A stretch of 64,000 bases of DNA, from contig JANXLV010000196.1 of assembly GCA_025355005.1 (NCBI GenBank), positions 1-64,000 on the forward strand, written 5' to 3'. The notes under the pieces are model-generated. The model searched no databases. It had not been told where the DNA came from and saw nothing but the letters and a program-made list of their open reading frames with translations. Made by a program: the position numbers and the translations under genes. This DNA comes from Myxococcales bacterium. Its GTDB lineage: Bacteria; Myxococcota_A; Polyangia; Polyangiales; Polyangiaceae. Below are positions 1-64,000 of this stretch, in pieces. How positions within the stretch are numbered: the stretch's first letter is position 1; each line of letters starts with the position of its first letter.

Positions 1-2
1 GC

Positions 3-218
3 CTGCCGTTGCGGTGGCTGGACGAAGAGGACGGGGAAGAAGTCGAGCTCCGGGACACCTGCCCGCTCAACATGGTGGGCGAGGCCATCGAAGAGCTGGC
101 CGAAAGCGACTGCTTTACGCTCGGTCCCGTAGAAGAACGGCTCGCGAGGCTCGAGCTAAGCGCGCGTCCCGTGCCATCGGGGAGGATTCTTCTGCGGTCG
201 CTGTTCGCCCGGAAATAG
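3..218 (+). CDS. C-terminal end of a hypothetical protein cut by the window edge
   Basis: The frame is open from the first bases of the window and closes with TAG at 216-218, giving about 71 residues of a protein whose N-terminus lies outside. The visible part is acidic at first (stretch LDEEDGEEVELRD) and ends basic (SLFARK). It contains two cysteines but no domain I recognise. A TTG at position 9 could act as a start for a 69-aa protein, but an open frame running into the window edge suits a truncated gene better. A spurious frame cannot be excluded because GC-rich DNA holds many long open frames. Confidence 0.35.
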   Translation: MPLRWLDEEDGEEVELRDTCPLNMVGEAIEELAESDCFTLGPVEERLARLELSARPVPSGRILLRSLFARK

Positions 219-294
219 GCCCGCACGGCGCAAATCAGCGTAGCCTTGAGGGGCATCGACATCTCTCGACCCTCCAACAGCAAGTGGTGATCTC

Positions 295-420
295 ATGGGT
301 GACAAGTCTCCGAAGGCCAAGAACAAGTCGAACAAGCAGCACGAGGCCAGCAAGAACCAGCAGAAGCAGGCCGCGAGCAGCAAGGCGAACGCCGCAGCCG
401 CAGCCAAGAAGTCGAAGTAG
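295..420 (+). CDS. Small Lys/Ala/Gln-rich basic protein, 41 aa
   Basis: An ATG at 295 opens a 41-codon frame ending with TAG at 418-420. The peptide starts MGDKSPKAKNKSNKQ and continues as Lys, Gln, Asn, Ser and Ala only, ending KKSK. It has no hydrophobic residues to form a core, so it is probably disordered and may bind nucleic acid. Very similar short proteins starting MGDKSPK occur widely in Proteobacteria and Myxococcota without an assigned function (from memory of the family). A purine-rich AAGTGG lies 10 nt before the start. It stands alone, upstream of the E1 alpha gene. Confidence 0.7.
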   Translation: MGDKSPKAKNKSNKQHEASKNQQKQAASSKANAAAAAKKSK

Positions 421-528
421 CGTTCGGCCAGAGGCCCTCGCCGCCGTCGTGAGCGCCGGGGGTCACTGGCAAATCGGCACTGGCCCGGTGACACGGCCGA
501 ATGTTCCGCGCTAGAACCCTTCTCCAGG

Positions 529-1575
529 ATGACCGCCACCCTGACGCCCGAGAAGAAGAACGGCAGCCACAAGGAGCTCTCCCCCGAGCTGCTCCTTCAG
601 ATGCACGACACCATGGTGAAGGCGCGCGTCCTCGAGGAGCGCCTCATCACCATGTACAAGCAAGGTGACGGCTACTTCTGGATCGGCGGCCCCGGCGAAG
701 AAGCGTTCGGCGTGCCGCTCGGCATGCTGGTCCAGAAGGGCCACGGCCCCGAGTACGACTACCTGCATCTGCACTACCGCGGCTCTCCCACCATCATGGC
801 CATGGGCGCGGACCCGGTGGACTCGCTCCGCCAGATGAAGAACACCGCGAGCGACCCGTACTCGCGCGGCCGCAACTTCTGTTGCCACTACTCGATCGAG
901 AAGTGGAACGTGGTGCCCGTCTCCTCGCCGATCGAGGTCCAGTACTCCATGGCGCCCGGCACCGCGCTCGCAAACAAGCGCGCGCTGGGCGGCAAGGGCA
1001 CGGGCATAACCATCGTAACGGGCGGCGACGCCGGCACTGCTGAGGGCGACTTCGCGACCTGCCTCATCTGGAGCTCACGCAAGGGTCACGAGCTCCCCGT
1101 CCTCATCATCGTCACGAACAACCTCTACGGCATTTCCACGCCGTACGAAGGCCAGCACGGTGAGACCAAGATCTCCGATCGCGGCAAGCCTTTCGGCATG
1201 CAGACGCTCACCGTGGACGGCAACGATCCCGAGGTGTCCTACCAGGCCCTCGCGGCCGCGATGGACTACGTGCGCACCGAACGAAAGCCGTTCCTCCTCG
1301 AGGTCATGGTCTCTCGCCTGTACGGCCACTCGTCCGCGTCCGGCGCCAACTTCGTCGCGAACGAGACGGACTGCCTCGCGAAGTTCGAACAGAAGCTCAT
1401 CGATCGCAAGCTCATCACGCGTGAGCGCGCCGATACGATACGTGCAACATACAATCAAGAGCTGCTCGACGCGAGCAAGAAGGTCCGCGAGGAGCCGCAG
1501 CCCAAGCCCGAGAGCATCTGGGATCACGTGTTCGCCGACACCGCAGGAAATGGCGCCCCGAAAGGCAGCAGCTGA
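529..1575 (+). CDS. 2-oxoacid dehydrogenase E1 component, alpha subunit
   Basis: 348 aa, the usual length for a heterotetrameric E1 alpha. It binds thiamine diphosphate and decarboxylates a 2-oxoacid (branched-chain 2-oxoacid, pyruvate or acetoin). The cofactor motif is seen as GDAGTAEGDF followed about 20 residues later by TNN, within the family pattern GDG-x(20-27)-NN. The third residue of the triplet is Ala instead of the usual Gly. HYRGSP and HSSASGAN match substrate-site segments of the family. The stop and the start of the beta subunit share one base (TGATG at 1573), so the two are translated together. No lipoyl E2 or E3 gene follows in the window, so the substrate cannot be fixed from context. 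Confidence 0.93.
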   Translation: MTATLTPEKKNGSHKELSPELLLQMHDTMVKARVLEERLITMYKQGDGYFWIGGPGEEAFGVPLGMLVQKGHGPEYDYLHLHYRGSPTIMAMGADPVDSLRQMKNTASDPYSRGRNFCCHYSIEKWNVVPVSSPIEVQYSMAPGTALANKRALGGKGTGITIVTGGDAGTAEGDFATCLIWSSRKGHELPVLIIVTNNLYGISTPYEGQHGETKISDRGKPFGMQTLTVDGNDPEVSYQALAAAMDYVRTERKPFLLEVMVSRLYGHSSASGANFVANETDCLAKFEQKLIDRKLITRERADTIRATYNQELLDASKKVREEPQPKPESIWDHVFADTAGNGAPKGSS

Positions 1576-2639
1576 TGGCGACGATGGTCCAGGCGATCCG
1601 GATGGCGCTGCACGTGGGCGAAGAGCGACACGGCGTGACGGATGTCTTCGGCGAAGACATTGGTCCCCCGCTCGGCGGCGCGTTCACGCAGACGCAGGGA
1701 ATCAAGACCAGCTGGAACTCGCCGCTCGACGAGCGCGGTATCGTCGGCATGGCGATCGGTCTGGCGCTCGCCGGGCAGCGCCCCGTCGCGGAGATCCAGT
1801 TCTGCGACTACGCGTTCAACACGATCGACCTGTTGAAGCTCGCAGGCGCGATGCACTGGTCGTCCGCGGGCGACTGGAAATGCCCGATGGTGCTGATGAC
1901 GCCCGTCGGCGCGGGCATTCGCGGCAGCATCTATCATTCGCACTCGTTCGACGCCCAGGCCACGCGGCTCGCGGGCTGGAAGATCGTGTGCCCGTCGAAC
2001 CCGCGCGACGCGTACGGCCTCATGCTCTCCGCCATCGTCGATCCGAACCCCGTCATGTACCTCATGCCGAAGGCGCTCCTCCGCGTGAAGGGTCGCCCCG
2101 GTGAAGAGGTCCCCGGCGAGCCCGGCGACGACAAGGCGCTCTCCAAGATGATCGATCAGCCGCCCGGCGGCGACCGCTCCAAGTGGCGGCCGGAGTGGCC
2201 CAAGCTGGAAGATCTCTTCATTCCCATCGGCAAGGCGTCCATCGTCCGCCCCGGCAAGCACGTCACGATCGTCACGTACGGTCGCGACGTCTTGATGGCG
2301 CTCGGCGCCGCCGAAGAGGCAGCGAAGGATGGCACCGACGTCGAGGTCATCGACCTGCGCTCGCTGCACCCGTACGACTGGGATGCGATCAAGACGAGCG
2401 TGAAGAAGACCAACCGCGTCATCTTCGTGAACGAGGACACCGAGATCACGAACTTCGGCGAGCACCTGCTCCGCCGCACCGTGGAGGAGCTCTTCTACGA
2501 GCTCCACGCGCCGCCGAAGCTCGTCGCCGGAAAGCACGTCCCCGGTATCGGCCTGGCCGACAGCCTGGAACATGCCAGCGTGCCGCAGAAGGCCACCATC
2601 CTCGCGGCCATCCGCGAGACCGCCGCGCACGTCCCCTGA
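1575..2639 (+). CDS. 2-oxoacid dehydrogenase E1 component, beta subunit
   Basis: 354 aa. Forms an alpha2beta2 E1 with the preceding product. Recognisable features are the N-terminal MVQAIRMALHVGEE (family pattern for the ThDP-activating Glu region), FGEDIGPPLGGAFTQTQG, and the C-terminal transketolase-type domain with VEVIDLRSLHPYDWDAI, the typical segment of E1 beta and DXS-like enzymes. The next frame starts four bases after the stop and may be co-transcribed. Substrate (pyruvate, branched-chain 2-oxoacid or acetoin) is not decided by the sequence; general similarity in the alpha subunit leans to the branched-chain type. Confidence 0.93.
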   Translation: MATMVQAIRMALHVGEERHGVTDVFGEDIGPPLGGAFTQTQGIKTSWNSPLDERGIVGMAIGLALAGQRPVAEIQFCDYAFNTIDLLKLAGAMHWSSAGDWKCPMVLMTPVGAGIRGSIYHSHSFDAQATRLAGWKIVCPSNPRDAYGLMLSAIVDPNPVMYLMPKALLRVKGRPGEEVPGEPGDDKALSKMIDQPPGGDRSKWRPEWPKLEDLFIPIGKASIVRPGKHVTIVTYGRDVLMALGAAEEAAKDGTDVEVIDLRSLHPYDWDAIKTSVKKTNRVIFVNEDTEITNFGEHLLRRTVEELFYELHAPPKLVAGKHVPGIGLADSLEHASVPQKATILAAIRETAAHVP

Positions 2640-2643
2640 ACCT

Positions 2644-3933
2644 GTGACGGAAGCGCGCACCCAGCTGTTTGCCGAGGCGCGAGAGTCCACGGGCCGCTTC
2701 GAGTGGCGCGAGCAAGACAACTTCGTGGCGCGCGTCATCTTCATCGCGTCGTCGCTCGCAACGACGGGCTCGTGCGTCACCGCATTTTCGACGGACGCGT
2801 GGTGGTTGGCCGTGATCTCCTTCTTCGTGGGCATCGGCGTGCCCGTGGCCGTGGGGCTGCTTGCATTTCGCAGCAGCACGAAGCCGTCGAAGATGAAGTA
2901 CCGGGTGAACCCGGACACGCGGGCGCTCGAGGTCGGGATGTCCGGTCGGCTCGTCACGCTGCGGCACGAAGAGCTCGCGTCTGCGTGGATCGTGTCCAGC
3001 CGCTTCGTGCACGTGCGCGCGGTCGGTAACCGAAGCCTCGTGCTGGACCTGGGCGACCAGGCATCCGCCGTCGCGTTCATCGCGGAGCTCGGACTGGGCA
3101 AGGAGCAGCGCGTGCTGGACATGCCGATCGCGGGATGGGTGAAGTCACTCTCGGGTCAGCGCTTCGCGGCGCTCTCGCTCCTGCCGCTCTCTTTCGTGTG
3201 GATGCTGTCGTCGTTGTTCGTTGCCATCGCCCTCACCAAGATGCACAGCGGCATGGATCTCGCGCTTCTGGCGGCCTTCAGTGCCACGTTGCTCCTGTCG
3301 CTCGGCGGCAGCATCGCGCTCGTGAACGATCTGCGCGAGCGCAAGGTGGTGGTCGGCACGGACGGCATCCGCATCCCACACAGAAAGAGCGCGCTTCGCT
3401 ACGACGAGATCGCGCAGGTGCTGCCGTCCTCCAGCGGCGTGCGCATCATCAAGAAGGACGGCGCGTTCGTGGACCTTCCGCTGTTCCAGGACGGCGGCTT
3501 TCCGTTCGAGAGCCTCGCGGATGCGCGCGCCGCGTTGATCTCCCGCATCGAGGAGATGCGCACGCAGGGTGAGAAGACCTCCGACGAGCAGAAGTTCTCC
3601 CTGCTGGTGCGCGCCAGCACCTCGCTCGCGGAGTGGCGCAAGCAGCTCCTTGCGCTGGCGGAGCCGCGCGCCGGTTATCGCGTGGCGCAGCTCACCGCAG
3701 AGGATCTCGAGCGCGTCATCGGAGATTCGGAGAGCCCCGTGGAGCGTCGCGTCGCGGCGACGGTCGCGCTGTCGGGCCTCGACAAGGCTCGTGCCCAGGA
3801 CAAGGTGCGCATCGTCCTCCCCACTTGCGCCGATGACGAGCTGAAACGTGTGCTCGTGCTCGCCGCCGAGGAGGCCGCGTTCGACGAGGAGTTCATGGAC
3901 GAGTCCCAACGCCAGTCGAAGCAGCGAAGGTAA
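2644..3933 (+). CDS. Membrane protein of unknown function, 429 aa
   Basis: A GTG at 2644, four bases after the E1 beta stop, is the preferred start because the frame upstream overlaps E1 beta. The protein has two hydrophobic hairpins, at about residues 28-75 and 175-230, each with two membrane segments, separated by a soluble beta-rich domain that looks like a PH-type or DUF2244-type module (my inference). A second copy of that fold may follow at 240-300 (KVVVGTDGIRIPH...YDEIAQV). The C-terminal 130 residues are helical and charged, ending QRQSKQRR. I do not recognise a family. Position suggests co-transcription with the E1 genes, but a functional link is not evident. Confidence 0.75.
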   Translation: MTEARTQLFAEARESTGRFEWREQDNFVARVIFIASSLATTGSCVTAFSTDAWWLAVISFFVGIGVPVAVGLLAFRSSTKPSKMKYRVNPDTRALEVGMSGRLVTLRHEELASAWIVSSRFVHVRAVGNRSLVLDLGDQASAVAFIAELGLGKEQRVLDMPIAGWVKSLSGQRFAALSLLPLSFVWMLSSLFVAIALTKMHSGMDLALLAAFSATLLLSLGGSIALVNDLRERKVVVGTDGIRIPHRKSALRYDEIAQVLPSSSGVRIIKKDGAFVDLPLFQDGGFPFESLADARAALISRIEEMRTQGEKTSDEQKFSLLVRASTSLAEWRKQLLALAEPRAGYRVAQLTAEDLERVIGDSESPVERRVAATVALSGLDKARAQDKVRIVLPTCADDELKRVLVLAAEEAAFDEEFMDESQRQSKQRR

Positions 3934-3954
3934 AGCCGTTTACACATCTTTACC
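3929..3954. terminator. Inverted repeat GGTAAAG/CTTTACC
   Basis: A 7-bp perfect stem (3929-3935 and 3948-3954) with a 12-nt loop overlaps the TAA stop of the membrane protein gene. It may be a weak terminator or an operator for the next gene; there is no T-run after it. Confidence 0.35.
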
Positions 3955-4014
3955 CGCTCGCGGCAGGCGAATGGCCGCGTCGGGACACAGACTCTCCTCG
4001 GGCCGGACCAACGA

Positions 4015-4614
4015 ATGGGCTGGCTGGAGGTTTTGAAGATGGTCTGTGGGTCGATGTTCACGACGGCGCTTGCCGTCATCGTCGGGGTCGTCATCGTGAA
4101 GAAGATCTTGTTCCGCGTGTGGGCACGTCGTCGCGGCTTCGCCGGCCATGGTGGCGGCGGGTGCGGCCCTTCTGGCCACGGTCGGTTCGGTGGCTGGGGT
4201 CGTGGTCGCTGGGGCGGGGGAGGCGGCTTCGCCAGAGGACCGCGCGCGTTCCTGCGTGGGCTCTTCATGCGGCTCGACACATCGCCTTCGCAAGAGAAGG
4301 TGATCGTCGCTGCTGTCACGGAGGTGCGTGAGGCCGCGTCGCGCGCCAAGGAGATCGCCGCGCTCGCTCGCGAGGACATCGCACGTGCGATGCGTGCAGA
4401 CGTGATCGACGAGGCCGCGCTGTCATCCGCACAGGCCAAGGCCGAGCGCGCGACCTCCGACATGCGCGTCGCCATCGCGGAGGCGCTCCGCCACATCCAC
4501 GAGGTGCTCGACCCCGCCCAGCGCGCGAAGATCGCCGACTGGCTCTCGATGGGCCCAGGCTTCTTTGGTGGTGACGGCGGCGGCGGCGGTCCTTACCGAA
4601 GCGTTTCGATATGA
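4015..4614 (+). CDS. Spy/CpxP/ZraP-like periplasmic sensor/chaperone protein
   Basis: 199 aa. A single N-terminal membrane segment (about residues 10-30, MFTTALAVIVGVVIV) is followed by a Gly/Arg/Trp-rich stretch (about 42-80) and then an all-helical domain of about 110 residues. The helical part, with EVREAASRAKEI and LDPAQRAKIADWL, has the LTxxQ-like end typical of the Spy/CpxP/ZraP group, envelope chaperones or metal sensors. The C-terminus is Gly-rich. No Cys/His metal cluster is evident in the helical domain. The gene faces the GNAT gene tail to tail with an 18-nt gap. Exact start could also be the ATG eight codons later. Confidence 0.7.
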   Translation: MGWLEVLKMVCGSMFTTALAVIVGVVIVKKILFRVWARRRGFAGHGGGGCGPSGHGRFGGWGRGRWGGGGGFARGPRAFLRGLFMRLDTSPSQEKVIVAAVTEVREAASRAKEIAALAREDIARAMRADVIDEAALSSAQAKAERATSDMRVAIAEALRHIHEVLDPAQRAKIADWLSMGPGFFGGDGGGGGPYRSVSI

Positions 4615-4632
4615 AGGCGCCGCGCTGAGCAG

Positions 4633-5157
4633 CTACAGCGTCTTCTCGAGGATCTCGAACCTCAGGTCCCCGCGCTTTGGAACGCCGAAGCGCGGGTCTC
4701 CGTACGGGAACGGCTTGTGCTTTCCCGTGCGCGCGTAGCCGCGTCGCTCGTAGAACGCGATGAGCTCCGCACGGATGTCGATCACCGTCATGCGCATCAC
4801 GCGCGCGCCCCACTCTTCCTTCGCGAAGCGCTCAGCCTCTGTCAGGAGCAAGCGGCCAGAGCCCTTGCCCTGGATGTCTGCGCGCACCGAGAACATCCCG
4901 AAGTACGCGACGCCAAGGGCTTCCTGCTCCACGTTGCAGCAGCCCACGAGCACGCCGCCGTCCTCGTAGAGCAGCATGCGGCTCTGCGGGTTCGCGATGA
5001 TCTCCCGCATTTCCTGGGCATCCGTGCGCTGTCCTTCCAGGAAGTCGGCCTCGGTGGTCCAGCCCTTCCGGCTCTCGTCCCCGCGGTATGTGGCTTCCAC
5101 CAGGAGGACGAGCGCATCCACGTCCTTGTCGTCAGCGAACCTGAAGTGTGTGCTCAT
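4633..5157 (-). CDS. GNAT family N-acetyltransferase
   Basis: 174 aa. The acetyl-CoA binding motif A is seen as VRADIQGKGSGRLLL (Q-x-x-G-x-G type) and motif B as IAFYERRGYARTG, both canonical for GNAT enzymes. Substrate is unknown. The C-terminal KPFPYGDPRFGVP recalls small-molecule or antibiotic-type acetyltransferases but does not identify one. The gene is monocistronic on the reverse strand. Confidence 0.85.
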   Translation of the reverse strand: MSTHFRFADDKDVDALVLLVEATYRGDESRKGWTTEADFLEGQRTDAQEMREIIANPQSRMLLYEDGGVLVGCCNVEQEALGVAYFGMFSVRADIQGKGSGRLLLTEAERFAKEEWGARVMRMTVIDIRAELIAFYERRGYARTGKHKPFPYGDPRFGVPKRGDLRFEILEKTL

Positions 5158-5262
5158 CGTTCCGCACTGTCACGGTAGCGCGTCCACATCGGATCGTGTC
5201 ACCGCGAACCAACAAAGGCACGTTTCTGGCGAAGTCCGGGGGTCGTCAGGTAGTGGTCGGGT

Positions 5263-6558
5263 ATGCGCTGGAAAGTGAGCCCCACCCAACCATCTTGGCA
5301 ACTATCTCGACGCTCCGGCGGCGCGAGCCTTCTCTTGCTCGTCCTCCTCGCTGGCTGTCACGGTCAGAAGTCCGACGACGTGGCGTCGAAGACGGAGACG
5401 CGCACGGCCATCTTGAACGCAGGCGACGGCGGATTTCAGCCCACGCCGATCTCTTCGGGGCCGGCGCCCAGCCTGGTCGCGGCGCTCGGTCCCAGCACGA
5501 CAGACTCCACGCAGACGCGCGCGCACGCCACGTCGGCGGCCGCTGCCGGCGTGTTGATCGACATCGCCGCGGGCGCATTTCTCACCGGGAGCACGCCCGG
5601 TGATCCGGGCCGTGAGCCCGCGCTCGAGCCCGCGCTCGTGCCTGCCACGCTGAGCGCGTTCCAGATCGATGCGCTGCCGTATCCCAACGACCCCGCGCAG
5701 AAGCCAAAGGTAGGCGTGACCCAGGCCGAGGCCGCGTCCCTCTGCAACCAGCGCGGCGAACGCCTCTGCACGGAGCTCGAGTGGGAGCGTGCGTGCAAAG
5801 GCGACGCAGGCGACATGTTCGCTTCTGGCGCGAGCTGGGACGCGTCGTGCGAAGCCGACGGGGCCTCGTGCGCGAGCGGCGCTGGCGTCCGCGGAATGGG
5901 CGCGCTCCCGGAACATACGGCCAGCACGTTCGCCACCTCCGACAACTTCGTGGTGAAGGGCTCGCGCTCCAACGCTGCGGGAACGGACATCGTCGCGGCC
6001 AAGCGCTGCGCCTACCGCGGCAAGACCGATCCGGCGACGGCGCGAAACGTGGGCTTTCGGTGCTGCAAGGGCACAGCGAACACCGTGGAGGTCGCGACCA
6101 TCGAGTCGCGGCCCACGTTCCGCAAGACGAAGATGGACGCGGCGCAGTTCACGAAGATCGTCGCCGAGCTGCCCGAGCTCTCGCGACTGGGTGAAGGCCT
6201 GCGCTTCTTCGAGCTCGGCGACATCGCGAACGTGACCGGCCGCTCTGGAGCGACGCACGAGGGCATCACGTTCACGCCGTTCCCCGTTCTCTGGAGCCCC
6301 GAGCTGGGCACCGAGCTCCTGGTCGCCACGGGCCGCAGCAAGAGCGCGTCGTTCGTGGTCGCGCTCCACGTGCTCCCGCACGACAAGTACCGCGTCGCAT
6401 CGTCATTCGTGATGCTGAATGACGCAGCGCCCGTGGTCCTGGCCTACGAGCCCTCGAACCGCAAGCAGCTCCTGTGGAGCGCGTGCTGGGGCTGCGCCGG
6501 CGAGCAGGGCTCCATCAGCGTGCGCGAAGACCACAAGGCGATGATCGTCCAGTACTGA
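5263..6558 (+). CDS. Lipoprotein with a sulfatase-modifying-factor (FGE-type) domain
   Basis: 431 aa. A basic start, a Leu-rich segment and LLAGC at about residue 32 form a lipoprotein signal. After a linker, residues of about 100-275 resemble the FGE/SUMF1 fold: IDIAAGAFLTGS opening, CTELEWERACKG in the middle and GFRCCKG closing, equivalent to the family's LPTEAEWE and GFR ends. The C-terminal 155 residues form a separate unknown domain that begins near the phrase MDAAQFTKIV. True FGEs oxidise Cys to formylglycine on sulfatases, but many family members in myxobacteria are non-enzymatic surface proteins; which applies here cannot be told. The downstream zinc-ribbon-like gene starts 2 nt later. 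Confidence 0.75.
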   Translation: MRWKVSPTQPSWQLSRRSGGASLLLLVLLAGCHGQKSDDVASKTETRTAILNAGDGGFQPTPISSGPAPSLVAALGPSTTDSTQTRAHATSAAAAGVLIDIAAGAFLTGSTPGDPGREPALEPALVPATLSAFQIDALPYPNDPAQKPKVGVTQAEAASLCNQRGERLCTELEWERACKGDAGDMFASGASWDASCEADGASCASGAGVRGMGALPEHTASTFATSDNFVVKGSRSNAAGTDIVAAKRCAYRGKTDPATARNVGFRCCKGTANTVEVATIESRPTFRKTKMDAAQFTKIVAELPELSRLGEGLRFFELGDIANVTGRSGATHEGITFTPFPVLWSPELGTELLVATGRSKSASFVVALHVLPHDKYRVASSFVMLNDAAPVVLAYEPSNRKQLLWSACWGCAGEQGSISVREDHKAMIVQY

Positions 6559-6560
6559 CG

Positions 6561-6866
6561 ATGAGCAAGTCGCGGAAGGATCGGCGTGAGGTCCAGCGCG
6601 AAGCGGTCAAGGATGCGAAGCGTCGGCTGAGCGTCGCCATGCGGCAGCGAGGTGGCGCGCCGGACCTGCCAGAGCTCGTGGAGTCGGCTTCTGTGATCGA
6701 GGTGATCGCTCGCGGCACGCCATGCGTGGTGTGCGGAGCGGAGGTCGCGGTGGTGGAGCACGAGGCAAAGACGCTGGGCGGCACCGCCGTCCGCGTGGTG
6801 CACGTGAAGTGCCGGATGTGCGGGGTCGCCCGAAAGACCTACTTCCAGATTGCCGCCGCCAACTGA
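6561..6866 (+). CDS. Small basic protein with CxxC...CxxC zinc-binding pattern
   Basis: 101 aa, starting at the ATG two bases after the previous stop. The N-terminal 30 residues are very basic (SKSRKDRREVQRE). The C-terminal half holds CVVCG and, about 35 residues on, CRMCG, a pattern fitting a zinc ribbon. No known family recognised. It could bind nucleic acid. Coupling with the FGE-type lipoprotein gene is by position only. Confidence 0.65.
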   Translation: MSKSRKDRREVQREAVKDAKRRLSVAMRQRGGAPDLPELVESASVIEVIARGTPCVVCGAEVAVVEHEAKTLGGTAVRVVHVKCRMCGVARKTYFQIAAAN

Positions 6867-7170
6867 AATTCGCAGGGAAATTGCCGCGTACGCGCGAACC
6901 CGAAAAAAAGATCGCCTTGGTGCATCCAGAATACGTCGGCCCACGAAAGCACTGTTTGTAACGACGACACCGACGGTGCGGCCCCCGAGAAGGGCCCGCT
7001 GGGAACGTGGGCGGCGTTTTCGGACTGGGAGCAGCGCAGCGAAAGCCGCGCAGACGCTCCTTGTACATACGGCTCTACATACGGCGGTTGCTTGATCTTG
7101 GCGTGGGTCTTCCGGCCCACGTCCGACATCCCATCGCCCGCGCACGCGGGCCACTTCCAGGAGAAAACTC
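6867..7170. other. 304-bp intergenic region upstream of the DUF4397 lipoprotein gene
   Basis: No credible coding frame. It contains an A7 run at 6903-6909, two copies of CTACATACGGC/TGTACATACGGC-type sequence near 7066-7085, and ends with an AGGAG ribosome binding site about 7 nt before the ATG at 7171. A promoter is expected here but I cannot place its hexamers. Confidence 0.4.
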
Positions 7171-8706
7171 ATGAAGACGATCCACTCGTTCGGCCTCCTC
7201 TTGTCTGCGCTCGGTGTCGTTGCTGGTTGCTCTGCGGACGGCGCGCAGTACAAGACCGAGCCCGGTCCCGACGGGCAGCCCGCAGCGGGGCAACCTGCAG
7301 GAGGGCAGCCTGGCTCGCAGGCCGGCGGTAACACCGGATCGGATCCCACCGCGCCCGCGCCGGTCGCGCCTGCGGGCAAGGCGATGATCCGCGTCGTGCA
7401 TGCGTCTGCCGACGCACCGCAGGTCGACGTCTATGCGAAGGGCAGCGCGACCCCGCTCGTCACTGGCCTCGGGTACGGGCAGACGTCCTCGTGGATCGAG
7501 GTGGCGTCGGGCAAGGTCGAGGTCGAGCTCCGCGCGTCGCCGTCCACCGCTTCGAGCCCGCTCGTGTACACGACCGGCGCGCTGACGCTGCCGGACACCG
7601 CGAACGTCACTGCAGTCGCCGCTGGGCTCCTGTCGTCCTCCGATACCGCTGATGGCTTCCGCGTGGTGCCCGTCGTGAATGCGTTCGCCGCTGCGGCGAA
7701 GGGCACGACGCGCGTTCGCGTCCTTCATGCTGGCGCAGACGCTCCCGCCGTGGGCCTCGATGTGGGCAACGACGATCCCACGATGCCCGAGGTCGCGAGC
7801 CTCGCGCGCTTCGCCGATACCGGCGCATCCGGCGTCGCGCTTCCGTCTGGCAAGCCGCTCGCGATCGGCATCGACGCAGGTGGCGCGCGCGTCACGGCGT
7901 TCACCACTCCGGCGTTGCCCGATGGCGGCGACGTGCTCCTCATCGCGACGGGCCTGCTCGGCAAGCTCGCACGTGAAGGCGGTGGCTTCTCGATCCTCGC
8001 CGTGGGCTCGAACGGCAACCTGGGCTTCATCAAGCAGGATCCGATCATCTACACGTTGCACGCATCACCGGATGCGCCGGCCGTGGACGCGTTCGTCGGC
8101 GAGGCGAAGATCATCGACAACCTCTCCTTCGGCAAGCTCACCGCGCCCATCCAGGTGCAGCCAGGCAGCTACGGCATCGACGTGTTCGCGCACGGCGCCG
8201 GCACGGCACGTCCCAGCGGTAGTCCCGCGCTCGCGGCGCAGAGCGGAAAGCTGCTGGCGGGCGAGCGTTACCTCACCGTCGCCACTGGCTTCCTTGCGCA
8301 GAATACGCTCTCGCTGCAGGCCGCGCGTGAGGGCTTCGATCTGACCGATGGCGCCGCGCACCTGCGCGTCGTCCACTCGTCTCCGGACGCGCCGGCCGTC
8401 GACGTCGGTCTGCTCTCTGCCGCAGGCACGTCGATCTCGCCGTTGTTCTCGAACATCAAGTTCGGGGGCTCGTCGTCGGACACCGGCGTCTCGGCCATGC
8501 CCGCGTCGCTCCCGATCGGCGTGACGCCCACCGCCGCCGACAGCACGGTCGTCGCCCGCTTCACGGTCCCCGCGGCCGCCAACGAGCGCGCCTTCGTTGT
8601 CGCCGCCGGTGCGCTGTCTCCGCCCCACGGCGCGCAGGGCTTCCGTCTCGCGGTGGTCGACACCGCTCAGTCTCCGTGGACGGTCTCGCACGTGTTCGCG
8701 CACTGA
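7171..8706 (+). CDS. DUF4397-repeat surface lipoprotein
   Basis: 511 aa. Signal peptide with lipobox VAGC (Cys20), a Gly/Pro/Gln-rich linker to about residue 70, then four domain repeats. Each opens with a related phrase: VVHASADAPQVDVY (about 74), VLHAGADAPAVGLD (about 187), TLHASPDAPAVDAF (about 293) and VVHSSPDAPAVDVG (about 395). This phrase is diagnostic for DUF4397, a beta-sandwich found on bacterial cell surfaces. Function is unknown; adhesion or carbohydrate contact is often supposed. A strong AGGAG precedes the ATG. The ECF sigma factor gene follows after 30 nt, so this protein may be part of the same envelope-stress unit. Confidence 0.88.
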   Translation: MKTIHSFGLLLSALGVVAGCSADGAQYKTEPGPDGQPAAGQPAGGQPGSQAGGNTGSDPTAPAPVAPAGKAMIRVVHASADAPQVDVYAKGSATPLVTGLGYGQTSSWIEVASGKVEVELRASPSTASSPLVYTTGALTLPDTANVTAVAAGLLSSSDTADGFRVVPVVNAFAAAAKGTTRVRVLHAGADAPAVGLDVGNDDPTMPEVASLARFADTGASGVALPSGKPLAIGIDAGGARVTAFTTPALPDGGDVLLIATGLLGKLAREGGGFSILAVGSNGNLGFIKQDPIIYTLHASPDAPAVDAFVGEAKIIDNLSFGKLTAPIQVQPGSYGIDVFAHGAGTARPSGSPALAAQSGKLLAGERYLTVATGFLAQNTLSLQAAREGFDLTDGAAHLRVVHSSPDAPAVDVGLLSAAGTSISPLFSNIKFGGSSSDTGVSAMPASLPIGVTPTAADSTVVARFTVPAAANERAFVVAAGALSPPHGAQGFRLAVVDTAQSPWTVSHVFAH

Positions 8707-8736
8707 ACGTAGTAAAGGAGCCCTTCCGAGACATAC

Positions 8737-9291
8737 ATGCTGCCCGCGCTCCTCCCCCGCATCGCGAACGGCGACAAGACAGCCGTTCGCGAATGCATCG
8801 CGCGATACGGAGGCCTCGTGTGGTCGCTCGCGCGGCGGCTCTCGCCGAACGACGCGGAGGACGCGGTGCAGGACATATTCGTGGACCTCTGGAAGAGCGC
8901 GAGCAGGTTCGACCCCCAGGCCGGAACGGAGGTCACGTTCATCGCCACCATCGCGCGCCGCCGGCTCATCGACCGGCGGCGCAAGGTGCGGCGGGACCCC
9001 CGGACCGAGGCGCTCAGCGACCACCTCCCCAGCGAGGGGCAGATGCCCGCCGAGGTCGGCGCCGAGGCCAATTTTGCGGCCCGCGCGGTCTCACAGCTCC
9101 GCCCCGAGCAGCGCCAGGTGCTGGTCCTCACCACGTGCCACGGCCTGACCCACGAGGAAGTGGCAGCGGCCACCGGGATGCCGCTCGGCACTGTGAAGGC
9201 ACACGCACGACGCGGACTGATGGTCGTACGCGATGCGCTCGGGCTCGGCGATCCAAGCGCCCCCGCCCAGCGTACGGAGGGGTGGACATGA
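8737..9291 (+). CDS. ECF RNA polymerase sigma factor
   Basis: 184 aa. Region 2 is visible as DAEDAVQDIFVDLWKSASRFDP (helix contacting the -10 element and core), followed by IARRRLIDRRRK. Region 4 is LRPEQRQVLVLTTCHGLTHEEVAAATGMPLGTVKAHARRGL, a helix-turn-helix reading the -35 element. Region 3 is absent, as expected for the ECF group. The last codon overlaps the anti-sigma gene (ATGA at 9288), typical for a sigma/anti-sigma pair. Confidence 0.93.
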   Translation: MLPALLPRIANGDKTAVRECIARYGGLVWSLARRLSPNDAEDAVQDIFVDLWKSASRFDPQAGTEVTFIATIARRRLIDRRRKVRRDPRTEALSDHLPSEGQMPAEVGAEANFAARAVSQLRPEQRQVLVLTTCHGLTHEEVAAATGMPLGTVKAHARRGLMVVRDALGLGDPSAPAQRTEGWT

Positions 9292-10154
9292 ATTCGATGT
9301 TCGACAGAGACGCTCGCCTCCGCGAGCTCTACTGCGATGCAGCGCTGGTTGGTCTGGATACAGCGGAGCAAGCACAGCTCGCGCAGCTGCTCGCGGAGAC
9401 GGGGCGACGCCCTGGCAGCCCGGAGGAGCAGAGCTACGAGCGCGCCGTGATCGCGATCGCGCTGGCAGGCGCGGCGTCCCGTCCGGAGCCCATGTCGCCG
9501 GCGCTCGCGGAGAAGGTTGCGATGCGCGCCTTCGAGGCGATGAGCGCGCCCATGTCGGGACCGATGAGCGCGCCCGTCGTGCAGCTGTCGTCGCGACGGT
9601 TCCGGACGGTCGCGATCGTGGGATGGATCGCCGCCGCGGTGTGCCTCGTTCTCGCGGTCGGCGCGATCGTGAAGCGCCCGCGCGAGGTGGTGGTGACGAA
9701 CACGGTCGTGGTGCCCGCAAGCGCGCCCACCGTGATCGCTCCGCCGCCGCCCGAGCGCCCGGAGTCGCAGCGTCAGGCGCTGCTCGCGCGGCCCGGCACG
9801 GTGAAGATGGAGTGGGCGGCCACGAAGGATCCGGCCTCCAAGGTCGCCACGGGTGACGTGGTGTGGAACGCGAAGGAGCAGACTGGCTTCATGACGTTCC
9901 GTGGGCTCGCGAAGAACGATCCCGCAAGCGTGCAGTACCAGCTCTGGATCTTCGACAAGTCGCGCGACGCTCGTTATCCCGTGGATGGCGGCGTGTTCGA
10001 CATTGACAGTGAGAGTGGCGACGTCGTCGTCGCGTTCCATGGGCGGGTGCCCGTGGGGGACGCGAACCTGTTCGCGGTGACCGTGGAGAAGCCGGGCGGG
10101 GTGGTGGTTTCGAAGCGGGAGCGGATCGTGCTGACTGCCAAGCCTGCGGTGTAG
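9288..10154 (+). CDS. Membrane anti-sigma factor, RskA-like
   Basis: 288 aa, started by the ATG that overlaps the sigma factor stop. The cytoplasmic N-terminal part (1-100) starts MNSMFDRDARLREL and is helical; a single membrane segment lies near residues 107-128 (FRTVAIVGWIAAAVCLVLAV). The periplasmic part ends in the RskA C-terminal pattern with YQLWIFD and FAVTVEKPGGV. No zinc HxxxCxxC motif is seen in the N-terminus, so this is the RskA rather than the ZAS type. It should hold the preceding ECF factor inactive until proteolysis. Confidence 0.85.
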   Translation: MNSMFDRDARLRELYCDAALVGLDTAEQAQLAQLLAETGRRPGSPEEQSYERAVIAIALAGAASRPEPMSPALAEKVAMRAFEAMSAPMSGPMSAPVVQLSSRRFRTVAIVGWIAAAVCLVLAVGAIVKRPREVVVTNTVVVPASAPTVIAPPPPERPESQRQALLARPGTVKMEWAATKDPASKVATGDVVWNAKEQTGFMTFRGLAKNDPASVQYQLWIFDKSRDARYPVDGGVFDIDSESGDVVVAFHGRVPVGDANLFAVTVEKPGGVVVSKRERIVLTAKPAV

Positions 10155-10182
10155 GGCCCTGGTCACACGGCGGCGGTCGGGG

Positions 10183-11154
10183 TCAGAGCGCGAGCACCTT
10201 GTCTTCTCCAAGCGACTTCACCTTTGCGTCCACGATGGTGAGCAGCTGATCGCGTCGCGTGAGGATTGCGTGGCGCTGGGCTTCCGTGAGCAGGGGAGCT
10301 CCGGTTTCGTCCCGGCCCAGCGCTTGGTCCAGCGACGCGGCGTCGAGCTTTCTGGTGGCTTCGATCAGGGCTCTTGGGAAGCGGTCGGCTCCGTTCACCA
10401 GTGTCAGGTGCTCCTTCACTAGCTTCTCCGGGACTGGTTCGAAGAACGCGCCGTCGTTGTCCACGAAGAGCAAGTGTTGCTTCTGCGCGTCGAGCCCGAC
10501 GTTTGCTCCGCTCCAGCGATCCCAGTTGCCGGTCAGCGTGTCGAACACGAGCAGCGACGAGATCTCCGGGGCCAGCTCGTGCTGCGGTCCTTCCGGCGTC
10601 GCGCCCACGCGCAGCCACGCGCGCCATCGCGAGCGAAGCGGCTCCGCTTCCAGCGGGATGAACGACAGCCCGGTGATCCACGGCATCAGGGCGCCGCGCA
10701 CCTTCCCGTCGTGGGCCGTAACCTCCGCATCGAAGAGCGTCTGCCCGTCCGCATTGCTCGCCGCACGAAGCGCAGTCGCAGGAAGCGAGACGAGCAGCGC
10801 CGTCGGAACGTTCGTGATGCCAAGCGCGCTCTGCAACCGAAACGCCGCGGCCTCGCTGCGGTACCGAAGACGCCCACGCGAAGACTCCGGCTTGAACGCG
10901 GCCACGCGCCCGTCATCGAAGGTGATCTTGTAGACGACGGAGGTGTGACCGATCGGCTTCGCGGATTTGATCGTCGCGTCGCCAAAATTGTCGGACGTCG
11001 AGGGGGAGGGTGAGGTCGAGGGGGAGGGTGAGGTCGAGGTCGAGGTCGAGGTCGAAGTCGTCGTCGATCCGCCTTTGCACGCCACGCTCACCGCGCTCGC
11101 CGCCATCGCGGCGATCAGGGCGTGTGCGAGCGCGCTATGCGAGGATGCGGTCAC
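10183..11154 (-). CDS. Lipoprotein with a FAM20/HipA-like protein-kinase-type domain
   Basis: 323 aa. Signal peptide ending SVSVAC (lipid Cys26), a Ser/Thr/Pro low-complexity linker at 30-54, then a domain carrying all catalytic positions of an atypical kinase fold: FKPE with Lys88, helix-C Glu101 in RSEAAAF, TGNWDRWSGAN with Asp212 as base and Asn218 as metal ligand, and LLFVDND with Asp232 as second metal ligand. GNxDRxxxxN followed by xDNG/D is the arrangement of FAM20C-type secretory kinases and of related PI3K/HipA-like families. An exported bacterial kinase or pseudokinase is thus likely; substrate unknown. The GTG start overlaps the hydrolase gene upstream by 20 nt. Only 20-30% confidence in the exact subfamily. 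Confidence 0.7.
   Translation of the reverse strand: MTASSHSALAHALIAAMAASAVSVACKGGSTTTSTSTSTSTSPSPSTSPSPSTSDNFGDATIKSAKPIGHTSVVYKITFDDGRVAAFKPESSRGRLRYRSEAAAFRLQSALGITNVPTALLVSLPATALRAASNADGQTLFDAEVTAHDGKVRGALMPWITGLSFIPLEAEPLRSRWRAWLRVGATPEGPQHELAPEISSLLVFDTLTGNWDRWSGANVGLDAQKQHLLFVDNDGAFFEPVPEKLVKEHLTLVNGADRFPRALIEATRKLDAASLDQALGRDETGAPLLTEAQRHAILTRRDQLLTIVDAKVKSLGEDKVLAL
10997..11061. repeat. GTCGAG-based tandem repeat encoding the Ser/Thr/Pro linker
   Basis: Two copies of an 18-bp unit (GTCGAGGGGGAGGGTGAG) run into about five copies of GTCGAG. It lies inside the kinase-like lipoprotein gene and encodes STSTS and SPSPS. Multiples of 3/6 bp mean that slippage would alter linker length without breaking the frame. 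Confidence 0.8.
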
Positions 11155-12115
11155 GGATGAACGCCGTTACTCGTTCGTTGACGAGCTCGGGTTGCTCGAT
11201 GGCCGCGACGTGACTGCCGCCCTTCACCATCAGGAGCTCTGCCTTGGGGATCGTCTCCGCCATGTACTCGGAGAGCGCAGGGGGCGTGAACGTGTCCTTC
11301 TCTCCGGCGATGATGAGCACGGGAATGTCGATCTTCGCCATGTACTCTTCGGCGGTGTGATTGCCCGCCGCCCGAAGCATCTTCAGGAACATGGGAAAAT
11401 CCACGTGGGTCATGTGCTTCAGGTATGGGAGCATGTCGTCCGCATGCACCTTGTCCGGATCGACGTCCCGCGCGCGCAGCGCAAGCTTCAACGCGACCTC
11501 AGGCGGGATGCGAGACCACAGCGCACGGACGATGTCCGGCTGCTTCTCCACGATGTCCATCAGCTTGGGCAGGATGAGGTCGAGCAGCGGCATGCCGCGA
11601 AACGACTGCGTCACCTTCCCGAAGCTCCCGCAGATCAGCACCAGCCCACGGACCTTGTCCGGGTACAGGTGGACCTCTTCCAGCGCGACCTGCGTCCCCA
11701 TCGAGTGCCCCAGGATCACGCACGGCGGATCCGAGACATGCAGGCGCACGCTCCGAAGGTCAGCCGCGTGGGCGGGGATGTCGATGAGGTCCGGATTTTC
11801 GGGTGCACTGCTGCGCCCATGGCCCCGATAGTGCCAGTGCGTGAGCTGGAGCAGCTTCCCTACCTCGTCGTAGAGGTACTTCCAGATGAACCCGTCGCAA
11901 AGAATCCCGTCACAAAAGAACGCGGTAGGCGTGTTTGCGCCAGGCCCAATGGGATCAACGTGACCAACGGGATCAATGCGATCAACGCTCGGAACGCCGG
12001 CCGGGTGAACCGGCCTCGCCCTCACGAACAATCGTGTCCCGTCTGTTGCCGTCGCGAAGGAGTGCTCCTCATCCGCCGGGAAACCCGACGGCGGTGGAAC
12101 ACTGTGACTCTTCAC
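11135..12115 (-). CDS. Alpha/beta hydrolase
   Basis: 326 aa from a GTG at 12115, chosen because it begins 7 nt after the stop of the upstream regulator gene; longer frames would run through that gene. The fold is clear: HYRGHGRS oxyanion region, nucleophile elbow GHSMG, acid in GEKDTFTP and catalytic His in GGSHVA. The catalytic triad is complete. Substrate is not indicated; esterase, lipase or haloperoxidase-like roles are all possible. It sits in the middle of a three-gene operon between a ribbon-helix-helix protein and the kinase-like lipoprotein. Confidence 0.88.
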   Translation of the reverse strand: MKSHSVPPPSGFPADEEHSFATATDGTRLFVRARPVHPAGVPSVDRIDPVGHVDPIGPGANTPTAFFCDGILCDGFIWKYLYDEVGKLLQLTHWHYRGHGRSSAPENPDLIDIPAHAADLRSVRLHVSDPPCVILGHSMGTQVALEEVHLYPDKVRGLVLICGSFGKVTQSFRGMPLLDLILPKLMDIVEKQPDIVRALWSRIPPEVALKLALRARDVDPDKVHADDMLPYLKHMTHVDFPMFLKMLRAAGNHTAEEYMAKIDIPVLIIAGEKDTFTPPALSEYMAETIPKAELLMVKGGSHVAAIEQPELVNERVTAFIRDRILA

Positions 12116-12122
12116 GTTTCGC

Positions 12123-12365
12123 TCACGGCTCGTCGTCGTCGTCGGCGCCGTCGACTTCGTTGACGCTCGGAAGCTTCTTGATCTCCAGGCGGGAGATCTT
12201 CCAGGCACGCTGAACTACCCAAGAAAGCGAACGGTCGAGGCGCGCTGCCTCTTCTTTGATCTCCTGGAGCATCGATTCGGGGAAGTAGAGACTCTGCTTC
12301 CTCTTGTCGGTCTTGGAGCTCTCGCTGCGAAGGTTCGAAATCGAGTCCTTTTCTCCGCTCGCCAC
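12123..12365 (-). CDS. Ribbon-helix-helix small DNA-binding protein
   Basis: 80 aa with a GTG start at 12365 behind a strong AGGAGG (7-nt spacing). The segment KQSLYFPESMLQEIKEEAARLDRSLSWVVQRAW is a short beta strand followed by two helices, as in CopG/Arc-type regulators and the small myxobacterial family I recall as TIGR04563. The C-terminus is acidic (DGADDDDEP). No toxin gene lies beside it, so an antitoxin role is not supported. It heads the hydrolase/kinase-like operon and may regulate it. Confidence 0.75.
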   Translation of the reverse strand: MASGEKDSISNLRSESSKTDKRKQSLYFPESMLQEIKEEAARLDRSLSWVVQRAWKISRLEIKKLPSVNEVDGADDDDEP

Positions 12366-12505
12366 CGGGGGCCTCCTCTGTGTCAGGTCACGTATTCACA
12401 CACGCGGAAGTCGCGCGCATGATTCAAGATATCAGGACTTCGCGACCCGGTGCGACAATTCTCGACCTTGCGCACGTTGTCGCGCGGCGGCCCGCAGATC
12501 CCCCT

Positions 12506-12534
12506 GAAAAAGGCCGAAAAAGGCGGAAAAAGGC
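12506..12534. repeat. Three phased A5 tracts, GAAAAAGGC every 10 bp
   Basis: GAAAAAGGC occurs at 12506, 12516 and 12526, exactly one helical turn apart, just upstream of the S41 protease start. Phased A tracts bend DNA, so this may be a curved upstream promoter element, or sites for a regulator. Confidence 0.6.
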
Positions 12535-12549
12535 GATACCTTTCCACCC

Positions 12550-13905
12550 GTGACTACCCCCCACCGCGGCTACCACGCTCTCCGGCGCGCTCTCCGGCTC
12601 GCACTTCCCGTAATTCTTGCGTTCGCGGGCGGAGTCGTCGTCGGCTCCGGTCGCGCGCATGCGACGAGCGAAGACAAGAGCCCCTACTCCGCGGTTGGTC
12701 AGCTCGGACGCGTGCTCGTGCTCGTGGAGAACGAGTACGTCGATCCCGTCGAGCGCGGCCGTCTCGTCGAGGGCGCCATCAAGGGCATGGTGACGGAGCT
12801 CGATCCGCACTCCGAGTACCTCCGCCCCGACGAGTGGAAGCAGTTCCACGGCGACACGGAAGGAAACTTCGGGGGCATCGGCATCGAGGTCGACGGTCGC
12901 GACGGCACGCTCACGGTCATCGCGCCCATCGAGGGCTCACCCGCGGATCGCGCGGGCATCCTCTCTGGTGACAAGGTCATCGGGGTGGATGGCGAGGACG
13001 CGCGCCATGCATCGCTCGACAAGCTGATGAAGCAGATGCGCGGCCAGGCCGGCACGCGCGTGAAGATCACGGTCCTGCGCGGCTCGGAGACGAGGGTCTT
13101 CGATCTCGTGCGCGAGGTCATCCATCTCTCCGCGGTGACCTCGAAGGCGCTCGAGGGCGGCGCGATCTACGTGCGCATCCGGCAGTTCCAGGAAGGCACG
13201 CACGCGGAGCTCATTCGCGAGGTCGGGAAGGCGCGGCGCGAAGCAGGAGGCCGCGTGCAGGGCGTCATCCTAGATCTTCGTCACAATCCGGGCGGTCTCG
13301 TCGACGAGGCCGCAGAGGTGTCCGACGAGTTCCTCGACGGCGGCATGATCTTCACCATGCGTCACCGCGGTCAGACCGTGGAGCAGGCGAAGGCACACTC
13401 GGGCGGCGCGCTCGTCGACATGCCGGTCATCGTGCTCGTGGACGAATGGAGCGCGAGCGCCTCCGAGCTCGTCACCGGCGCGCTGCAAGATCAGAAGCGA
13501 GGTGTCGTCGTGGGCCAGCCGACGTTTGGCAAGGGCAGCGTGCAGTCGATCCTCGATCTGCCTGGCGGCGCGGGGCTCAAGCTGACGACGGCGCGCTACT
13601 TCACCCCCTCGGGTCACGCGATCCAGGCGGACGGCATCCACCCAGACGTCGTCGTCGAGAAGGAGAACATCGGTCGACCTGCGTTCCGCGAAGGCGACAT
13701 CGGCAACCACCTCTCCGCGGAAGGGCCGCAGGGCGGCGTGCCCTCGCAAGGGGCTCGCGATGCGGGCTCGATCCACGTCGAGCGGGACGGCGGTGACTAC
13801 CCGGTGCAGGCCGCGCGCGACGTCCCGAAGGATCCGTCCACGTCCAAGGACTTCGTGCTGGCGCTCGGCTACAAGCTGCTGCGGCAGAAGATGGCTGGCA
13901 GGTAG
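12550..13905 (+). CDS. C-terminal processing protease (S41 family)
   Basis: 451 aa, GTG start. A membrane anchor or signal (residues 15-36) leads into the usual CTP order: N-terminal helical part with LVENEYVDPV and ELDPHSEYL, a PDZ domain (about 105-190, FGGIGIEV, IEGSPADRAGI), then the tail-specific protease core with LDLRHNPGGL. Catalytic Ser is in EWSASASELV and catalytic Lys in FGKGSVQ, both present. CTPs act in the periplasm on protein C-termini. The last 100 residues are an unconserved tail. Upstream curved DNA may help transcription. There is no obvious Shine-Dalgarno sequence. Confidence 0.93.
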   Translation: MTTPHRGYHALRRALRLALPVILAFAGGVVVGSGRAHATSEDKSPYSAVGQLGRVLVLVENEYVDPVERGRLVEGAIKGMVTELDPHSEYLRPDEWKQFHGDTEGNFGGIGIEVDGRDGTLTVIAPIEGSPADRAGILSGDKVIGVDGEDARHASLDKLMKQMRGQAGTRVKITVLRGSETRVFDLVREVIHLSAVTSKALEGGAIYVRIRQFQEGTHAELIREVGKARREAGGRVQGVILDLRHNPGGLVDEAAEVSDEFLDGGMIFTMRHRGQTVEQAKAHSGGALVDMPVIVLVDEWSASASELVTGALQDQKRGVVVGQPTFGKGSVQSILDLPGGAGLKLTTARYFTPSGHAIQADGIHPDVVVEKENIGRPAFREGDIGNHLSAEGPQGGVPSQGARDAGSIHVERDGGDYPVQAARDVPKDPSTSKDFVLALGYKLLRQKMAGR

Positions 13906-13953
13906 TCAGCCTCCTCGGTCAGTCTCCTCAGTCAGTCTCCTCTGTCAGTCACC
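13905..13953. repeat. 13-bp tandem repeat GTCAG(T/C)CTCCTC(N)
   Basis: Three full copies and one partial copy (13905, 13918, 13931, 13944) bridge the stop codons of two converging genes and end within the last codons of the reverse-strand gene. Confidence 0.75.
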
Positions 13954-14301
13954 ACGAAGCGCGACTGCCGCGTTGACCAGCGGCAGCAGCAGGAGCAGCG
14001 TGACGGCGACCAGCGAGTAGCTTGCCCAGGTCCAGTCAGCCGGCGGCCCCACGCGCGCGAGCGAGATGATCATCGTGATGATGCCGAGGAGCGCATGTCC
14101 GCGTGAGGGCGCCCGCCACACGAGCGCGCTGGCGGTGACACCGAGCATCGAGCAGCCGATCGCGATCGCGCTCTTCCAATTCCATGGCGCGGGGTTCCTG
14201 TAGAACCACCCGATCAGCGCCACCGTCGTGAGCCCGCTGAAGATCAGAAGAGCCATCGACGCGACGAAGACAGTGAGCTTTGAGGCTCCGCGATCGTTCA
14301 C
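13945..14301 (-). CDS. Small four-helix membrane protein of unknown function
   Basis: 118 aa. Four hydrophobic segments are visible, near residues 9-31, 43-62, 68-84 and 92-112, with short loops; the N-terminus is MNDRGASK. No conserved charged residues in the membrane part and no family recognised. Its ATG is preceded by about 120 bp of non-coding sequence with two hairpins. It converges on the S41 protease gene. Confidence 0.65.
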   Translation of the reverse strand: MNDRGASKLTVFVASMALLIFSGLTTVALIGWFYRNPAPWNWKSAIAIGCSMLGVTASALVWRAPSRGHALLGIITMIISLARVGPPADWTWASYSLVAVTLLLLLPLVNAAVALRGD

Positions 14302-14327
14302 GATGAGCCCCGAGCATACACGAATTG

Positions 14328-14346
14328 GTCGAGGGACACCCTCGAC
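14328..14346. terminator. Perfect hairpin GTCGAGGG-ACA-CCCTCGAC
   Basis: An 8-bp perfect stem with a 3-nt loop lies between the glycosyltransferase gene and the small membrane protein gene, both on the reverse strand. It has no T-run. With the neighbouring hairpin it may end transcription from the glycosyltransferase gene. Confidence 0.45.
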
Positions 14347-14358
14347 GCTCCCGGATTA

Positions 14359-14390
14359 TTGAAAGTTCGACGTGCCGTCGAAGCTTTCAA
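14359..14390. terminator. Long inverted repeat TTGAAAG-TTCGAC / GTCGAA-GCTTTCAA
   Basis: Two arms of 13-14 nt with one bulged base and a 5-nt centre (GTGCC). It follows the glycosyltransferase stop by about 35 nt on the reverse strand. Either a terminator stem without U-run or an operator. The TTGAAA/TTTCAA ends recur in the inverted repeat at 18506-18528. Confidence 0.45.
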
Positions 14391-14424
14391 TTCCCCCGCC
14401 GCCAAGCGCCCCCTGTCCACAGAG

Positions 14425-15153
14425 CTATCCACGGATCCGGATGGCGTACGTCAGCTTCACTACGTTCTTCAGGACGTTCGGCACGCGCTTGAAAAGGTTG
14501 ATGGAAGGTGGCCGCTTCTCGACGACGCGCACGGGGATCTCGCGCATCTTGATTCCGCCTCGATCCGCGCGGATCACGAACTCGCTCGCGAAGACGTCCT
14601 TGTCGACCAGGCACGCACGCACGATGTCGAGCAGCGCGACGCGCCGGAACGCCTTGAGGCCGTGCGTGTCCGTGCCGCGGAAGCCGAGCATGATGCGAAG
14701 GATGGAGGAGTAGCCCATGCTCGCGAGGTGGCGGAACATGGGGCGGTCGTCGCTGGCGCCTTCCACGAGCTTGGAGCCGATGACCATGTCCGCGGCGCCG
14801 GACTCGAGGATCTCGATCGCGCGGCGATGGAAGTCAGCGTCGCAGAGGTCGATCTCGTCGCAGATGACCATCTCACCGCGGGCGAGCAGGATGCCCTGCT
14901 TCATGGCCTTGCCGTAGTTCGGCTCGCCCATGGAGATGATCTTCACCTGGCCGTTCGCCGGGTCGTTGTACTTCTGTGAGAGCTCCTCGCCGATCTCCAC
15001 CGTGCGATCCTTCGAGCCGTTCTCGGCGAGGATGATCTCGTAGTTCCACCCGAGCGGCGCGAGGCGCTCGCGCAGGTCCACGACCGATGCGTGCAGGATC
15101 CCCTCTTCGTTGTAGACGGGGATGACGATGGATATGCGCGGGTCCGAGCTCAC
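14425..15153 (-). CDS. Family 2 glycosyltransferase (dolichol-phosphate mannosyltransferase-like)
   Basis: 242 aa, GTG start. The GT-A fold opening is ISIVIPVYNEEG, the nucleotide-binding DxD-like element is in CDEIDLCDADFHR, and GFRGTDTHGLKAFRR is typical of DPM/polyprenyl-phosphate glycosyltransferases. There is no C-terminal membrane domain, as in the soluble DPM1-type. It should move a sugar from a nucleotide donor to a lipid carrier or envelope glycan. It is divergent from the lipoprotein gene at 15226. Confidence 0.88.
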   Translation of the reverse strand: MSSDPRISIVIPVYNEEGILHASVVDLRERLAPLGWNYEIILAENGSKDRTVEIGEELSQKYNDPANGQVKIISMGEPNYGKAMKQGILLARGEMVICDEIDLCDADFHRRAIEILESGAADMVIGSKLVEGASDDRPMFRHLASMGYSSILRIMLGFRGTDTHGLKAFRRVALLDIVRACLVDKDVFASEFVIRADRGGIKMREIPVRVVEKRPPSINLFKRVPNVLKNVVKLTYAIRIRG

Positions 15154-15225
15154 GACTAGCCGCTTTTATCCCCGTCTTTCCGAAACCTCCAGCCATATTT
15201 CAGGACGGATGCTAAGAGGCGGGCC

Positions 15226-16338
15226 ATGCGAACGCGCACCACGCTCGTTGTTCTCTCCCTGGCTCTCGCCGCGTGCAACAGTGACCCATCTTCCGGCAAG
15301 AAGACCGAGGGCCCCAAGGTCAAGGAGGCGATCCCCGACAACATGGTCGTGAACGACTTCTTCCCGGAGAAGGGTGGCAAGGCGCGGCCCATCGTGGACG
15401 CCTCCATCGGGGAAGGCGGCATCGGCGGCATCGCCGCGGCCACGGGAGACGCTGGCGTCGGGGGCGCGGACGACGGGGACGACAATGCCGTCGTCGAGCG
15501 CAAGATCACCATGCTCGAGGCAGGCGCGGAGCCCCGCTCACCGAAGCGCTATGCGTTCAAGACGCAAAGCGAGGCGCGCAAGGTCACGATGGCCGTGAAG
15601 AGCCTGCGCGAGGGCCAGGGCCAGAAGCAGGAAGACGCGCAGCCGCTGACCACCGTCAACATGCTCTTCACGCTCAAGGGCCAGAATGCCGGCGCGTTCC
15701 AGTACGACGCGCTGATCAAGAACGTGGACCTGGATCTCCCGGCGAACGCGGACAAGCGTCAGGTCGCGCAGGCGAAGCAGGCGCTCGAGGCGCTGAAGGG
15801 CATCAAGGCGCAGATCAGCGTCACGGCGCGCGGCAGCATCGGCGAGGCCAAGTTCGAGTCCGACAAGCTCCCGCGCGGCGCCGCCGAGCAGATCATGCCG
15901 CTCTTCTCGCAGGTGTTCGAGTTCATCGTGGCGCCGCTGCCCGAAGAGGCGATCGGCGTGGGCGCGAAGTGGCAAGAGATCACGGACGGCGCGGACCGCG
16001 GCATTCGCTCGAAGGTGACCGCCATCTACACGCTGAAGGAGTGGAACGCGGAGGGCGGCGTGATCGACGCCGAGGTGAAGCGCTCCGCCCCGCGTCAGAC
16101 CGTCCAGGATCCGCGCATGCCGGGCGCGAGCATCCGCCTCGAGGGCAAGGGCACCTACCACTTCGAAGTGAAGACGAACGGGCTCGTCCAGAGGGCGAGC
16201 GGCGAAAACAACACGGTCCTCAACATCGAAGCGCCCGGACCTTCCGGAAAGCTGGAGCCGGCGCTCACCGAGACCACCTCCGTGAAGCACAGCGTCGAGA
16301 TGCCGGCGTCCGGTGCTCCCGCCGCGCCCGGCCATTGA
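15226..16338 (+). CDS. Lipoprotein of unknown function, 370 aa
   Basis: The signal peptide ends ALAAC (lipid Cys17). A Gly/Asp/Ala linker with GGIGGI and DDGDDN occupies about 75-90. From about 95 onward the protein is soluble and beta-rich, and seems to hold two similar halves, with SVTARGSIGEAKF and RLEGKGTYHFEV as matching strand patterns. PLPEEAIGVGAKWQEI is reminiscent of DUF6263-like periplasmic domains seen in lipoproteins of Bacteroidota and Myxococcota (inference from memory). RBS AAGAGG lies 6 nt before the ATG. Outer-membrane lipoprotein is the likely location. Confidence 0.75.
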   Translation: MRTRTTLVVLSLALAACNSDPSSGKKTEGPKVKEAIPDNMVVNDFFPEKGGKARPIVDASIGEGGIGGIAAATGDAGVGGADDGDDNAVVERKITMLEAGAEPRSPKRYAFKTQSEARKVTMAVKSLREGQGQKQEDAQPLTTVNMLFTLKGQNAGAFQYDALIKNVDLDLPANADKRQVAQAKQALEALKGIKAQISVTARGSIGEAKFESDKLPRGAAEQIMPLFSQVFEFIVAPLPEEAIGVGAKWQEITDGADRGIRSKVTAIYTLKEWNAEGGVIDAEVKRSAPRQTVQDPRMPGASIRLEGKGTYHFEVKTNGLVQRASGENNTVLNIEAPGPSGKLEPALTETTSVKHSVEMPASGAPAAPGH

Positions 16339-16354
16339 CCTGCCTGGCCACTGA

Positions 16355-16390
16355 CCTGCACCGCCTGCACCGCCTGCACCGCCTGCACTG
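16355..16390. repeat. 9-bp tandem repeat CCTGCACCG x4
   Basis: Four consecutive 9-bp copies (last one CCTGCACTG) lie between the lipoprotein stop and ssb. They have no obvious function and may be slippage-prone. Confidence 0.8.
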
Positions 16391-16495
16391 CCGTCTAATG
16401 CCATGGACCGGTCTGCCATCGGCCCACTGACCATTGACGGCGCGTCAGGGTTGGGCAAGAACGAACTCCTCACAGCGTAGCGAAGGAGTCGGCTC

Positions 16496-17071
16496 ATGGC
16501 GGAAGGCTTGAACAAGGTGTTGCTTCTCGGAAACCTCGGCGCCGATCCGGAGCTGAAGGTCACGGCGGGAGGTCAGGCGATCCTGAAGCTTCGCCTGGCG
16601 ACGACCGAGTCGTACCTGGACAAGAGCAACACACGCCAAGAGCGCACCGAGTGGCACTCCATCACCGTATGGGGCAAGCGCGGCGAGGCGCTCTCGCGCA
16701 TCCTTGCGAAGGGTTCCTCCATCTTCGTGGAGGGCGGGATTCGCACGTCGAGCTACGAGAAGGACGGCGAGAAGCGCTATCGCACCGAGATCGTCGCCAA
16801 CAACATCATCCTTGCGGGCCGCGGTCGCGGCGCGGGAGCAGGCGCGGGCGGTGGTGATTTCGAAGAGGGCGGCGGAGGCGGACGTCCCAGCGGTCCCAGC
16901 GGTGGTGGCGGGCGTCCCAGCGGCGGTGGCGGACGTCCCAGCGGCGGTGGTGGTGGCGGTGGTGGTGGTGGTGGTGGTGGCAACAGCGATCGCGCGCCGG
17001 CCTCCGAAGCCCCCCCGCCTGACGACTTTGGCTACGGGTCCGGCGGCGGCGACGACGAAATTCCTTTTTGA
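16496..17071 (+). CDS. ssb: Single-stranded DNA-binding protein
   Basis: 191 aa. The OB fold covers residues 1-110: GLNKVLLLGNLGADPELK opening, ATTESYLD, EWHSITVWGKRGE and the closing RTEIVANNI. A long Gly-rich linker (about 112-168) with SGGGGRPSG repeats and a run of glycines is followed by an acidic tail ending DDEIPF, the conserved tip that recruits replication and repair proteins. RBS AAGGAG precedes the ATG. The tail-encoding end overlaps the converging lipoprotein gene by 40 bp. Confidence 0.96.
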   Translation: MAEGLNKVLLLGNLGADPELKVTAGGQAILKLRLATTESYLDKSNTRQERTEWHSITVWGKRGEALSRILAKGSSIFVEGGIRTSSYEKDGEKRYRTEIVANNIILAGRGRGAGAGAGGGDFEEGGGGGRPSGPSGGGGRPSGGGGRPSGGGGGGGGGGGGGNSDRAPASEAPPPDDFGYGSGGGDDEIPF

Positions 17072-18405
17072 ACGCCGTCATTCTCGATTCCCGTCACCGC
17101 TTCGGTTGGCATCAGGCCTAGCCAGGCGTCGCTCTTCGGCGTCATGAAGACCTTCGTGTAGACCCACTCGTTGAGCGGCGTGAGCGCGACGTTCTTCTGC
17201 ACGCTCAGGTGATTGTGGATTGCTCCGTGGAACGCGTACTCGTTGCGCGCACTCTCTTCGGCCAGGCGCTGCTCGAACCGCGCGAGGTGCTTCTCGATCG
17301 CCGCGTCGGACAGCGGAGCGGCGTCTGGCTTGTCGAAGTCGCGTGGGTGCTTCGACTTCGCGAACGCGCGGCTGACCGGATCGAGCTTGTCGACGGGCAG
17401 CTGCTTCGTGATCGGGTCCCAGCCGTCCCACGGCGAGTACGTGTGGATCTCGGGCTGCATGAGCGTCAGCGGCGGTGCCTCGGTGTCGGCCTTGGAGACC
17501 GTGAGCTGATTGACGAGCGCCGCCGGCATGCTGCTCCACAGCGCGTCGGGCCATTTCGTGTAGCCAACGGTGCTCGGGAGTCGCGCCTCCTTCAGCTGCT
17601 CACCGTAGGTGTCGCCGTAGGACTTCAAGAGGAGCTTGCGCCACCGCGCGGTGAGCTTCCACACCATCTGCTCGTGGTGCTTCGCGATGAGCTTCTGCGA
17701 CTCGTCGTCCGTGAGCGCGGCGCTCTTCTTCGCGAGCTCGAGGCTCTCCGTGAGCCCGCGCACGAACGCCGTGGGACCGTAGAGGCCGGGCAGCGCGTCG
17801 ACGACGCGGCCCTCGGAGTCGAGGACATAGTGGATGCTGTTGCCGGTGATGGTGCGCGTGATCTTCCTGCCGTCGCCGAAGTCGATGCTGATCTCGGGGA
17901 CGGGGCGCTCGCTCTCCCAGTGCAGCACATATGTGTCGCGGAGGAACGCCGACACGCGCGGGTTTGCATAGAGCACGATCCGGAAGAGGCGGCTGTTCGC
18001 GCAAGAGAGCTCCTTGTCGAGCTGCCCGAGCAATCGAAGGGAGAGGATCGGGCGCCCGCTGCGCTTCGCCTCGGCCTTCGCCTCCGCGAGGTCCGTGTAC
18101 CAGAAGAGGCGCGAAGTGTAGGCATCGCGCTGCATCGCGACGTGGTCGATCTCCTCGCGCAGTCGTGCGATCTCCGGCGCGTCAGCGTTCGCTGCGACCA
18201 GCCGATCGTGCTCTGCGAGCAACCTCTGGAGCCGCTCCGGGCTGCGAGGCTCCATCGGTGTCGCCGCCGCCCCGTTCCTGGCCGCGAGCTCGGGCGCCGC
18301 GGACTGAAGAGTCGCGGGGGTGAGCGTGGTCGTGTCGGTCTGTTCCGAGTCCGGTCCGCACGCGAGGAGGGCGAGGGCGAGGGCAGAAGCTGCAAGCTTT
18401 CGCAT
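17032..18405 (-). CDS. Lipoprotein with a thioredoxin-like domain
   Basis: 457 aa. Signal peptide with lipobox LLAC (Cys16). A helical region (50-90) is followed by a thioredoxin-fold-like section at about 95-225: AEAKRSGRPILSLRLLG resembles the DUF255/thioredoxin_7 pattern and YVLDSEGRVVDALPGLYGP the following strand-helix. The redox CxxC is replaced by SCANSRLF with a single Cys, so disulfide chemistry is doubtful. The C-terminal 230 residues are not recognised. The end overlaps ssb, which is encoded on the other strand. It diverges from rpmE. Confidence 0.75.
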   Translation of the reverse strand: MRKLAASALALALLACGPDSEQTDTTTLTPATLQSAAPELAARNGAAATPMEPRSPERLQRLLAEHDRLVAANADAPEIARLREEIDHVAMQRDAYTSRLFWYTDLAEAKAEAKRSGRPILSLRLLGQLDKELSCANSRLFRIVLYANPRVSAFLRDTYVLHWESERPVPEISIDFGDGRKITRTITGNSIHYVLDSEGRVVDALPGLYGPTAFVRGLTESLELAKKSAALTDDESQKLIAKHHEQMVWKLTARWRKLLLKSYGDTYGEQLKEARLPSTVGYTKWPDALWSSMPAALVNQLTVSKADTEAPPLTLMQPEIHTYSPWDGWDPITKQLPVDKLDPVSRAFAKSKHPRDFDKPDAAPLSDAAIEKHLARFEQRLAEESARNEYAFHGAIHNHLSVQKNVALTPLNEWVYTKVFMTPKSDAWLGLMPTEAVTGIENDGVQKGISSSPPPDP

Positions 18406-18505
18406 GTCGGATCGAACGCCCAGCGACAGAAATGCAATCCGTCGAGGTGGAGGTGGAGGTCGAGGCGCCGGTTTTGGCCGTGATCTTGCTGATTTCTGGT
18501 CGGGG

Positions 18506-18528
18506 CCTTGAAATGGCCGCTTTCAAGG
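18506..18528. promoter_or_regulatory. Perfect inverted repeat CCTTGAAA-TGGCCGC-TTTCAAGG
   Basis: An 8-bp perfect dyad with a 7-bp centre lies in the divergent region between the thioredoxin-fold lipoprotein gene and rpmE, 50 nt before the rpmE start. The form is that of an operator. A related TTGAAA...TTTCAA dyad is at 14359-14390. Confidence 0.45.
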
Positions 18529-18578
18529 ACTAGGTTGCGCCTCCCCCTCCTATCTTCGGAGAGGAACTGGAGCGAGTC

Positions 18579-18848
18579 ATGAAAGAAGGAATTCACCCCG
18601 AGTACCCCGCCGCTGCCGTCTCGTGCGCGTGCGGCAACAGCTTCGTCACCCGCTCCACGCGCGGTGATTTCCAGGTCGACGTCTGCGGCGCCTGCCACCC
18701 GTTCTACACGGGCACGCAGAAGCTCATCGACGCCGCGGGTCGCGTCGACAAGTTCCGCAAGCGCTACGCCGGCAACGCAGCCAAGGACGCAGCCAAGGCC
18801 GCTGCCGCGACCGAAGCCGCCGCCGCCGCGGCCGAACTGAAGGCCTGA
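18579..18848 (+). CDS. rpmE: 50S ribosomal protein bL31
   Basis: 89 aa. Starts [10 protein letters not shown], has CACGNSF and [15 protein letters not shown], so all four zinc-binding Cys of the zinc-containing form of L31 are present. The C-terminal 20 residues are an Ala/Lys-rich extension beyond the usual length of about 70. RBS GGAGCGAGTC precedes the ATG. It lies first in the cluster rpmE, YqhQ-like, prfA, a conserved order in several bacterial groups. Confidence 0.96.
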
Positions 18849-18918
18849 GGCCCACCGCCTCGACCGGCTCGCCCGCCTGGTGGCACCGCCTGCCGGCACT
18901 GCACGAGGCACACTGAAG

Positions 18919-18965
18919 GAGCCTGCGAGTCGCCCGCGTGCGATTCCGCAGGCTCGCCTTCGTTT
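18919..18965 (+). terminator. Rho-independent-like terminator after rpmE
   Basis: A 9-bp perfect stem GAGCCTGCG/CGCAGGCTC (18919-18927, 18947-18955) with a 19-nt loop is followed by the T-rich GCCTTCGTTT. It lies 70 nt after rpmE and just before the start of the DUF1385 gene. Confidence 0.6.
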
Positions 18966-18980
18966 GGTCCCAAAAGGTCT

Positions 18981-18986
18981 TATACT
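18981..18986 (+). promoter_or_regulatory. Candidate -10 box TATACT before the DUF1385 gene
   Basis: TATACT ends 8 bases before the ATG at 18995. If used, transcription would start at or next to the ATG, giving a leaderless or nearly leaderless mRNA. No good -35 hexamer sits 17 bp upstream, and no clear Shine-Dalgarno sequence precedes the start. Confidence 0.35.
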
Positions 18987-18994
18987 GAAAGTCG

Positions 18995-20308
18995 ATGAGC
19001 GAAGAGAAGGCCAGCCCAGACCGTGAGCCCGCCGCGAAGACGCCGCAGAAGCCGTACATCGGCGGACAGGCGCTGCTCGAGGGCGTGATGATGCGCTCGC
19101 CGGCGTCGCTCGCGATGGTCGTGCGCCGTCGTGATGGGTCGCTGCACGTCCGCGAGCGGCCCGTGAAGGACTATCGCCGCGGGATCGCCAAGGTGCCGCT
19201 CATTCGCGGCGTCGGCTCGTTCGTGGAGTCGCTTCGCATCGGTCACGAGGCGCTGCGCTTCTCCGCCGAGCAGCTCGAGAAGGACATGGAGGCGACCGAG
19301 CGCGAGAACGCAGCGACGTCGGTCGCCAAGATCGTCGCGGAGGCGAAGGAAACGGCAGCTGCCAAGACCGGGGCCGGCGCCGCCAGCAAGGTGAAGAGCG
19401 CAGCGCAGACGTTGATGACGTTGATCGGCAGCGCGGTGAACACGGCCGCCACCTTTGGTGCGACGTTCAACTTTGGTCTCACCACGCTCCTCACGTCTTC
19501 AGATTCCGACGCCGACTCCGACTCCCACTCGAACTCGGGCTCCGGCTCTGGCGCCGCATCTTCAGGGTCGGGGCGCGGCGAGAAGAAGTCCGGCGGCATG
19601 GGCTTCGTGCTCGTGATCATGGTGCTCTTCATCTGGGCGCTCCCGCAGATCGCGGCGGCGCTCGCGAAGCGCGCGTTTCACCTGGAGGCAAACGTGCAGT
19701 CGCCGGCCTTCCAGGCCATCACCGGCGCCTTCAAGCTCACCATCGTGATCGGCTACATGCTGCTGATTCGCCGCACGGAGATGGTGCGGCGCATGTTCCA
19801 GTACCACGGTGCCGAGCACAAGACGATCAGCTGCTACGAGGCCGAGGAGGCGCTCACCGTCGAGAACGCACGCGCGAAGACCACGCTCCATCCGCGCTGC
19901 GGCACCACATTCCTCGTCATGGTGGCCCTGGTCTCCGTGCTCGTGTTCACTGGCCTCGGCGCGGTGCTCCCCAAGATCGACACCGGGAGCGCGGTGAAGG
20001 ACAACATCATCTTCTTCTTCGTGAAGCTCCCGTTTATACCGGTTATCGCGGGCCTCACGTTCGAGCTCCAGCGCTTCTTCGCGCGGTACTGCACCACGGG
20101 GCCGCTGCGTGCGCTGCTCTGGCCGGGCTTCCTCGTCCAGAAGATCACCACCATCGAGCCCGACGACGAACAGCTGGAGGTGGCGCTTGCGTCTCTCCGC
20201 GCCACGCTCTTCCGCGAGAAGGGCGAGCAATCCGCGTCCAGCAGCGATGTGCGCTTCCCGACGTACGAGTCCATCGTCACGGCCTCGCGTCTCCGCAAGG
20301 CCGCGTGA
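18995..20308 (+). CDS. DUF1385 (YqhQ-like) membrane protein
   Basis: 437 aa. The family signature IGGQALLEGVMMRSP is at residues 24-38. YHGAEHKTISCYE and HPRCGTTFL, also conserved, appear in the second half. Four membrane segments lie at about 208-228, 246-262, 306-326 and 340-358. Compared with typical members (about 300 aa), it has an inserted Ser/Asp/Gly-rich stretch (about 168-200) and an alanine/lysine-rich helical part before it. Function of the family is unknown, but it is often next to rpmE and prfA, as here. Confidence 0.88.
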   Translation: MSEEKASPDREPAAKTPQKPYIGGQALLEGVMMRSPASLAMVVRRRDGSLHVRERPVKDYRRGIAKVPLIRGVGSFVESLRIGHEALRFSAEQLEKDMEATERENAATSVAKIVAEAKETAAAKTGAGAASKVKSAAQTLMTLIGSAVNTAATFGATFNFGLTTLLTSSDSDADSDSHSNSGSGSGAASSGSGRGEKKSGGMGFVLVIMVLFIWALPQIAAALAKRAFHLEANVQSPAFQAITGAFKLTIVIGYMLLIRRTEMVRRMFQYHGAEHKTISCYEAEEALTVENARAKTTLHPRCGTTFLVMVALVSVLVFTGLGAVLPKIDTGSAVKDNIIFFFVKLPFIPVIAGLTFELQRFFARYCTTGPLRALLWPGFLVQKITTIEPDDEQLEVALASLRATLFREKGEQSASSSDVRFPTYESIVTASRLRKAA

Positions 20309-20325
20309 AGACCTGAGGAGCACGC

Positions 20326-21444
20326 GTGCTACCGATCGACAAGCTGGAGCACCTCGCGCGGCGATATGCCGACCTCGACGAGCTCATGTGCAAGCCAGAC
20401 GTGCTCGCCAACTCCAAGGAGCTGCAGAAGCTGAACAAGGAGCGCACCGATCTGGAGCCGCTCGTCCAGAGCTTCGCGCGCTACCTCGACGTGGAGAAGA
20501 AGCTCACGGAGGGCGCCGCCGCACTGTCCGATCCAGAGCTGCGCGAGCTCGCCGAGATGGAGATCGCGGAGCTCGGCCCCGAGAAGGCGAACCTGGAACG
20601 CGCGATCGAGCTCCTTCTGCTGCCGAAGGATCCCAACGACGCGAAGAACACCATCCTGGAGATCCGGAGCGGTGAAGGCGGCGAAGAGGCCGCGCTGTTC
20701 GCCGCGGACCTGTACCGCATGTACGCGCGCTACGCAGAGACGAAGAGCTGGAAGCTCGAGGTGCTCTCCATGTCCGACGCCGCAGCGGGTGGCTACAAGG
20801 AGGTGATCGCGCTCGTCACCGGCAAGGACGTCTACTCGCACATGCGCTTCGAGGGCGGCGTGCACCGCGTGCAGCGCGTCCCCAAGACGGAGACGCAGGG
20901 CCGCATCCACACGTCCACCGCCACGGTTGCCGTGCTCCCCGAAGCAGAAGACGTGGACGTCCACATCGACGACAAGGATCTCGAGGTCTCCATCGCGGCC
21001 AGCGGCGGACCGGGCGGGCAGGGCGTCAACACCACGAACAGCGCCGTGCAGATCCTCCACAAGCCCAGCGGCCTCATCGTCAAATGCCAGGACGAGCGCT
21101 CGCAGCTGAAGAACAAGGCGAAGGCGCTCAAGGTGCTGAAGAGCAGGCTCCTCGACATCGAGCGCGAGAAGCAGGACGCCGCAGTCTCGGCCGAGCGTCG
21201 CGGCATGGTCGGCACCGGCGAACGCAGCCAGAAGATCCGCACCTACAACTATGCGCAGAACCGGGTGAGCGACCACCGCATCCGGCTCACGTTGAACAAG
21301 CTCGATCGCGTGATCGAGGGGGATCTCGAGGAGCTCATCTCCGCGCTGCGCATGCATCGGCAGGCCGCGCTCCTCGAGTCCACGCTCGGTATCAAGCGCG
21401 ACGTCGCGCAGGCGGGAATGGGCGCAGAGGACGCGGACGCGTGA
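20326..21444 (+). CDS. prfA: Peptide chain release factor 1
   Basis: 372 aa, GTG start, near the usual 360. The catalytic GGQ is in SGGPGGQGVNTTNSAVQ, and IRSGEGGEEAALFA is the class I signature of domain 2. Reads UAA and UAG and releases the peptide at the ribosome. The stop codon overlaps the start of the next gene by 4 nt (GTGA). In most bacteria prmC, which methylates the GGQ Gln, follows prfA; here an unknown gene occupies that place. Confidence 0.96.
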   Translation: MLPIDKLEHLARRYADLDELMCKPDVLANSKELQKLNKERTDLEPLVQSFARYLDVEKKLTEGAAALSDPELRELAEMEIAELGPEKANLERAIELLLLPKDPNDAKNTILEIRSGEGGEEAALFAADLYRMYARYAETKSWKLEVLSMSDAAAGGYKEVIALVTGKDVYSHMRFEGGVHRVQRVPKTETQGRIHTSTATVAVLPEAEDVDVHIDDKDLEVSIAASGGPGGQGVNTTNSAVQILHKPSGLIVKCQDERSQLKNKAKALKVLKSRLLDIEREKQDAAVSAERRGMVGTGERSQKIRTYNYAQNRVSDHRIRLTLNKLDRVIEGDLEELISALRMHRQAALLESTLGIKRDVAQAGMGAEDADA

Positions 21445-21845
21445 CCCTGCGCGAGAGCAACACGCCGGACACGGAGGCGCTCACGCTCGCGATGGCAGTG
21501 GCGCCCACCGCCTACTCCCGCAACAAGATGTTCGCGCTCTTCGCGGATCCACGGGTCATGAGGGCGCGCTCTCGGGCACGGCTGGTACGCGCGCTCGCCA
21601 GGGATCTCGGCCGTGCACCCGATGCATGCGTGTCGCGACAGAAGGTGGGGGCAGACCGCGTCGCGCTCACCGTCCGCATCGAGAGTATGCAATATACACG
21701 TAACGTGGAGCTCTCCCTCGCGGAGGTGTCGGCGCTCTCGTTCCTCTGCGACCGCCAGAAGACCCGTGCGCTCCCATGCGAACCGCACGATCGCGCGCTG
21801 GTGGAGAGCGTGCTCTCCCGCCTGGCCGCCGGGCTTCTCTCCTGA
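21441..21845 (+). CDS. Hypothetical protein coupled to prfA, 134 aa
   Basis: Starts at a GTG that overlaps the prfA stop by four bases. Sequence is Arg/Ala/Leu-rich with mixed helix; three Cys are present (CVSRQ, LCDRQ, PCEPHD). No known motif, and no SAM-binding NPPY motif, so it is not PrmC. Translational coupling to prfA argues it is real. It ends two bases before the converging AraC-type gene. Confidence 0.65.
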   Translation: MTLRESNTPDTEALTLAMAVAPTAYSRNKMFALFADPRVMRARSRARLVRALARDLGRAPDACVSRQKVGADRVALTVRIESMQYTRNVELSLAEVSALSFLCDRQKTRALPCEPHDRALVESVLSRLAAGLLS

Positions 21846-21846
21846 A

Positions 21847-22815
21847 TCAATGCGCCATGAGGGTGCGGCGGTATTCGGTGGGGCTCATGCCCATGTAGCG
21901 CTTGAACACCTTGGCTAGCGCGTCCTCGTCCGAGTAGCCGACGTGCTCGGCGACCTGGGTCGTGCTGAGGGCGTTGTTCTTGCGCAAGAGGTCTGCGGCC
22001 ACGAGCGCGCGCCACCGAGCTACATACTTCGCGGGCGGCTCACCCACCAGCTTCGAGAACGTGTCGAAGAACCGCGTGCGCGACATGCCGACGCGCGTGG
22101 CCAGCTCCGCGGCGGTCCAGTCAGCGGATGGCTCGGTGTGCACGAGCGCAAGCGCCTTGCCGATGCGAGGGTCGCGCGCGGCCGCGAAGAGCCCCGAAGG
22201 TCTTTCGTCCTGGCTCGGTCCGGATGCGCGTGCCTCCGCGGCGGCCTCGGTCAGCGCATTCACGAACAGCGAGTCCGCCAGGCTCACGATCTCGCTGCCA
22301 GGCTCGCTCCCCGAAAGGCCCTCGGCGATGAGCGACATCGTGGCGGACGACCAGCGGCGTCGCGCATCGGAGCGCGCGCGTCCGACCAGTACGGGCGGCA
22401 GCAGCTCGACGACGGAAGCGTGCGCGGGATGATCGAGCCGGAACGTGCCGCACACGAGGCGCGTCTCGTCGCCCGTCTTCCCCATCTCGAAGATCGGCGT
22501 CGCGCCGTCGCGCCGCATCGGCACGTCGGTCACGCGGATGACGCTCGCGTCCTTGGCGCTCACCATCCGGTGCTCGCAGCCGCGGGTGAAGATCACCACG
22601 TCGCCTTCGTGCAGCTCGATGAGCTCCTTGTCTGCCTCGCGCGCGACGAAGCACGACCCCGCGGACACGCCATGGAAGATCATCTTGCCGGTGCTGGAGC
22701 TGCCGATGACGCCCCACCTACCGCGGAAATGCGAGCGCGAGAGGAAGGCGCTCACGAGGCGGAGAGAACGGAGCACGGTGTTGAATCCTTCGTCCACACC
22801 ACGATGATAGTCCAC
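21847..22815 (-). CDS. AraC-family transcriptional regulator
   Basis: 322 aa. The N-terminal part (30-190) is a cupin of the AraC-binding type (GSCFVA and LHEGDVVIFTRGCEHRM are the usual strand phrases). The C-terminal 100 residues are the double helix-turn-helix: WTAAELATRVGMSRTRFFDTF and TTQVAEHVGYSDEDALAKVFKRYMGMSPTEYRR. It should bind DNA in response to a small ligand. The lipoprotein gene at 22922 is divergent and a plausible target. Confidence 0.93.
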   Translation of the reverse strand: MDYHRGVDEGFNTVLRSLRLVSAFLSRSHFRGRWGVIGSSSTGKMIFHGVSAGSCFVAREADKELIELHEGDVVIFTRGCEHRMVSAKDASVIRVTDVPMRRDGATPIFEMGKTGDETRLVCGTFRLDHPAHASVVELLPPVLVGRARSDARRRWSSATMSLIAEGLSGSEPGSEIVSLADSLFVNALTEAAAEARASGPSQDERPSGLFAAARDPRIGKALALVHTEPSADWTAAELATRVGMSRTRFFDTFSKLVGEPPAKYVARWRALVAADLLRKNNALSTTQVAEHVGYSDEDALAKVFKRYMGMSPTEYRRTLMAH

Positions 22816-22869
22816 GAAGCGGGCGGCGAACGCGGTCGGGACGATTGAACGGATCCCCGGGACGGCCAG

Positions 22870-22886
22870 GGGCTTTCAACAAGCCC
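22870..22886. promoter_or_regulatory. Inverted repeat GGGCTT-TCAAC-AAGCCC between divergent genes
   Basis: A 6-bp dyad with a 5-bp centre lies 36 nt before the lipoprotein start and 55 nt before the AraC start. Candidate operator; the dyad is short and could be chance. Confidence 0.3.
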
Positions 22887-22921
22887 TTCGCGAGTCAGGA
22901 TGTGCAGTGGAGGTTCTGCAC

Positions 22922-23767
22922 ATGAACAATCGCTCTTTCGTCACTGTCTTCGCGCTTCTCGCCGTCGGCTGCTCCTCGTCCTCGTCGGGGACACCGGTCG
23001 GCAACACGGACACGGATGCGGGACACGTCACTGCAGACTCGGGGGCGTCCCAGGAACAGGGCACCGACGCTGGCAGCACGGGCACCGCGGACGCCTCCGA
23101 TGCGGGAACGCACGTCGCGGTTCCCTCCGCGGTCCTGATCGTCGGAACGCTGGCGGATGCGGACCTGACCGTCGCGCAGGGGAAGCACGACCCGGTCGCC
23201 AAGGGCGGCGAGGGGACGTCGAAGATGCTGGGCGACGTGGCGCACACCGTGATGCTGGGCACGGCGCTCCTCGGCACGCAGCAGAACCGGTTCGTCGCGT
23301 TCGATCGCTGGAGCGACGGCGCCAACATCGACGCCTTCTACGGCAGCAAGGATTTCCAGAACGCGCTCGGACCGCTGTTCTCGGCGCCGCCGTCGGTCAA
23401 CGTGTTCGTCGCGCAGCCCGGCTGGTCCACATACGGTACGCCGGACTCTGCGAATGCCACGGACCCGCACTACTGGGTGCTCGTGCGCGGCAAGATGAAG
23501 TCCGCCGACCCGAAGGTGAACCAGGCAACGCACGACGGGATCGCGTCGCAGGCCGCGCCGCAAGCCAAGGCTGCGGGCGACGTCGCGCACGTCGTCTACA
23601 CCGGGCGCGATGACGTCCAGCAGTTCCTCGCAGTCGACGTCTGGCCGGACTCCACCAACATCGAGGCCTTCTACGGCAACCCCAACGTGCAGATGGCGTT
23701 CGGCCAGCTCTTCGACGGCATCCCTACGATCGCCGTCTACTCGTCGACCCACTGGTACCAGTGGTGA
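22922..23767 (+). CDS. Lipoprotein with two tandem alpha-beta domains
   Basis: 281 aa, started by the ATG 8 nt after a perfect GGAGG (22909-22913). Signal peptide with LLAVGC (lipid Cys17), then a Thr/Asp/Ala-rich linker to residue 70. Two similar domains follow, about 75-170 and 185-281. Each has a pattern of GDVAH, then R/QFLAVDxW, then NIxAFYGxxxxQxAxGxLF. The pattern resembles ABM-type dimeric ferredoxin-like folds (EthD/antibiotic monooxygenase-like), but this is inference. Divergent from the AraC-type gene. Confidence 0.75.
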   Translation: MNNRSFVTVFALLAVGCSSSSSGTPVGNTDTDAGHVTADSGASQEQGTDAGSTGTADASDAGTHVAVPSAVLIVGTLADADLTVAQGKHDPVAKGGEGTSKMLGDVAHTVMLGTALLGTQQNRFVAFDRWSDGANIDAFYGSKDFQNALGPLFSAPPSVNVFVAQPGWSTYGTPDSANATDPHYWVLVRGKMKSADPKVNQATHDGIASQAAPQAKAAGDVAHVVYTGRDDVQQFLAVDVWPDSTNIEAFYGNPNVQMAFGQLFDGIPTIAVYSSTHWYQW

Positions 23768-23789
23768 GCTTCCGCCAGTGATCAGTGAT

Positions 23790-26528
23790 TCAGTGAATGC
23801 CGCCGCCGCCACACTGGTTGGGCGTGCCGCCACCGCCGCAGGTCTGCCCGTTGGGGCACATGCCGCAGTCGAGGGCGCCGCCGCAACCGTCGGCGACAAT
23901 GCCGCACGTCGCACCTGCATCCTTGCACGAGCGCGGCGTGCACATCGGTGCGCCGCACTGGCCCGGCGTTCCGCCGCCACCGCACGTCTGACCCATGGGG
24001 CACGTGCCGCACTGGAGCAGGTTGCCGCAGCCGTCCGCAGCCGGACCGCACGCGATGCCCTGAGCCATACAGGTCGTTGCCGAGCAGGAGTTGGAGCCGC
24101 ACATGCTGGGGCCCGCGCCGCCGCAGGTGAGACCCATGCCGCACGTGCCGCAGTCGACCGTTGCACCGCAGCCGTCAGGGATGCTTCCGCACATGCCCAT
24201 CTTGCAAGTCGCCTTGGTGCACGGCGGAGTCACGCACTTCGCGGGGGCGCCTTGGCAGACCTGGCCTGCCGGGCAGACGCCGCAGCTCTGCTGTCCGCCG
24301 CAGCCGTCGGTGGCGGGGCCGCAGGTCTGAGCGCCGCAGCCGATCATCGTGCACGTCGGCGGTGTGACCACGATCGGCTTGATGCACGACGTGAGGTCGA
24401 ACAGCATGTACGCGAGGACCTTCTCCTGGGGAGTGAACGTGGTGCTCACGCACTCGTTCGGGAAGTTCGTCGTGGCGCTGCTGGTATCGCCGGAGACGTG
24501 GAAGTCGGAGAAGATGACGCGCCCGCACTGCGTCGCCTGGTTGAACGGCGTATTGAATGCGTAGTGGAACACAGGCGTGCCCTTCGCACCGGGGCTGTAC
24601 TCCGTGATGTACGGAGTAGCGCCGGCTGCGGCCGGCAGGAAGGCGTCGTAGCGCGGTTGGCTGATGCTGACGCGATCGGGTGCGCCCGTCACGGGGGTCG
24701 CCGCGCACTTGGGATTGGAGGAGGCAACGTTGCAGAGCGCGTTGACGCCCGTCGCGTTGAGCCACTTGTCGAACGTGCCGCCAGCGACCGTCGTGCTGAC
24801 GAGGCCGTCGTCCGGGTCGGCTGTGCCGACGCCCAGGCCGTTCTTGGGGCTCCACTGCACTGACGTGCCCCACGTGGAGCTGTAGAGGTTTGCGGCGGGC
24901 GAGGCCACGTCGTAGAGCCACGTGTAGTTGAAGTGCGTCGCGAACACGCGGCCGCCTTCGTTAGCGTAGTTGTACGCAGCGGTGCGCGCTGCCGTGATCT
25001 TGTCCGTGGGACCACCAGGGCATGCAAAGAGGAGCGCGTCGTACTTCTCCATCTGCGCCTGCGTGGCGACGAGCGAGCTGACGCTCGGCGTGCTGCCGTT
25101 GATGCGCGCGCCGGCAGTGCCGCCGCTCTCGTCATCCTGGTAGAGCTGGATGCGTCCGGTGCCGCCGGGGTTCGTGAACTGCGTGTCGAGGATGCCCATC
25201 TTGCGGAAGACGCACTCGAGCGGGTCGATGTAGCCAGTGGAGAGCGCGAACAGCGGGATGTTGTCCATCGCGCCGCTCTCGGCCTGCTTGGTCGGCATGC
25301 GGATGGTGCCCGCGGTCTGCGCGGCAGTCGTGCACTTCGTGACCGCAGGGATGGTGACGATCTTGCGCCAGCGACCCATCTGAACGACGAGCGGGAAGGA
25401 CACACCAGCGGGAACGTTGCTCAGGCTGAACGAGCCGTCGAAGTCAGTGACGGCGTTGACGAGCGGGGCCCCGCTTGCAGTGCCGTTGCACGTGTCGCAG
25501 GTGCCGCCGGCCACACCGTCCGTGAAGGCGGTGACGCCGTACGGGTAGGCCAGCGAGCCGTTCGGGACGTAGACGACCGCGCCGGGTAGCGGCAGAGTGC
25601 CGTTCGGCGCGAACACCTTGCCGGTGATCGTCGTCTGCGAGTTTATCGGGCACACGGCCTGGTTGAGACAGAAGTTCACGCACGTGCCGGCGTCGAGGCC
25701 GCCGCCCGTGCCGCACTTGTTCGAGCCGCCGCCGCCGCAGAAGCCGACCGCGCAGCCCGCGTTCGCCATGCTGCCGCCGCAGTCGAGCAAGCCGCCGCAG
25801 CCATCGGCGACGTAGCCGCAGTTCGCGCCAGCGGCCGCGCACGTGGTCTTCACGCACGCGGGAGCGCCGCACATGCTGGCGACGCCACCACCACCGCAGC
25901 TCTGGCCCGCGGCGCAGCCGCCGCAGGTAAGGATGCCGCCGCAACCGTCCGCGACCGGACCGCACTCATTCGCGACGCACACAGTCCGCGGTGCGCAGAT
26001 GCCGCCGTCGGGGAGGACCGACATGCCGCCGTCGTTGATCAGACCGCCGCCGCACTGGCTCGGGCCGCCACCGCCGCAGAACTGCGGGACGGGGCAGGTG
26101 CCGCAGTTGGCGAGCGTGCCGCCACAACCGTCACCCGCAGGTCCGCACGCGACCTTCTGCTGTGCACACGTGCGCGGGACGCAGCCTGCCGTGCCGCCGC
26201 AGACGCTGGCCTTGCCACCGCCACCGCAGGTCTCGGGCACGGTACATGTGCCGCACTGGATCTTGCCGCCACATCCATCACCCGCAGGGCCGCAGTTGAT
26301 GCCGAGGTCCTTGCATGTGAGTGCCTTGCACGAGCCGCTTCCGCTGCCGGTTTTGCCGCCATCTTTGCCGGTGCCGAAGCCCGTGGGGAGGCCGCCTTCG
26401 GACTCGTCGATGCCGGAATCGAACCCGTCACCGCCCGCGAACTGGCTTCCGTCGCCGGAGCCGCACGACGCAGCCGCGATGCCCACTCCAATCAACGCCA
26501 GCGAGCCAAGCAAAAGCTGCAGCTTCAT
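23790..26528 (-). CDS. Cys-rich repeat lipoprotein with a GATase-like central domain
   Basis: 912 aa. The ATG at 26528 follows GGAGG by 5 nt. Signal peptide with AAASC (lipid Cys22). Four Cys-rich repeats (about 67-275) and four more near the C-terminus (about 730-905) follow one plan: C-x4-C, then CGP-x-xDGCGG, then CGxC and TCGGGG. Between them, TITGKVFAPNG...DFDGSFSLSNVPAG is a carboxypeptidase-regulatory-like beta-sandwich. Next comes a domain with YDALLFACPGG, GGRVFATHFN and GRVIFSDFHVSG, a pattern like class I glutamine-amidotransferase/ThuA folds, though without an evident nucleophile Cys elbow. Surface or secreted protein; role unknown. Confidence 0.8.
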   Translation of the reverse strand: MKLQLLLGSLALIGVGIAAASCGSGDGSQFAGGDGFDSGIDESEGGLPTGFGTGKDGGKTGSGSGSCKALTCKDLGINCGPAGDGCGGKIQCGTCTVPETCGGGGKASVCGGTAGCVPRTCAQQKVACGPAGDGCGGTLANCGTCPVPQFCGGGGPSQCGGGLINDGGMSVLPDGGICAPRTVCVANECGPVADGCGGILTCGGCAAGQSCGGGGVASMCGAPACVKTTCAAAGANCGYVADGCGGLLDCGGSMANAGCAVGFCGGGGSNKCGTGGGLDAGTCVNFCLNQAVCPINSQTTITGKVFAPNGTLPLPGAVVYVPNGSLAYPYGVTAFTDGVAGGTCDTCNGTASGAPLVNAVTDFDGSFSLSNVPAGVSFPLVVQMGRWRKIVTIPAVTKCTTAAQTAGTIRMPTKQAESGAMDNIPLFALSTGYIDPLECVFRKMGILDTQFTNPGGTGRIQLYQDDESGGTAGARINGSTPSVSSLVATQAQMEKYDALLFACPGGPTDKITAARTAAYNYANEGGRVFATHFNYTWLYDVASPAANLYSSTWGTSVQWSPKNGLGVGTADPDDGLVSTTVAGGTFDKWLNATGVNALCNVASSNPKCAATPVTGAPDRVSISQPRYDAFLPAAAGATPYITEYSPGAKGTPVFHYAFNTPFNQATQCGRVIFSDFHVSGDTSSATTNFPNECVSTTFTPQEKVLAYMLFDLTSCIKPIVVTPPTCTMIGCGAQTCGPATDGCGGQQSCGVCPAGQVCQGAPAKCVTPPCTKATCKMGMCGSIPDGCGATVDCGTCGMGLTCGGAGPSMCGSNSCSATTCMAQGIACGPAADGCGNLLQCGTCPMGQTCGGGGTPGQCGAPMCTPRSCKDAGATCGIVADGCGGALDCGMCPNGQTCGGGGTPNQCGGGGIH

Positions 26529-26696
26529 GAAACCTCCGTTGCCCAGCGCGCAAGGCCCTCGACTCGCACGCAGTGAGCTAATTCTTCTCATACTACACGA
26601 AAATTACGGCCGCGTTGGCGTCAATTGGGACAACCCGATCCCGTTCTTGATCTCGGCATTGCTATCCGTGGCGGGCCAGGGCTATGTACCGCGACG

Positions 26697-27938
26697 ATGA
26701 CTCGCCGCTGGCTCACGCTCGGTCTCCTGGTTTTCGCCCCGTTCGCCGTCCTCGTTGCTTGCAGCAGCAGCAACAACAACGGTGGCAACTCCGATGGCGG
26801 CGCTGACGGCAGCGGCGGTATCGTGGCCGCGTGCGGCGCCTGCACCGCGAACGCCGAGTGCGCCGGTTCTGGCTTTGCGTGCGCCGGCTCCGTGTGCACC
26901 AAGCAGTGCAGCATCGACACGGACTGCGCGGGCATCGGCCCCGCTGCATGTGACCAGGGCGTCTGCGGCTGCAAGGGCCACACGACCCCCATCTGCGGCG
27001 CGTGCACCTCCACCACCGACTGCGTCACCGGCGCGCGATGTCTGCTGGGTACGTGCAAGCCCGAGACCACGCAGGCCACCTGCAGCGCGACCAACGCGTG
27101 CAAGGCGCCGCTCCAGTGCGATCCGGACCTGGGCTGCATCTGCGCCGCCGCCGGGACGGTCGACGGAGGGCAGGGCGCGGGCAGCGGCCTCGTGACCGTG
27201 GTCTGCCAGGGCGCGGTCACGGATGCAGGCGCGATGAGCACCTTCGGGAGCTGCGCCGGAAGCGCGTCGTTCAACACCGGCTTCGCGCCTGGCACCGGCT
27301 ACACCGTCACCACCACCGCCGTGAACGCGTCGATCACCGAGATCGCGTACTCCGGCAAGGTCGCGGCCGTGCCGACGGCGCTCTCCGCGGGCGAGATCTC
27401 CTTCACGGGACCCGCCAGCACGCTGAACATGCCGCCTGACTCCAAGAATGCGTACGCGGCGACGTCGGGACTTCCGCTCGGCGTCATCGGCGACACGGTG
27501 ACCATCGCGGCAGCTGGCGCAGCCATCCCGAAGTTCTCGTCGATGCTGGCGCTGCCGCCCATCGCCTCGCTGTCCAGCCCGATACAGCCGTCGGCAGGCG
27601 CCCCGCTGGTGCTCGATCACACGATGCCGCTCACGGTCATCGCGTCGAGCGCGACGGACGGGAAGCTCGTCGTGATCCTCACGTCGGCGAAGAGCGCTTC
27701 GGCCCTTGTCGTCCTTCGCGGCGAAGGGCAGGTCATGGGCGGCTCGGGCGGGGTGACGTTCCCGGCGGCGGCCCTCGCGCTCTTGCCCACGGGCGCAGGC
27801 GGCACGATCCAGATGTACATGGCGAACGACGCAACGGTGATCTCCGGCGGCACGCCGATCAAGATCACGGTCGCCTCGCAGCTCTACGACGGCAACGGAG
27901 ATCCCGTCTTCGCGTTGACGCCGCTCACCGTGCAGTGA
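26697..27938 (+). CDS. Cys-rich lipoprotein, 413 aa
   Basis: ATG at 26697 chosen because it opens with a normal signal (TRRWLTLGLLVF) ending VLVAC (lipid Cys22). The region 45-160 has 24 or so Cys in EGF/Dickkopf-like spacing (CGACT, CAGSV, CTKQC, CDQGVCGC, CGACTS, CLLGTC). The remaining 250 residues are beta-rich without Cys after residue 215, with repeated AxVxxT patterns, and look like a surface beta-sandwich. Divergent from the 912-aa Cys-rich lipoprotein gene. Function unknown. Confidence 0.75.
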   Translation: MTRRWLTLGLLVFAPFAVLVACSSSNNNGGNSDGGADGSGGIVAACGACTANAECAGSGFACAGSVCTKQCSIDTDCAGIGPAACDQGVCGCKGHTTPICGACTSTTDCVTGARCLLGTCKPETTQATCSATNACKAPLQCDPDLGCICAAAGTVDGGQGAGSGLVTVVCQGAVTDAGAMSTFGSCAGSASFNTGFAPGTGYTVTTTAVNASITEIAYSGKVAAVPTALSAGEISFTGPASTLNMPPDSKNAYAATSGLPLGVIGDTVTIAAAGAAIPKFSSMLALPPIASLSSPIQPSAGAPLVLDHTMPLTVIASSATDGKLVVILTSAKSASALVVLRGEGQVMGGSGGVTFPAAALALLPTGAGGTIQMYMANDATVISGGTPIKITVASQLYDGNGDPVFALTPLTVQ

Positions 27939-27962
27939 CAAGCGCACGAGCGCACGAGCGCC

Positions 27963-30059
27963 TCAGAGCGCGGCGCGGAAGGCCAGTGAGGGCGCGTGGA
28001 AGATGTCGAACGAGCCGAAGTCCGCCGACAGCGCGCGGCCGGCGTTCGTGTCCGTGACGTTCACCTTCGAGTAGATGAGATCTGCGTGGTACTGGATGCG
28101 AAGGTCCGCGCGAACGCGGAAGCCGCGTGGCAAGAGGCGGATGCGAAGACCTGCGCCTGCGCCCGCGTTGACCGCCCATGCGAGGTCGTGATCGTTGAGG
28201 CGGTTGGCCTCGGTGTCCGCGACCGTGCCGTCCTTCAAGAAGTAGAACTTGGTCGGGCCAGCGCCGCCCGCGAGGTAGAGGTCGAGGAACGGTGAGAAGC
28301 GCGGTCCGTCGCCCTGGCCGAAGCGCGCGGAGACCGCCGCCATCCAGAACTGCGAGTTGACGTTCTGCGGAGGGGTCTCGCGGAAGTAGGTGAAGTGCTG
28401 TTCGCCTGCGACGGTCGACGTGTCCTGCAGCTCGTAGACGATGCGCGGAAGCGTGTAGTTTACATATCGCCCGCCCACGACGAGCTCCTCGGTGTACGCG
28501 CGGAACGAGTCATCCGTGATGAGCCAGAGGAGGTCGTAGCCGACATCCGTCTGCATGTACTTCAGCTGCAGCGGCGAGGAGAACACCGTCGTCGAGATGT
28601 CCTGGGCCTTCACCTGGTGCAGCTCACCCGCCGTGAACGTGGCGATCTTCACGCTGGTGCGAATGCCCAGGAGCCCGAGCCCCGCGTCGATGACGTCGCT
28701 GGCAATGCCCGTGATGCCGAGCTGCTTGGTGAGAGAGCTGTTCTCGACGGTGCCGCCGCTCTTCCAGACGCGGTCGGTCGAATACCCAAAGCCAAGGTCC
28801 GCCGCGCCGGGCAAGCGGATCCAGTCGAGCACGACATCCAGGCGCGCGCTCGCGAGCACGATAGGCTGGATGCGGTAGTCGAGCTTGTAATTGCGGCCGC
28901 GGTAGTCGTACGAGTTCTTCTGGTCGCCCGACTTGTCCGACGTGCCGATGCTGGAGAAGATGAACGCATCCGCGCCCGCTTTCAGATCGATACGGAACGA
29001 GTCCAGCGTGATGCCGACAACCTGGTCGACGACGCTCTCGCGCAGCTCGAAGCCGGGGCTCTTGTCCGTGGTGGTCTTGAACGCGGCGGCCAGCTTTCCG
29101 GTCATGTCGTCGAGCAGGGCGGCCTGCTTCGTCATCGACTCCTTGATGCCCTTCACGTTCGAGGGCATGTCGTAGACCGTCTTCGCGATCTTGAGGTTCG
29201 ACTTGTACATCAGGTCGCGCGGCGCGGTGGGGATGCCGCGGACGGCCTGGATGATGATGATGGGGATCATCGCCAGCGCCTCGAGCTCGATGCGGAACGC
29301 GACGCTGATGGCGTAGAACGCGTCGCGCGCGATCTGCTCCTTCTCGCCGCCCGCGAGCTTCGCGTCCTCGGTGAGGTTCACCGCGTCCTGGTTCACGAGG
29401 TCGCTGGTGCGAGTGACCTCACCGCGGGCGCGCGCGACCTTGTCGTTGGCCGCAGCCATGACCGGAGCGTGCGCCTTGCGCTGCTGCTCGTTCATGCGCG
29501 TGTCCTCGGACTGGACCTTGTCGTGCTCCTCCACTGCCGCGGCGAGGTCGAGGCCCGCCTTGTGGTAGAGGGCCCAGTGCGCCTTGATGTCCTTCGTGCG
29601 CGGCGAGAGCGCGCCGAGCGCGTCGAAGAGCGACGGGTACTTCGCCTTGTCCGGCGTGGGCCCGTACTCGCGCAGGGTCTGCTCGATGTGCATCCGGTAG
29701 CACTTGATGATCGGGATCTCGACGTGGTCGAGGCCCTTGTATGGGAAGCGATCGCGCAGGTCGTCCCGGATCTGGTGGTACTCACCATCCGTCATGGGCA
29801 GGCGTCGGGGCCACAGATCGCCAGGCGTGTAGTTGGTGCCAGAGAGGATGCGGTCCACGAGCTCCAGCGTGACGACGAGGTCCTCGACGCGGTCGATCGC
29901 GACCTTGATGTTGGGTTCTTCATCCGCGTAGGCGCGGTAGGCGCGAACGTTCTGCGTGACGCCACCACAGCCCAACGCACCGAGCGCGAACAAGAGGAGC
30001 GACATCACGGCCGCCGCGCGCCCGACCCTGCGGAGAGTTCCCCGTTCCTTCAGTTCCAT
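27963..30059 (-). CDS. Large outer-membrane-type lipoprotein, 698 aa
   Basis: ATG at 30059 with GAGGGG 6 nt before it. Signal peptide with LGALGC (lipid Cys31). The N-terminal 350 residues are mostly helical (about 45-200 are charged, with VEDLVVTLELVDRIL and AVEEHDKVQSEDTRMNEQQRK). From about 350 to the end, alternating hydrophobic/aromatic residues suggest beta strands, perhaps a small beta-barrel or surface domain (YRIQPIVLASARLDVVL, FRVRADLRIQYHADLIY). Gap to the HIT gene is 10 nt, so both share an operon. No family recognised. Confidence 0.72.
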   Translation of the reverse strand: MELKERGTLRRVGRAAAVMSLLLFALGALGCGGVTQNVRAYRAYADEEPNIKVAIDRVEDLVVTLELVDRILSGTNYTPGDLWPRRLPMTDGEYHQIRDDLRDRFPYKGLDHVEIPIIKCYRMHIEQTLREYGPTPDKAKYPSLFDALGALSPRTKDIKAHWALYHKAGLDLAAAVEEHDKVQSEDTRMNEQQRKAHAPVMAAANDKVARARGEVTRTSDLVNQDAVNLTEDAKLAGGEKEQIARDAFYAISVAFRIELEALAMIPIIIIQAVRGIPTAPRDLMYKSNLKIAKTVYDMPSNVKGIKESMTKQAALLDDMTGKLAAAFKTTTDKSPGFELRESVVDQVVGITLDSFRIDLKAGADAFIFSSIGTSDKSGDQKNSYDYRGRNYKLDYRIQPIVLASARLDVVLDWIRLPGAADLGFGYSTDRVWKSGGTVENSSLTKQLGITGIASDVIDAGLGLLGIRTSVKIATFTAGELHQVKAQDISTTVFSSPLQLKYMQTDVGYDLLWLITDDSFRAYTEELVVGGRYVNYTLPRIVYELQDTSTVAGEQHFTYFRETPPQNVNSQFWMAAVSARFGQGDGPRFSPFLDLYLAGGAGPTKFYFLKDGTVADTEANRLNDHDLAWAVNAGAGAGLRIRLLPRGFRVRADLRIQYHADLIYSKVNVTDTNAGRALSADFGSFDIFHAPSLAFRAAL

Positions 30060-30069
30060 GGCGTGCCCC

Positions 30070-30408
30070 TCAACCCGGCGGCCACGTGAGCTTCCGCCCA
30101 GCGAGCACATGGATGTGGAGGTGGAAAACGCTCTGCCCCGCATCCGTCCCATTGTTGACGACAGTTCGGTACCCCGCATTCAAAAGGTCGAGCTTTTCTG
30201 CCACAGCGCGGGCCATCAGCAGCAGCCGACCCAAGAGCGCCTGGTCCGCCTCGGTCGCCTCGCTGAGTGAGACAATGTGCTTCTTCGGGATGACGAGCAC
30301 GTGCGTCGGCGCAGCAGCGTTGATGTCGCGGAAAGCGACGGCATGTTCGTCCTCGAGCACGATGTTCGCTTTGATCTCGTGCTGAGCGATCTTACAGAAC
30401 AAGCACAT
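30070..30408 (-). CDS. HIT family nucleotide hydrolase
   Basis: 112 aa. The histidine triad HLHIHVL carries the nucleophile, with CLFCKIAQHEI at the start and NNGTDAGQSVFH upstream of the triad, the normal HIT/HINT pattern. Family members hydrolyse AMP-lysine or dinucleoside polyphosphates. It is the first gene of a two-gene operon with the 698-aa lipoprotein and diverges from the kinase gene at 30536. Confidence 0.92.
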   Translation of the reverse strand: MCLFCKIAQHEIKANIVLEDEHAVAFRDINAAAPTHVLVIPKKHIVSLSEATEADQALLGRLLLMARAVAEKLDLLNAGYRTVVNNGTDAGQSVFHLHIHVLAGRKLTWPPG

Positions 30409-30535
30409 CGGCCGATTACACAGGTTTGTGCGGCTTTTCGCAACGACTCCTGCGACGATAGACAGCGTAACCTTCCGCCCCGCCGGACGTAGACATCCAC
30501 AGGCTGGGGAGCGGGGGACGGGTCCGGAGACTCAG

Positions 30536-32608
30536 ATGCACGACACCGACACCTTGCGTCTCGTCGGCACAACCATCGATGGGAAGTACCACATCGACGC
30601 CATCGCCGGCGCGGGCGGTGCTGCGACGGTGTATCGCGCGACCCATGTGACCTGGGGCCGGACCGTCGCGGTGAAGGTGATCCGCAACCTCAGCACCATG
30701 AAGGAGTCTGCGCGGCCCGAGGTCCTTGCGAAGCTCGTGGTCGAGGCAGAGCTCCTTGCCTCCCTGTCCGAGCAGACAGCAGCCATCGTGCAGGCCTACG
30801 ACATCGGCACACTGACGACCGCCGCGGGCGACTGGGCTCCGTACCTCGTGCTGTCGTGGCTCTCCGGCGCCACGCTCGAGGCGGTTCTCGACGAGGAGGA
30901 GCAGGCGGGGCTCGCGCCGCGCTCGCTCGCGCAGGCAGCGGTGCTGCTCACGCCGGCCGCGAACGCGCTAGCACTGGCTCATGCGCGCGGCATCGCCCAC
31001 CGCGACATCAAGCCGGGCAATCTGTTCGTGACGGGTGCGCCGCGGGGGATCGATGCGTCGATCAAGGTGCTCGATTTCGGTATCGCCAAGGTCGTCGCCG
31101 ATGCGAAGAGCCTCGAGGGCTTCAACTCGACCCTCGCTGACCTCACGTCGTTCACGCCTGCGTATGGTGCGCCGGAGCAGTTCTCCAAGGCGGTCGGACC
31201 GACGGGACCATGGACGGATGTGTATGGTCTGGCGCTGGTCGTGCTCGAGGTGGCGGTGGGGCGCGGGCTCGCCACCGGAGACGACATCGGGCAGCTGGCC
31301 TACGCGACCACGCGCGCATCGGTGAGGCCCACGCCGCGGCAGTTGGGCATGGCGGTGACGGACGAGGTCGAGGCCGTGATGGCACGAGCGCTCGCGGTTC
31401 GAATCGCAGACCGGTACGAGAACGTCGGCGCATTCTGGGCAGCGCTCACCGGCGCGCTGGGTGTCGACGCGTCCGCGCTTCCGTCGTCGCTCTCACGCGT
31501 CTCGATCGCAGATGGTCCGCGGTCTTCCCGCCGCCGCGTCCCGCTGGCGATCGAGAGCGCGGCGACGCTTCCCGTGCAGGTCCCGGACGTGCCCGAGACA
31601 CCGCCGTCGGCGCCCGGCACGGAGACTCCGGGTGCGCGTCGTCGGCCACGAAGGTGGGTCATTCCGGCGTCGCTCGTGGGGTTGACGTTCACGGCGGGTG
31701 CTCTGGCCACGCTCGTGCACCTCGCGCGCGCAACGCCGCACGCCCAGCCGATCTCCAGCGCCGCGAGCGCAGTCGTTGCTGCGCCGCCGGTCTCCGTGCC
31801 GCCCGGCTGCCCTTTTGGAATGGTGATGGTCAGCGGCGGCAAGTTCTTCATGGGCTCCGACGACGCGGACGCGATGCCGCAGGAGAAGCCGCAGCACAAG
31901 GTGATCTTGCATGCATACTGCATCGATCGCACCGAGGTGACCCTTGCGGCCTACAAGAGCTGCAGCGACACGGGCGGATGCAAGCGTGCCGGCGTCAGCA
32001 ACACGTGGCCGGGGATCAGCAAGACCGAGCAGAAGACCTATGACCCGCTCTGCAACGCGATTGCGCCCGACGCGCGCGGCACGCATCCGGTGAACTGCGT
32101 GGACCACGCGCAGGCGGACAACTACTGCCGCGAGCAAAAAAAGCGCCTTCCCACGGAGGCCGAGTGGGAGCTCTCGGCGCGCGGGCCCGACGGCAGGCGA
32201 TACCCGTGGGGCGACGAGGCACCATCCCCCGAGCGCATGAACGCATGCGGCGCCGAGTGCGCGCGGTGGGGCAAGAGCGTCAACACGGAGCTCCCCGCCA
32301 TGTTCGCAGGCGACGACGGATGGGTGCATACTGCACCTGTTGGCTCGTACCCCGCCGGCGCGTCGCGCTATGGCCTCGTGGATGTGGTGGGCAACGTGTG
32401 GGAGTGGGTCTCCGATGGCTACGCGCCTTACGCGGAGGCAGAAGCCATCTCGCCCAAGGGCCAGGACGATGCCCCGACGCGCGTCATTCGCGGCGGTGCG
32501 TGGAACGGCTCCGAGGCGAGCTGGGTGAGGCCGACGTTCCGCTATGGCAGCGCGCCCACCGTCCGCAGCCACGGCATCGGGTTCCGCTGCGCGGCGGATG
32601 TGAAGTGA
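30536..32608 (+). CDS. Ser/Thr protein kinase fused to an FGE-type domain
   Basis: 690 aa. ATG at 30536 follows GGAG by 6 nt. The cytoplasmic kinase (about 12-285) has a glycine loop GAGGAATVY, VAVKVI Lys, HRDIKPGN (Asp157 base) and DFG (Asp180). A basic linker and one membrane segment (about 377-400) lead to a C-terminal FGE/SUMF1-type domain (about 440-690) with GKFFMGS, LPTEAEWELSARG, GNVWEWVSDG, RGGAWN and GFRCA. The domain is thus placed outside the membrane as a possible sensor or effector. Such fusions are known in myxobacteria and related phyla; the link between sensor domain and kinase is inferred. Confidence 0.92.
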   Translation: MHDTDTLRLVGTTIDGKYHIDAIAGAGGAATVYRATHVTWGRTVAVKVIRNLSTMKESARPEVLAKLVVEAELLASLSEQTAAIVQAYDIGTLTTAAGDWAPYLVLSWLSGATLEAVLDEEEQAGLAPRSLAQAAVLLTPAANALALAHARGIAHRDIKPGNLFVTGAPRGIDASIKVLDFGIAKVVADAKSLEGFNSTLADLTSFTPAYGAPEQFSKAVGPTGPWTDVYGLALVVLEVAVGRGLATGDDIGQLAYATTRASVRPTPRQLGMAVTDEVEAVMARALAVRIADRYENVGAFWAALTGALGVDASALPSSLSRVSIADGPRSSRRRVPLAIESAATLPVQVPDVPETPPSAPGTETPGARRRPRRWVIPASLVGLTFTAGALATLVHLARATPHAQPISSAASAVVAAPPVSVPPGCPFGMVMVSGGKFFMGSDDADAMPQEKPQHKVILHAYCIDRTEVTLAAYKSCSDTGGCKRAGVSNTWPGISKTEQKTYDPLCNAIAPDARGTHPVNCVDHAQADNYCREQKKRLPTEAEWELSARGPDGRRYPWGDEAPSPERMNACGAECARWGKSVNTELPAMFAGDDGWVHTAPVGSYPAGASRYGLVDVVGNVWEWVSDGYAPYAEAEAISPKGQDDAPTRVIRGGAWNGSEASWVRPTFRYGSAPTVRSHGIGFRCAADVK

Positions 32609-32620
32609 CGAGACAGTGAG

Positions 32621-32638
32621 CGGCTCCCGTTCGAGCCG
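32621..32638. terminator. Hairpin CGGCTC-CCGTTC-GAGCCG between converging genes
   Basis: A 6-bp stem lies between the stop of the kinase gene (32608) and the stop of the converging gene (32639). A bidirectional terminator is plausible, though no T-run follows. Confidence 0.35.
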
Positions 32639-33136
32639 TCACGCGCTGGGCGCCGAGAGCGCGCTCGTGATGCGCTCCCACAGCTCGCTCTCGTCGGGGG
32701 AGAGCGCGGGCTCGAACGCGGCGAAGGGCACCGACGGGGGACGCACGGCGCCGAGCTTTCCGTCGCGCTCTTCCCGGTAGTGCACGCGCAGCCACGCGCT
32801 CTCGACCGCGTACAGGCGGCCACCCATCCCGACGACGAGTGACAGCAGATCGGGCCCGGTGGCGCGCCGCGGAATCGGCCGGACGATGAGCGTGCGCTTG
32901 GTGCTGCACGCGACCTCTCTCGCAGAGAGCCCCGCGAGAAGATGATCCGCCGCGTCGCCCCAGGGTGAACGTGCGCCACGGAACCCCGATTCCACGAGCT
33001 CCTTCACGGTGGTCTCGCGTGGGACGTCATCGAGATCGAGCGTGAGCCCAGCGGTGCGCATCGCATCTTCGAGCGCGCCAACGGTGACGTCGCCTGATGC
33101 ATTGACGAGCAGGCTCTTGCGATCGAGCTCGATCAT
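32639..33136 (-). CDS. Small FAD-binding-domain protein coupled to the FAD oxidase
   Basis: 165 aa. ATG at 33136 overlaps the stop of the FAD oxidase by 4 nt (ATGA). LLVNASGDVTVGALEDAMRTAGLTLDLDD and GFRGARSPWGDAADHLLAGLSA resemble the start of the p-cresol methylhydroxylase-type FAD domain (GlcE-like), but the length is only half of it. It may be a partial FAD-domain protein acting as a subunit of the oxidase. Functional call is inference. Confidence 0.6.
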   Translation of the reverse strand: MIELDRKSLLVNASGDVTVGALEDAMRTAGLTLDLDDVPRETTVKELVESGFRGARSPWGDAADHLLAGLSAREVACSTKRTLIVRPIPRRATGPDLLSLVVGMGGRLYAVESAWLRVHYREERDGKLGAVRPPSVPFAAFEPALSPDESELWERITSALSAPSA

Positions 33137-34710
33137 GACGACACCTTGTGCGGGCGCGCGGCGGGTGCGTAGGGGTCGGGGCGCGGCGCGGGCTGCAGGT
33201 TGCCGGGGTTCATGATGCCGTGCGGGTCGAATGCCTTCTTCAATGCAGCGAGCGCCGTGAGCCCAGGATCGCCGAGCTCCGGTCCGAGGCCCTTTGCCTT
33301 GGAGCGACCCACCCCGTGATGGTGGGCGATGGTACCGCCCGCAGCGACGGCTGCTGCGAGCGCGGCGCTCCAAGCGCTGTCGTAGGTCGCCTCGGAGGCC
33401 TCATCCCACGAGTCACCGTCACCGGCGGAACCGGCAAAGGAGAAGTAGATGCAGCATCCGTCCGGGTATGCGTGGCTCATGTGCGCCATCACGAAGACGT
33501 GATCACCGAGCGCGTGGCGGACACCGTCGTAGAGCGCGCCCAGCTTGGACCACGGCGCGGCGACCTCGATCGTGTCGGAGAACATGCCGCCGCTGAAGAC
33601 GGGCGCCTGTCGGTAGCTCACGCTGTATCGGTGGAGCATCCACTTCCGCGCGGGCCCTTCGCCAAGGTGCGTGGCGCCGCCGCGCTCGAAGATGCGTTGG
33701 CACTCTTCGGCCTCCGTGGTGGGCGTCTGTCCCTCACCCTCGAAGATGACGATCACCAGCGCGCCGCCGAGCAGCGGGCTCGCGGGGCCATCAACGAGCT
33801 CGTTCAGGAGCTTCGGACCGAAGAGCGCGTTGCGGAGCAGGGCCTCGCCGACCGCGCGGTTCTTGCCGCTCTTCTTCACGTCGCCATGCTTCTTCACGCT
33901 GCCCATGCGCGCGAGCATCGCGTCGAACGGATCATAGAGGCGCGCAACGGCGGGCCTCAGCCCCGCCTGGAATGCCGCGCGCATCGCCTCCCAGCCAGCC
34001 TCGGTGGAGGGAAACGTGTATCCTGCATATGATCGCGCGGTGGGCGCGCGTTGCAGGCGTAGCGTGGCAGCGGTGATGACGCCAAGCGTGCCTTCGCTGC
34101 CGATGACGAACGGCACCAGGCTGGGAAGCCCCGACTCCGACGTGCGGTGGTGGAGCAGCCGCACCTTGCCCTCGCCGGTGACGAGCTCGACGTCGGCGAC
34201 CATGTCCTCGATCTTGCCGTACTTGCCGGAGCACTGACCTGCACCGCGCGCCGCGATCCAGCCGCCCACCGTGCTGCAGAGAATGGAGGAGGGAAAGTGC
34301 CCGAGCGTGAAGCCGCGCCGGTTCATCTCCTCTTCGAACGGGACGCCCATGTAGCCGGCCTCGACGGTGACGGTGGGCCGCGCCACATCGAACGCGCGGA
34401 GCTTCGCCATGCGCTTCAGATCGAGGACGACGGCGCCCTTCTCCGGCAGGATGCCTGCGCACACGCCGCTGCCCGCGCCGAAAGGCACGACGGGCACTCC
34501 CTCCTTCGCGCAGAAGGTGATGAGACGCGCGACGTCCTCCGTGGTCTGGGGCCACACCACGCAGCCAGGCATGGCGCGCGCAACGTTGCCGGCACGCACG
34601 GACAGGTGGTGGCGAGGCCAGAGATCGCGCGCGTAAGAGACGCGCTCGGCCAGGTCGTCCGAAGCGCGAAGCCCAGGAAGCGCCCTCACGAGATCCGCCG
34701 CCAGCGTCAT
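33133..34710 (-). CDS. FAD-linked oxidase, alkyl-DHAP synthase (AGPS)-like
   Basis: 525 aa. The FAD-binding part (VPVVPFGAGSGVCAG, RRGFTLGHFP, TVGGWIAARGAGQCSGKYGKIEDMV) and the C-terminal AHHHGVGRSKA with three consecutive His match alkyl-dihydroxyacetonephosphate synthase, which puts the ether bond into lipids, better than glycolate or lactate oxidases. FDPHGIMNPGNL closes it. Myxobacteria make ether lipids in development, and an AGPS is known there (from memory). Start is the ATG at 34710; the desaturase gene ends 20 nt upstream. The AGPS versus general FAD-oxidase distinction is inference. Confidence 0.85.
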   Translation of the reverse strand: MTLAADLVRALPGLRASDDLAERVSYARDLWPRHHLSVRAGNVARAMPGCVVWPQTTEDVARLITFCAKEGVPVVPFGAGSGVCAGILPEKGAVVLDLKRMAKLRAFDVARPTVTVEAGYMGVPFEEEMNRRGFTLGHFPSSILCSTVGGWIAARGAGQCSGKYGKIEDMVADVELVTGEGKVRLLHHRTSESGLPSLVPFVIGSEGTLGVITAATLRLQRAPTARSYAGYTFPSTEAGWEAMRAAFQAGLRPAVARLYDPFDAMLARMGSVKKHGDVKKSGKNRAVGEALLRNALFGPKLLNELVDGPASPLLGGALVIVIFEGEGQTPTTEAEECQRIFERGGATHLGEGPARKWMLHRYSVSYRQAPVFSGGMFSDTIEVAAPWSKLGALYDGVRHALGDHVFVMAHMSHAYPDGCCIYFSFAGSAGDGDSWDEASEATYDSAWSAALAAAVAAGGTIAHHHGVGRSKAKGLGPELGDPGLTALAALKKAFDPHGIMNPGNLQPAPRPDPYAPAARPHKVSS

Positions 34711-34730
34711 GCCGACAGGGATATCACAGC

Positions 34731-35552
34731 CTACGTGGTCGTCGCGGGGTCGAGGGACGGCTCGGGCACCACCTCGGGCTCCGCGTCCTTCTTCTCCGGT
34801 GTCCAGCGGGCGACCTGCGACTTGCTCATGTCGATGAGCCCGAGCGCGTTCAACACCTTCATCACCTGGTAGGTCGGGTCGAGCTCGAACCAGCGCACGC
34901 CGAAGTTCGGGCTTTGTCCGAACTTGTGGTGGTTGTTCTGGAACAGCTCGCCCGCCGTGAGCACGTCGAACACGAGCGTGTTCTTAGAGGCGTCGTCGCT
35001 CTCGAAGTTGCGGTAGCCGAGCTTGTGACCGAAGTAGTTCACGATCGCGCCGTGGATCGGTCCGAGGTACCAGTGAAAGGGCAAGAGCGCGAGGACCCAG
35101 TATGAGCCCGTCGCCTGCACGTAGAGGACGTAGATCGCCGCGTAGATCGCGCCGAAGCCGAAGCTGGACGGCCACGAGCTCATGATGCGGTCCATCGCCG
35201 GCCAGGTCGGGTAGCCGCCTTCGAAGCGCGCTTCGGGCTCTTGCCTGCGACGCAGGATGCTGCGGTAGATCTCGTGCGTCCCGTTCATCATCTTGTAGAG
35301 GTTGGGCTGCTGCACGGGGGAGTGCGGGTCCTTCGGCGTATCGCTGTACGCGTGGTGCATCCTGTGGAGGATCGCGTACCCGCGCGGTGACAGAAAAGAG
35401 GACCCCATCACGAACCACGCGAGGAAGTGGAACACGCGCTCCATCCGCTTCGACATCGAGAACTGGCGATGCGCGCCGTAGCGATGAAGGAAGAAGCTCT
35501 GGAAGAACACCGAGAGCTGCCACTGGACGAGGAAGAAGATGACGATAGCCAC
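34731..35552 (-). CDS. Membrane acyl-CoA desaturase
   Basis: 273 aa, GTG start after GGAGG (6-nt spacing). The three histidine boxes for the di-iron site are seen: HRYGAH, HRMHHAYSD and NNHHKF. Four membrane segments lie around them. Oxidises a C-C bond in fatty acyl chains using electrons from ferredoxin or cytochrome b5. Located 20 nt upstream of the AGPS-like gene on the same strand, so a lipid-remodelling operon is likely. Confidence 0.92.
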   Translation of the reverse strand: MAIVIFFLVQWQLSVFFQSFFLHRYGAHRQFSMSKRMERVFHFLAWFVMGSSFLSPRGYAILHRMHHAYSDTPKDPHSPVQQPNLYKMMNGTHEIYRSILRRRQEPEARFEGGYPTWPAMDRIMSSWPSSFGFGAIYAAIYVLYVQATGSYWVLALLPFHWYLGPIHGAIVNYFGHKLGYRNFESDDASKNTLVFDVLTAGELFQNNHHKFGQSPNFGVRWFELDPTYQVMKVLNALGLIDMSKSQVARWTPEKKDAEPEVVPEPSLDPATTT

Positions 35553-35692
35553 GCGGAGCCTCCACTTTCGGAGGCAGCGCCTCCATTGCCGCCAATGCTA
35601 GGACTGGGTTTGCGCTGGGGCGCGCCACGCTTTGGTCATGCCAGGGCCCGTTTCGTCACGGCTCTGTCAGCGCGGACCGGGCGCAAAATCCC

Positions 35693-38158
35693 CTACGCAG
35701 TGCCCTGTCCCAGCCGCAGAGCTCCCTTGCGCACCACCGAAAGGGCCTGGGCGACCCGCTCCGTGGGTGCCGTGACGACCGCCTGCCATCGGGCGGGCGA
35801 CAGATGCGCGTCGGGCATGAGGCGCTCCAGGAGATCGATCGCATCCGCGCGGCGGCCGAGGTCGCTACCGGACACCACATCGAGCATCTCGGCGATGGTC
35901 GCAAGGGCGACCACCACGGCCTCCCGATCTTCCGACAGATCCGTGGCGTCTGCGGCGACCGTGGGCTCCGGGAAGAACCGATCGAACTGCGCGCAGAGCG
36001 CCGCCCGATCTCGATAGAGCGCGCGCGCCTTCGCCAGCTCGCCCTCCGAGAAAGCTTGCTTCGTCGACAGCCCGACCTCGCGCGCAGCGGCCTGCTGCAC
36101 GTCGAGCGCCTCGATCGCCTCCACTTCGCGTGCGCGCGCCAGGTCTGCCATCTCCGCGATGAGCGCGCCCACGTCATTCGCTAGCTCCTGCGGCGAATCG
36201 GCGCCAAGTGCGACGCGGGGGAGGTGGAGCGCGTCGCCGTCTTCCAGTCCGCCGGCCACGATCTCCTTCAGCATGTCGTCGGACACGAAATGGTAGAACG
36301 CGCGCTCGCCGCGAGCACGCTGCCTGGCCACGATCTGCCTGAGCGCCTCGTTCTCTTGCCCGAGCGCGATCACGCTCAGGCCGAGCGGCAGCTTGCCCAG
36401 CGCCTCGCGCGCTGCGTTGAGCACGTTGCCGTCCACGGGCGAGTCGCCGTCCGTCACGCAGACGATCTGCGCGCGCGCCAGATCCGGATCGCTGGCCTGC
36501 GCCTCGCGGATCATCTCGAAGCTCGCAAGGAGCGCGCGCTCGATGTCCGTGCCACCGAGCCGCACGGTGGAGAGCACCTCCGTCATGGCCTCGGTCGCCG
36601 CGCGAAGCGTGGCCACACGCGTGATGGGACCCGGGATCTCGTCGAAGTACCTGAAATACAGCGCTGTGCTGACAAGCTTCGCGTGCTCCGTCACCCGCGC
36701 GCGGAGCGAGGAGAGCTCCGCGAGCAATAGCGCGTCCCGCACGCGCGCCCGCGGACCCGTCATAGAGCCGGAGCCATCCAGCACGTATATCCGCACCTCC
36801 GACTGCAGGATGGTGCGCGGGTGCTTGATCTGTTCGTCGTACACGAACCTGCGCGCGAGCAGCCGACCCGCGGCCAGATCCATGACGATGCTTCGCGGGT
36901 CCGTGATGATCGCGTCACCGATGTCTCCCACGTCGACGGCGGGCAAGAGCAGGAGGTCCGGCGTGGGGTGACGAACGGCGCGCGAGCGAAGCTCCACCTC
37001 CACGATACGCAGTGGAGTCAGCGCTCCGCCCGTATCGAAGCAGCCGTCCACCGCGAGCGCCGCGGCAAGGGTCGCCTGCGTGGCCTCGCCGCTGAAGTAC
37101 TCGGTAGCAACGCTCGCCGCTTCGCGCTCTTCTCGCGTCGCGTTCTCGCTGGTCTGCGCATACACGCGAAGGCCACGCGCGTAGGCGTTCGCGACGACGT
37201 CCGCGATGTCCCCGCCGAAGACCTGCCCTGCGCTCCTGTGGATCGAGTCGGCCCGGGCCGCGGTCGTCCGCGGATCGGCTCCCTTCCATAGCCGGCGGAG
37301 CGCCTCGCGCGAGAGACGAAGGACGCGCTCGTCACCGCGCGCGAGCGCTGGCGCCTCGATCGCGAGGATGCCGGCGTGCAGACGCTCACGTTCGCCGCGC
37401 GCCACTGCTTCGCGGATCTGGTGCGTCAGCGCGACGTCGGGCGAGAGCCCCTGCGCCTCCAGCCGATCGAGTCGCGCGATCTCGCGCGCCAGGTAGCGCC
37501 GGCGCGCCTCGAGCCCTGTCTGTTCCAGCGCCACGGCCGCCTGTGACTCCAGGAGCATCTGGCGCGCCGCCTCGAGCAGCCGACGCCGCCGCCCAAGGAG
37601 CTCCGCCTCGTCGTTCGCAGCATCCATCAGATGGTCGATCGCAGCGAGCTCCACCTCCATCAGTCGCTCGCCGTGCGCGTCCACGTTGGGCGCGGCCTTG
37701 TGGTGGGTGTCCGTGCCCGCGTCGAGCACGCCGCGCACGGCGAGCGGCGGAAGAAGGCGAATGGGGTCCAGCGCTGCAGCGGCCATCGCGACCGGATCGT
37801 CCGGCGCATGCAGAGCCCGCTCTGCCCGCACCACGATCTCGTAGAGCCTGCGGAGCCACGTCGCGTGCGCGAGCAGTGACCTTCCGCGCACCACCGTGGC
37901 GCGCTCCACCTGCGTCACGTTGCGCTCGAGCTCCGCCACCGCGTCGCGCATCGCGATCTCCGTTCGCGCGCCTTCGCCATCCGCAACTGCTCTCACCTCC
38001 GTGAGCAGTGCGGCGATCTTCGTGATCTCCACCTTTGGCGTGAATCCGAGGCGCGCGAGCAGCGGCCTCACGAGCCGCACCATGGGAGCGTCGATGGCAC
38101 CCGGGTCGACCGTGAGCAGCTCGATCCGCTTGCCCAGTCCGTCGAGGTTCGTGGTCAC
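35693..38158 (-). CDS. von Willebrand A domain protein, partner of MoxR ATPase
   Basis: 821 aa from a GTG at 38158 overlapping the MoxR stop (GTGA). The first 500 residues are helical, then a vWA domain at about 530-700 with the MIDAS residues DGSGSM, Thr in GGTDIERAL and VTDGDS. The layout, a helical region followed by a C-terminal vWA, is that of ViaA, whose partner RavA is a MoxR ATPase. The MIDAS is intact, so metal-dependent binding is expected. The last 110 residues are acidic and helical. Confidence 0.85.
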   Translation of the reverse strand: MTTNLDGLGKRIELLTVDPGAIDAPMVRLVRPLLARLGFTPKVEITKIAALLTEVRAVADGEGARTEIAMRDAVAELERNVTQVERATVVRGRSLLAHATWLRRLYEIVVRAERALHAPDDPVAMAAAALDPIRLLPPLAVRGVLDAGTDTHHKAAPNVDAHGERLMEVELAAIDHLMDAANDEAELLGRRRRLLEAARQMLLESQAAVALEQTGLEARRRYLAREIARLDRLEAQGLSPDVALTHQIREAVARGERERLHAGILAIEAPALARGDERVLRLSREALRRLWKGADPRTTAARADSIHRSAGQVFGGDIADVVANAYARGLRVYAQTSENATREEREAASVATEYFSGEATQATLAAALAVDGCFDTGGALTPLRIVEVELRSRAVRHPTPDLLLLPAVDVGDIGDAIITDPRSIVMDLAAGRLLARRFVYDEQIKHPRTILQSEVRIYVLDGSGSMTGPRARVRDALLLAELSSLRARVTEHAKLVSTALYFRYFDEIPGPITRVATLRAATEAMTEVLSTVRLGGTDIERALLASFEMIREAQASDPDLARAQIVCVTDGDSPVDGNVLNAAREALGKLPLGLSVIALGQENEALRQIVARQRARGERAFYHFVSDDMLKEIVAGGLEDGDALHLPRVALGADSPQELANDVGALIAEMADLARAREVEAIEALDVQQAAAREVGLSTKQAFSEGELAKARALYRDRAALCAQFDRFFPEPTVAADATDLSEDREAVVVALATIAEMLDVVSGSDLGRRADAIDLLERLMPDAHLSPARWQAVVTAPTERVAQALSVVRKGALRLGQGTA

Positions 38159-40731
38159 GGCTTCTTGTCGAGTGTGATCGCCCACGCCGCATCGGAGCGC
38201 GCCTTGAGCGCCTGCGTGAGCGCCTGCGTCGCGCGGTCCTCGAGCGCGTCGATCCGGGCGATCAGCGCGTCGGTGTCGCTGACGACCTCGGGGAACACCT
38301 CGCTCACGAGCCTGCATTCGAGCGCCGTTCGGGCAAGCGCCTGCTCGTCGCGCAGCACGCCGAAGATCCCCGCGCGTGTCCACGCCTCCACCCGATCTTC
38401 AGCGGCGCCCTCCGCGCTTTCGAGCTCCGTCCACCAGCGCTCCAGGAATGAAACGCAATGCGTGAGCCGCTCCAGGTCGAAGCGCGCGATCTTCTGCGCC
38501 GTTCTCTCCGGCATGCCGCGCGCGAGCGCCGCAACCATCACGGTGGACTCCTCGGGCCCCAACCTCGCGTCCAGCTTGGCCACACGCAGCGCGATCTCGA
38601 GCAGGGTGAAGGCGCCCGGCGCGCGCTTGTCTGCGGCACGAAGCTGCCGGTAGGTGTTCTTGTCGAGCGGCGTCTCCGGCGGACGCGGTGTCGTCGCCGC
38701 GCTTCGCACCAGCGTGTCCGCCGTCATGCAGATGATGTCCTTCGGCAGGAGCGCGCCTTCGAGGCTCGCCGCCGCGAGCGTCGTGAGCAGGCGGTCCACC
38801 TCCAGGACGAGCTTCACGCGATCCGGCGACTTGATGCGCGCGAACGTGGCCGCGCACAGCGGCAAGAGCCGCGGCCCAACGACGCGCGTCTTGAGCTTGC
38901 TCGGCGCCCTGCCCAGCTTCGACAGGCGGGCGGCGCACGCGTCGATGGTGTCCAGCGGGCCAGCGATCCCCAGCACCAGCGCCGCGAGCTCGTCGCCCTC
39001 CTTCGTCATGGCCTGGGCTACGTCCGCGCGCAGACCCTCGTCCATGATCTGCGCGACCTCCGTCTCCAGTCGCTGCGTTGCCACGTTCCAGGCGTCTGCG
39101 CCGTCGTCCGCCGCCGCTCCCTGGGCGGCAATTCGGGTGCGCTCCGACGAATATTCCTCGAGGCCGGCGATGAGCTGCTCCGCGATCTTGGCGGCTGCGA
39201 CACTGCCTTCGGGCGGCTTCGCCTGGAGCGCTGCCGCGCGTGGCGACGCGCCTCGTTGCGCGGCTTCGTCGATGAGGCCGAGCGCACGTCCACGCAGCCA
39301 GCGCGCGACGGGACGTGTCGCGCCCGCGGCCTGCTCCACCTCGGCGGCGAGCGCCGAGAGCTCCCGTGCGACCGCGAGAGCATCCTTGTGCGCGGCCTCG
39401 CCGGGCGCGCGAATACCTGCGGCGAGCGCGCGTTGCGTGAGCTCGGACACCACGTCACCGAGCAACTTCTGCGACTCGACCACCCCGAGCGGACCTTCCA
39501 CCGAGAGCAGCGCCTGTGTCGCCGCGACGAGCGTGGGCACGTCCTGCGCGGCGAGAGAGGTCCCGACCGAGCGGAGGCGCACGGCCTCGGGGGAGGCCGG
39601 CAACGCGCTCTTCTTCTTCTTTCCGGACGTGAGCGGCGCGGCCGGCAGCTTCTGGATGCAGCGCTCGAAGATCTCGCGCTCCGCACGCACGATCGAGAGC
39701 TGACGACGCTCCCGCGGGTCCGTCTCGGTCTTGAGCAGCGCGTTCAATGTCTTCGGCAGCGGACCTGCGAGCACGAGCGAGTAGCGCAGGCCGTTGACGT
39801 CGCCGTGATCGACCTCGAGCTCGCGGTCGGGCCTGAAGAATATGCGATCGAACACGCATACCGCTCGCAGCAGCTTGCCCAGGCGAACCGCAGTGCGCGT
39901 GGACAGATAGCGCGTGGGCAGGAACTGCGGATCGCTCCGTGTGGTCTGCGCGAGCTCCTCGTCGAAGAGCGCGAGCAGCTTGCTCAGGCGGTCCAGGACC
40001 GCGTCCGGGATCGGCACGGCGTCCGCCACGGCCTGCAGCGCGTCCAGATCCTGGATCGTGAGGTCGGTCGTGAACGGCGCGCCCTGACCCAGCTGCCGCT
40101 TCAGCACGCGCGGCAAGCTCGTGTCGTCGCCGAAGCCCTTCGGGATGAACGACACGAAAGCGATGCGATCCACGAAGGCGAGCAGCGTCTCGCGCGAGCC
40201 CTCGAGCACCTCCGCGAGGTAGCGGTTGGTCGTCATCAGCGCGCACTCGATCTGCCCGCGCGTGGTGCGCCCACCCTGCTTCAGCTCGCGCTCCTGCAGG
40301 ACGTTGAGCGTGGAACGCAGCAGCATGTCGCGGCCGTCGAAGACTTCGTCGAGGAAGGCGTGCACGGCGCCGAGCATGCCCTCGTCGGTGAAATGCTCCG
40401 TGCGACCGGTCTCCATCAGCGTCTTGAAGTTGATGGGGCCGACGAGGTCGGTCTGAACGGTGCTCTCCGTGAACTGTTTCGCGAAGACGCTTGGCGCGCG
40501 GCTCTGTTCGTCGACGATGCGGCGGAGCACGGCGGAGGCGATACCGCTCTTCGCGGTGCCCGGCGGCCCGGTCATCAGGCAGTGCTCGCGTGCGAGCAGG
40601 CCCAGCGCCACCTGCGCGAGCAGCTCCTCGCGCTCGACGAATGTCTTGCCGAGCTCGTTGAAGAATGCGGCGAAGCGCGCCGCAGCAACCGTGAAGCGCT
40701 CGTTCTCGATCGGAAGACCGGGAGGGACCAT
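38155..40731 (-). CDS. MoxR/RavA-type AAA+ ATPase
   Basis: 858 aa. Walker A GPPGTAKS (about 55-62), Walker B AFLDEVF with the preceding LLGAVH, and sensor 1 in ALMTTNRY are normal for the MoxR branch of AAA+ proteins. The AAA core covers about 30-330; the remaining 520 residues are largely helical with no motif recognised, much longer than RavA (about 500 aa). The product is probably a chaperone that acts with the vWA protein encoded 4 nt downstream. Possible targets are unknown. Diverges from the methyltransferase-reductase gene. Confidence 0.9.
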   Translation of the reverse strand: MVPPGLPIENERFTVAAARFAAFFNELGKTFVEREELLAQVALGLLAREHCLMTGPPGTAKSGIASAVLRRIVDEQSRAPSVFAKQFTESTVQTDLVGPINFKTLMETGRTEHFTDEGMLGAVHAFLDEVFDGRDMLLRSTLNVLQERELKQGGRTTRGQIECALMTTNRYLAEVLEGSRETLLAFVDRIAFVSFIPKGFGDDTSLPRVLKRQLGQGAPFTTDLTIQDLDALQAVADAVPIPDAVLDRLSKLLALFDEELAQTTRSDPQFLPTRYLSTRTAVRLGKLLRAVCVFDRIFFRPDRELEVDHGDVNGLRYSLVLAGPLPKTLNALLKTETDPRERRQLSIVRAEREIFERCIQKLPAAPLTSGKKKKSALPASPEAVRLRSVGTSLAAQDVPTLVAATQALLSVEGPLGVVESQKLLGDVVSELTQRALAAGIRAPGEAAHKDALAVARELSALAAEVEQAAGATRPVARWLRGRALGLIDEAAQRGASPRAAALQAKPPEGSVAAAKIAEQLIAGLEEYSSERTRIAAQGAAADDGADAWNVATQRLETEVAQIMDEGLRADVAQAMTKEGDELAALVLGIAGPLDTIDACAARLSKLGRAPSKLKTRVVGPRLLPLCAATFARIKSPDRVKLVLEVDRLLTTLAAASLEGALLPKDIICMTADTLVRSAATTPRPPETPLDKNTYRQLRAADKRAPGAFTLLEIALRVAKLDARLGPEESTVMVAALARGMPERTAQKIARFDLERLTHCVSFLERWWTELESAEGAAEDRVEAWTRAGIFGVLRDEQALARTALECRLVSEVFPEVVSDTDALIARIDALEDRATQALTQALKARSDAAWAITLDKKP

Positions 40732-40821
40732 GCGAGGGCCAGCATATCCAGAACGGATGCGAAGCGGCTCACGTCGTTGAGTTCACGCTCACGAAGGGCT
40801 AAGAATTGGTCCCCCCTCCGT

Positions 40822-42750
40822 ATGAGCACGCCCAACACCCCCGCTAGCCCGAGAAAACCAGAGCGCGCGTTCTCGGACCTCCTCCGCCACGACGGCGCGT
40901 TCACCGTCGACGGCGCGATGGGCACGCAGCTCTACGAGCGCGGTGTCCTCTACAGCATGTGCTTCGAGGAGCTGAACCTGTCGCGGCCGGAGCTCATTCG
41001 GAAGGTCCACGAGGACTACATCCGGGCCGGCGCCACCCTGATCGAGACGAACACCTTCGGCGCTCATGCGATGCGCCTCGAGAAGCACGCGCTCTCGCAT
41101 CGTGTCCGCGAGATCAACCTGGCCGCGGTGAAGATCGCGCGCGCCGCGGCGGATGGTCGCGCGTACGTCCTGGGCGCCATCGGGCCCAGCGGCTACTTCC
41201 TGGGCGAGGCGAGCGCCGACGACCTGCTCAAGGTTCGCGCGTCGCTCCTCGAGCAGGCGCACGTGCTCGTCGAGGCCGACGTCGACGCGATCGTGGTGGA
41301 GACGTTCCGCCAGACGAACGAGCTACGCGTGGCGATCGAGGCCGCCGTCAGCGCATCGGGCGGAAAGATCCCCGTGATCGGCTCCGCCTCCGTGGACGAG
41401 CGAAGCGCGATGGCGGATGGGACCACCGCAGGCGAGATCGCGCGGCTCATGAAGGAGTGGGGCGCGTCCGTGGTGGGCGTGAACTGCTCCGACGGACCCA
41501 TGACGGCGCTCGAGGCCGTGGAACAGATGCTCCCGCACGGCCTTCCAGTTTGGGCGGTGCCGAACGCAGGTCTGCCACGTCGCGTGGACGAGCGCCTGGT
41601 GTACGTCTCCACGCCCGAGTACTTCGGCGTCTACGCGCGCCGCATGTTCAAGCTCGGGGTTCGCTTCGTCGGCGGGTGCTGCGGTACCACGCCGGACCAC
41701 GTGCGCCGGATCTCCGCCTCCGCGAAGATGATCTCGCAGCGCGATCCCGACGCCACGCCCGAGAGCGAGTCGCAGGCTGGCATGCACGCCCGCGGTGAGT
41801 CGTGGTCCGCGTACCCGGAGGCCAACGAGAACGCGATGGTTCCGGTGCCGTTCGCGGAGCGCAGCCCGCTGGCGAAGAAGCTCGGCAAGCGCTTTGTCGT
41901 GAGCGTGGAGGTCAATCCGCCTGTGGGCATGAACCCCGCCCGCGCCGTGGAAGCCGCGAAGATGCTCAAGGCCGGCGGCGTCGACTTCATCAACATCGCC
42001 GACGGCGCGCGCGCACAGGCGCGCATGTCGAACCTGGCCATGGCCGTGCGCATGTCGCGCGAGGCCGACATCGAGACCATCGTCCACGTGTGCGGCCGTG
42101 ACCGCAACCTGCTCGGCACCCTCGCGCACCTGCTCGGCGCGCATGATCTCGGCATCCGCAACCTCGTCATCATCACCGGCGACCCACCGAAGATGGGCGA
42201 TTTCCCGGACGCCAGCGCCGTCTACGACCTCGACTCGATCGGCATCTTGAAGCTCGCGTCGCGCCTGAACCACGGCATCGACCCGGGTGGCAAGGCGCTG
42301 GGGGGCGTGACGTCATTCGTGCTCGCGACGGGCGCGGAGCCGGCGGCGCTGAACTACCCGCGCGAGCTATCCCGTCTGGAGCTGAAGAAGGCCGCCGGAG
42401 CCGAGCTCATCATGACGCAACCCGTGTATGATGCACGCGTCTTGAACAAGTTCCTGGACGACATCGCGCCGCTCGAGCTGCCGGTGCTCGTCGGGGTGCT
42501 CCCGCTGGCCAGCTACCGCAACGCAGAGTTCCTCCACAACGAGGTGCCCGGCATGCAGGTGCCAGAGCACATTCGCGACCGCATGCGAAAGGCCGGCGCA
42601 GGCGTCGAGGGTCGCAAGGAGGGCGTGAAGATCGCGCGTGAGCTCCTCGGCGAGGTGCGCGGCCGCGTCGCTGGTGCGTACGTGATGCCGCCCCTCGAGC
42701 GCTACGAGCTCGCGCTCGAGGTCGTCGACGGCTTCCTGGAAAAGACATGA
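40822..42750 (+). CDS. Bifunctional homocysteine S-methyltransferase / methylenetetrahydrofolate reductase
   Basis: 642 aa. The N-terminal half (about 20-315) is the homocysteine methyltransferase domain of MetH type: DGAMGTQLYERG, ETNTFGAHA, and zinc ligands in GVNCSDGP and GGCCGTTPDH. The C-terminal half (about 355-640) is a MTHFR TIM barrel: VVSVEVNPPVG, IVHVCGRDRN, LVIITGDPP, MTQPVYDA, with QVP...YVMPP at the end. The same fusion is known as YitJ/BhmT-MTHFR in Bacillus and others. It transfers and supplies methyl groups in methionine synthesis. The next lipoprotein gene overlaps by 4 nt. Confidence 0.92.
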   Translation: MSTPNTPASPRKPERAFSDLLRHDGAFTVDGAMGTQLYERGVLYSMCFEELNLSRPELIRKVHEDYIRAGATLIETNTFGAHAMRLEKHALSHRVREINLAAVKIARAAADGRAYVLGAIGPSGYFLGEASADDLLKVRASLLEQAHVLVEADVDAIVVETFRQTNELRVAIEAAVSASGGKIPVIGSASVDERSAMADGTTAGEIARLMKEWGASVVGVNCSDGPMTALEAVEQMLPHGLPVWAVPNAGLPRRVDERLVYVSTPEYFGVYARRMFKLGVRFVGGCCGTTPDHVRRISASAKMISQRDPDATPESESQAGMHARGESWSAYPEANENAMVPVPFAERSPLAKKLGKRFVVSVEVNPPVGMNPARAVEAAKMLKAGGVDFINIADGARAQARMSNLAMAVRMSREADIETIVHVCGRDRNLLGTLAHLLGAHDLGIRNLVIITGDPPKMGDFPDASAVYDLDSIGILKLASRLNHGIDPGGKALGGVTSFVLATGAEPAALNYPRELSRLELKKAAGAELIMTQPVYDARVLNKFLDDIAPLELPVLVGVLPLASYRNAEFLHNEVPGMQVPEHIRDRMRKAGAGVEGRKEGVKIARELLGEVRGRVAGAYVMPPLERYELALEVVDGFLEKT

Positions 42751-44129
42751 CGGGTCCGCGCCCCGCGGGGTCGCTCGCTGCTGCGCGCTTCCTTTTGGTG
42801 GCGGTCCTCTCGCTCGGCCTCTCTGCGTGCGCATCGTCGTGCGACAAGGGCAGCGGCGACCCGACGCCGGATGCGGGCGCGCGCGCGACGGACGCCGCGA
42901 TAGAGCGCACGGCCCGCTGCACGGGGCCGAAGAACCAGCGCGCGCTGCCATCGGTGACCGAGGTGGGGCAGGCCGTGGTGCTCGGCCGCGCCGTCGCGGT
43001 CGGCGTGCTGTTCGAGTCGGATGGCGGTCGCGGTGTCCATCAAGGCGTCGTCCTCACCGACGACGCGCTGTCGCAGGTGACAGTGAAAGATCTCGGCGTG
43101 GGCGTCGCCGACGGTCCGCCTCCGCGACCGTTCGTGGGCGGAGCAGACCTCTGGGTCGCATTCCACCCGAGGGCTGCTCGCGATGCGGATGGCGGTGCGG
43201 CGCCGCGGGGCCTCGTGCTGCGCGCCCAGAAGCTCCTCGATGACTCCGGAGCTCCGATCGACTTCGCGCGCGGCGGTAGCTCGTCGCTCGCGTTCGACGT
43301 CGCGTGGGCGAAGGGCTCGGTGATCGCAGCGTGGGAAGAGGACGTTGAGCGGCGCGGCGTCATCCGGATCGCGCGCGCAGGGAAGGGCGCGCTCACGGTC
43401 TCGTCTGCAACGACGGACGCGGAGGAACCGAAGCTCCTCGCGCTCGCCGACGGTCGCGTGGTCGTTGCGTGGACTGGTCGCCGTGACGAGCCGGTGGACG
43501 CTGGACGCGAGCACGAGCTGGAGCGCCCCTCCGAGGAGCGCGCGTTCCGCTGGGCCGAGGTCGCCTTCGCCGATCCCGACAAGCTCGATCCGTCGCTCGT
43601 GAAGCCGCTCGACGACGGAGGTGCTCCGAAGCCCCTCTTCACTCCGTATCGCGCGTCGGCGGAGAACGGCCACGTGGTAGCCGTGGAGCTCGGCGCCGCG
43701 CCCGGCGGAGCCGTGGCCTTCGTGCAGGACGAAGGAGCAGAGACCGACGGCGCCGGTGGGCGCATTCTCTCGTTCATGCTCACGCAGTCGCAGGCTCGCG
43801 ACACGCGCGTGCTCGTCGCGCGCAACGTCGGCCATGCGCTCTTCGACTACCTGCCGGTATCACCAACCGCCGATGCTCCGGAGGGGGCAGCGTTCATCTC
43901 GTTCGCGGACGTCGCCGAGCACCAGATGCTCGGGGAGAGCGCCCCGGACACCATCCCGACCCTCGAGCCCACGATGGACCCCGGGCGGCCACTCGCCATG
44001 CTTCCCGCTCCGGGACGGACCCCGGAACGACTGGTTCTGGCCTTGAAAGTGCCGGGTTCCACTTCCGGGACCACCTCCGGCACCACCTTAGCGGCGGCGG
44101 AGCTGTGGGTCCTGTCGTGCGCTCCGTAG
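42747..44129 (+). CDS. Lipoprotein of unknown function, 460 aa
   Basis: Start ATG overlaps the stop of the previous gene (ATGA). Signal peptide with LGLSAC (lipid Cys28), then SCDKGSGDPTPDAGA linker. The body (60-450) is rich in beta strands in a pattern of six or more A/V-x-A-W-x or VxVxW blades (VLTDDALSQVTVK, VVVAWTGRRDEPV, AFVQDEGAETDGAGG), suggesting a beta-propeller. Cys only at the ends. No family recognised. Translational coupling to the metabolic gene may be only positional. Confidence 0.72.
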   Translation: MTGPRPAGSLAAARFLLVAVLSLGLSACASSCDKGSGDPTPDAGARATDAAIERTARCTGPKNQRALPSVTEVGQAVVLGRAVAVGVLFESDGGRGVHQGVVLTDDALSQVTVKDLGVGVADGPPPRPFVGGADLWVAFHPRAARDADGGAAPRGLVLRAQKLLDDSGAPIDFARGGSSSLAFDVAWAKGSVIAAWEEDVERRGVIRIARAGKGALTVSSATTDAEEPKLLALADGRVVVAWTGRRDEPVDAGREHELERPSEERAFRWAEVAFADPDKLDPSLVKPLDDGGAPKPLFTPYRASAENGHVVAVELGAAPGGAVAFVQDEGAETDGAGGRILSFMLTQSQARDTRVLVARNVGHALFDYLPVSPTADAPEGAAFISFADVAEHQMLGESAPDTIPTLEPTMDPGRPLAMLPAPGRTPERLVLALKVPGSTSGTTSGTTLAAAELWVLSCAP

Positions 44130-44257
44130 CCTCGGTCCATGGAACTTGGTAGATGGACATTTACGGGCCTTCGCGCGGCCACCCTTGCCGGCATTGCCCC
44201 CTTTCGAGTACGGTTCTTGCCGAACGAACCGCGGTGCACGAAACGAACCGTGCGAAC

Positions 44258-44277
44258 CTGCATGTATCTGCATGAAT
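44258..44277. repeat. 10-bp tandem direct repeat CTGCATG(T/A)AT upstream of the tRNA
   Basis: CTGCATGTAT (44258-44267) is followed by CTGCATGAAT (44268-44277) directly before the tRNA 5' end. It may be promoter-related but no hexamer pair is clear. Confidence 0.55.
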
Positions 44278-44279
44278 CT

Positions 44280-44353
44280 GGGCCTATAGCTCAATCGGTC
44301 AGAGCCCCCGGCTCATAACCGGGCTGTTCCTGGTTCGAACCCAGGTGGGCCCA
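44280..44353 (+). tRNA. tRNA with CAT anticodon (Met elongator or Ile2)
   Basis: A 74-nt cloverleaf: acceptor GGGCCTA/TGGGCCC (seven pairs with one G-U), D-stem GCTC/GAGC, anticodon stem CCCGG/CCGGG with loop CTCATAA, T-stem CCTGG/CCAGG with TTCGAAC. The anticodon CAT is at 44314-44316. The acceptor GGGCCTA and the D-arm look more like tRNA-Ile2 (C34 later modified to lysidine) than typical elongator tRNA-Met, but I cannot decide. CCA is not encoded. Confidence 0.93.
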
Positions 44354-44390
44354 CGGACTTCCGACGGAAAATATCGAAGGAGCGCGCGCA

Positions 44391-45143
44391 TTGAGTAGCG
44401 TCACCGAACAAATCAAAGCCCTGGAAGAACTTGCCGCCATGGACGCCGAGATGAAATCCATCTCGGACAAGCTCGGCGAGGAGCGCACGACCTTGGCTGC
44501 GCTGACGGAGGGCCTGAACAAGCTGGAGACGAAGCTCACCGCCGACCGCGCTCACCTCGCCCAGACCGAGAAGACGAAGGGCGAGTGTCAGCTGGAGGTC
44601 CGCAACATGACCAACCAGATCGAGCACTCGCGAGAGAAGCTCAATCGCTCCCGCACCGAGCGCGAATCCAACGCCGCCCAGCGCGAGATGGAGGAGCTCC
44701 GCAAGCTGCTCAAGGATCGTGAGGACGACGTCCAGAAGCTGGCCGGCGAGGCCGACGGCGTGCACGCGCAGATCACCACGACCGAGGCGCAGGCCCAGGT
44801 CATCCGCGGTGAGCTCGCCGCGCAGAAGGACGGCATCGAGTCCAAGATGGCGGAGCTCGAGAAGCAGAAGTCCGGCAAGGAGAGCCCGCGCGACGTTCTC
44901 GCGAAGCGCATCCCGCCGGTCCTCTACCGTCGCTACGAGCAGCTGCGCGGCAAGCGGGTCTACGCCGTCACGCGGACCACTGACGGCACGTGCAAGGCGT
45001 GCAACATGGGTCTGCCTCCGCAGATGTTCCACAAGCTCCGTCGCGAGCCCACGATCGACCAGTGCCCATCCTGCAACCGCATCATCTACTATGTGGCGCC
45101 GGCCGCCGCGAACGACGGCAAGGCTTCCAAGGAAGAGGGATGA
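44391..45143 (+). CDS. Coiled-coil protein with C-terminal C4 zinc ribbon (DUF164-like)
   Basis: 250 aa. TTG start at 44391 with AAGGAG 8 nt upstream, which decides it. Residues 5-165 form a long antiparallel coiled coil (heptad pattern, high Glu/Lys/Arg). The C-terminal part is the family's conserved VLYRRYEQLRGKR followed by a zinc ribbon with CKACNMGLPP and CPSCNRIIY. The family occurs in many bacteria; function unknown, nucleic-acid or protein binding supposed. One base separates it from the kinase gene downstream. Confidence 0.88.
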   Translation: MSSVTEQIKALEELAAMDAEMKSISDKLGEERTTLAALTEGLNKLETKLTADRAHLAQTEKTKGECQLEVRNMTNQIEHSREKLNRSRTERESNAAQREMEELRKLLKDREDDVQKLAGEADGVHAQITTTEAQAQVIRGELAAQKDGIESKMAELEKQKSGKESPRDVLAKRIPPVLYRRYEQLRGKRVYAVTRTTDGTCKACNMGLPPQMFHKLRREPTIDQCPSCNRIIYYVAPAAANDGKASKEEG

Positions 45144-45144
45144 C

Positions 45145-46467
45145 GTGAAGAGTTGCCCCACGTGCAAGCGCAGCTTCCCGGATGACGCGGGCTTCTGCCC
45201 GGCGGACGGTACTGGGCTCACGTTCGCCAGCATGGTGCCCGTCGCAGGCACCTCCGACGATCCGCGCGTTGGGCAGAAGCTCTGCAACCGCTACGACATC
45301 CGTCGCGTCGTCGCAGACGGCGGCATGGGCCGCGTGTACGAGGGAATCGACAAGAACAACAACGAGCGCATCGCCGTGAAGGTCCTCCACGACGACGTCT
45401 CCAAGGACGAGGTCTCGCTCGAGCGCTTCAAGCGCGAGTACAGCATCTCGTCGCAGATCCCGCACAAGCACATCGTCCGCGTGTTCGACTTCCAGCGCGA
45501 CGAGGTCGCGGGCGTGTGGATGCTCGCCATGGAGTTCCTCGACGGCGAAGAGCTTCGGCTGGTCCTGAAGCGCGAGAAGAACATCGCCCCCGAGCGCGTC
45601 ATCCGCATGATGTCGCAGACGGCGCTCGGCCTCGACGAAGCGCACGCTCGCAAGTTCGTCCACCGCGACCTGAAGCCCGACAACCTGTTCTTGTGCGGCA
45701 CGCGCGACGGCGACGAAGTGAAGATCCTCGACTTCGGATCCGTGAAGGACACCAACAAGGACGCGAAGAAGCTGACGGTGCTCGGCACCACGATCGGCTC
45801 CCCCTACTACATGGCACCAGAGCAGGCGCAGGGCCTGGACACGCTGGACGCGCGCGCGGACGTGTTCGCCCTCGCTGCCATCGCTTACGAGTGCCTCACC
45901 GGCTCCGTGCCGTTCACCGGCACCAACGGCCCCAGCATTCTCCTCTCCATCCTCACGAAGGATCCCGTCCCACCGAGCGAGGCGGGCAAGGCGTCCAAGC
46001 ACCCCGTGCCGCAAACGATGGACGACGTGATGGAGGTGGCGCTCGCGAAGAACCCGGCCATCCGCACGAAGAGCGTGGGCGCCCTCGCGGACTCCATCGG
46101 TCATGCGTATGGGCTCGCGGGTGACCATCGCGTTTGGGCAACGACGCCCGTCGCGGATCTCGCGCGCCAGGTCGCAGAGGCCGCGCCCAGGATCGCCGCG
46201 GCCGTGAAGCCGGTCGAGGCAGCTGGTGATCCGTTCGCCTCGCCGGGCCCGGGCGTGGGCGGCGGCGGTGGCCAGGCCATGCAGCCCCGCGACGCATCGC
46301 GCGCGATGGACCAGGCGTTCCAGGCCTCGCGAGAGGCGGCGTACTACGACGACGGAAGCGCCGCTGGTGTGCCCCGCGGCGGCAACACGTGGCTCTTGCC
46401 TGTCATCGTCGGCGTCGCAGCGCTCGCGCTGGGCATCGCGGTGGTCGCGTTCGTCGCGCTGCGCTGA
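45145..46467 (+). CDS. Ser/Thr protein kinase with N-terminal zinc-ribbon-like Cys and C-terminal membrane anchor
   Basis: 440 aa, GTG start one base after the upstream stop. Residues 4-21 hold CPTC and CPAD (three Cys and an Asp), a short zinc-ribbon-like head. Kinase from about 50 to 315: GGMGRVYEG loop, VKVL with Lys79, HRDLKPDN (Asp175), DFG (Asp196), and YYMAPEQ activation segment. A Gly/Pro/Ala linker then leads to one membrane segment at the C-terminus (about 418-438). The product is an inner-membrane kinase with its catalytic domain in the cytoplasm and no extracellular sensor. Stop codon abuts that of the converging gene. Confidence 0.93.
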   Translation: MKSCPTCKRSFPDDAGFCPADGTGLTFASMVPVAGTSDDPRVGQKLCNRYDIRRVVADGGMGRVYEGIDKNNNERIAVKVLHDDVSKDEVSLERFKREYSISSQIPHKHIVRVFDFQRDEVAGVWMLAMEFLDGEELRLVLKREKNIAPERVIRMMSQTALGLDEAHARKFVHRDLKPDNLFLCGTRDGDEVKILDFGSVKDTNKDAKKLTVLGTTIGSPYYMAPEQAQGLDTLDARADVFALAAIAYECLTGSVPFTGTNGPSILLSILTKDPVPPSEAGKASKHPVPQTMDDVMEVALAKNPAIRTKSVGALADSIGHAYGLAGDHRVWATTPVADLARQVAEAAPRIAAAVKPVEAAGDPFASPGPGVGGGGGQAMQPRDASRAMDQAFQASREAAYYDDGSAAGVPRGGNTWLLPVIVGVAALALGIAVVAFVALR

Positions 46468-47997
46468 TCACTGATTCGCGAGCGCGCGAAGCCGCCTTGC
46501 GCGCATGTACGCGAAGCCGAAGAGCGCGGTTCCCAGCGTCGTCCAACCCACGATGCAGAGCATGCCGGCGTACAGGTCCGCGTCGCGCGCGCGGTACGAG
46601 CTCTCCAGCGCGTCGAACATGGCCGCCACGTAGAGCGGGCTCGGTGACGCGAGAGGGACGAGGTCGCCCGTCGCGCCGTCCGTGGTGGCCTTCATGATGA
46701 GGAGGAAGATCGGTGGGCCAAGCGCTGCGGCCACGACCACACCAACCGTGATGAGCCTCGCGAGGAGCGCGTTCGAGCCGCGCGCGCGGAGCACCGCGAG
46801 CAGGCCGCCCACGAACAGGAAGAATGCTGCGCCGTAGGCATACGCCGACATCACCTGACCGAGATTGCGCATGCTATTGCCGCCGGATCCCAGCGTGGCG
46901 ATCACGCCGAGCATCATCGCCGCCGCCGTGGTGAGCGACACGCCGAGGAACATTGCGATCGTCGTGACGAGGCCCGGCTGCGCGATCGAACGCCGGCCGG
47001 CTTGTCGCGCGAGCCTCATGAGCACCCGCTTGGACGCCGTCACCGGCTCCGCACCGAGCAACAGGAGCGCCGCGAACGTGAACCCGAAGAAGAGCACGCC
47101 GGAAACCACCGCGAGACCCACGCGATTGCGATCGCTGTCGGCGACGAGCACGGGACACATGGCAGCGAAACCGAGCGCGGGAACGGACCACAGGAACCAG
47201 CGTCGATAGCCGCTCGCGCGGTCGTCCGTGTCCTCTTTCATGTGAGCCACGGCGGTCTCGTACAGGAACCAGCCCGCGGTGCCGAACAGGATGATCGGCA
47301 TGCAGATGAGGAGCAGCACGTAGTCGACGCCGAACGGAGCGCGTACCCAGGCGAGCGGGAGCCAGATCGGGTGTGCCTCCGGAATGGCGTGCCACTTGTC
47401 GTGCATCGCGAATGACGAGCCGAAGCCGAAGAGCGCGAACAAGAGGCCGCCGAACATGATGCTTGCGGTCAACGTTGCGATGGTTGCGCCGCGCTGCTGC
47501 TTCCAGACTGCGGACAGCGCAGTGCCGAGGAGCGACGCGAGGCACGCAACGGCGAACAGCACCACGAAACCCAGGAACACCTCCGTGGCGCTGACGCCGC
47601 CGAAGAGGAAGGACAGGCCTGCGATGGGGGAGAGCGCGATGATGTAGAGCCCGCTCGATGCGAGGCCGGCGAGGAATTTCTCTTTTGCGATTTTCTGCGG
47701 CGAGAGCCCGGAGAGGATGAGCGCCTCCCACGTGCGCCCCTCGCGCTCGCTCGCGACCATGGCTGACGAGATCGCCGGTCCGAAGATCATCGCGACCAGG
47801 TAGCCCACCGAGAAGAAGGCCTGGAAGATGCCCTGGCCGAGCTCCGCGGGGTTTCCCCTGTCGGAGGTCGCCATGGCGCCGAAGGCCGCGAGCCCGAGCC
47901 CGAGCACGAGGGTCAGGATCATGAGCAGCCACGGCGTGCGCGCGAGGCGCATCGAGGCTTGCATCTCGCGAACGAAGATCGGGTGGTGCAGGTTCAT
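46468..47997 (-). CDS. ABC transporter permease
   Basis: 509 aa, ATG overlapping the ATPase stop (ATGA). About 12 hydrophobic segments; the loop with SEREGRTWEALILSGLSPQKIAKEKFLAGL is the coupling-helix region of ABC-2 type exporters. Forms an export complex with the ATPase and the third gene upstream. Substrate unknown. It ends exactly where the zinc-ribbon kinase gene ends, with no base between the two stops. Confidence 0.85.
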   Translation of the reverse strand: MNLHHPIFVREMQASMRLARTPWLLMILTLVLGLGLAAFGAMATSDRGNPAELGQGIFQAFFSVGYLVAMIFGPAISSAMVASEREGRTWEALILSGLSPQKIAKEKFLAGLASSGLYIIALSPIAGLSFLFGGVSATEVFLGFVVLFAVACLASLLGTALSAVWKQQRGATIATLTASIMFGGLLFALFGFGSSFAMHDKWHAIPEAHPIWLPLAWVRAPFGVDYVLLLICMPIILFGTAGWFLYETAVAHMKEDTDDRASGYRRWFLWSVPALGFAAMCPVLVADSDRNRVGLAVVSGVLFFGFTFAALLLLGAEPVTASKRVLMRLARQAGRRSIAQPGLVTTIAMFLGVSLTTAAAMMLGVIATLGSGGNSMRNLGQVMSAYAYGAAFFLFVGGLLAVLRARGSNALLARLITVGVVVAAALGPPIFLLIMKATTDGATGDLVPLASPSPLYVAAMFDALESSYRARDADLYAGMLCIVGWTTLGTALFGFAYMRARRLRALANQ

Positions 47998-48962
47998 TGT
48001 TGCTCTCCAGCGGTGACCGAGAGGAAGACTTGTTCGAGCTCCGAGCGCTCGGGCTCGACGCCGACGACGCCGACGCCGCCAGCCACGAGCGCGCTCACCA
48101 CGGCGGCGATGGTCTCGTCGCCTCCCTGGTAGGCGAAGGAGAGGAAGCCCTTCTGCACGGGCGTGACGTCGTGGACGCCGGCTGTCGCGCGGACGATGTC
48201 GGTCGCGCGCTCGTCGTGAGCACCAGGCAGGATGCGAAGTCGGGCCGTATCCTTGTGGGTCTCGTTGCGCATGCTGCGCCCGATCGCGTCCACGGGGCCG
48301 CACGCGACGAGGCGTCCGCGCTCGAGGATGGCGACCTGGGTACAGACCTCGGCGAGCTCCGTGAGGATGTGGCTCGAGAGGAACACGGTCTTTCCGTTCT
48401 TCGCGAGGTCGACCAGAAGGTCGCGCATCTCGATGCGGGCGCGCGGATCGAGATCGCTCGCGGGCTCGTCCAGGATCAGCACCTTCGGGTCGTGCAAGAG
48501 AACGCGTGCAAGTTGCACCCTTTGTTTCTGTCCCTTCGAGAGGCTCGTCACCATGCGATCGCGGAGCGGACCGATGTCGGTCAGCTCAATGACGCCAGCG
48601 ACCACATGCTTCGGAACGCCGACCGCCGCCGCGAAGAACTGCAGGAACTCACCAACGGTGATGCGCTCGTACACGCCTGCGTGGTCGGGCATGTACCCGA
48701 TGAGGCGGCGCACCTCCTCTGGATCGTACGTGGTGTCCTTGCCGCAGACCTCGACGGTGCCGGCCGTGGGCTCGAGCATGGTCGAGAGCACGCGGATGGT
48801 CGTGGTCTTGCCAGCGCCGTTGGGGCCGATGAATCCGAAGATCTCGCCGTGGCCGACGTCGAAGGAGAGGTTCTGCACGGCCTGGAAGCCGCCGAAGCGC
48901 ATCGACAGGTTCTTCACGGAGATCGCGGGCGTGACGTCTGGCTGCGAGACCGCGGCGCTCAT
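47994..48962 (-). CDS. ABC transporter ATP-binding protein
   Basis: 322 aa. Walker A GPNGAGKTT (about 46-54), Q-loop, signature LSKGQKQRV (about 145-153), Walker B ILILDEP and the switch His in FLSSH. The C-terminal about 95 residues form an extra domain common in ABC-2 exporters of the drug/gliding type. GPNGAGKTTTIRVLSTMLEPTAG is classical for the DrrA/GldA-like family. Overlaps with neighbours on both sides (ATGA). Confidence 0.93.
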   Translation of the reverse strand: MSAAVSQPDVTPAISVKNLSMRFGGFQAVQNLSFDVGHGEIFGFIGPNGAGKTTTIRVLSTMLEPTAGTVEVCGKDTTYDPEEVRRLIGYMPDHAGVYERITVGEFLQFFAAAVGVPKHVVAGVIELTDIGPLRDRMVTSLSKGQKQRVQLARVLLHDPKVLILDEPASDLDPRARIEMRDLLVDLAKNGKTVFLSSHILTELAEVCTQVAILERGRLVACGPVDAIGRSMRNETHKDTARLRILPGAHDERATDIVRATAGVHDVTPVQKGFLSFAYQGGDETIAAVVSALVAGGVGVVGVEPERSELEQVFLSVTAGEQQ

Positions 48963-50830
48963 TCTGCACCGCCCATCACGCGCACCAGGGTGCGGCTCGA
49001 CTCCACGCGGAGGCCGGAGTCCTTGTCAGGCGCCGAGAGCCCCACCACCTCTCCCACGAGCGTGGCCTGATGTTTCTGGAAGAGCGGGTCGCTCGCTTGC
49101 TCCGAGATGGCGGTCCACGCCGCCACGAACGCATCACGTCGATCGGACGGAACGGATAGGCCAAGCTCCCACGCGTAGAACGCGCCGTTGGTGCATGAAT
49201 GGCCAGCGGTCCGCCCGAGGGAGAGCTTCGTCGCCGTGTGGGCGGGGATCTCCTCGAAGTAGGTGCACTGCCCGTCGGCCGAGCGAATGATCGCGTCGCG
49301 AAGCGTGTGCGACGTGCCGTTCTTCACCGAGTCCGCGAGGAGTGAGATGCCACCGTCGACCGAGGTCACGGCCTCGTCCGTCGTCATGACCGCCTGCCAC
49401 GGCGGCAGCGTGACGTCGCGAAGGACGCTCTCTCGGCCGGAGAGGACGAGCGTCTCGCCACCCTCGCGGTTGCCGCTCGCCATCGCCAGACGCGGGAGTG
49501 AGAGCTGCGTCGCGGGCTCGATGTTCACGGTGGTGGCGCGCGTGGAGTAGAACGCGCGGTAGATCCGCGACGGGCCGGTGTCCTCGCCATGTCCGAGCTC
49601 GACGAAGGTCAGCCTGCGAGACCTGCCGTGAATGCCCTTCGAGAAGAGGCCGATGCCCAGGATGATGCCGAACGCGAGCGCTGCCGCGCCGGGCACCGTG
49701 TAGAGCACCTCGAGCGGCTTGCCGCGGCGTCTCGCGCGCCTGTAGAGGAGCGGGCCCACGACGATCGAGTAGGCGACCAGCAGCAGCGCTGCTGCGCCCA
49801 GCGCCGGACGGAAGTGCTCGTTGGGGTCGAGCGCGCGGCGCATCGTGTCCATCTCGTAGCTGCGACCGGAGGTCGTGAGCACGCCACTGTGCGGCGTGTC
49901 GAGCGCGCGACGCACCTCCTCCGTCACGACATCCATGGAAACGCGCGGCTCGTTCGGGGCGATCGTGACCACGTGGCCAGCGCCCAGCGAGACGCTGCGG
50001 ATCGAGGACAGGGGGGTCTGGCGCGGAAGCTCCGGCAGGGAGGCCTCGTGCTTGTCGACCAGAACGAGCCGTCCACCGAGCTTCACCCATGCGACGAGCG
50101 CAGAGCGCGCGTTGTCGGTGAGGCTCGCGAGCACGGAGTCGGAGGCCAGGACGACGGTGGCTTCTTGATAGCCGTAGACGTGCTCCGGCGCCCGAACCTT
50201 GCCGTCCATCGTCGGCGGGTGCGTGACCGTGATCGACTTCACCTCGGGCGACCCATACGTGGTGCGGTGGTCGATGCGCGCCTGCGCAAGGAGCGAGAGC
50301 AGCTCGCTCTCGTCGTTCGTCATCGCCACGACCAGTGGGTTGTCACGCGTGGTGGAGCTCACGCGAGCTCGCCCGACCTCGTGCCCGCCATGATCGCGCA
50401 CGACGATCGCGAGATCGCTCGAGTACTCCCGCGTTGGGTCCACCGGCACGACGAGCGTCGCGCTCTTGTCGACCCGGATGGTGCTCTCCACGTATGGCTT
50501 CGCGTTCGCGTTGTACGCATTCTGGAGCGTGACCGTCGCGTCTTCGTTGCGCGCCCACTCGATGTGAACGACGAGATCGGACATGCCGGTGGAGCTGAGG
50601 CTCGGTAGACCGAGCGACGGCTCCGCGAGCACGAGCGCGCCCGTCGGCTCCATCGGGGCGGAAGGATCGAGCGCGCCGAGGTCAACCCCGGCGCTTGCGG
50701 TTCCTGGCGCGAGCGTGCCGGCCAGCGCCAGCAGCGGCAAGAGCAACGACGAGAACACGCGTGGCGCCCGGAACGGGAAAGCGGTTTTCACGAGCCGTTG
50801 TACGAGTGAGCTACCCGAACCTATTCCCAT
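48959..50830 (-). CDS. ABC transporter-associated membrane protein (GldG/DUF4350-like)
   Basis: 623 aa, ATG at 50830 after GAGAGG (5-nt spacing). A signal sequence or membrane segment occurs at about 20-50, a periplasmic domain to about 340 (with a Rossmann-like TVVLASDSVLASLTDNARSALVAWVKLGGRLVLVDK), then two membrane segments at about 345-410. The rest is a beta-rich periplasmic domain. The arrangement and position resemble the third components of GldA/F/G-type exporters. Overlaps the ATPase gene by 4 nt. Homology to GldG is not proven. Confidence 0.7.
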   Translation of the reverse strand: MGIGSGSSLVQRLVKTAFPFRAPRVFSSLLLPLLALAGTLAPGTASAGVDLGALDPSAPMEPTGALVLAEPSLGLPSLSSTGMSDLVVHIEWARNEDATVTLQNAYNANAKPYVESTIRVDKSATLVVPVDPTREYSSDLAIVVRDHGGHEVGRARVSSTTRDNPLVVAMTNDESELLSLLAQARIDHRTTYGSPEVKSITVTHPPTMDGKVRAPEHVYGYQEATVVLASDSVLASLTDNARSALVAWVKLGGRLVLVDKHEASLPELPRQTPLSSIRSVSLGAGHVVTIAPNEPRVSMDVVTEEVRRALDTPHSGVLTTSGRSYEMDTMRRALDPNEHFRPALGAAALLLVAYSIVVGPLLYRRARRRGKPLEVLYTVPGAAALAFGIILGIGLFSKGIHGRSRRLTFVELGHGEDTGPSRIYRAFYSTRATTVNIEPATQLSLPRLAMASGNREGGETLVLSGRESVLRDVTLPPWQAVMTTDEAVTSVDGGISLLADSVKNGTSHTLRDAIIRSADGQCTYFEEIPAHTATKLSLGRTAGHSCTNGAFYAWELGLSVPSDRRDAFVAAWTAISEQASDPLFQKHQATLVGEVVGLSAPDKDSGLRVESSRTLVRVMGGAE

Positions 50831-50927
50831 CCGAACCTCTCTTCGATGAGGAGTGACGTCTGCGCAGGGGAAATGTTCTGACAACTGTGGGAATCTTTCT
50901 ATGGCGCCCGCGCGTATATTTCAGAAG

Positions 50928-50945
50928 GTCATGTGCGTCATGTGC
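50928..50945. repeat. Tandem direct repeat GTCATGTGC x2
   Basis: Two perfect adjacent 9-bp copies in the divergent region, about 100 bp from the start of the reverse-strand gene. Possible regulator site. Confidence 0.5.
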
Positions 50946-51102
50946 GTCCGACCGCGCGGCAGCGTGGTGCTCGAGCGGGCGCTGCAGTGTTGGCGGTGGT
51001 GTGGGTGGTGTCGCATTCGGGTGATGCACGTGGATCTTTTTTTCCCCACCATGGACGGGGCTCTGCCCACGCGCACATTGGAGCTACCTCGGGTGCGGAC
51101 GG

Positions 51103-51145
51103 GATCACACCACGATCACACCGGCGATCACACCGCGATCACCCC
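51103..51145. promoter_or_regulatory. Four GATCACACC direct repeats spaced 11-12 bp
   Basis: GATCACACC at 51103, 51114 and 51126, and GATCACCCC at 51137, all in the same orientation and about one helical turn apart, so that they face the same side of DNA. This suggests a cooperative operator (iteron-like). Binding protein unknown. Confidence 0.5.
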
Positions 51146-51288
51146 CCGTACATCCGCTCACCTATCGTTGGAAAAGTTCGACCACGCGCCTTTGTGAGCG
51201 CGACCTTCCATGTACTCTTATTGGTACGACTGGGCGTCGCCTGGCCCGCAGGGTGCAGAGTTGAAGCTCGGGAACCAACGGAGGATAC

Positions 51289-53034
51289 GTGCTGCCTTTC
51301 ACGAAACGACCTGGCCGCGGAGCAGAAGACAACGGGGGCGGGGACGTGGTCACGAAGGACAGCTTGCCTGCGCGCGCGAAGACAGTGCCCCCACCGACAC
51401 AAGCCTCCGCTCAATCAAAGCCCGTTTCTCAGCCGCCGCCCGGCAAGCGCGCCAAGACGACTCCTCCGTCGTCGGGTCGTAAGCAGCGTTCCATTCCGCC
51501 TCCCGGTGCAGGCACGCCGCGTCTCTTTCAACCGTCCATCTCCGACGAAGAGATGACGACGCTGATGCCCTCGAAGTCTGCGGAGCGTGAGCGCCTCATG
51601 GCGCGTGGCAACAAGGCGCCGCCGCCCGCAGCAGGTCGTCCTGCTTCCAATCCGCCGCCGGGCGGCTCGGCCGGATCATCCGGATCATCCGGGCCCACCT
51701 CGCAGATGCGTGGCAAGGCGCTCAGCGTCGACGACGAAGGTGACGAGGGCCGCACGCAGATCCGCGCGCCGCTCGCCGGGCGCATGCTGGTGCCCAACAG
51801 CAAGATCCACCCGAGCGACGACGAGGACGAGCGCACTGTTGGTCTGATCGCCGGCGGCGACGCGCATCCGGCGGATGCCCCCGACCCCACGCGCGCGATG
51901 GCGGGCGCCCCGAGCCCCAGTGTTCGTCCCGCCGCTGGCGAGCCCTCCGTCGAGGTGGCGTTCCAGGGCCCAGCGCCCGCGCAGTCCCATCCGCTGATGC
52001 TTCAGCAGAACCACGGCATGCAGCAGACCCACGGGATGCAGCAGCACCCCGGCATGATGCGACCCCAGCAGCAGCAGCAACAGCTGGCGTATGCACCGAC
52101 GATGCAGGCGCAGCAGCCGATGGTGGCGCACCTCTCCGGTGCGTATCCGCACCAGCATGGCATGCCGGCTCCGGCGATGTCGCAGCCCGCGCACTTTGCG
52201 GTCCCGCAGATGGCGCACAGCGATACACGCATGGATCCGCCCGCGACTGTCCTCACGCAGAACACATCGCGTGGCAGCCGCACGATGTCGTGGGCCGCGG
52301 CGCTCATGGCGGTCGGTGTCTTCGTTGGTCTCGTCGCCGCGGTGGTCGCTGGTGGTGGCTCCGATGGTCTTGCCGACACGAGCGCGTCGTTCGTCGATCC
52401 GTCGCGTCCCGGCAAGCACGTCGGTGCACCGGACCCGAACGCGGCCCAACCGACCGGGCAACCGGCGCTGCCGACGATGACCCTCCCGCCGCAGCAACAG
52501 CAGCAGCCGTTCGCTCAGGTGCCTCCCAATGGACAGTCCGTGTTTCCGCAAGTCGGCGGGCCAAACATGAACCCCATGAACCCGCCTCCCCAACCCCCCC
52601 AACCCGGAATGAACCCGCCTGATCCGACCGCTGTCGGCATGGGTGCACCGCTCACGAATGGCGGCATCAACACCGGCACGTCGCCGACGGGTATGCAGCC
52701 TGGCACTGCGATCCAGGCCCCCCAGCCCGGCCAACCCGCACAGCCGGCACAGCCCGCCGCTGCGCAGCCGGCTCCAGTGGCGGTGGCCGCCGCCGATCCG
52801 CCGCCGAAGCCGCGTCAGGCTCCGCGCGCGCAGCCGCGTCCTCAGCCGCAAGCGCAGCCCGCTGCTGCCGCGAACAACGACGACGACAAGCCCGTCGCCG
52901 CCGCGCCCCCACCGAAGCCGGCCAAACCCGCCCCTGCCGCGAAGCCCGCGAAGGGTGGCGGTGGAGGCGAGGACGACGAGCTCAAGAAGGCGGCGGACGC
53001 GCTGTCAAAGGCGCAGCTCGAGAACTCTCTCTAG
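51289..53034 (+). CDS. Pro/Gln/Met-rich disordered protein with one membrane segment
   Basis: 581 aa, GTG start behind GGAGG (4-nt spacing). The N-terminal 330 residues are low complexity: Pro/Ser/Gly blocks, QQNHGMQQTHGMQQHPGM and poly-Gln. There are two motifs with regulatory look, DEEMTTLMPSK and DEGRTQIRAP/DERTVGLIAG, that resemble phospho-Thr targets (TxI) around Ser/Thr kinases. One membrane segment lies about 345-367 (WAAALMAVGVFVGLVAAVVAGG). The C-terminal 200 residues are Pro/Gln/Ala-rich, with a short helix (DDELKKAADALSKAQLENSL) at the end. No enzyme domain. Envelope-spanning scaffold or kinase substrate is a guess. Confidence 0.7.
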   Translation: MLPFTKRPGRGAEDNGGGDVVTKDSLPARAKTVPPPTQASAQSKPVSQPPPGKRAKTTPPSSGRKQRSIPPPGAGTPRLFQPSISDEEMTTLMPSKSAERERLMARGNKAPPPAAGRPASNPPPGGSAGSSGSSGPTSQMRGKALSVDDEGDEGRTQIRAPLAGRMLVPNSKIHPSDDEDERTVGLIAGGDAHPADAPDPTRAMAGAPSPSVRPAAGEPSVEVAFQGPAPAQSHPLMLQQNHGMQQTHGMQQHPGMMRPQQQQQQLAYAPTMQAQQPMVAHLSGAYPHQHGMPAPAMSQPAHFAVPQMAHSDTRMDPPATVLTQNTSRGSRTMSWAAALMAVGVFVGLVAAVVAGGGSDGLADTSASFVDPSRPGKHVGAPDPNAAQPTGQPALPTMTLPPQQQQQPFAQVPPNGQSVFPQVGGPNMNPMNPPPQPPQPGMNPPDPTAVGMGAPLTNGGINTGTSPTGMQPGTAIQAPQPGQPAQPAQPAAAQPAPVAVAAADPPPKPRQAPRAQPRPQPQAQPAAAANNDDDKPVAAAPPPKPAKPAPAAKPAKGGGGGEDDELKKAADALSKAQLENSL

Positions 53035-53058
53035 TCCTAGTCAGCGCGCACCAAGCTC

Positions 53059-54210
53059 CTACGGCTTGCAGGCCGCGCGTACTTCCGTTGGATCGTAATC
53101 CGGTCCGACGGGGACCGGCTGTGATGCAGCACACGTGGTCAGGCCCACAGCCTTGCAGTCGACGGAGTACACGATGCCGTTGGCGCAACCGTGGACCGTG
53201 GTGCCCGTGCAGGAGTCGGGACCGCACGTCGTGGGCCCGACGCACGCGTACGCGGGATCCCATGCGGGGCCCATGACGGCGGGCGTCGTGCACGTCGCGG
53301 TGTTGGCGCCCAGCTTCGCGCAGTCGACGCGGTCCTCGACGCCAGAGCGGCAGTCGATGGCGACGTTCATGGAGCAGACGAGCGTGCCATTTGCGCAGGC
53401 CACACCGGAAGGCGCGCACACGCTGCCGCCGTCGCTTCCCGCGCAGGTACCAGCGCCGACGTTCTTGCAGTCGCGGCCCAGGTCCAGCGCGTACGTCAAC
53501 CCGGCATCCTCGCAGTCGTGGAGGATCGCGCCTTCGCATCCAGAGTTGCATCCTGCGTCGTTCGAGGTGTCGCTCGCGGCGCAGAACGCGATCGAGTCGG
53601 CCTTGTCGGGCTGGATGCAGCGCCTGCCCTGTGCGTTGCAGTTTGCAACGAATGTGGGATGCGCGTTCATCTGCGCAGTGTCAGAGCAGGCGACGCGCGT
53701 CACGTTGTTTCCGGCGCACGAGTTGAACTTCGCGCCGCTCCCGTTGCAGACGGGCGTGTTGCCCGGGTACACGCAGCGGTTCACGTCATCGCAGGTCTTC
53801 ACGTTCGCGAGGCAGCTCCAGTACGCGAAGATGGAGCCCTTCACCTTCATGTTTGGGCGCACGCTGCAGTCGTAGGCCTGGATGGCCTCGAAGACGCACT
53901 GCCCGAACGTGTTGTGCTCGTATGGGCCTTCGCACGCTCCGAGCCACGCGCATGCGTGCGCGGCCGTGGCCTTTGCCGCATCGGTGTCGAGCGCGCAGAA
54001 ATCCGTCGCGGCGTCCGCGCCAGCGTCCGCAGCGGTCTGCACGTCTGCTACCTGCCCTGCGTCCACGGCGCCGCAACCCGGCGCGCTCGCGTCTGCTTCA
54101 CACAGCGTCTTGAAGTTGGTGTCGTGGAATAGATCCACGCATGCGACCAGGGCTACGGCAGCGCCAACGGCAAGAGCGGCGCACGCGAGCTGCAGCGGGC
54201 GAGCGCGCAT
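53059..54210 (-). CDS. Cys-rich lipoprotein, 383 aa
   Basis: ATG at 54210 shares a base with the stop of the upstream gene (TGATG). Signal peptide with VALVAC (lipid Cys28). The chain carries about 35 Cys spread in patterns such as CNSGC, CKNVGAGTC and CGPDSCTGTTVHGC, suggesting disulfide-rich surface repeats of about 50 residues, each with C-x-G-x2-L/V-x2-C. Last gene in a three-gene operon. Function unknown. Confidence 0.72.
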   Translation of the reverse strand: MRARPLQLACAALAVGAAVALVACVDLFHDTNFKTLCEADASAPGCGAVDAGQVADVQTAADAGADAATDFCALDTDAAKATAAHACAWLGACEGPYEHNTFGQCVFEAIQAYDCSVRPNMKVKGSIFAYWSCLANVKTCDDVNRCVYPGNTPVCNGSGAKFNSCAGNNVTRVACSDTAQMNAHPTFVANCNAQGRRCIQPDKADSIAFCAASDTSNDAGCNSGCEGAILHDCEDAGLTYALDLGRDCKNVGAGTCAGSDGGSVCAPSGVACANGTLVCSMNVAIDCRSGVEDRVDCAKLGANTATCTTPAVMGPAWDPAYACVGPTTCGPDSCTGTTVHGCANGIVYSVDCKAVGLTTCAASQPVPVGPDYDPTEVRAACKP

Positions 54211-55253
54211 CAAAACGTCCCCTTCACGATGACGCCAAGCGGCCCAGGCGTGATCGTGGTGGTCCGCTTGGGCAGAGGCGAGTCCTTCGTCCCACCGGAT
54301 GACCAGAGGATCACCGCGATGGCGCCAAGGCCTGCGCCGCCGATGAAACCAGCGAGCGCGAGCGCGTCGTAGGTGCGCACGGGGCCTCTCTTGTCGTCGC
54401 AGCTCACTTGCTTGAGGCACGCCGCCTTCGCGTCGTCTGCAGCGGAGCCCGCGAGGACGAAGGACGCCACGCCGCCGCCCACAAGCACCACCGCGCCCCC
54501 GGTCGCGAGGATCGCGTTCAGGTGCGACGGCCCTTTCTCTTCGGGCTTGTCCGGTGCGGGCGGAGCCGCAGCGGGTGGTGCGGGCTTCGACGAGCTCACT
54601 GGTGTCGCGCTGGGGCGTGCGGCTGCCGTGCCGGATGGCGTTGCAGACGGCGGGGGCACGACCGCAGGAGTCTGCTGCACCGGCGCGACGCTGACCTTGA
54701 TCTCCGTGCGCGAGGCGTCCGCGAACTCGCGCGTCTCGGAGAACGCGGTGTAGCCGACGGCCTTTCCTTCGACGGTGTGACGACCGACCTCGACGCGGAT
54801 CTCGAGCCCCCAGAGCCCCTGCGGGATCGGCTTGCCGTCGATCGACACCTCGAGACCGGGCACCTCGGTCACCATGGGCACGAGCTTCGGTACGCGCTGC
54901 GCGAGCCGCGCGAGCGGCGCCTTCACGGCCGCGAGCACTTCCTGGTTCTGCTTCTGCGTCGCCTCGACCTCGGCCTGTTGATAGTAGGTGAGCGCAAGCA
55001 CCTCTTCGTGGAGCTGATCGTGGCAGAAGCCCGTGTGGTACTTGAGGGAGGGCGAGCTCTTCACGGTGGCGACGCGGCGGTAGCGCTCGAGCGCCTGCGG
55101 ACAGTTGCCCCCCTTCTCGAGCTTGATGCCTTCTTCGAAGAGCGTCCGTGCGAGCTGGACCTCTTGCGGACTCGGATCACCAGCCCGCGCAGAATGCGGC
55201 GCGGCGGATGCGAGCGTGATGGACAGCAAGAGCCAGAGTCGCGCGCGCTTCAT
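54210..55253 (-). CDS. Exported protein with TPR-like and PEGA-like regions
   Basis: 347 aa. ATG at 55253, two bases after the upstream stop. Signal peptide cleaved near ARA-GDP. Residues 30-110 are a helical, TPR-like pair (QEVQLARTLFEEGIKLEKGGNCPQALERY). PEGA-like beta (about 130-190) has VPGLEVSIDGKPI and VGRHTVEGKAVG. A Pro/Ser/Ala linker precedes two membrane segments (about 250-270, 297-320). Such TPR plus PEGA proteins are common in myxobacteria. Middle gene of the operon. Confidence 0.72.
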   Translation of the reverse strand: MKRARLWLLLSITLASAAPHSARAGDPSPQEVQLARTLFEEGIKLEKGGNCPQALERYRRVATVKSSPSLKYHTGFCHDQLHEEVLALTYYQQAEVEATQKQNQEVLAAVKAPLARLAQRVPKLVPMVTEVPGLEVSIDGKPIPQGLWGLEIRVEVGRHTVEGKAVGYTAFSETREFADASRTEIKVSVAPVQQTPAVVPPPSATPSGTAAARPSATPVSSSKPAPPAAAPPAPDKPEEKGPSHLNAILATGGAVVLVGGGVASFVLAGSAADDAKAACLKQVSCDDKRGPVRTYDALALAGFIGGAGLGAIAVILWSSGGTKDSPLPKRTTTITPGPLGVIVKGTF

Positions 55254-55255
55254 GC

Positions 55256-55900
55256 CTACTGATTCTTGGTCGGAGCGTCGACGCTGTCGGCTTGCTCGAG
55301 CGCCGCGCACATCTCGGGGAAGCTGGCGAACACCGCGCGTGCGGCGCGGCGTGTTGCGCGCGCGTCCGGTATCTTGTTGCCAGTCATCATCCCGCCGCCG
55401 AGCCCACCGCCGAGCCCGCCGATGACGGAGTTGCAGTCAGCTCCGCACGAACTGGTGATGCACTGGAACACGGCGAGCACCTCCAGGAGCCCTGACGGCC
55501 CGGCCTCGCCTGAGCAGCCGAACGCGCAGACCGGGTTCACCGAGCCGCCCGAGAGGCACTTGCTGAAGACACATTGCAACGTGCCGATGCACGACTGGCT
55601 GGTCACGCACGCAATGATCTGGTTCGAGCACGCTTGCCCGACGCAGATCGCGCAGTTGATCGGGTTCGCCGCGTCCACACCAGCATCGGTGCTGGTCTTT
55701 CCATCTAGAAGCCCCGACGCGTCGGTGATGTCGCCGCCTTCGGCCGTGCTGCCCTCGTCGCTGCCGTCGGCGCTTGCGCCGTAGAGGTAGTCGGGCGCGT
55801 CGAGCGGACCGCGCGCGCCGCATGCGACGCACAGGAGCACGGGCACGCAGGCCATGCCTGCCATCATCGCGATCGAGAGCGCGCCACGCTTGCCCACCAT
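55256..55900 (-). CDS. Small Cys-rich lipoprotein, 214 aa
   Basis: Signal peptide with LLCVAC (lipid Cys27), then a Ser/Asp/Gly linker (SADGSDEGSTAEGG). Residues 80-165 have twelve Cys in paired patterns (CAICVGQAC, CVTSQSCIGTLQC, CAFGCS, CGADC), a disulfide-rich core with a short repeated CxxxxxC plan. Gly-rich turn GGLGGGLGGG then follows. First gene of the operon 55900-53059. Confidence 0.72.
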   Translation of the reverse strand: MVGKRGALSIAMMAGMACVPVLLCVACGARGPLDAPDYLYGASADGSDEGSTAEGGDITDASGLLDGKTSTDAGVDAANPINCAICVGQACSNQIIACVTSQSCIGTLQCVFSKCLSGGSVNPVCAFGCSGEAGPSGLLEVLAVFQCITSSCGADCNSVIGGLGGGLGGGMMTGNKIPDARATRRAARAVFASFPEMCAALEQADSVDAPTKNQ

Positions 55901-55954
55901 GGGTCACGCTTCTAGCACTTTTCCCCGGTGGCCGAACGTGCAAAAAAGACCGGC

Positions 55955-56836
55955 ATGAGGCTCGTCCACACCCCCGCGGAGTTTCGAGAAGCCTGCGACG
56001 AAGCACGCCGCGCCGGCCAGCGCGTTGGCTTCGTGCCCACGATGGGGGCGCTGCACGAAGGACACCTCGCCCTGGTGCGTGAGGCGAGGAAGCACGCGCA
56101 GCTCGTGTGTGTGTCGATCTTCGTCAACGAGGCCCAGTTCGGGCCAAACGAGGACTTCTCGCGCTACCCCCGCGATCTCGCAGGGGATGCGGAGAAGCTG
56201 CGCGGCGCCTCCGCGGACCTGCTCTTCGCGCCCGCTGCCGCTGCGATGTACGAGGAGGGCGAGGCGACGCGCGTGCGCGTGAGCCGCCTCACGGAGGTGC
56301 TGTGTGGCCCATTTCGGCCAGGTCACTTCGAGGGTGTCACCACCGTGGTCGCGAAGCTGCTCGGCCTCGCGGGCTCGAGCGTCGCCGTGTTTGGGCGCAA
56401 GGACTACCAGCAGCTTGCGGTCATCCGCAGGATGGTGAAGGACCTCTACATGCCCGTCGAGATCGTCGGGCACCCGATCATCCGCGAGGAGAGCGGCCTG
56501 GCCCTGAGCTCACGCAACGCGTACCTCAGCGCCGACGAGCGAGCGCGTGCGCTGTCGCTGTCCCGCGGACTACGGAAGGCCTCCGCGGCTTTCGCGTCGG
56601 GCGAGCGGAGCGCCACCGCGCTGCGTGGGCTCGTGCATGCGGAGGTCGTCGCGAACGCAGATTCGATCGACTACGTCGACGTCGCGGATCCGGACACGCT
56701 CTCGGTCTTCTCCGCGGATGTCGCCAGCGGCGCGCCCCCTAGCGTCGGTGCCCGCGCGCTCGTCGCGATCGCATGCCGCGTCGGAAAAACCAGGCTCATC
56801 GACAACACGGTCCTCGGCGAGGATGTCTTGGCGTAG
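55955..56836 (+). CDS. panC: Pantoate--beta-alanine ligase
   Basis: 293 aa. Start chosen at the ATG at 55955 because MRLVHTPAEFR aligns with the usual family beginning; an in-frame GTG at 55928 is possible. Signature PTMGALHEGH (HIGH-type), FVNEAQFGPNEDFSRYPR, GVTTVVAKLL, FGRKDYQQ and LALSSRNAYL are all present. Makes pantothenate, the coenzyme A precursor, from pantoate and beta-alanine with ATP. tmk follows 32 nt later. Confidence 0.95.
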   Translation: MRLVHTPAEFREACDEARRAGQRVGFVPTMGALHEGHLALVREARKHAQLVCVSIFVNEAQFGPNEDFSRYPRDLAGDAEKLRGASADLLFAPAAAAMYEEGEATRVRVSRLTEVLCGPFRPGHFEGVTTVVAKLLGLAGSSVAVFGRKDYQQLAVIRRMVKDLYMPVEIVGHPIIREESGLALSSRNAYLSADERARALSLSRGLRKASAAFASGERSATALRGLVHAEVVANADSIDYVDVADPDTLSVFSADVASGAPPSVGARALVAIACRVGKTRLIDNTVLGEDVLA

Positions 56837-56868
56837 AAGCCACTGGCCTTTCGTGGTACTCGCCGAGC

Positions 56869-57510
56869 ATGACCAAGGAGCGTGGCCGGTTCGTGGTGAT
56901 CGAAGGGATCGACGGCGCGGGGACCACGACCCAGTCCGCGCTGCTCGCGGCGCGTCTCCGGAAGAGCGGGCTCCTGGTGCGCACCACGCGCGAGCCGAGC
57001 GACGGTCCCATCGGTACGTTGATCCGGCAGGTGCTCACGGGCCGCGTGGTCGTGCCGGGCGGGCTCGCGCCGGGATGGGCGACGATGGCGCTCCTCTTCG
57101 CGGCGGATCGCATGGACCATGTGGAGTCGGAGATCGAGCCGTTCATCGCGGGCGGCGGCATCATCGTCTCGGATCGCTACGACGCATCGAGCCTCGCCTA
57201 CCAGAGCGTGGTCAGCGGCCGCTCGAGCTCGGAGGCAGTGGAGTGGATCCGCGCGCTCAACTCTCATGCGCTCCGGCCCGACCTCACGATCGTGATCGAC
57301 CTTCCAGCGGACGTCGCAGCGGTGCGACGGGAGTCCCGCGGCGAGGCCGCGCAGCTCTACGAGCAGCACGAGGTGCAGCGCGCGTTGGCTGCATTCTACA
57401 CGGACTTACCGAAGCATATGCCGAAGGATCGTGTCGTGATGCTCGACGGACAGGGCACCATCGACCAGGTTTCGGAGCGGGTTTTTACGGCTTACTCGTC
57501 GAAAAGTTGA
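56869..57510 (+). CDS. tmk: Thymidylate kinase
   Basis: 213 aa. ATG at 56869. P-loop region reads EGIDGAGTTTQ, in which the Walker A Lys is replaced by Thr19; the remainder fits: DRY at SDRYDASSLAYQ, PDLTIVIDLP, and a lid region with RRESRGE. The first part of the family's (G/P)xxGAGKTT is thus altered at a key position. It phosphorylates dTMP to dTDP if active. RBS not evident. Gap to the PDZ lipoprotein gene is 32 nt. Confidence 0.85.
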   Translation: MTKERGRFVVIEGIDGAGTTTQSALLAARLRKSGLLVRTTREPSDGPIGTLIRQVLTGRVVVPGGLAPGWATMALLFAADRMDHVESEIEPFIAGGGIIVSDRYDASSLAYQSVVSGRSSSEAVEWIRALNSHALRPDLTIVIDLPADVAAVRRESRGEAAQLYEQHEVQRALAAFYTDLPKHMPKDRVVMLDGQGTIDQVSERVFTAYSSKS

Positions 57511-57542
57511 GACCTGACCCGATTCTTGGCACATTCCAGGGC

Positions 57543-58121
57543 ATGCAGTCGCTCTTCTCCCTGGGTCTCGCGTCCTTGCTCGTCACCTCCGTCGTCGCTT
57601 GTGGTGGTGGTGCGCAGCCTGCGCCCCAGCCGAGGACGCCACAGAAGCTCGAGGCCGCGCCGCCAGTGGCCGACGCGCCCGTGGGCCCCGTCGAGGTGAA
57701 GCGCTCGCAGCTGAAGCGGTTCGCCGAGCGTCCGGGCGAGTTCTTCCAGAGCATCGACCTGGACGATCGCGCCGTGTTCGCGGACGGCAAGTTCCACGGC
57801 TTTCGTCTGATCGCTCTTCGCGACGGCCTCGAGCGCAGCGGCCTTCAGCCCGGCGACGTGGTGGTGAGCGTGAACAAGATGCCCATCGAGCGCCCGGAGC
57901 ACGCGATCGCCGTGTTCCGCAGCCTGGAAAAGGCGAAGGAGCTCCGCGTGGACTACGAACGCAACGGCGAGCCGAAGACGGTCACCGTTCCGATCATCGA
58001 TGACGGCGGCACAGCACCCGGTCCTCTCGGCGTGGCTCCCGCTCCTGCGACTCCGCCTGCCACGCCTGCCGCCGCGCCTTCCGGTCCGGCTGCTCCTGTC
58101 GCTGCTCCTGGCACGAAGTAG
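57543..58121 (+). CDS. PDZ-domain lipoprotein
   Basis: 192 aa. Signal peptide with TSVVAC (lipid Cys20). PDZ domain at about 75-150 with FHGFRLIALRDGLERSGLQPGDVVVSVN, followed by a Pro/Ala tail. The form (FRLxxIRxGSxxxxLGLxxGDVV) resembles the C-terminal PDZ of type II secretion protein GspC, but without the GspC homology region. Possibly binds peptides in the periplasm. It sits 4 nt from the converging kinase gene. Confidence 0.78.
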   Translation: MQSLFSLGLASLLVTSVVACGGGAQPAPQPRTPQKLEAAPPVADAPVGPVEVKRSQLKRFAERPGEFFQSIDLDDRAVFADGKFHGFRLIALRDGLERSGLQPGDVVVSVNKMPIERPEHAIAVFRSLEKAKELRVDYERNGEPKTVTVPIIDDGGTAPGPLGVAPAPATPPATPAAAPSGPAAPVAAPGTK

Positions 58122-58125
58122 CCGC

Positions 58126-60075
58126 TTAGCGGAGGTCCACGAGGCTCGCGAGCGCGAGTCGGTCGGTGTCGATCGTCGCGCGCGGATCCTCGTGCGGCTC
58201 GAAGCGCAAGATGACGCCGCCCTCTTCGTCGACGCGCACGTGATCGCGATCGATGTGCCCATGCACGACGCCGGCGGAGTGCAGGAGCGCGAGCGCCTCT
58301 CGCAGCGCGTTTCCTTGCGCAGGCGACAGCACGGAGACCAGCGCCATGCCCCTCGGTTCGTCGAACCAGATCTCCGACGCGGGGCGGTCCACGCGTAGCA
58401 CTCGCTGTAGCGCCGGGTGCTCGGCCCGCGCGAACGCCTGCGCGCGCACGAGTGACGGCGTGTCGAGCGGGAAGACCTCGACCGGGCGATCGAGGAACGT
58501 GTCCATGACTCTCGCGCCCACGTGGGCGACGCGGCCTGCACGAGGGTGCTCGCTCGGTGCACGCGCGACTTCTGCGCGGAGGGCGGCGCGCTCGATGGTG
58601 CTGGGCCACGGCAATGCCGTGAGCGTACGCCGGGCCGCGAACGCGTCGGCGGGGCGATCTTCGGGAGCGTCTGCCGTCAGCGAGAGAACGATGGCGTCGT
58701 GACGCCGATCCAGGTCGCGGTGCGCGCCGCTGGGCAGCACGCGCAGCGGTTCGTTTGCTTGGGGTCGCTCGCCCGTGAGCATCTCGCGCAGGATCATGCC
58801 GACGCCGTAGAGGTCGCTCTTGATGCTGGCGGGACGGCCTTCGCGCTGCTCCGGGCTCATGTATCCGAGAGTGCCGATGATGCCGGCAGTGGCGGTGGCG
58901 GAGAGATCCCCGAGGTGCGCCGCGCCAAAGTCGCCCAGCTTCGATACGCCAGCGCCGTCGAACAGTACGTTCGCGGGCTTGACGTCGCGGTGCAGGACGG
59001 ACAGGCGGTGCGCCTCGCCCAGCGCGGACAGGACGGCTGTGGTGATCTCGATCGCGCGTGAAGGCGCCACGGCCTCCTTCGCCAGCATGTGCTCCAGCGT
59101 GCCGCCCGTCATCCACTCCATCACGAGCGCGGGCCCGTCCGGCAGGTAGTCGCGCAGCGGTACCACGTTCGGGTGGTCCAGGGAGCCGAGCACCTTCACC
59201 TCGCGCTCGAACCGCGCGAGCGCATCGCGTCCTGCGCCGCGCGCGTCGTAGCCCGCGAAGATCTTGACGGCCACGTGCTCGCCGCGAACGGCGTCCACGC
59301 ACTCGAGCACGCGTGCGGATGGAGACGACGCGACCTCGCGCAGCACCTCGTAACGGCCGAACACGCGCGCCTTCACCTGCGACTGCGGTGCCTCGGGCTC
59401 CGCGGTCGATACGGGCCCGCCAAGCCGATCCAGCTCCGCGGAGGCCTCGTCCTTCGCCTGCATCAGGCCAAGGCGGTCGAGGGCGCCGAGCAGGAGGCTG
59501 AGCGCATGCCGCCGTTCGAGCGCGTCCGACGGGACCTGCTGCAGGTGCTTCGCGCCTGCCTCCGTCTTTCCATAGCGCAGGAGAAGAGAGCCCAGCGCCA
59601 CGCGCAACGCGGCGCGCTTTGGCTCCCGCCGGATCTGGGCCTCCAGCGTGCGCGCGGCGCGGACAACGTCGCCGGCCTCCTCGTAGAGCTTGGCAGCGCG
59701 TGCGGCGTCTTGTGCCTTCTCCCATGCGTCCGCCGCGCCGAGCTTGTTGCCCGCGGCCTCGTAGCAGCGCGCGGACCACGGATACGCGCCGCGCTGATCG
59801 AAGTAGAACGCCATCTTCTCGTGCGTGGCTGCGTCAGCGATCGCGGCCAGGGCCGACAGCGCTTCGCCGTCGTGCTTGGACTCCACGAACAGGCGCAGCG
59901 CGCGGGGAAAATCTCGGGCTCCGCGCGCGCTCTCGGCGGCCTCGCGCCATGCGCACGCGCGCTCGAAGAGCTCGCTCGCCGCCGCCAGGTCCCCGCGCGA
60001 CAGGCACAAGCTTGCGGCCTCCGCGAGGCGGCTCTCGCGCACCAGCGCCTGGATGTCGGGCGGGAAGTTCGTCAT
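58126..60075 (-). CDS. Ser/Thr kinase with N-terminal helical repeats and a degenerate C-terminal kinase-like tail
   Basis: 649 aa. N-terminal 230 residues are TPR/HEAT-like helical pairs (ACAWREAAESARGARDF, AARAAKLYEEAGDVV). Kinase at about 240-500: the glycine loop is degenerate (EVASSPSARVLE has no GxGxxG), but VAVKIF Lys, HRDVKPAN (His362, Asp364), DFG and SPEQREGR are intact. A second kinase-like tail of about 110 residues carries VVHGHIDRDHVRV in place of HRDxKPxN and lacks DFG. No membrane segment. Start ATG at 60075 overlaps the M15 gene stop (ATGA). Confidence 0.88.
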   Translation of the reverse strand: MTNFPPDIQALVRESRLAEAASLCLSRGDLAAASELFERACAWREAAESARGARDFPRALRLFVESKHDGEALSALAAIADAATHEKMAFYFDQRGAYPWSARCYEAAGNKLGAADAWEKAQDAARAAKLYEEAGDVVRAARTLEAQIRREPKRAALRVALGSLLLRYGKTEAGAKHLQQVPSDALERRHALSLLLGALDRLGLMQAKDEASAELDRLGGPVSTAEPEAPQSQVKARVFGRYEVLREVASSPSARVLECVDAVRGEHVAVKIFAGYDARGAGRDALARFEREVKVLGSLDHPNVVPLRDYLPDGPALVMEWMTGGTLEHMLAKEAVAPSRAIEITTAVLSALGEAHRLSVLHRDVKPANVLFDGAGVSKLGDFGAAHLGDLSATATAGIIGTLGYMSPEQREGRPASIKSDLYGVGMILREMLTGERPQANEPLRVLPSGAHRDLDRRHDAIVLSLTADAPEDRPADAFAARRTLTALPWPSTIERAALRAEVARAPSEHPRAGRVAHVGARVMDTFLDRPVEVFPLDTPSLVRAQAFARAEHPALQRVLRVDRPASEIWFDEPRGMALVSVLSPAQGNALREALALLHSAGVVHGHIDRDHVRVDEEGGVILRFEPHEDPRATIDTDRLALASLVDLR

Positions 60076-60902
60076 GTGCCGTCGGCCTCGGTCATGTCGT
60101 CCTCGTCCGGATCCGGAGCGGACGCGTCGAAGCGCGAGGCCGCGTGCTCAACGTCGAGGTCGACGCCGTACGGCTCGACGGGCTTGTCGCCGCGACCGAG
60201 CGCGCGCGAGTCTGCGTGCTGCGCGACGTCGTGAAGGATGCCGCGCTCGCGGTTCTTTCGCCCCGGTCCGCTCGCGTCGACCCAGAAGTAGCTCTTGTCG
60301 CGCACGTCGACATGGACGAAGCCGCTGGTCGGGTAGACACCAACGCCGACGAAGCCCTGATCGCGGACGAAGCGCGCGACGTCCTCGTCCGTGTGCCCAG
60401 GTACGACGAGGTCTATGGCGCGCCCGCGACCGTGGTTCGACGCCTTGCCCGCGCGCGGGCTGCGATAGCCGGAGAGCATGCGGAGCTCCGCAGCGTCGAA
60501 GTGGGTCTGCACGCGATAGAGCAGGTCCACGAGGCGAGGATGGAGCGGATGCGTCATGCCGCTCTGCGGCTCACGCGCGAAGCGGGAGAGGCGGTCCATC
60601 TCGAGGTCAGTGAAGCTGCCCTGGTCGCCAAGCGGAGAGAGCTCCACGTACTCCGCGGTGTTGAGCCCGCGCAGAGAGAGCAGCGCGCGCCCGGCGTCGC
60701 TCCTTGGCTGCGCCTTTCCAGGAGGTGCCGCGTGCCAGCTCTGCACGTTGCGCGCATACCCGCGCGGGGCCGGTGCCGGGTGCGGTGGCCCGGGCTTCGT
60801 GGGCGGGGCAGCGTCTGCGATGCGCAAGATGACCGTGAGCGCGAGAAGCACGGCGGCGCCCGCTGCGAACGTCCGTACGATACCGACCCGCACGCGCATC
60901 AT
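60072..60902 (-). CDS. DUF882/M15-type peptidase, exported
   Basis: 276 aa. ATG at 60902 taken; a TTG at 60935 is an alternative that would overlap the upstream gene. Signal anchor about 8-29. The C-terminal half has the LAS/M15 metallopeptidase pattern: SGYRSP, SNHGRGRAIDL (His and Asp zinc ligands), GVGVYPTSGFVHVDVR (His ligand). Members cut or modify peptidoglycan peptides (YcbK-like). Middle gene of the operon lipoprotein, peptidase, kinase. Confidence 0.85.
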   Translation of the reverse strand: MMRVRVGIVRTFAAGAAVLLALTVILRIADAAPPTKPGPPHPAPAPRGYARNVQSWHAAPPGKAQPRSDAGRALLSLRGLNTAEYVELSPLGDQGSFTDLEMDRLSRFAREPQSGMTHPLHPRLVDLLYRVQTHFDAAELRMLSGYRSPRAGKASNHGRGRAIDLVVPGHTDEDVARFVRDQGFVGVGVYPTSGFVHVDVRDKSYFWVDASGPGRKNRERGILHDVAQHADSRALGRGDKPVEPYGVDLDVEHAASRFDASAPDPDEDDMTEADGT

Positions 60903-60915
60903 TCCCAGCAGCGGC

Positions 60916-61914
60916 TCAGCGGCGGGAGAAGGCAATCACGCGCGAGAAATCGAAGCGGAGCTCGCTCGACTCGAGCGCGCTTCTCGCGGCGCCACCATTC
61001 GAGCGCGCGCGCTCACGATGAACGCGGTGCACCGCGATCGTCCCGTCGCTGTCACTGGCACCAGACACACTGAATGCGGAGCTCGGGATCGTCGCGCCAG
61101 AAGCGTCCGCCGCGCATCGAAGCGTGCCGCTCGTGCGCTGCAGCACCACGTCGACGAAGAACACGTCGCCCGTCTCTCGCGCCGCGCTGCCATCCGCCGT
61201 GGACCATGCCACCTCGACGGTCTGTGCGGAGCCCGCGATCGCGACGCGACCCGTGCCCTGTGCGCTCTGGTTGTTGGGGGCGCCCGACACGCGGACCTCC
61301 GACACCTCGAGCGGTGCCGAGCCCGAGAGCTCGAAGGCGGCAACGCCCGGTGAGCCGGCGGCGCGAACGGAGTAGCGCGAGCCAGGTACCAGTAGCGACG
61401 AGAGCTCGGGCGCAGGCGTGGCGGCGTAATAGAGGACACCACCGACGAGACCGACGGGATCCGGCACCTGTCGCGGAACGAGCGGGAATGCGCGTCCGGC
61501 GGGTGCGGCTCCTCCGGGTGTGGCTCCTGCGGACGTCTGCGTCACCTGGAGACCTCCGACGTCCGCGAGCTCGAGCGAACGCCCCGCGGCTGCGTCGAGC
61601 TCCTCCGAGAGCGGAACACAACCGAACGACGGCGGCGCTTCGAACGCGGCGCCGACCAGCTTGAGCGCGCGGTCATCCAGCTGCGATGCCTGCGATGCCT
61701 GTGTCGTCTGGGCGCTGCGAGCCTGCACGAACCGCGCGGTTGCGGCGCCACGAACGACCTCGCGACCGGCCTCACCCGTGGTGGTCCTCTCGAACGTCAC
61801 GACGGCCGTGGTCTGGGTCAACGCATCCGCGTCCGACTCCCCCGAAGAAGACACGTTCGCCGAGCACGCCGTGAGCGTGAGCAGCAACAGTCCCAGGTTG
61901 GGGAGTCCTCGCAT
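60916..61914 (-). CDS. Lipoprotein of unknown function, 332 aa
   Basis: ATG at 61914, signal peptide with LLTLTAC (lipid Cys17). The body is Ala/Ser/Gly-rich with beta strands (SRYSVRAAG, VRVSGAPNN, VEVAWSTADGS) and one CxxxA Cys in RCAADAS; no family recognised. A region of RSAQTTQASQASQLDDR suggests slippage-derived sequence. First gene of the operon with the M15 peptidase and the kinase, so a cell-wall or envelope sensing function is inferred. Confidence 0.68.
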   Translation of the reverse strand: MRGLPNLGLLLLTLTACSANVSSSGESDADALTQTTAVVTFERTTTGEAGREVVRGAATARFVQARSAQTTQASQASQLDDRALKLVGAAFEAPPSFGCVPLSEELDAAAGRSLELADVGGLQVTQTSAGATPGGAAPAGRAFPLVPRQVPDPVGLVGGVLYYAATPAPELSSLLVPGSRYSVRAAGSPGVAAFELSGSAPLEVSEVRVSGAPNNQSAQGTGRVAIAGSAQTVEVAWSTADGSAARETGDVFFVDVVLQRTSGTLRCAADASGATIPSSAFSVSGASDSDGTIAVHRVHRERARSNGGAARSALESSELRFDFSRVIAFSRR

Positions 61915-61968
61915 GTCCAATAAGGATAGACGTCGAGCGGCCCGGTTGCAATCATCACCCCCGCCACG

Positions 61969-62592
61969 ATGCCCACCACCATCCCCGTGAGCAACCGCAT
62001 CGTCGTCGTCGCCGCGTTCGAGCCGGAGCTTTCGACGTTTCGAGAAGCACTTCCGGAAGTGCGCGCGGTTGCTGTTGGAATCGGCCTCGTGGACGCAGCA
62101 CTCGGCACCAGCGCCTTGCTCGCGGCGGCGGCGCTGTCCGGAGACGTGGAGCTGGTCGTGCTCCTCGGAACCTGCGGGGTTTTCCGCGAGGACGACGCCG
62201 GCGCCGTCATCGTGGGCAGCGCTGCGTTCCTCGCCGACCCTGCGACGCCGCTCGCTCACGCAGCATTGCCGGAGCCGCTCACGGCGCGCCTGCCGATCGC
62301 CGAGACCTTTGGAGCCACCGCGGAGCTCGGGGAGATCGCGACGACGCTGGGCGTAACAACGTCCGACGAAGCTGCGCGCGCGCTCTCGGACGCGACGCAC
62401 GCCCGCGCCGAGCACATGGAGACCTACGCGGTCGTCAAAGCATGCATGATGCATGGAATTCGTTGTGGCGTGATCCTGGGCGCTGCGAACGTCGTGGGCG
62501 CGCAGGGGCGGTCGCAGTGGCGAGCCAATCACGTCGAAGCGAGCAAGCGCGCCGCGTTGTTCGCCGCGTCCCGCCTCCGCCAGCAGACCTAA
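61969..62592 (+). CDS. Nucleoside phosphorylase/hydrolase superfamily protein (futalosine hydrolase-like)
   Basis: 207 aa, ATG at 61969. The core pattern of the MTAN/PNP family is visible: VVVAAFEPELS, VVLLGTCGVF, HMETYAVVKACMMHGI (the Met-Glu pair with the substrate Glu) and a closing NHVEASKRAA. Futalosine hydrolase (MqnB), MTA/SAH nucleosidase or a related activity is possible; the sequence does not decide. Divergent from the lipoprotein gene at 61914. Confidence 0.72.
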   Translation: MPTTIPVSNRIVVVAAFEPELSTFREALPEVRAVAVGIGLVDAALGTSALLAAAALSGDVELVVLLGTCGVFREDDAGAVIVGSAAFLADPATPLAHAALPEPLTARLPIAETFGATAELGEIATTLGVTTSDEAARALSDATHARAEHMETYAVVKACMMHGIRCGVILGAANVVGAQGRSQWRANHVEASKRAALFAASRLRQQT

Positions 62593-63102
62593 ACAGAAAC
62601 GCGTCTCATGATTCGTCGGGTCTTCGAGCCGCGTTGACCGTGAACCGTGAATCGCGTTTGGCGGTGAGCGCCCGCATGTCCGGCCTGTGGCCGCAGCGCG
62701 TCGTCCGCAGCCGTGGACTCGATCGGGGGCGCGACGGCTGGCGATGTTGGTTCGAGCCGATGACGCCGGTCCGACTTTGTCCGAGCTCGCCCCCACGCGT
62801 GGACTCCTTCGCGACGCCGCGCCGCGCCACCCGGCCGAACATCGCGGGCACTCACCACCCTCTCGTGTTCACCGCCCGCGAAAGCCAGGACACAACGACG
62901 ACCCTGACGAATCATCAGGAAACGCGTGGACGGTGGATCATTCCCTTCTTCGTTTCTGCGTAAACGGCGTCGCATGGCGCGAGAGCCGCCCGTCAGGCGA
63001 GGCTTCGAGCGAGCACGGAGCGGAACGGACCTCTGTCCGTGAGCACCGCGCGCAGCTCGAAACGAAGCATGGCGGGATGGATCTCGCGCCAGGCGATGCC
63101 GT
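62593..63102. other. 510-bp stretch without a supportable gene
   Basis: Lies between two converging gene ends. Open frames exist on both strands but show Arg/Pro/His-rich composition with no start signal, so I do not call them. Several CGTGAACCGTGAATCG-like repeats are near 62637. Nothing else is seen. Confidence 0.4.
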
Positions 63103-63930
63103 TTAGAAGGTCCACCAGAGAGCGGTGGCGGGTATGACCGAGAAGCCCTGGCTCCTCACGTTGCTACCGTTGAAGGAGCCGCTCACGTTCTCGTAGTTGG
63201 CGGCCACCTCGAGCGCGACGTGGATGTGCCGGAGGCCGGTCGCGATGCCGAGCACGCCACCGCCGTAGAATCGGTCCACGGAGAGGGCGAGGGGCGGTGT
63301 CCCGAGGGTCACGCTCTTTGGCTCGCTCGTGACCTCGGAGATGTTGTCGTGCTCGAAGCCGCCGCGGAGCCCCGTCCACACTTGATAGAGCGCGCCCGTG
63401 CTCTGCCAGCCGACGAGGATCGGAACGTCCGCTCCGTATCCGTGCAGTGAGCCGAGGTCCACGCCAGAGAGCTCGCTGCCGGACTGACGACCGTAGAGTG
63501 CTGCGGTGCCGCCCGCGCCGATCGACAGTGAGTAGTGGCCCGAGTCGAAGCTGCGGCGCGCGTCCACGCGGACAGCGCGGCCCGTGTACGACAGCGCTGC
63601 GTCGAACCGGTTGCCCACGCCCACGCGCGCGGAGACGAAGGGCGCGACGCCAGGAGAGATCGCGGCGGCCACGAGCGCGCCCTTCGCGTAGTCGGGGCTC
63701 GACCCGGCGGGGCCCGGCGCGTTCGGGTTCGTCGCGGCGATCTCCTTGGCGCGGCGGAGGTCCGTTCCCAGGCCGCCACCAGCGACATTCGCGGACAGCC
63801 CGAGCGACGCGCGCACATCGCCGGTAGGAAGCGCGCGCGCGGAGTGGAGAAGGGGAGAGCCGCCAGCGCAGCCCATGCAGAGCGGCGCGAGGACGAGCGC
63901 GGCTCCGAGTGCGGTGAGTCCCCGCTTCAC
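63103..63930 (-). CDS. Outer-membrane-type lipoprotein, 275 aa
   Basis: GTG at 63930 is preferred: it lies four bases after the stop of the upstream gene and gives a signal peptide with LCMGC (lipid Cys21). The rest has alternating hydrophobic strands with Gly turns (VRASLGLSANVAGGG, FVSARVGVGNRFDAALSYTGRAVRV, HIHVALEVAANYENV, ending PATALWWTF with an aromatic C-terminus), as in small beta-barrel or surface proteins. Function unknown. Confidence 0.72.
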   Translation of the reverse strand: MKRGLTALGAALVLAPLCMGCAGGSPLLHSARALPTGDVRASLGLSANVAGGGLGTDLRRAKEIAATNPNAPGPAGSSPDYAKGALVAAAISPGVAPFVSARVGVGNRFDAALSYTGRAVRVDARRSFDSGHYSLSIGAGGTAALYGRQSGSELSGVDLGSLHGYGADVPILVGWQSTGALYQVWTGLRGGFEHDNISEVTSEPKSVTLGTPPLALSVDRFYGGGVLGIATGLRHIHVALEVAANYENVSGSFNGSNVRSQGFSVIPATALWWTF

Positions 63931-63934
63931 GAGC

Positions 63935-64000
63935 TTACTTGCGGAAGCGCGACGGGTAGTCGTTGGCGCCCGCCCGCTTCTGCAGCTCGGCGTCATCCGG
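63935..64000 (-). CDS. C-terminal fragment of a protein cut by the window edge
   Basis: Reverse strand reads PDDAELQKRAGANDYPSRFRK then TAA (63935-63937). The 21 residues give no family. It precedes the outer-membrane lipoprotein gene by four bases, so the two are in one operon. Confidence 0.55.
   Translation of the reverse strand, partial: PDDAELQKRAGANDYPSRFRK

Follow-up and report, generated by a model that had tools for sequence, protein, structure and literature searches.

The window analysed here, a stretch of 64,000 nucleotides from a Myxococcales bacterium (contig JANXLV010000196.1), carries on its minus strand a gene (10183..11154) for a protein of 323 amino acid residues that, judged from its translation, its relatives, a PDB profile search and AlphaFold and Foldseek comparisons, combines a predicted export signal with a FAM20-like kinase domain. 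Animal FAM20 kinases phosphorylate secreted proteins and sugars and account for a large part of the phosphorylated proteins in animal secretions; FAM20C acts on SxE sites and FAM20B on xylose. With a modest preference over other readings, we propose that the bacterial protein is an exported, probably lipid-anchored FAM20-like enzyme that acts as an envelope phosphotransferase on envelope or secreted proteins. The analysis showed the predicted fold, conserved catalytic residues, export signals that recur in the family and a conserved gene order; we infer catalysis, a protein rather than a sugar as the acceptor, and ATP as the donor.

The N-terminus and its export signal

The open reading frame starts with a GTG codon at 11154 and its stop ends at 10183, giving 323 codons. 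The original prediction had not mentioned the minus strand. The residues it had named, Cys26, K88, E101, D212, N218 and D232, were all found in the translation at their numbers and in their contexts. Residues 1-25 (MTASSHSALAHALIAAMAASAVSVA; 11080..11154, minus strand) form a predicted signal peptide with a hydrophobic core that scored above every one of 200 shuffled sequences, and comparable signals are present in the orthologs. The core is followed by SVAC, with Cys26 (11077..11079, minus) as the candidate lipid-modified cysteine. Since a serine occupies position −3 of the lipobox and the n-region before the core has neither lysine nor arginine, this is a mediocre lipoprotein signal. Most close orthologs have canonical lipoboxes, for example LLLAAC, LALVAC, LSLLAC, LALLAC and LVALAGC. 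The strong h-region, the cysteine and the orthologs speak for a lipobox at Cys26, its own motif and the lack of a basic n-region against it. A lipid anchor on the window protein itself is probable, not certain.

The Ser/Thr/Pro linker that had been described after Cys26 is present at residues 27-54 (10993..11076, minus) and varies in sequence among the orthologs. The coding DNA is mostly a 6-bp/18-bp tandem repeat (10997-11067 of the window), so the length of the linker may vary between strains; the repeat looks like simple-sequence drift. Autophosphorylation of the Ser/Thr-rich linker was considered and dropped because the linker is missing from the conserved sequence of the orthologs.

Export signals were then compared across the family. 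A strong hydrophobic N-terminal stretch was found in 57 of 72 distinct relatives and a lipobox, searched with a simple pattern, in 33 of the 72; the rest include ordinary or twin-arginine-like signals. Since such signals recur across the family, an extracytoplasmic location is predicted to be a family trait, and the original claim of an exported protein agrees with the signals that it and most of its relatives carry. Within the class, export as a family habit is well supported by these N-termini, though the anchor varies. In five loci, twin-arginine-like signals (e.g. TRRSLLSATALAM...ALA) replace the lipobox; these would export the kinase pre-folded, perhaps with nucleotide or metal bound. In a divergent set of five loci outside the class, the kinase domain lies C-terminally in reading frames of about 800-900 residues, and no export signal was seen there.

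It is very improbable that the N-terminus stays uncleaved and that the protein is a cytoplasmic kinase like HipA or type II PI4K. The atypical n-region and the serine at −3 would fit such a protein, as would the overlap with the gene of a hydrolase that shows no obvious signal. However, the hydrophobic stretch exceeds all shuffles, the orthologs have clear lipoprotein, Sec or Tat-like signals, and the HipB-like partner gene of a HipA system was not recognised nearby; the HipA N-terminal domain was not matched either.

Fold and catalytic residues

The kinase domain comprises residues 55-323 (10186..10992, minus) and was assigned by alignment, PDB profile, AlphaFold and Foldseek. The family profile was searched against all PDB sequences and matched FAM20C (4.6e-18), FAM20A (1.4e-15), FAM20B (7.2e-13) and Caenorhabditis elegans FAM20 (5.3e-10); PI4K type II followed at a great distance (0.006). 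When 39 members were searched one by one with Pfam, Fam20C matched 22 of them (best 5.9e-10), FAM198 eight and PI3_PI4_kinase five; paralogs in related genomes scored above Pfam's own threshold for Fam20C, reaching 72.5 bits. The FAM20 signal emerged only with the family alignment, and searches with a single sequence were nearly mute. The window protein alone gave no Fam20C match in Pfam, only HipA_2 at E 0.22, and phmmer against the PDB matched only the linker. NCBIfam matches of the window protein alone to BamB (0.0011) and the SCO1664 family (0.0096) were at chance level and rejected.

The AlphaFold model of the window protein had a mean pLDDT of 94.8 and a pTM of 0.92. The 27 best Foldseek matches in the PDB were all FAM20A, FAM20B or FAM20C (E 1.8e-11 to 6e-10, TM normalised to the query 0.69-0.75), followed by PI4KII (1.3e-7) and then Helicobacter pylori CtkA (1.8e-5). 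No non-kinase fold, which had been named as the outcome that would speak against a kinase, came ahead of these. The original prediction had placed the protein with FAM20, HipA and PI3K alike. By profile and by Foldseek the first of these likenesses holds; from sequence and model, the protein is clearly nearer to FAM20 than to HipA or PI3K, whose kinship with it goes no further than the wider kinase superfamily. Related genomes also carry a second paralog subfamily (L074, L075, L079-L082) that resembles animal FAM20 even more closely, e.g. in 'AEIAAYHLDRLLGLGRVAPAAGR' and in Pfam Fam20C scores of up to 72.5 bits; the window's own genome yielded no member of it. When a tree was built that included pieces of FAM20C and FAM20B, these six loci were nearest to FAM20; this was a quick search with FAM20 on a long branch, from which the direction of descent is unreadable.

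In human FAM20C, K285 and E311 form the ion pair, D458 is the catalytic aspartate and D478 the metal-binding aspartate (PMC4421793). These align with K88 (FKPE, 10891..10893), E101 (SEAAAF, 10852..10854), D212 (GNWDRWSGAN, 10519..10521) and D232 at the DFG position (FVDND, 10459..10461), all on the minus strand. N218 (10501..10503, minus) is the canonical metal-binding asparagine. FAM20C also has E306, which comes from a FAM20-specific loop, binds Mn and is indispensable; a Gln in its place renders FAM20A inactive (PMC4421793). The corresponding position, five residues before the ion-pair glutamate, is occupied by Leu96 here; across the family it varies, being acidic in 14 of 72 relatives. FAM20C has Glu306 and a Thr in place of the asparagine, and hydra FAM20B has Asp at the Glu306 position and a Tyr for the asparagine. 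Hence the bacterial family holds the general K/E/D/N/D set, whereas FAM20 differs by having Glu306 and no such Asn. The catalytic set that had been called complete is complete in the canonical sense, but not in that of FAM20C, which lacks the asparagine and uses a glutamate that is absent here. N218 could stand in for the metal role of Glu306. The core cysteines and disulphides conserved in FAM20 were not found, and the window protein has no cysteine after Cys26. Because Glu306 and the core cysteines are absent and the canonical Asn is present, the protein is, by its sequence, FAM20-like and not a member of FAM20.

Of the 269 domain positions, 14 are invariant in the alignment of 39 sequences (E101, A103, A104, G154, W159, D205, N210, D212, R213, S215, G216, N218, D232 and R300, full-length numbering). 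E101, D212, N218 and D232 are all among them (hypergeometric P about 5e-6), and K88 is conserved in at least 90% of the sequences. In the 72 distinct Myxococcota relatives, E101, D212 and D232 are 100% conserved, and an Asn shortly after D212 (N218 in the window protein) is present in all 72. Poor conservation of K88, D212 and D232 in homologs had been named as a result that would weaken the kinase assignment; the two aspartates are invariant, and position 88 is Lys in 65 of 72 relatives and Arg in seven. The seven relatives with Arg keep the other catalytic residues and may be inactive or altered, so some members of the family may have no activity.

The window protein itself could be a pseudokinase or a kinase-fold enzyme that transfers no phosphate, serving for binding or as a scaffold like FAM20A, or transferring AMP. 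We regard this as unlikely. The missing Glu306, whose replacement by Gln inactivates FAM20A (PMC4421793), the change of Lys to Arg in the seven relatives and the scarcity of ATP outside the cytoplasm would agree with it, but all canonical catalytic residues are kept, they are among the most conserved positions, and Asn218 could assume the metal role of Glu306.

Distribution and gene neighbourhood

Matches at E <= 0.001 were found in 43 of 59 related genomes, a few of them weak or within low-complexity stretches. One scan of public genome contigs with exact peptide patterns added 11 loci, all myxobacterial or deltaproteobacterial. With the family profile at 1e-6, 80 of 284 genomes of the phylum had matches, up to six per genome. 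On these sequence matches, the kinase family is widespread in Myxococcota. In its own genome the window gene is the single family-profile match, and the profile search revealed no further copies. Two weak matches in the own genome were rejected as extra copies; they align only with the signal and the low-complexity linker. The viral contigs and plasmids searched contained no relative and so give no hint that the gene came from a phage or mobile element.

A conserved run of genes on the minus strand, which recurs in relatives, ends with the kinase gene. The run begins with a gene for an 80-residue TIGR04563-family protein (12123..12365, NCBIfam 4.3e-33), which is adjacent and 82-93% identical in relatives. 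It is followed by an alpha/beta hydrolase gene (11135..12208, Pfam Abhydrolase_1 9.3e-21) whose true start may be further in. The stop of the hydrolase gene, directly upstream, overlaps the start of the kinase gene by 20 bp, so the two are probably co-translated; no export signal was recognised in the hydrolase reading frame seen. Of 10 same-family genomes tested, 9 have the hydrolase gene immediately upstream of the kinase gene in the same orientation, G010 being the exception; the two more distant genomes tested both lack this arrangement. A CtpA-like protease gene on the opposite strand flanks the run, and a family-2 glycosyltransferase gene is near the kinase gene in several genomes. The conserved gene order argues that the kinase gene is kept and vertically inherited, but it does not name a substrate, and none was apparent from the neighbourhood.

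On the plus strand, an ECF sigma factor gene and an RskA_C anti-sigma gene converge on the kinase gene (8737-10154), and a DUF4397 lipoprotein-like gene lies at 7171-8706; these were not at the same place in the compared relatives. A probable lipoprotein with an FGE-sulfatase-like domain (5263-6558, plus) also lies downstream of the kinase gene in three relatives.

The main rival to our proposal, which we hold to be clearly less probable, is a glycan (or lipid headgroup) kinase that would phosphorylate LPS or an envelope polysaccharide on one of its sugars. FAM20B phosphorylates the xylose of proteoglycans. It also matches here, with a profile E of 7.2e-13 and with 5xoo and 5xom among the best Foldseek matches, and its xylosylkinase activity has been argued to be the older one in animals (PMC5865150). 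The retention of the gene by vertical descent and the family-2 glycosyltransferase gene found near it in several genomes point in the same direction. However, no sugar site was identifiable in the sequence, and the glycosyltransferase gene sits past the intervening opposite-strand protease gene, so this adjacency is weak evidence.

Proposed function and comparison with known kinases

For an envelope phosphotransferase acting on proteins, the following steps would apply. The protein would be exported by Sec, and its domain, held on the flexible linker, would then be in the periplasm or at the outer surface. The loop GHTS, the K88-E101 pair, N218 and D232 would bind a nucleotide triphosphate and a divalent metal. 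D212 would serve as the catalytic base, and the gamma-phosphate would be passed to hydroxyls of envelope or secreted proteins. The donor would be extracellular or periplasmic ATP from leakage, lysed cells or prey. One source reports ATP measured outside growing bacteria (PMC3882102), and prey lysis would add extracellular ATP. The missing Glu306, the Arg for Lys in 7 of 72 relatives, the lack of an evident substrate and the scarcity of ATP outside the cytoplasm were counted against the proposal.

In a survey of the Legionella kinome, the FAM20 cluster was called eukaryotic- or Metazoa-specific (PMC9758233). Bacteria or prokaryotes are unmentioned in a 2018 paper on FAM20 structure and evolution (PMC5865150), and a 2021 FAM20 review names no bacterial relative, with bacteria only in a reference title on another kinase. 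We found no description of bacterial FAM20 relatives of this kind in the open-access literature, to which the search was confined, subscription papers being outside its scope. Since the Pfam Fam20C model already catches some bacterial members, databases may include them without remark. Bacteria seem to own a widespread extracytoplasmic counterpart of an enzyme family so far described from animals. More tentatively, and with somewhat less confidence than in our proposal for the single protein, the family may be an old one in Myxococcota whose members are active outside the cytoplasm as FAM20-like kinases and, using ATP present there, phosphorylate proteins of the envelope, secreted proteins or glycans. 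This would be a bacterial secretory phosphorylation system, related and possibly ancestral to animal FAM20, and would differ from it in having the canonical metal-binding Asn, FAM20 depending on Glu306 instead. If a conserved bacterial family has the FAM20 fold, most of its catalytic residues and a non-cytoplasmic address, exported kinases of this kind are not confined to animals, and studies of how FAM20 arose would have a place to begin. Two questions also become directly testable: whether phosphorylation of a bacterium's own envelope proteins or sugars takes place outside its cytoplasm, and which source supplies the ATP.

Among known bacterial kinases, the CotH proteins are atypical kinases that have been grouped with FAM20 (PMC9758233); the surface structure that they modify is the spore coat (PMC7821199). 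They work in the assembly of this coat rather than as exported lipoproteins, and no CotH Pfam match was found in the 39 members at E <= 1. The HipA-like families gave weak profile matches, less significant than that to FAM20: HipA_2 (PF20613) in 19 of 39 members (best 1.3e-6) and the bacterial SCO1664 family (TIGR03843) in 15 of 39 (best 2.6e-8). The window protein scored 11.2 bits with HipA_2 against a Pfam cut-off of 27 bits, and PF20613 had no match at E 0.001 in the five genomes tested, its own included. H. pylori CtkA (3akj) has a HipA-like fold, is a far weaker match (Foldseek E 1.8e-5) and is not known to share a gene context with the window protein; the PDB describes this bacterial kinase as proinflammatory, i.e. 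active outside its maker. PI4K type II (4hnd, 4hne) belongs to the same branch of the kinase fold and is also a much weaker match (Foldseek E 1e-7, profile E 0.006). Its substrate is a lipid and it is cytosolic.

With the animal FAM20C, FAM20A and FAM20B structures (4kqa, 4kqb, 5yh0, 5yh3, 5xom), the window protein shares the fold, the K/E/D/D order and the alignment, including the segments 'FKP...AEIAAFHLDRILDFRRVPP' and 'FDFLMGNMDR...LDNGRGF' common to FAM20. It differs in its smaller domain, about 270 residues compared with 350-430, in the low identity of the structural alignments (14-17%) and in its bacterial export signal. Both FAM20 and, by prediction, the window family are located outside the cytosol.

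Follow-up and report, generated by a model that had tools for sequence, protein, structure and literature searches.

Equal numbers of eight-cysteine repeats on either side of a predicted ThuA-like core in a family of putative myxobacterial lipoproteins, and a possible two-stranded stalk

The window, by which the whole stretch of 64,000 nucleotides of myxobacterial DNA analysed here is meant, contains on its (-) strand a gene (23790..26528) that translates without internal stop into a protein of 912 amino acids followed by a stop codon; all features of this protein given below lie on the same (-) strand. Its first 22 residues (26463..26528) read as a signal peptide ending in a lipobox-like ...AAAS-C22 motif, an assignment read off the sequence without the aid of a predictor, in which Cys22 is predicted to be lipidated, and they are succeeded by a Gly/Ser/Asp-rich tether of 44 residues (23-66; 26331..26462). 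The N-terminal arm (N-arm) comprises four units with an 8-Cys pattern, namely residues 67-110 (26199..26330), 116-159 (26052..26183), 178-220 (25869..25997) and 225-272 (25713..25856). The core consists of a carboxypeptidase-regulatory-like beta-sandwich (residues ~283-403; 25320..25682), delimited by sub-threshold Pfam matches and the strands of an AlphaFold2 (AF2) model, and of a ThuA/GATase1-like domain (residues ~405-718; 24375..25316), predicted from the AF2 model, structural matches, conserved columns and an hhalign alignment to ThuA. The C-terminal arm (C-arm) again displays four 8-Cys units at residues 726-765 (24234..24353), 770-810 (24099..24221), 815-858 (23955..24086) and 863-906 (23811..23942), the last three delimited with the list of cysteine positions, and the protein terminates six residues past the last of them. 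According to the same list, units 2 and 3 of the N-arm are separated by 18 residues, and all other gaps in both arms measure 4-5 residues.

The preliminary description of this locus had proposed four-plus-four Cys-rich repeats around a core, which is borne out by the four 8-Cys units per side as well as by eight copies of the motif CG-x3-DGCG, which in 20000 shuffled versions of this protein was present once (43 cases) or not at all (19957 cases). By eye, the protein ends in CGGGGIH with neither a hydrophobic segment nor a C-terminal anchor signal, and an L-P-x-T-G motif is absent from its translation. Surface exposure is inferred and rests solely on the putative lipobox and the low-complexity tether. 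Hence, of the undescribed surface architecture formerly suggested, the lack of a known family for both the ThuA-like half and the repeat stands, while its location at the surface remains an inference. The gene is flanked by two lipoprotein-like genes (by eye) on the opposite strand, 22907-23767 (+) and 26625-27938 (+), one of which has a sub-threshold ABM match and the other no Pfam family. Farther along, at 30428-32608 (+), a protein kinase domain is fused to an FGE-sulfatase (formylglycine-generating-like) domain.

With regard to the core, the best Pfam match of the 912-aa protein was CarboxypepD_reg (E 0.0028, 18.4 bits against a cut-off of 32.3); at E 1, two sub-threshold models of this family (PF13620/PF13715) and nothing else were listed, and a match above the cut-off was not obtained. 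Among 32 aligned cores, 30 gave a match to PF13620 with E no higher than 1 (7.7e-6 at best), which together with the AF2 strands upholds the carboxypeptidase-regulatory beta-sandwich of the preliminary description. NCBIfam offered no family for the protein, and for the ThuA-like half no family above cut-off was found in Pfam (searched with the protein and 32 cores) or NCBIfam (protein only). PF06283 (ThuA) was absent from the Pfam listings at E 1 of both the protein and the 32 cores, one of which gave DUF4159 at E 0.15, and no match to PF06283 occurred anywhere in the window's genome. A PDB sequence search with the protein yielded no match at E 1, and four PDB sequence matches of the core profile (E 0.37-0.78) were taken as chance.

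The AF2 model of residues 279-732, built with 81 relatives, reached a pLDDT of 88.8 and a pTM of 0.91. Residues ~405-718 matched the ThuA-like structure 4jqs (Z 15.4, rmsd 3.4, 214 residues), followed by 4pxy (Z 15.1), the GATase1-like 3rht (14.3) and, further down the list, a GH42 chain (13.7) and various GATases, and on the strength of this model the second part of the core is predicted to possess a ThuA/GATase1-like fold. In an hhalign comparison of the core with four ThuA sequences, 49 columns were aligned at 36% probability with H532 opposite the elbow His of ThuA. At this elbow position, which is based on the ThuA alignment and the order of strands, a strand is followed by T-H; the His is invariant in 82 rows and the Cys nucleophile of GATases is absent. 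C503, H532 and H677 are invariant and D675 is nearly so across the 82 sequences. Since these residues are conserved without a Cys at the elbow, the head keeps a polar site but not the GATase nucleophile, and it is inferred to be a binding or ThuA-like processing pocket; the literature on ThuA function provided nothing usable. The GATase-like core that had been proposed, along with modelling of this region, therefore holds as far as the fold and the strands of the sandwich are concerned but fails at the catalytic nucleophile, which is replaced by His. In addition, joint loss of cysteines across 152 cores hints at the disulfide pairs 293-399, 439-693 and 344-668, and leaves bonding between the core ends (Cys 283, 287 and 715) unsettled.

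The repeat unit most commonly follows the spacing C-x4-C-x6-C-x6-C-x5-C-x2-C-x5-C-x8-C (417 of the 641 distinct units that a motif recovered from the loci available at that stage), and disulfide bonding of its eight cysteines is inferred. A profile of the arrays found no match among PDB sequences, and in Pfam only three families were matched, each of them by a single array out of 58 (E 0.06-0.45), which was ascribed to chance. The AF2 model of the C-arm combined fair local confidence (pLDDT 83.9) with a pTM of 0.42, a pattern resembling beads on a string; hence, the placement of the units relative to each other is undetermined. Foldseek returned a best E of only 1.1 for this model, with TNF-receptor-type chains on top of the list, and no VIA match emerged at Z 2 (72 chains). 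The absence of a structural match for the repeat does not demonstrate a new fold. Two findings had been named beforehand as refuting the preliminary description, a known family for the core and a known domain for the repeat, and neither was met.

A search of all proteomes with a repeat profile had also been suggested; it was carried out on 188 sampled genomes of the phylum, of which 65 matched. The repeat also occurs on proteins with HINT, IgGFc_binding, DUF5722 or C39-peptidase domains, and among 26 repeat proteins without a ThuA-like core, mostly hand-picked from the list of profile matches in the phylum, 25 carry a single repeat block. The sole two-sided case is a protein of the window's own genome (L023:1091-3223, contig C123), in which IgGFc_binding (E 2.7e-64) has one Cys-repeat on either side. 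Another protein of this genome (L022:1365-2858, contig C155) features seven Cys-repeats and then a C-terminal PT-HINT domain (E 1.3e-7), and is possibly a repeat-bearing, self-processing lipoprotein. In distant members of the phylum (L170, L171, L177, L183), Cys-repeat arrays precede DUF5722 on its N-terminal side, and in a neighbouring ORF of L171 such an array lies N-terminal to a C39-type peptidase. Judged by this distribution of sequences, the Cys-repeat appears to be a general module.

The core itself is widespread in the phylum: its profile matches 99 of 282 sampled genomes, and of 108 genomes sampled from the window's family, 93 contain a match to the full protein, be it on the core or on the repeats. 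The window's genome encodes two additional repeat-bearing members (4:4 and 8:8, N-units to C-units) and about ten core-only members, three of which lie near one another (L025, contig C10:17500-27500), so that the family seems to expand locally too. From the 446 relatives that a scan of named genomes produced, the 80 best were retained, and these bear 64 myxobacterial names, 14 times the name delta proteobacterium, and once each Proteobacteria and Actinomycetota. Viral relatives were not found with six short peptide patterns from the core. Clustering of the ORFs around the gene and the 80 relatives revealed no widespread conserved neighbour or partner gene, the protein itself forming the single cluster common to nearly all loci. 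Of the other clusters, two (16 and 12 loci) had the appearance of antisense frames and were rejected, and two small ones comprise 5 and 4 loci.

The symmetric plan extends beyond what the preliminary description could know, as equal numbers of units on both sides hold for most of the family. With one unit profile applied alike to every member, of the 126 complete and nonredundant ORFs that bear repeats, 109 have the same count on the N- and the C-side and 118 have counts within one of each other, compared to a mean of 20.3 and a maximum of 37 equal members in 10000 permutations of the counts. Thinning for core identity left 84 of 98 (<70%) and 34 of 38 (<50%) members equal, and in an earlier set of 152 core ORFs, all complete and nonredundant, 30 lacked repeats and 106 of the 122 that had them were equal, over a range from 1:1 to 11:11. 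The lengths of the arms in residues, taken from the first detected N-unit to the core and from the core to the C-terminus, correlate as well (r 0.89, 120 proteins). Equal counts are thus a rule of the family that holds in most of its members.

Counting is sensitive to the method, and an artefact of counting or sampling has to be considered, given that weak units and frameshifts alter the counts: a rebuilt unit profile with stricter merging found 97 of 122 members equal, and a stricter motif counter, which misses weak units, 75 of 126. Even the latter, however, exceeds its permutation maximum of 33 and places 111 of 126 members within one, and the correlation of arm lengths speaks against an artefact too, which renders this explanation hardly tenable. 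A loose Cys motif, by which 86 of 124 members were within one and 45 equal, against at most 24 equal in permutations, was discarded, because it catches unit ends too. The 17 unequal members were re-read by sequence and the equal ones were not; hence, the headline remains the unread 109 of 126. In L039 another frame holds three more units, L124, L212 and L224 are equal by eye once weak units are counted, L099 appears to be cut by a frame change, and L251, when read by eye, shows nine or more N-units versus ten. Truly unequal are five members (L062 6:4, L084 6:5, L090 7:8, L100 8:4 and L236 2:3), two are 0:1 (L245, L250), and the remaining four (L082, L227, L235, L268) possess proline-rich tails.

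On the core tree of the 152-ORF set, counts change on 69 of 302 branches. The change is identical on both sides on 46 of these, affects both sides unequally on 8, the N-side only on 10 and the C-side only on 5, which amounts to 54 branches of coincident change as compared to 12.5 expected by chance. Contrasts of N against C counts correlate with r 0.90, or 0.89 without core-only tips, and in a second tree small groups with paired arms (4:4, 6:6, 6:6, 7:7; 4:4, 8:8) are situated within a mostly core-only clade. The nearest unit of a given unit belongs to the same array in 756 cases and to the opposite array in 366, with 500 'same' expected, and no clear unit-for-unit match between N- and C-arrays was evident in either register. 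Since the arrays are not copies of one another, separate growth is inferred, with equality being kept by selection.

In four complete relatives, the C-array is replaced by a Pro-rich tail (55-73% Pro), and N-units numbering 4, 4, 5 and 7 are accompanied by tails of 44, 44, 53 and 64 aa. In 49 core-only members the median tail is 14 aa (range 6-51), a baseline that omits 4 of 53 such members with longer or unmatched tails. With this median as fifth point, tail length follows 14.7 + 7.3 residues per N-unit (r 0.997), and the four alone give 17.9 + 6.7 per unit (r 0.992). Moreover, by the strict motif a Tyr or Phe directly precedes the third Cys in 20 of 20 N-units of these four relatives, versus 9 of 558 N-units and 7 of 570 C-units in other members; a first count with a loose motif (19/29 versus 45/847) was superseded. 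Three genes at contig ends with aromatic N-units were left out of the counts, in two of which a Pro-rich tail starts (L219, L297) and one of which is cut earlier (L296). The class is small, comprising four complete proteins of which two are closely related, and it was defined by the tail prior to tree building. On the core tree L082 groups with two-arm members and its three counterparts lie within a mostly core-only clade, and a single clade of the four and one partial gene was rejected (p-AU 0.00018). Aromatic N-units and Pro tail either arose twice, or arm and tail moved jointly; both point to a functional pair.

What has been observed, from the architecture and the equality of counts to their joint change along the tree, the length match of the tails and the aromatic switch, may be accommodated by a lipid-anchored myxobacterial envelope protein in which the two arms together form a two-stranded stalk bearing the core at its tip, a reading that we hold to be probable yet far from assured. 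In such a stalk, the inferred N-terminal lipid would anchor the base, and the N- and C-arms, as strings of small, presumably disulfide-bonded units, would run alongside each other, contact and register of the arms being inferred. The core, composed of beta-sandwich and ThuA-like domain, would be located at the turn, away from the membrane, and act as a binding or processing head, a role that is inferred, as is its display at the surface. The number of units would set the length of the stalk, and the lengths would have to agree between the arms, for which reason selection would keep the counts equal. In some relatives a polyproline rod would serve as second strand in place of a second array. 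Polyproline rises 0.31 nm per residue, so that 7.3 tail residues per unit imply a span of roughly 2.3 nm per unit and thereby a stalk of about 9 nm for the 912-aa protein and about 25 nm for an 11:11 member, all of which are inferences. Structure models cover the core and one arm only and never both arms together, and the antiparallel hairpin is likewise inferred. In total mutual information, antiparallel pairing of N- and C-units ranked 1/2, 4/24, 9/120, 84/720 and 165/598 and parallel pairing 2/2, 23/24, 53/120, 530/720 and 342/598, but this advantage was not repeated by a second score or a distance-based test. The two-stranded stalk is further challenged by the truly unequal members and the two 0:1 members, by the unmatched 18-residue linker in the N-arm of the 912-aa protein, by the small number of proline-tail members, and by the lack of any ligand, partner gene or widely conserved neighbour found.

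Equal counts and length-matched proline-rich tails would be explained just as well by a bipod, in which the arms do not touch but both reach the same plane of membrane or envelope, the N-arm by its lipid and the C-arm by binding. Such an arrangement leaves the aromatic residue in N-units that accompany a proline-rich arm (20/20 versus 9/558) unexplained and would require attachment of a C-terminus that ends six residues past the last unit with no anchor signal visible, and we regard it as unlikely, though worth keeping in view. The aromatic switch does not discriminate between pairing within and between molecules, as either kind predicts both it and the count rule. The N-arm of one molecule might hence pair with the C-arm of another in a dimer or polymer; no data of this analysis bear on the oligomeric state. 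Here, the difficulty is that one genome may hold members of different lengths, such as the 4:4, 4:4 and 8:8 of the window's genome, among which mispairing would have to be avoided, and pairing between molecules is considered quite improbable.

Alternatively, array length might be copied without selection by recombination, be it through conversion of one array by the other or through repeated gain of ready-made genes. In favour of this, though by reasoning only, the arrays are repetitive and share homology, and duplication of an entire gene would leave equal counts equal. Such a neutral mechanism is disfavoured, and in our estimation very unlikely, because N- and C-units are not mutual copies, the identical count change recurs on 46 branches of the inferred tree, and proline-rich tails match in length too, yet cannot originate from conversion of the N-array. 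The two-stranded stalk is accordingly retained as the preferred reading. Its strongest form, on which we are evenly divided, would be a length-programmable stalk of disulfide units, in which the N-units all contact the opposite arm, be it an array or a polyproline rod, and the arms evolve in step over 1-11 units. Within the limited literature consulted, we know of no other described family with coupled copy numbers of two separated repeat arrays of the same chain over such a range.

In general, repeat numbers in proteins drift, while here two distant arrays change in step, which constitutes evidence of physical coupling obtained from sequence only, and the proline-tail fit supplies a ruler of about 7.3 tail residues per unit. 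The analysis also describes a protein family that is common in Myxococcota and has no name in Pfam or NCBIfam, together with an 8-Cys unit that Pfam does not list; most surface receptors of these bacteria are unknown. In the accessible portions of the open-access literature, nothing seemingly related to the repeat or the architecture was found in myxobacteria apart from TraA; a description elsewhere is possible.

TraA of Myxococcus, as far as the accessible text on it goes, is a receptor for cell-surface recognition whose Cys-rich tandem repeats have been proposed to form a stalk (PMC6372800), and thus is likewise a myxobacterial surface protein of tandem Cys-rich build. According to the same text, however, its repeats measure ~20 aa, lie on one side of the head and are joined by a MYXO-CTERM sorting segment, whereas the 912-aa protein has units of ~44 aa on both sides and, by eye, no MYXO-CTERM; PA14 is not listed by Pfam for the 912-aa protein, the head of TraA itself being described as a distant PA14 relative (PMC6372800). 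The core shares with ThuA (PF06283) and class I GATases the predicted fold, and the 49 columns aligned at 36% probability would put H532 opposite the ThuA elbow His, but the core lacks a PF06283 match and is fused to a beta-sandwich and arms. Two equal-length arms of one chain, paired in antiparallel fashion, are also known from SMC/Rad50, which differ in being cytoplasmic coiled coils, and no relation in sequence or fold is proposed. The closest parallel in plan concerns the streptococcal antigen I/II adhesins SpaP, SspB and BspA, for which the accessible text describes alanine-rich repeats on the N-side, a central globular domain and proline-rich repeats on the C-side, the flanking segments intertwining into a stalk by which the domain between them is raised (PMC7732690, PMC3707005). 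In SpaP, according to these partially available sources, the stalk is made by A-domain tyrosines that interlock with PxxP pockets on the P-domain (PMC7732690; also PMC3707005), and aromatic N-units facing a Pro tail would be the same kind of chemistry. The equal counts, the length-matched tails and the aromatic switch are compatible with such a paired-stalk plan, without a structure of both arms to support it. On the other hand, the myxobacterial arms are strings of 8-Cys units, of the same repeat kind on both sides in most repeat-bearing relatives, the hosts are Gram-negative, the anchor is a predicted N-terminal lipid, the core is ThuA-like, and neither an AgI/II domain among the Pfam matches of the 912-aa protein nor an LPXTG motif is present. 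By analogy, the proposed stalk would hence resemble that of streptococcal antigen I/II while being unrelated to it.
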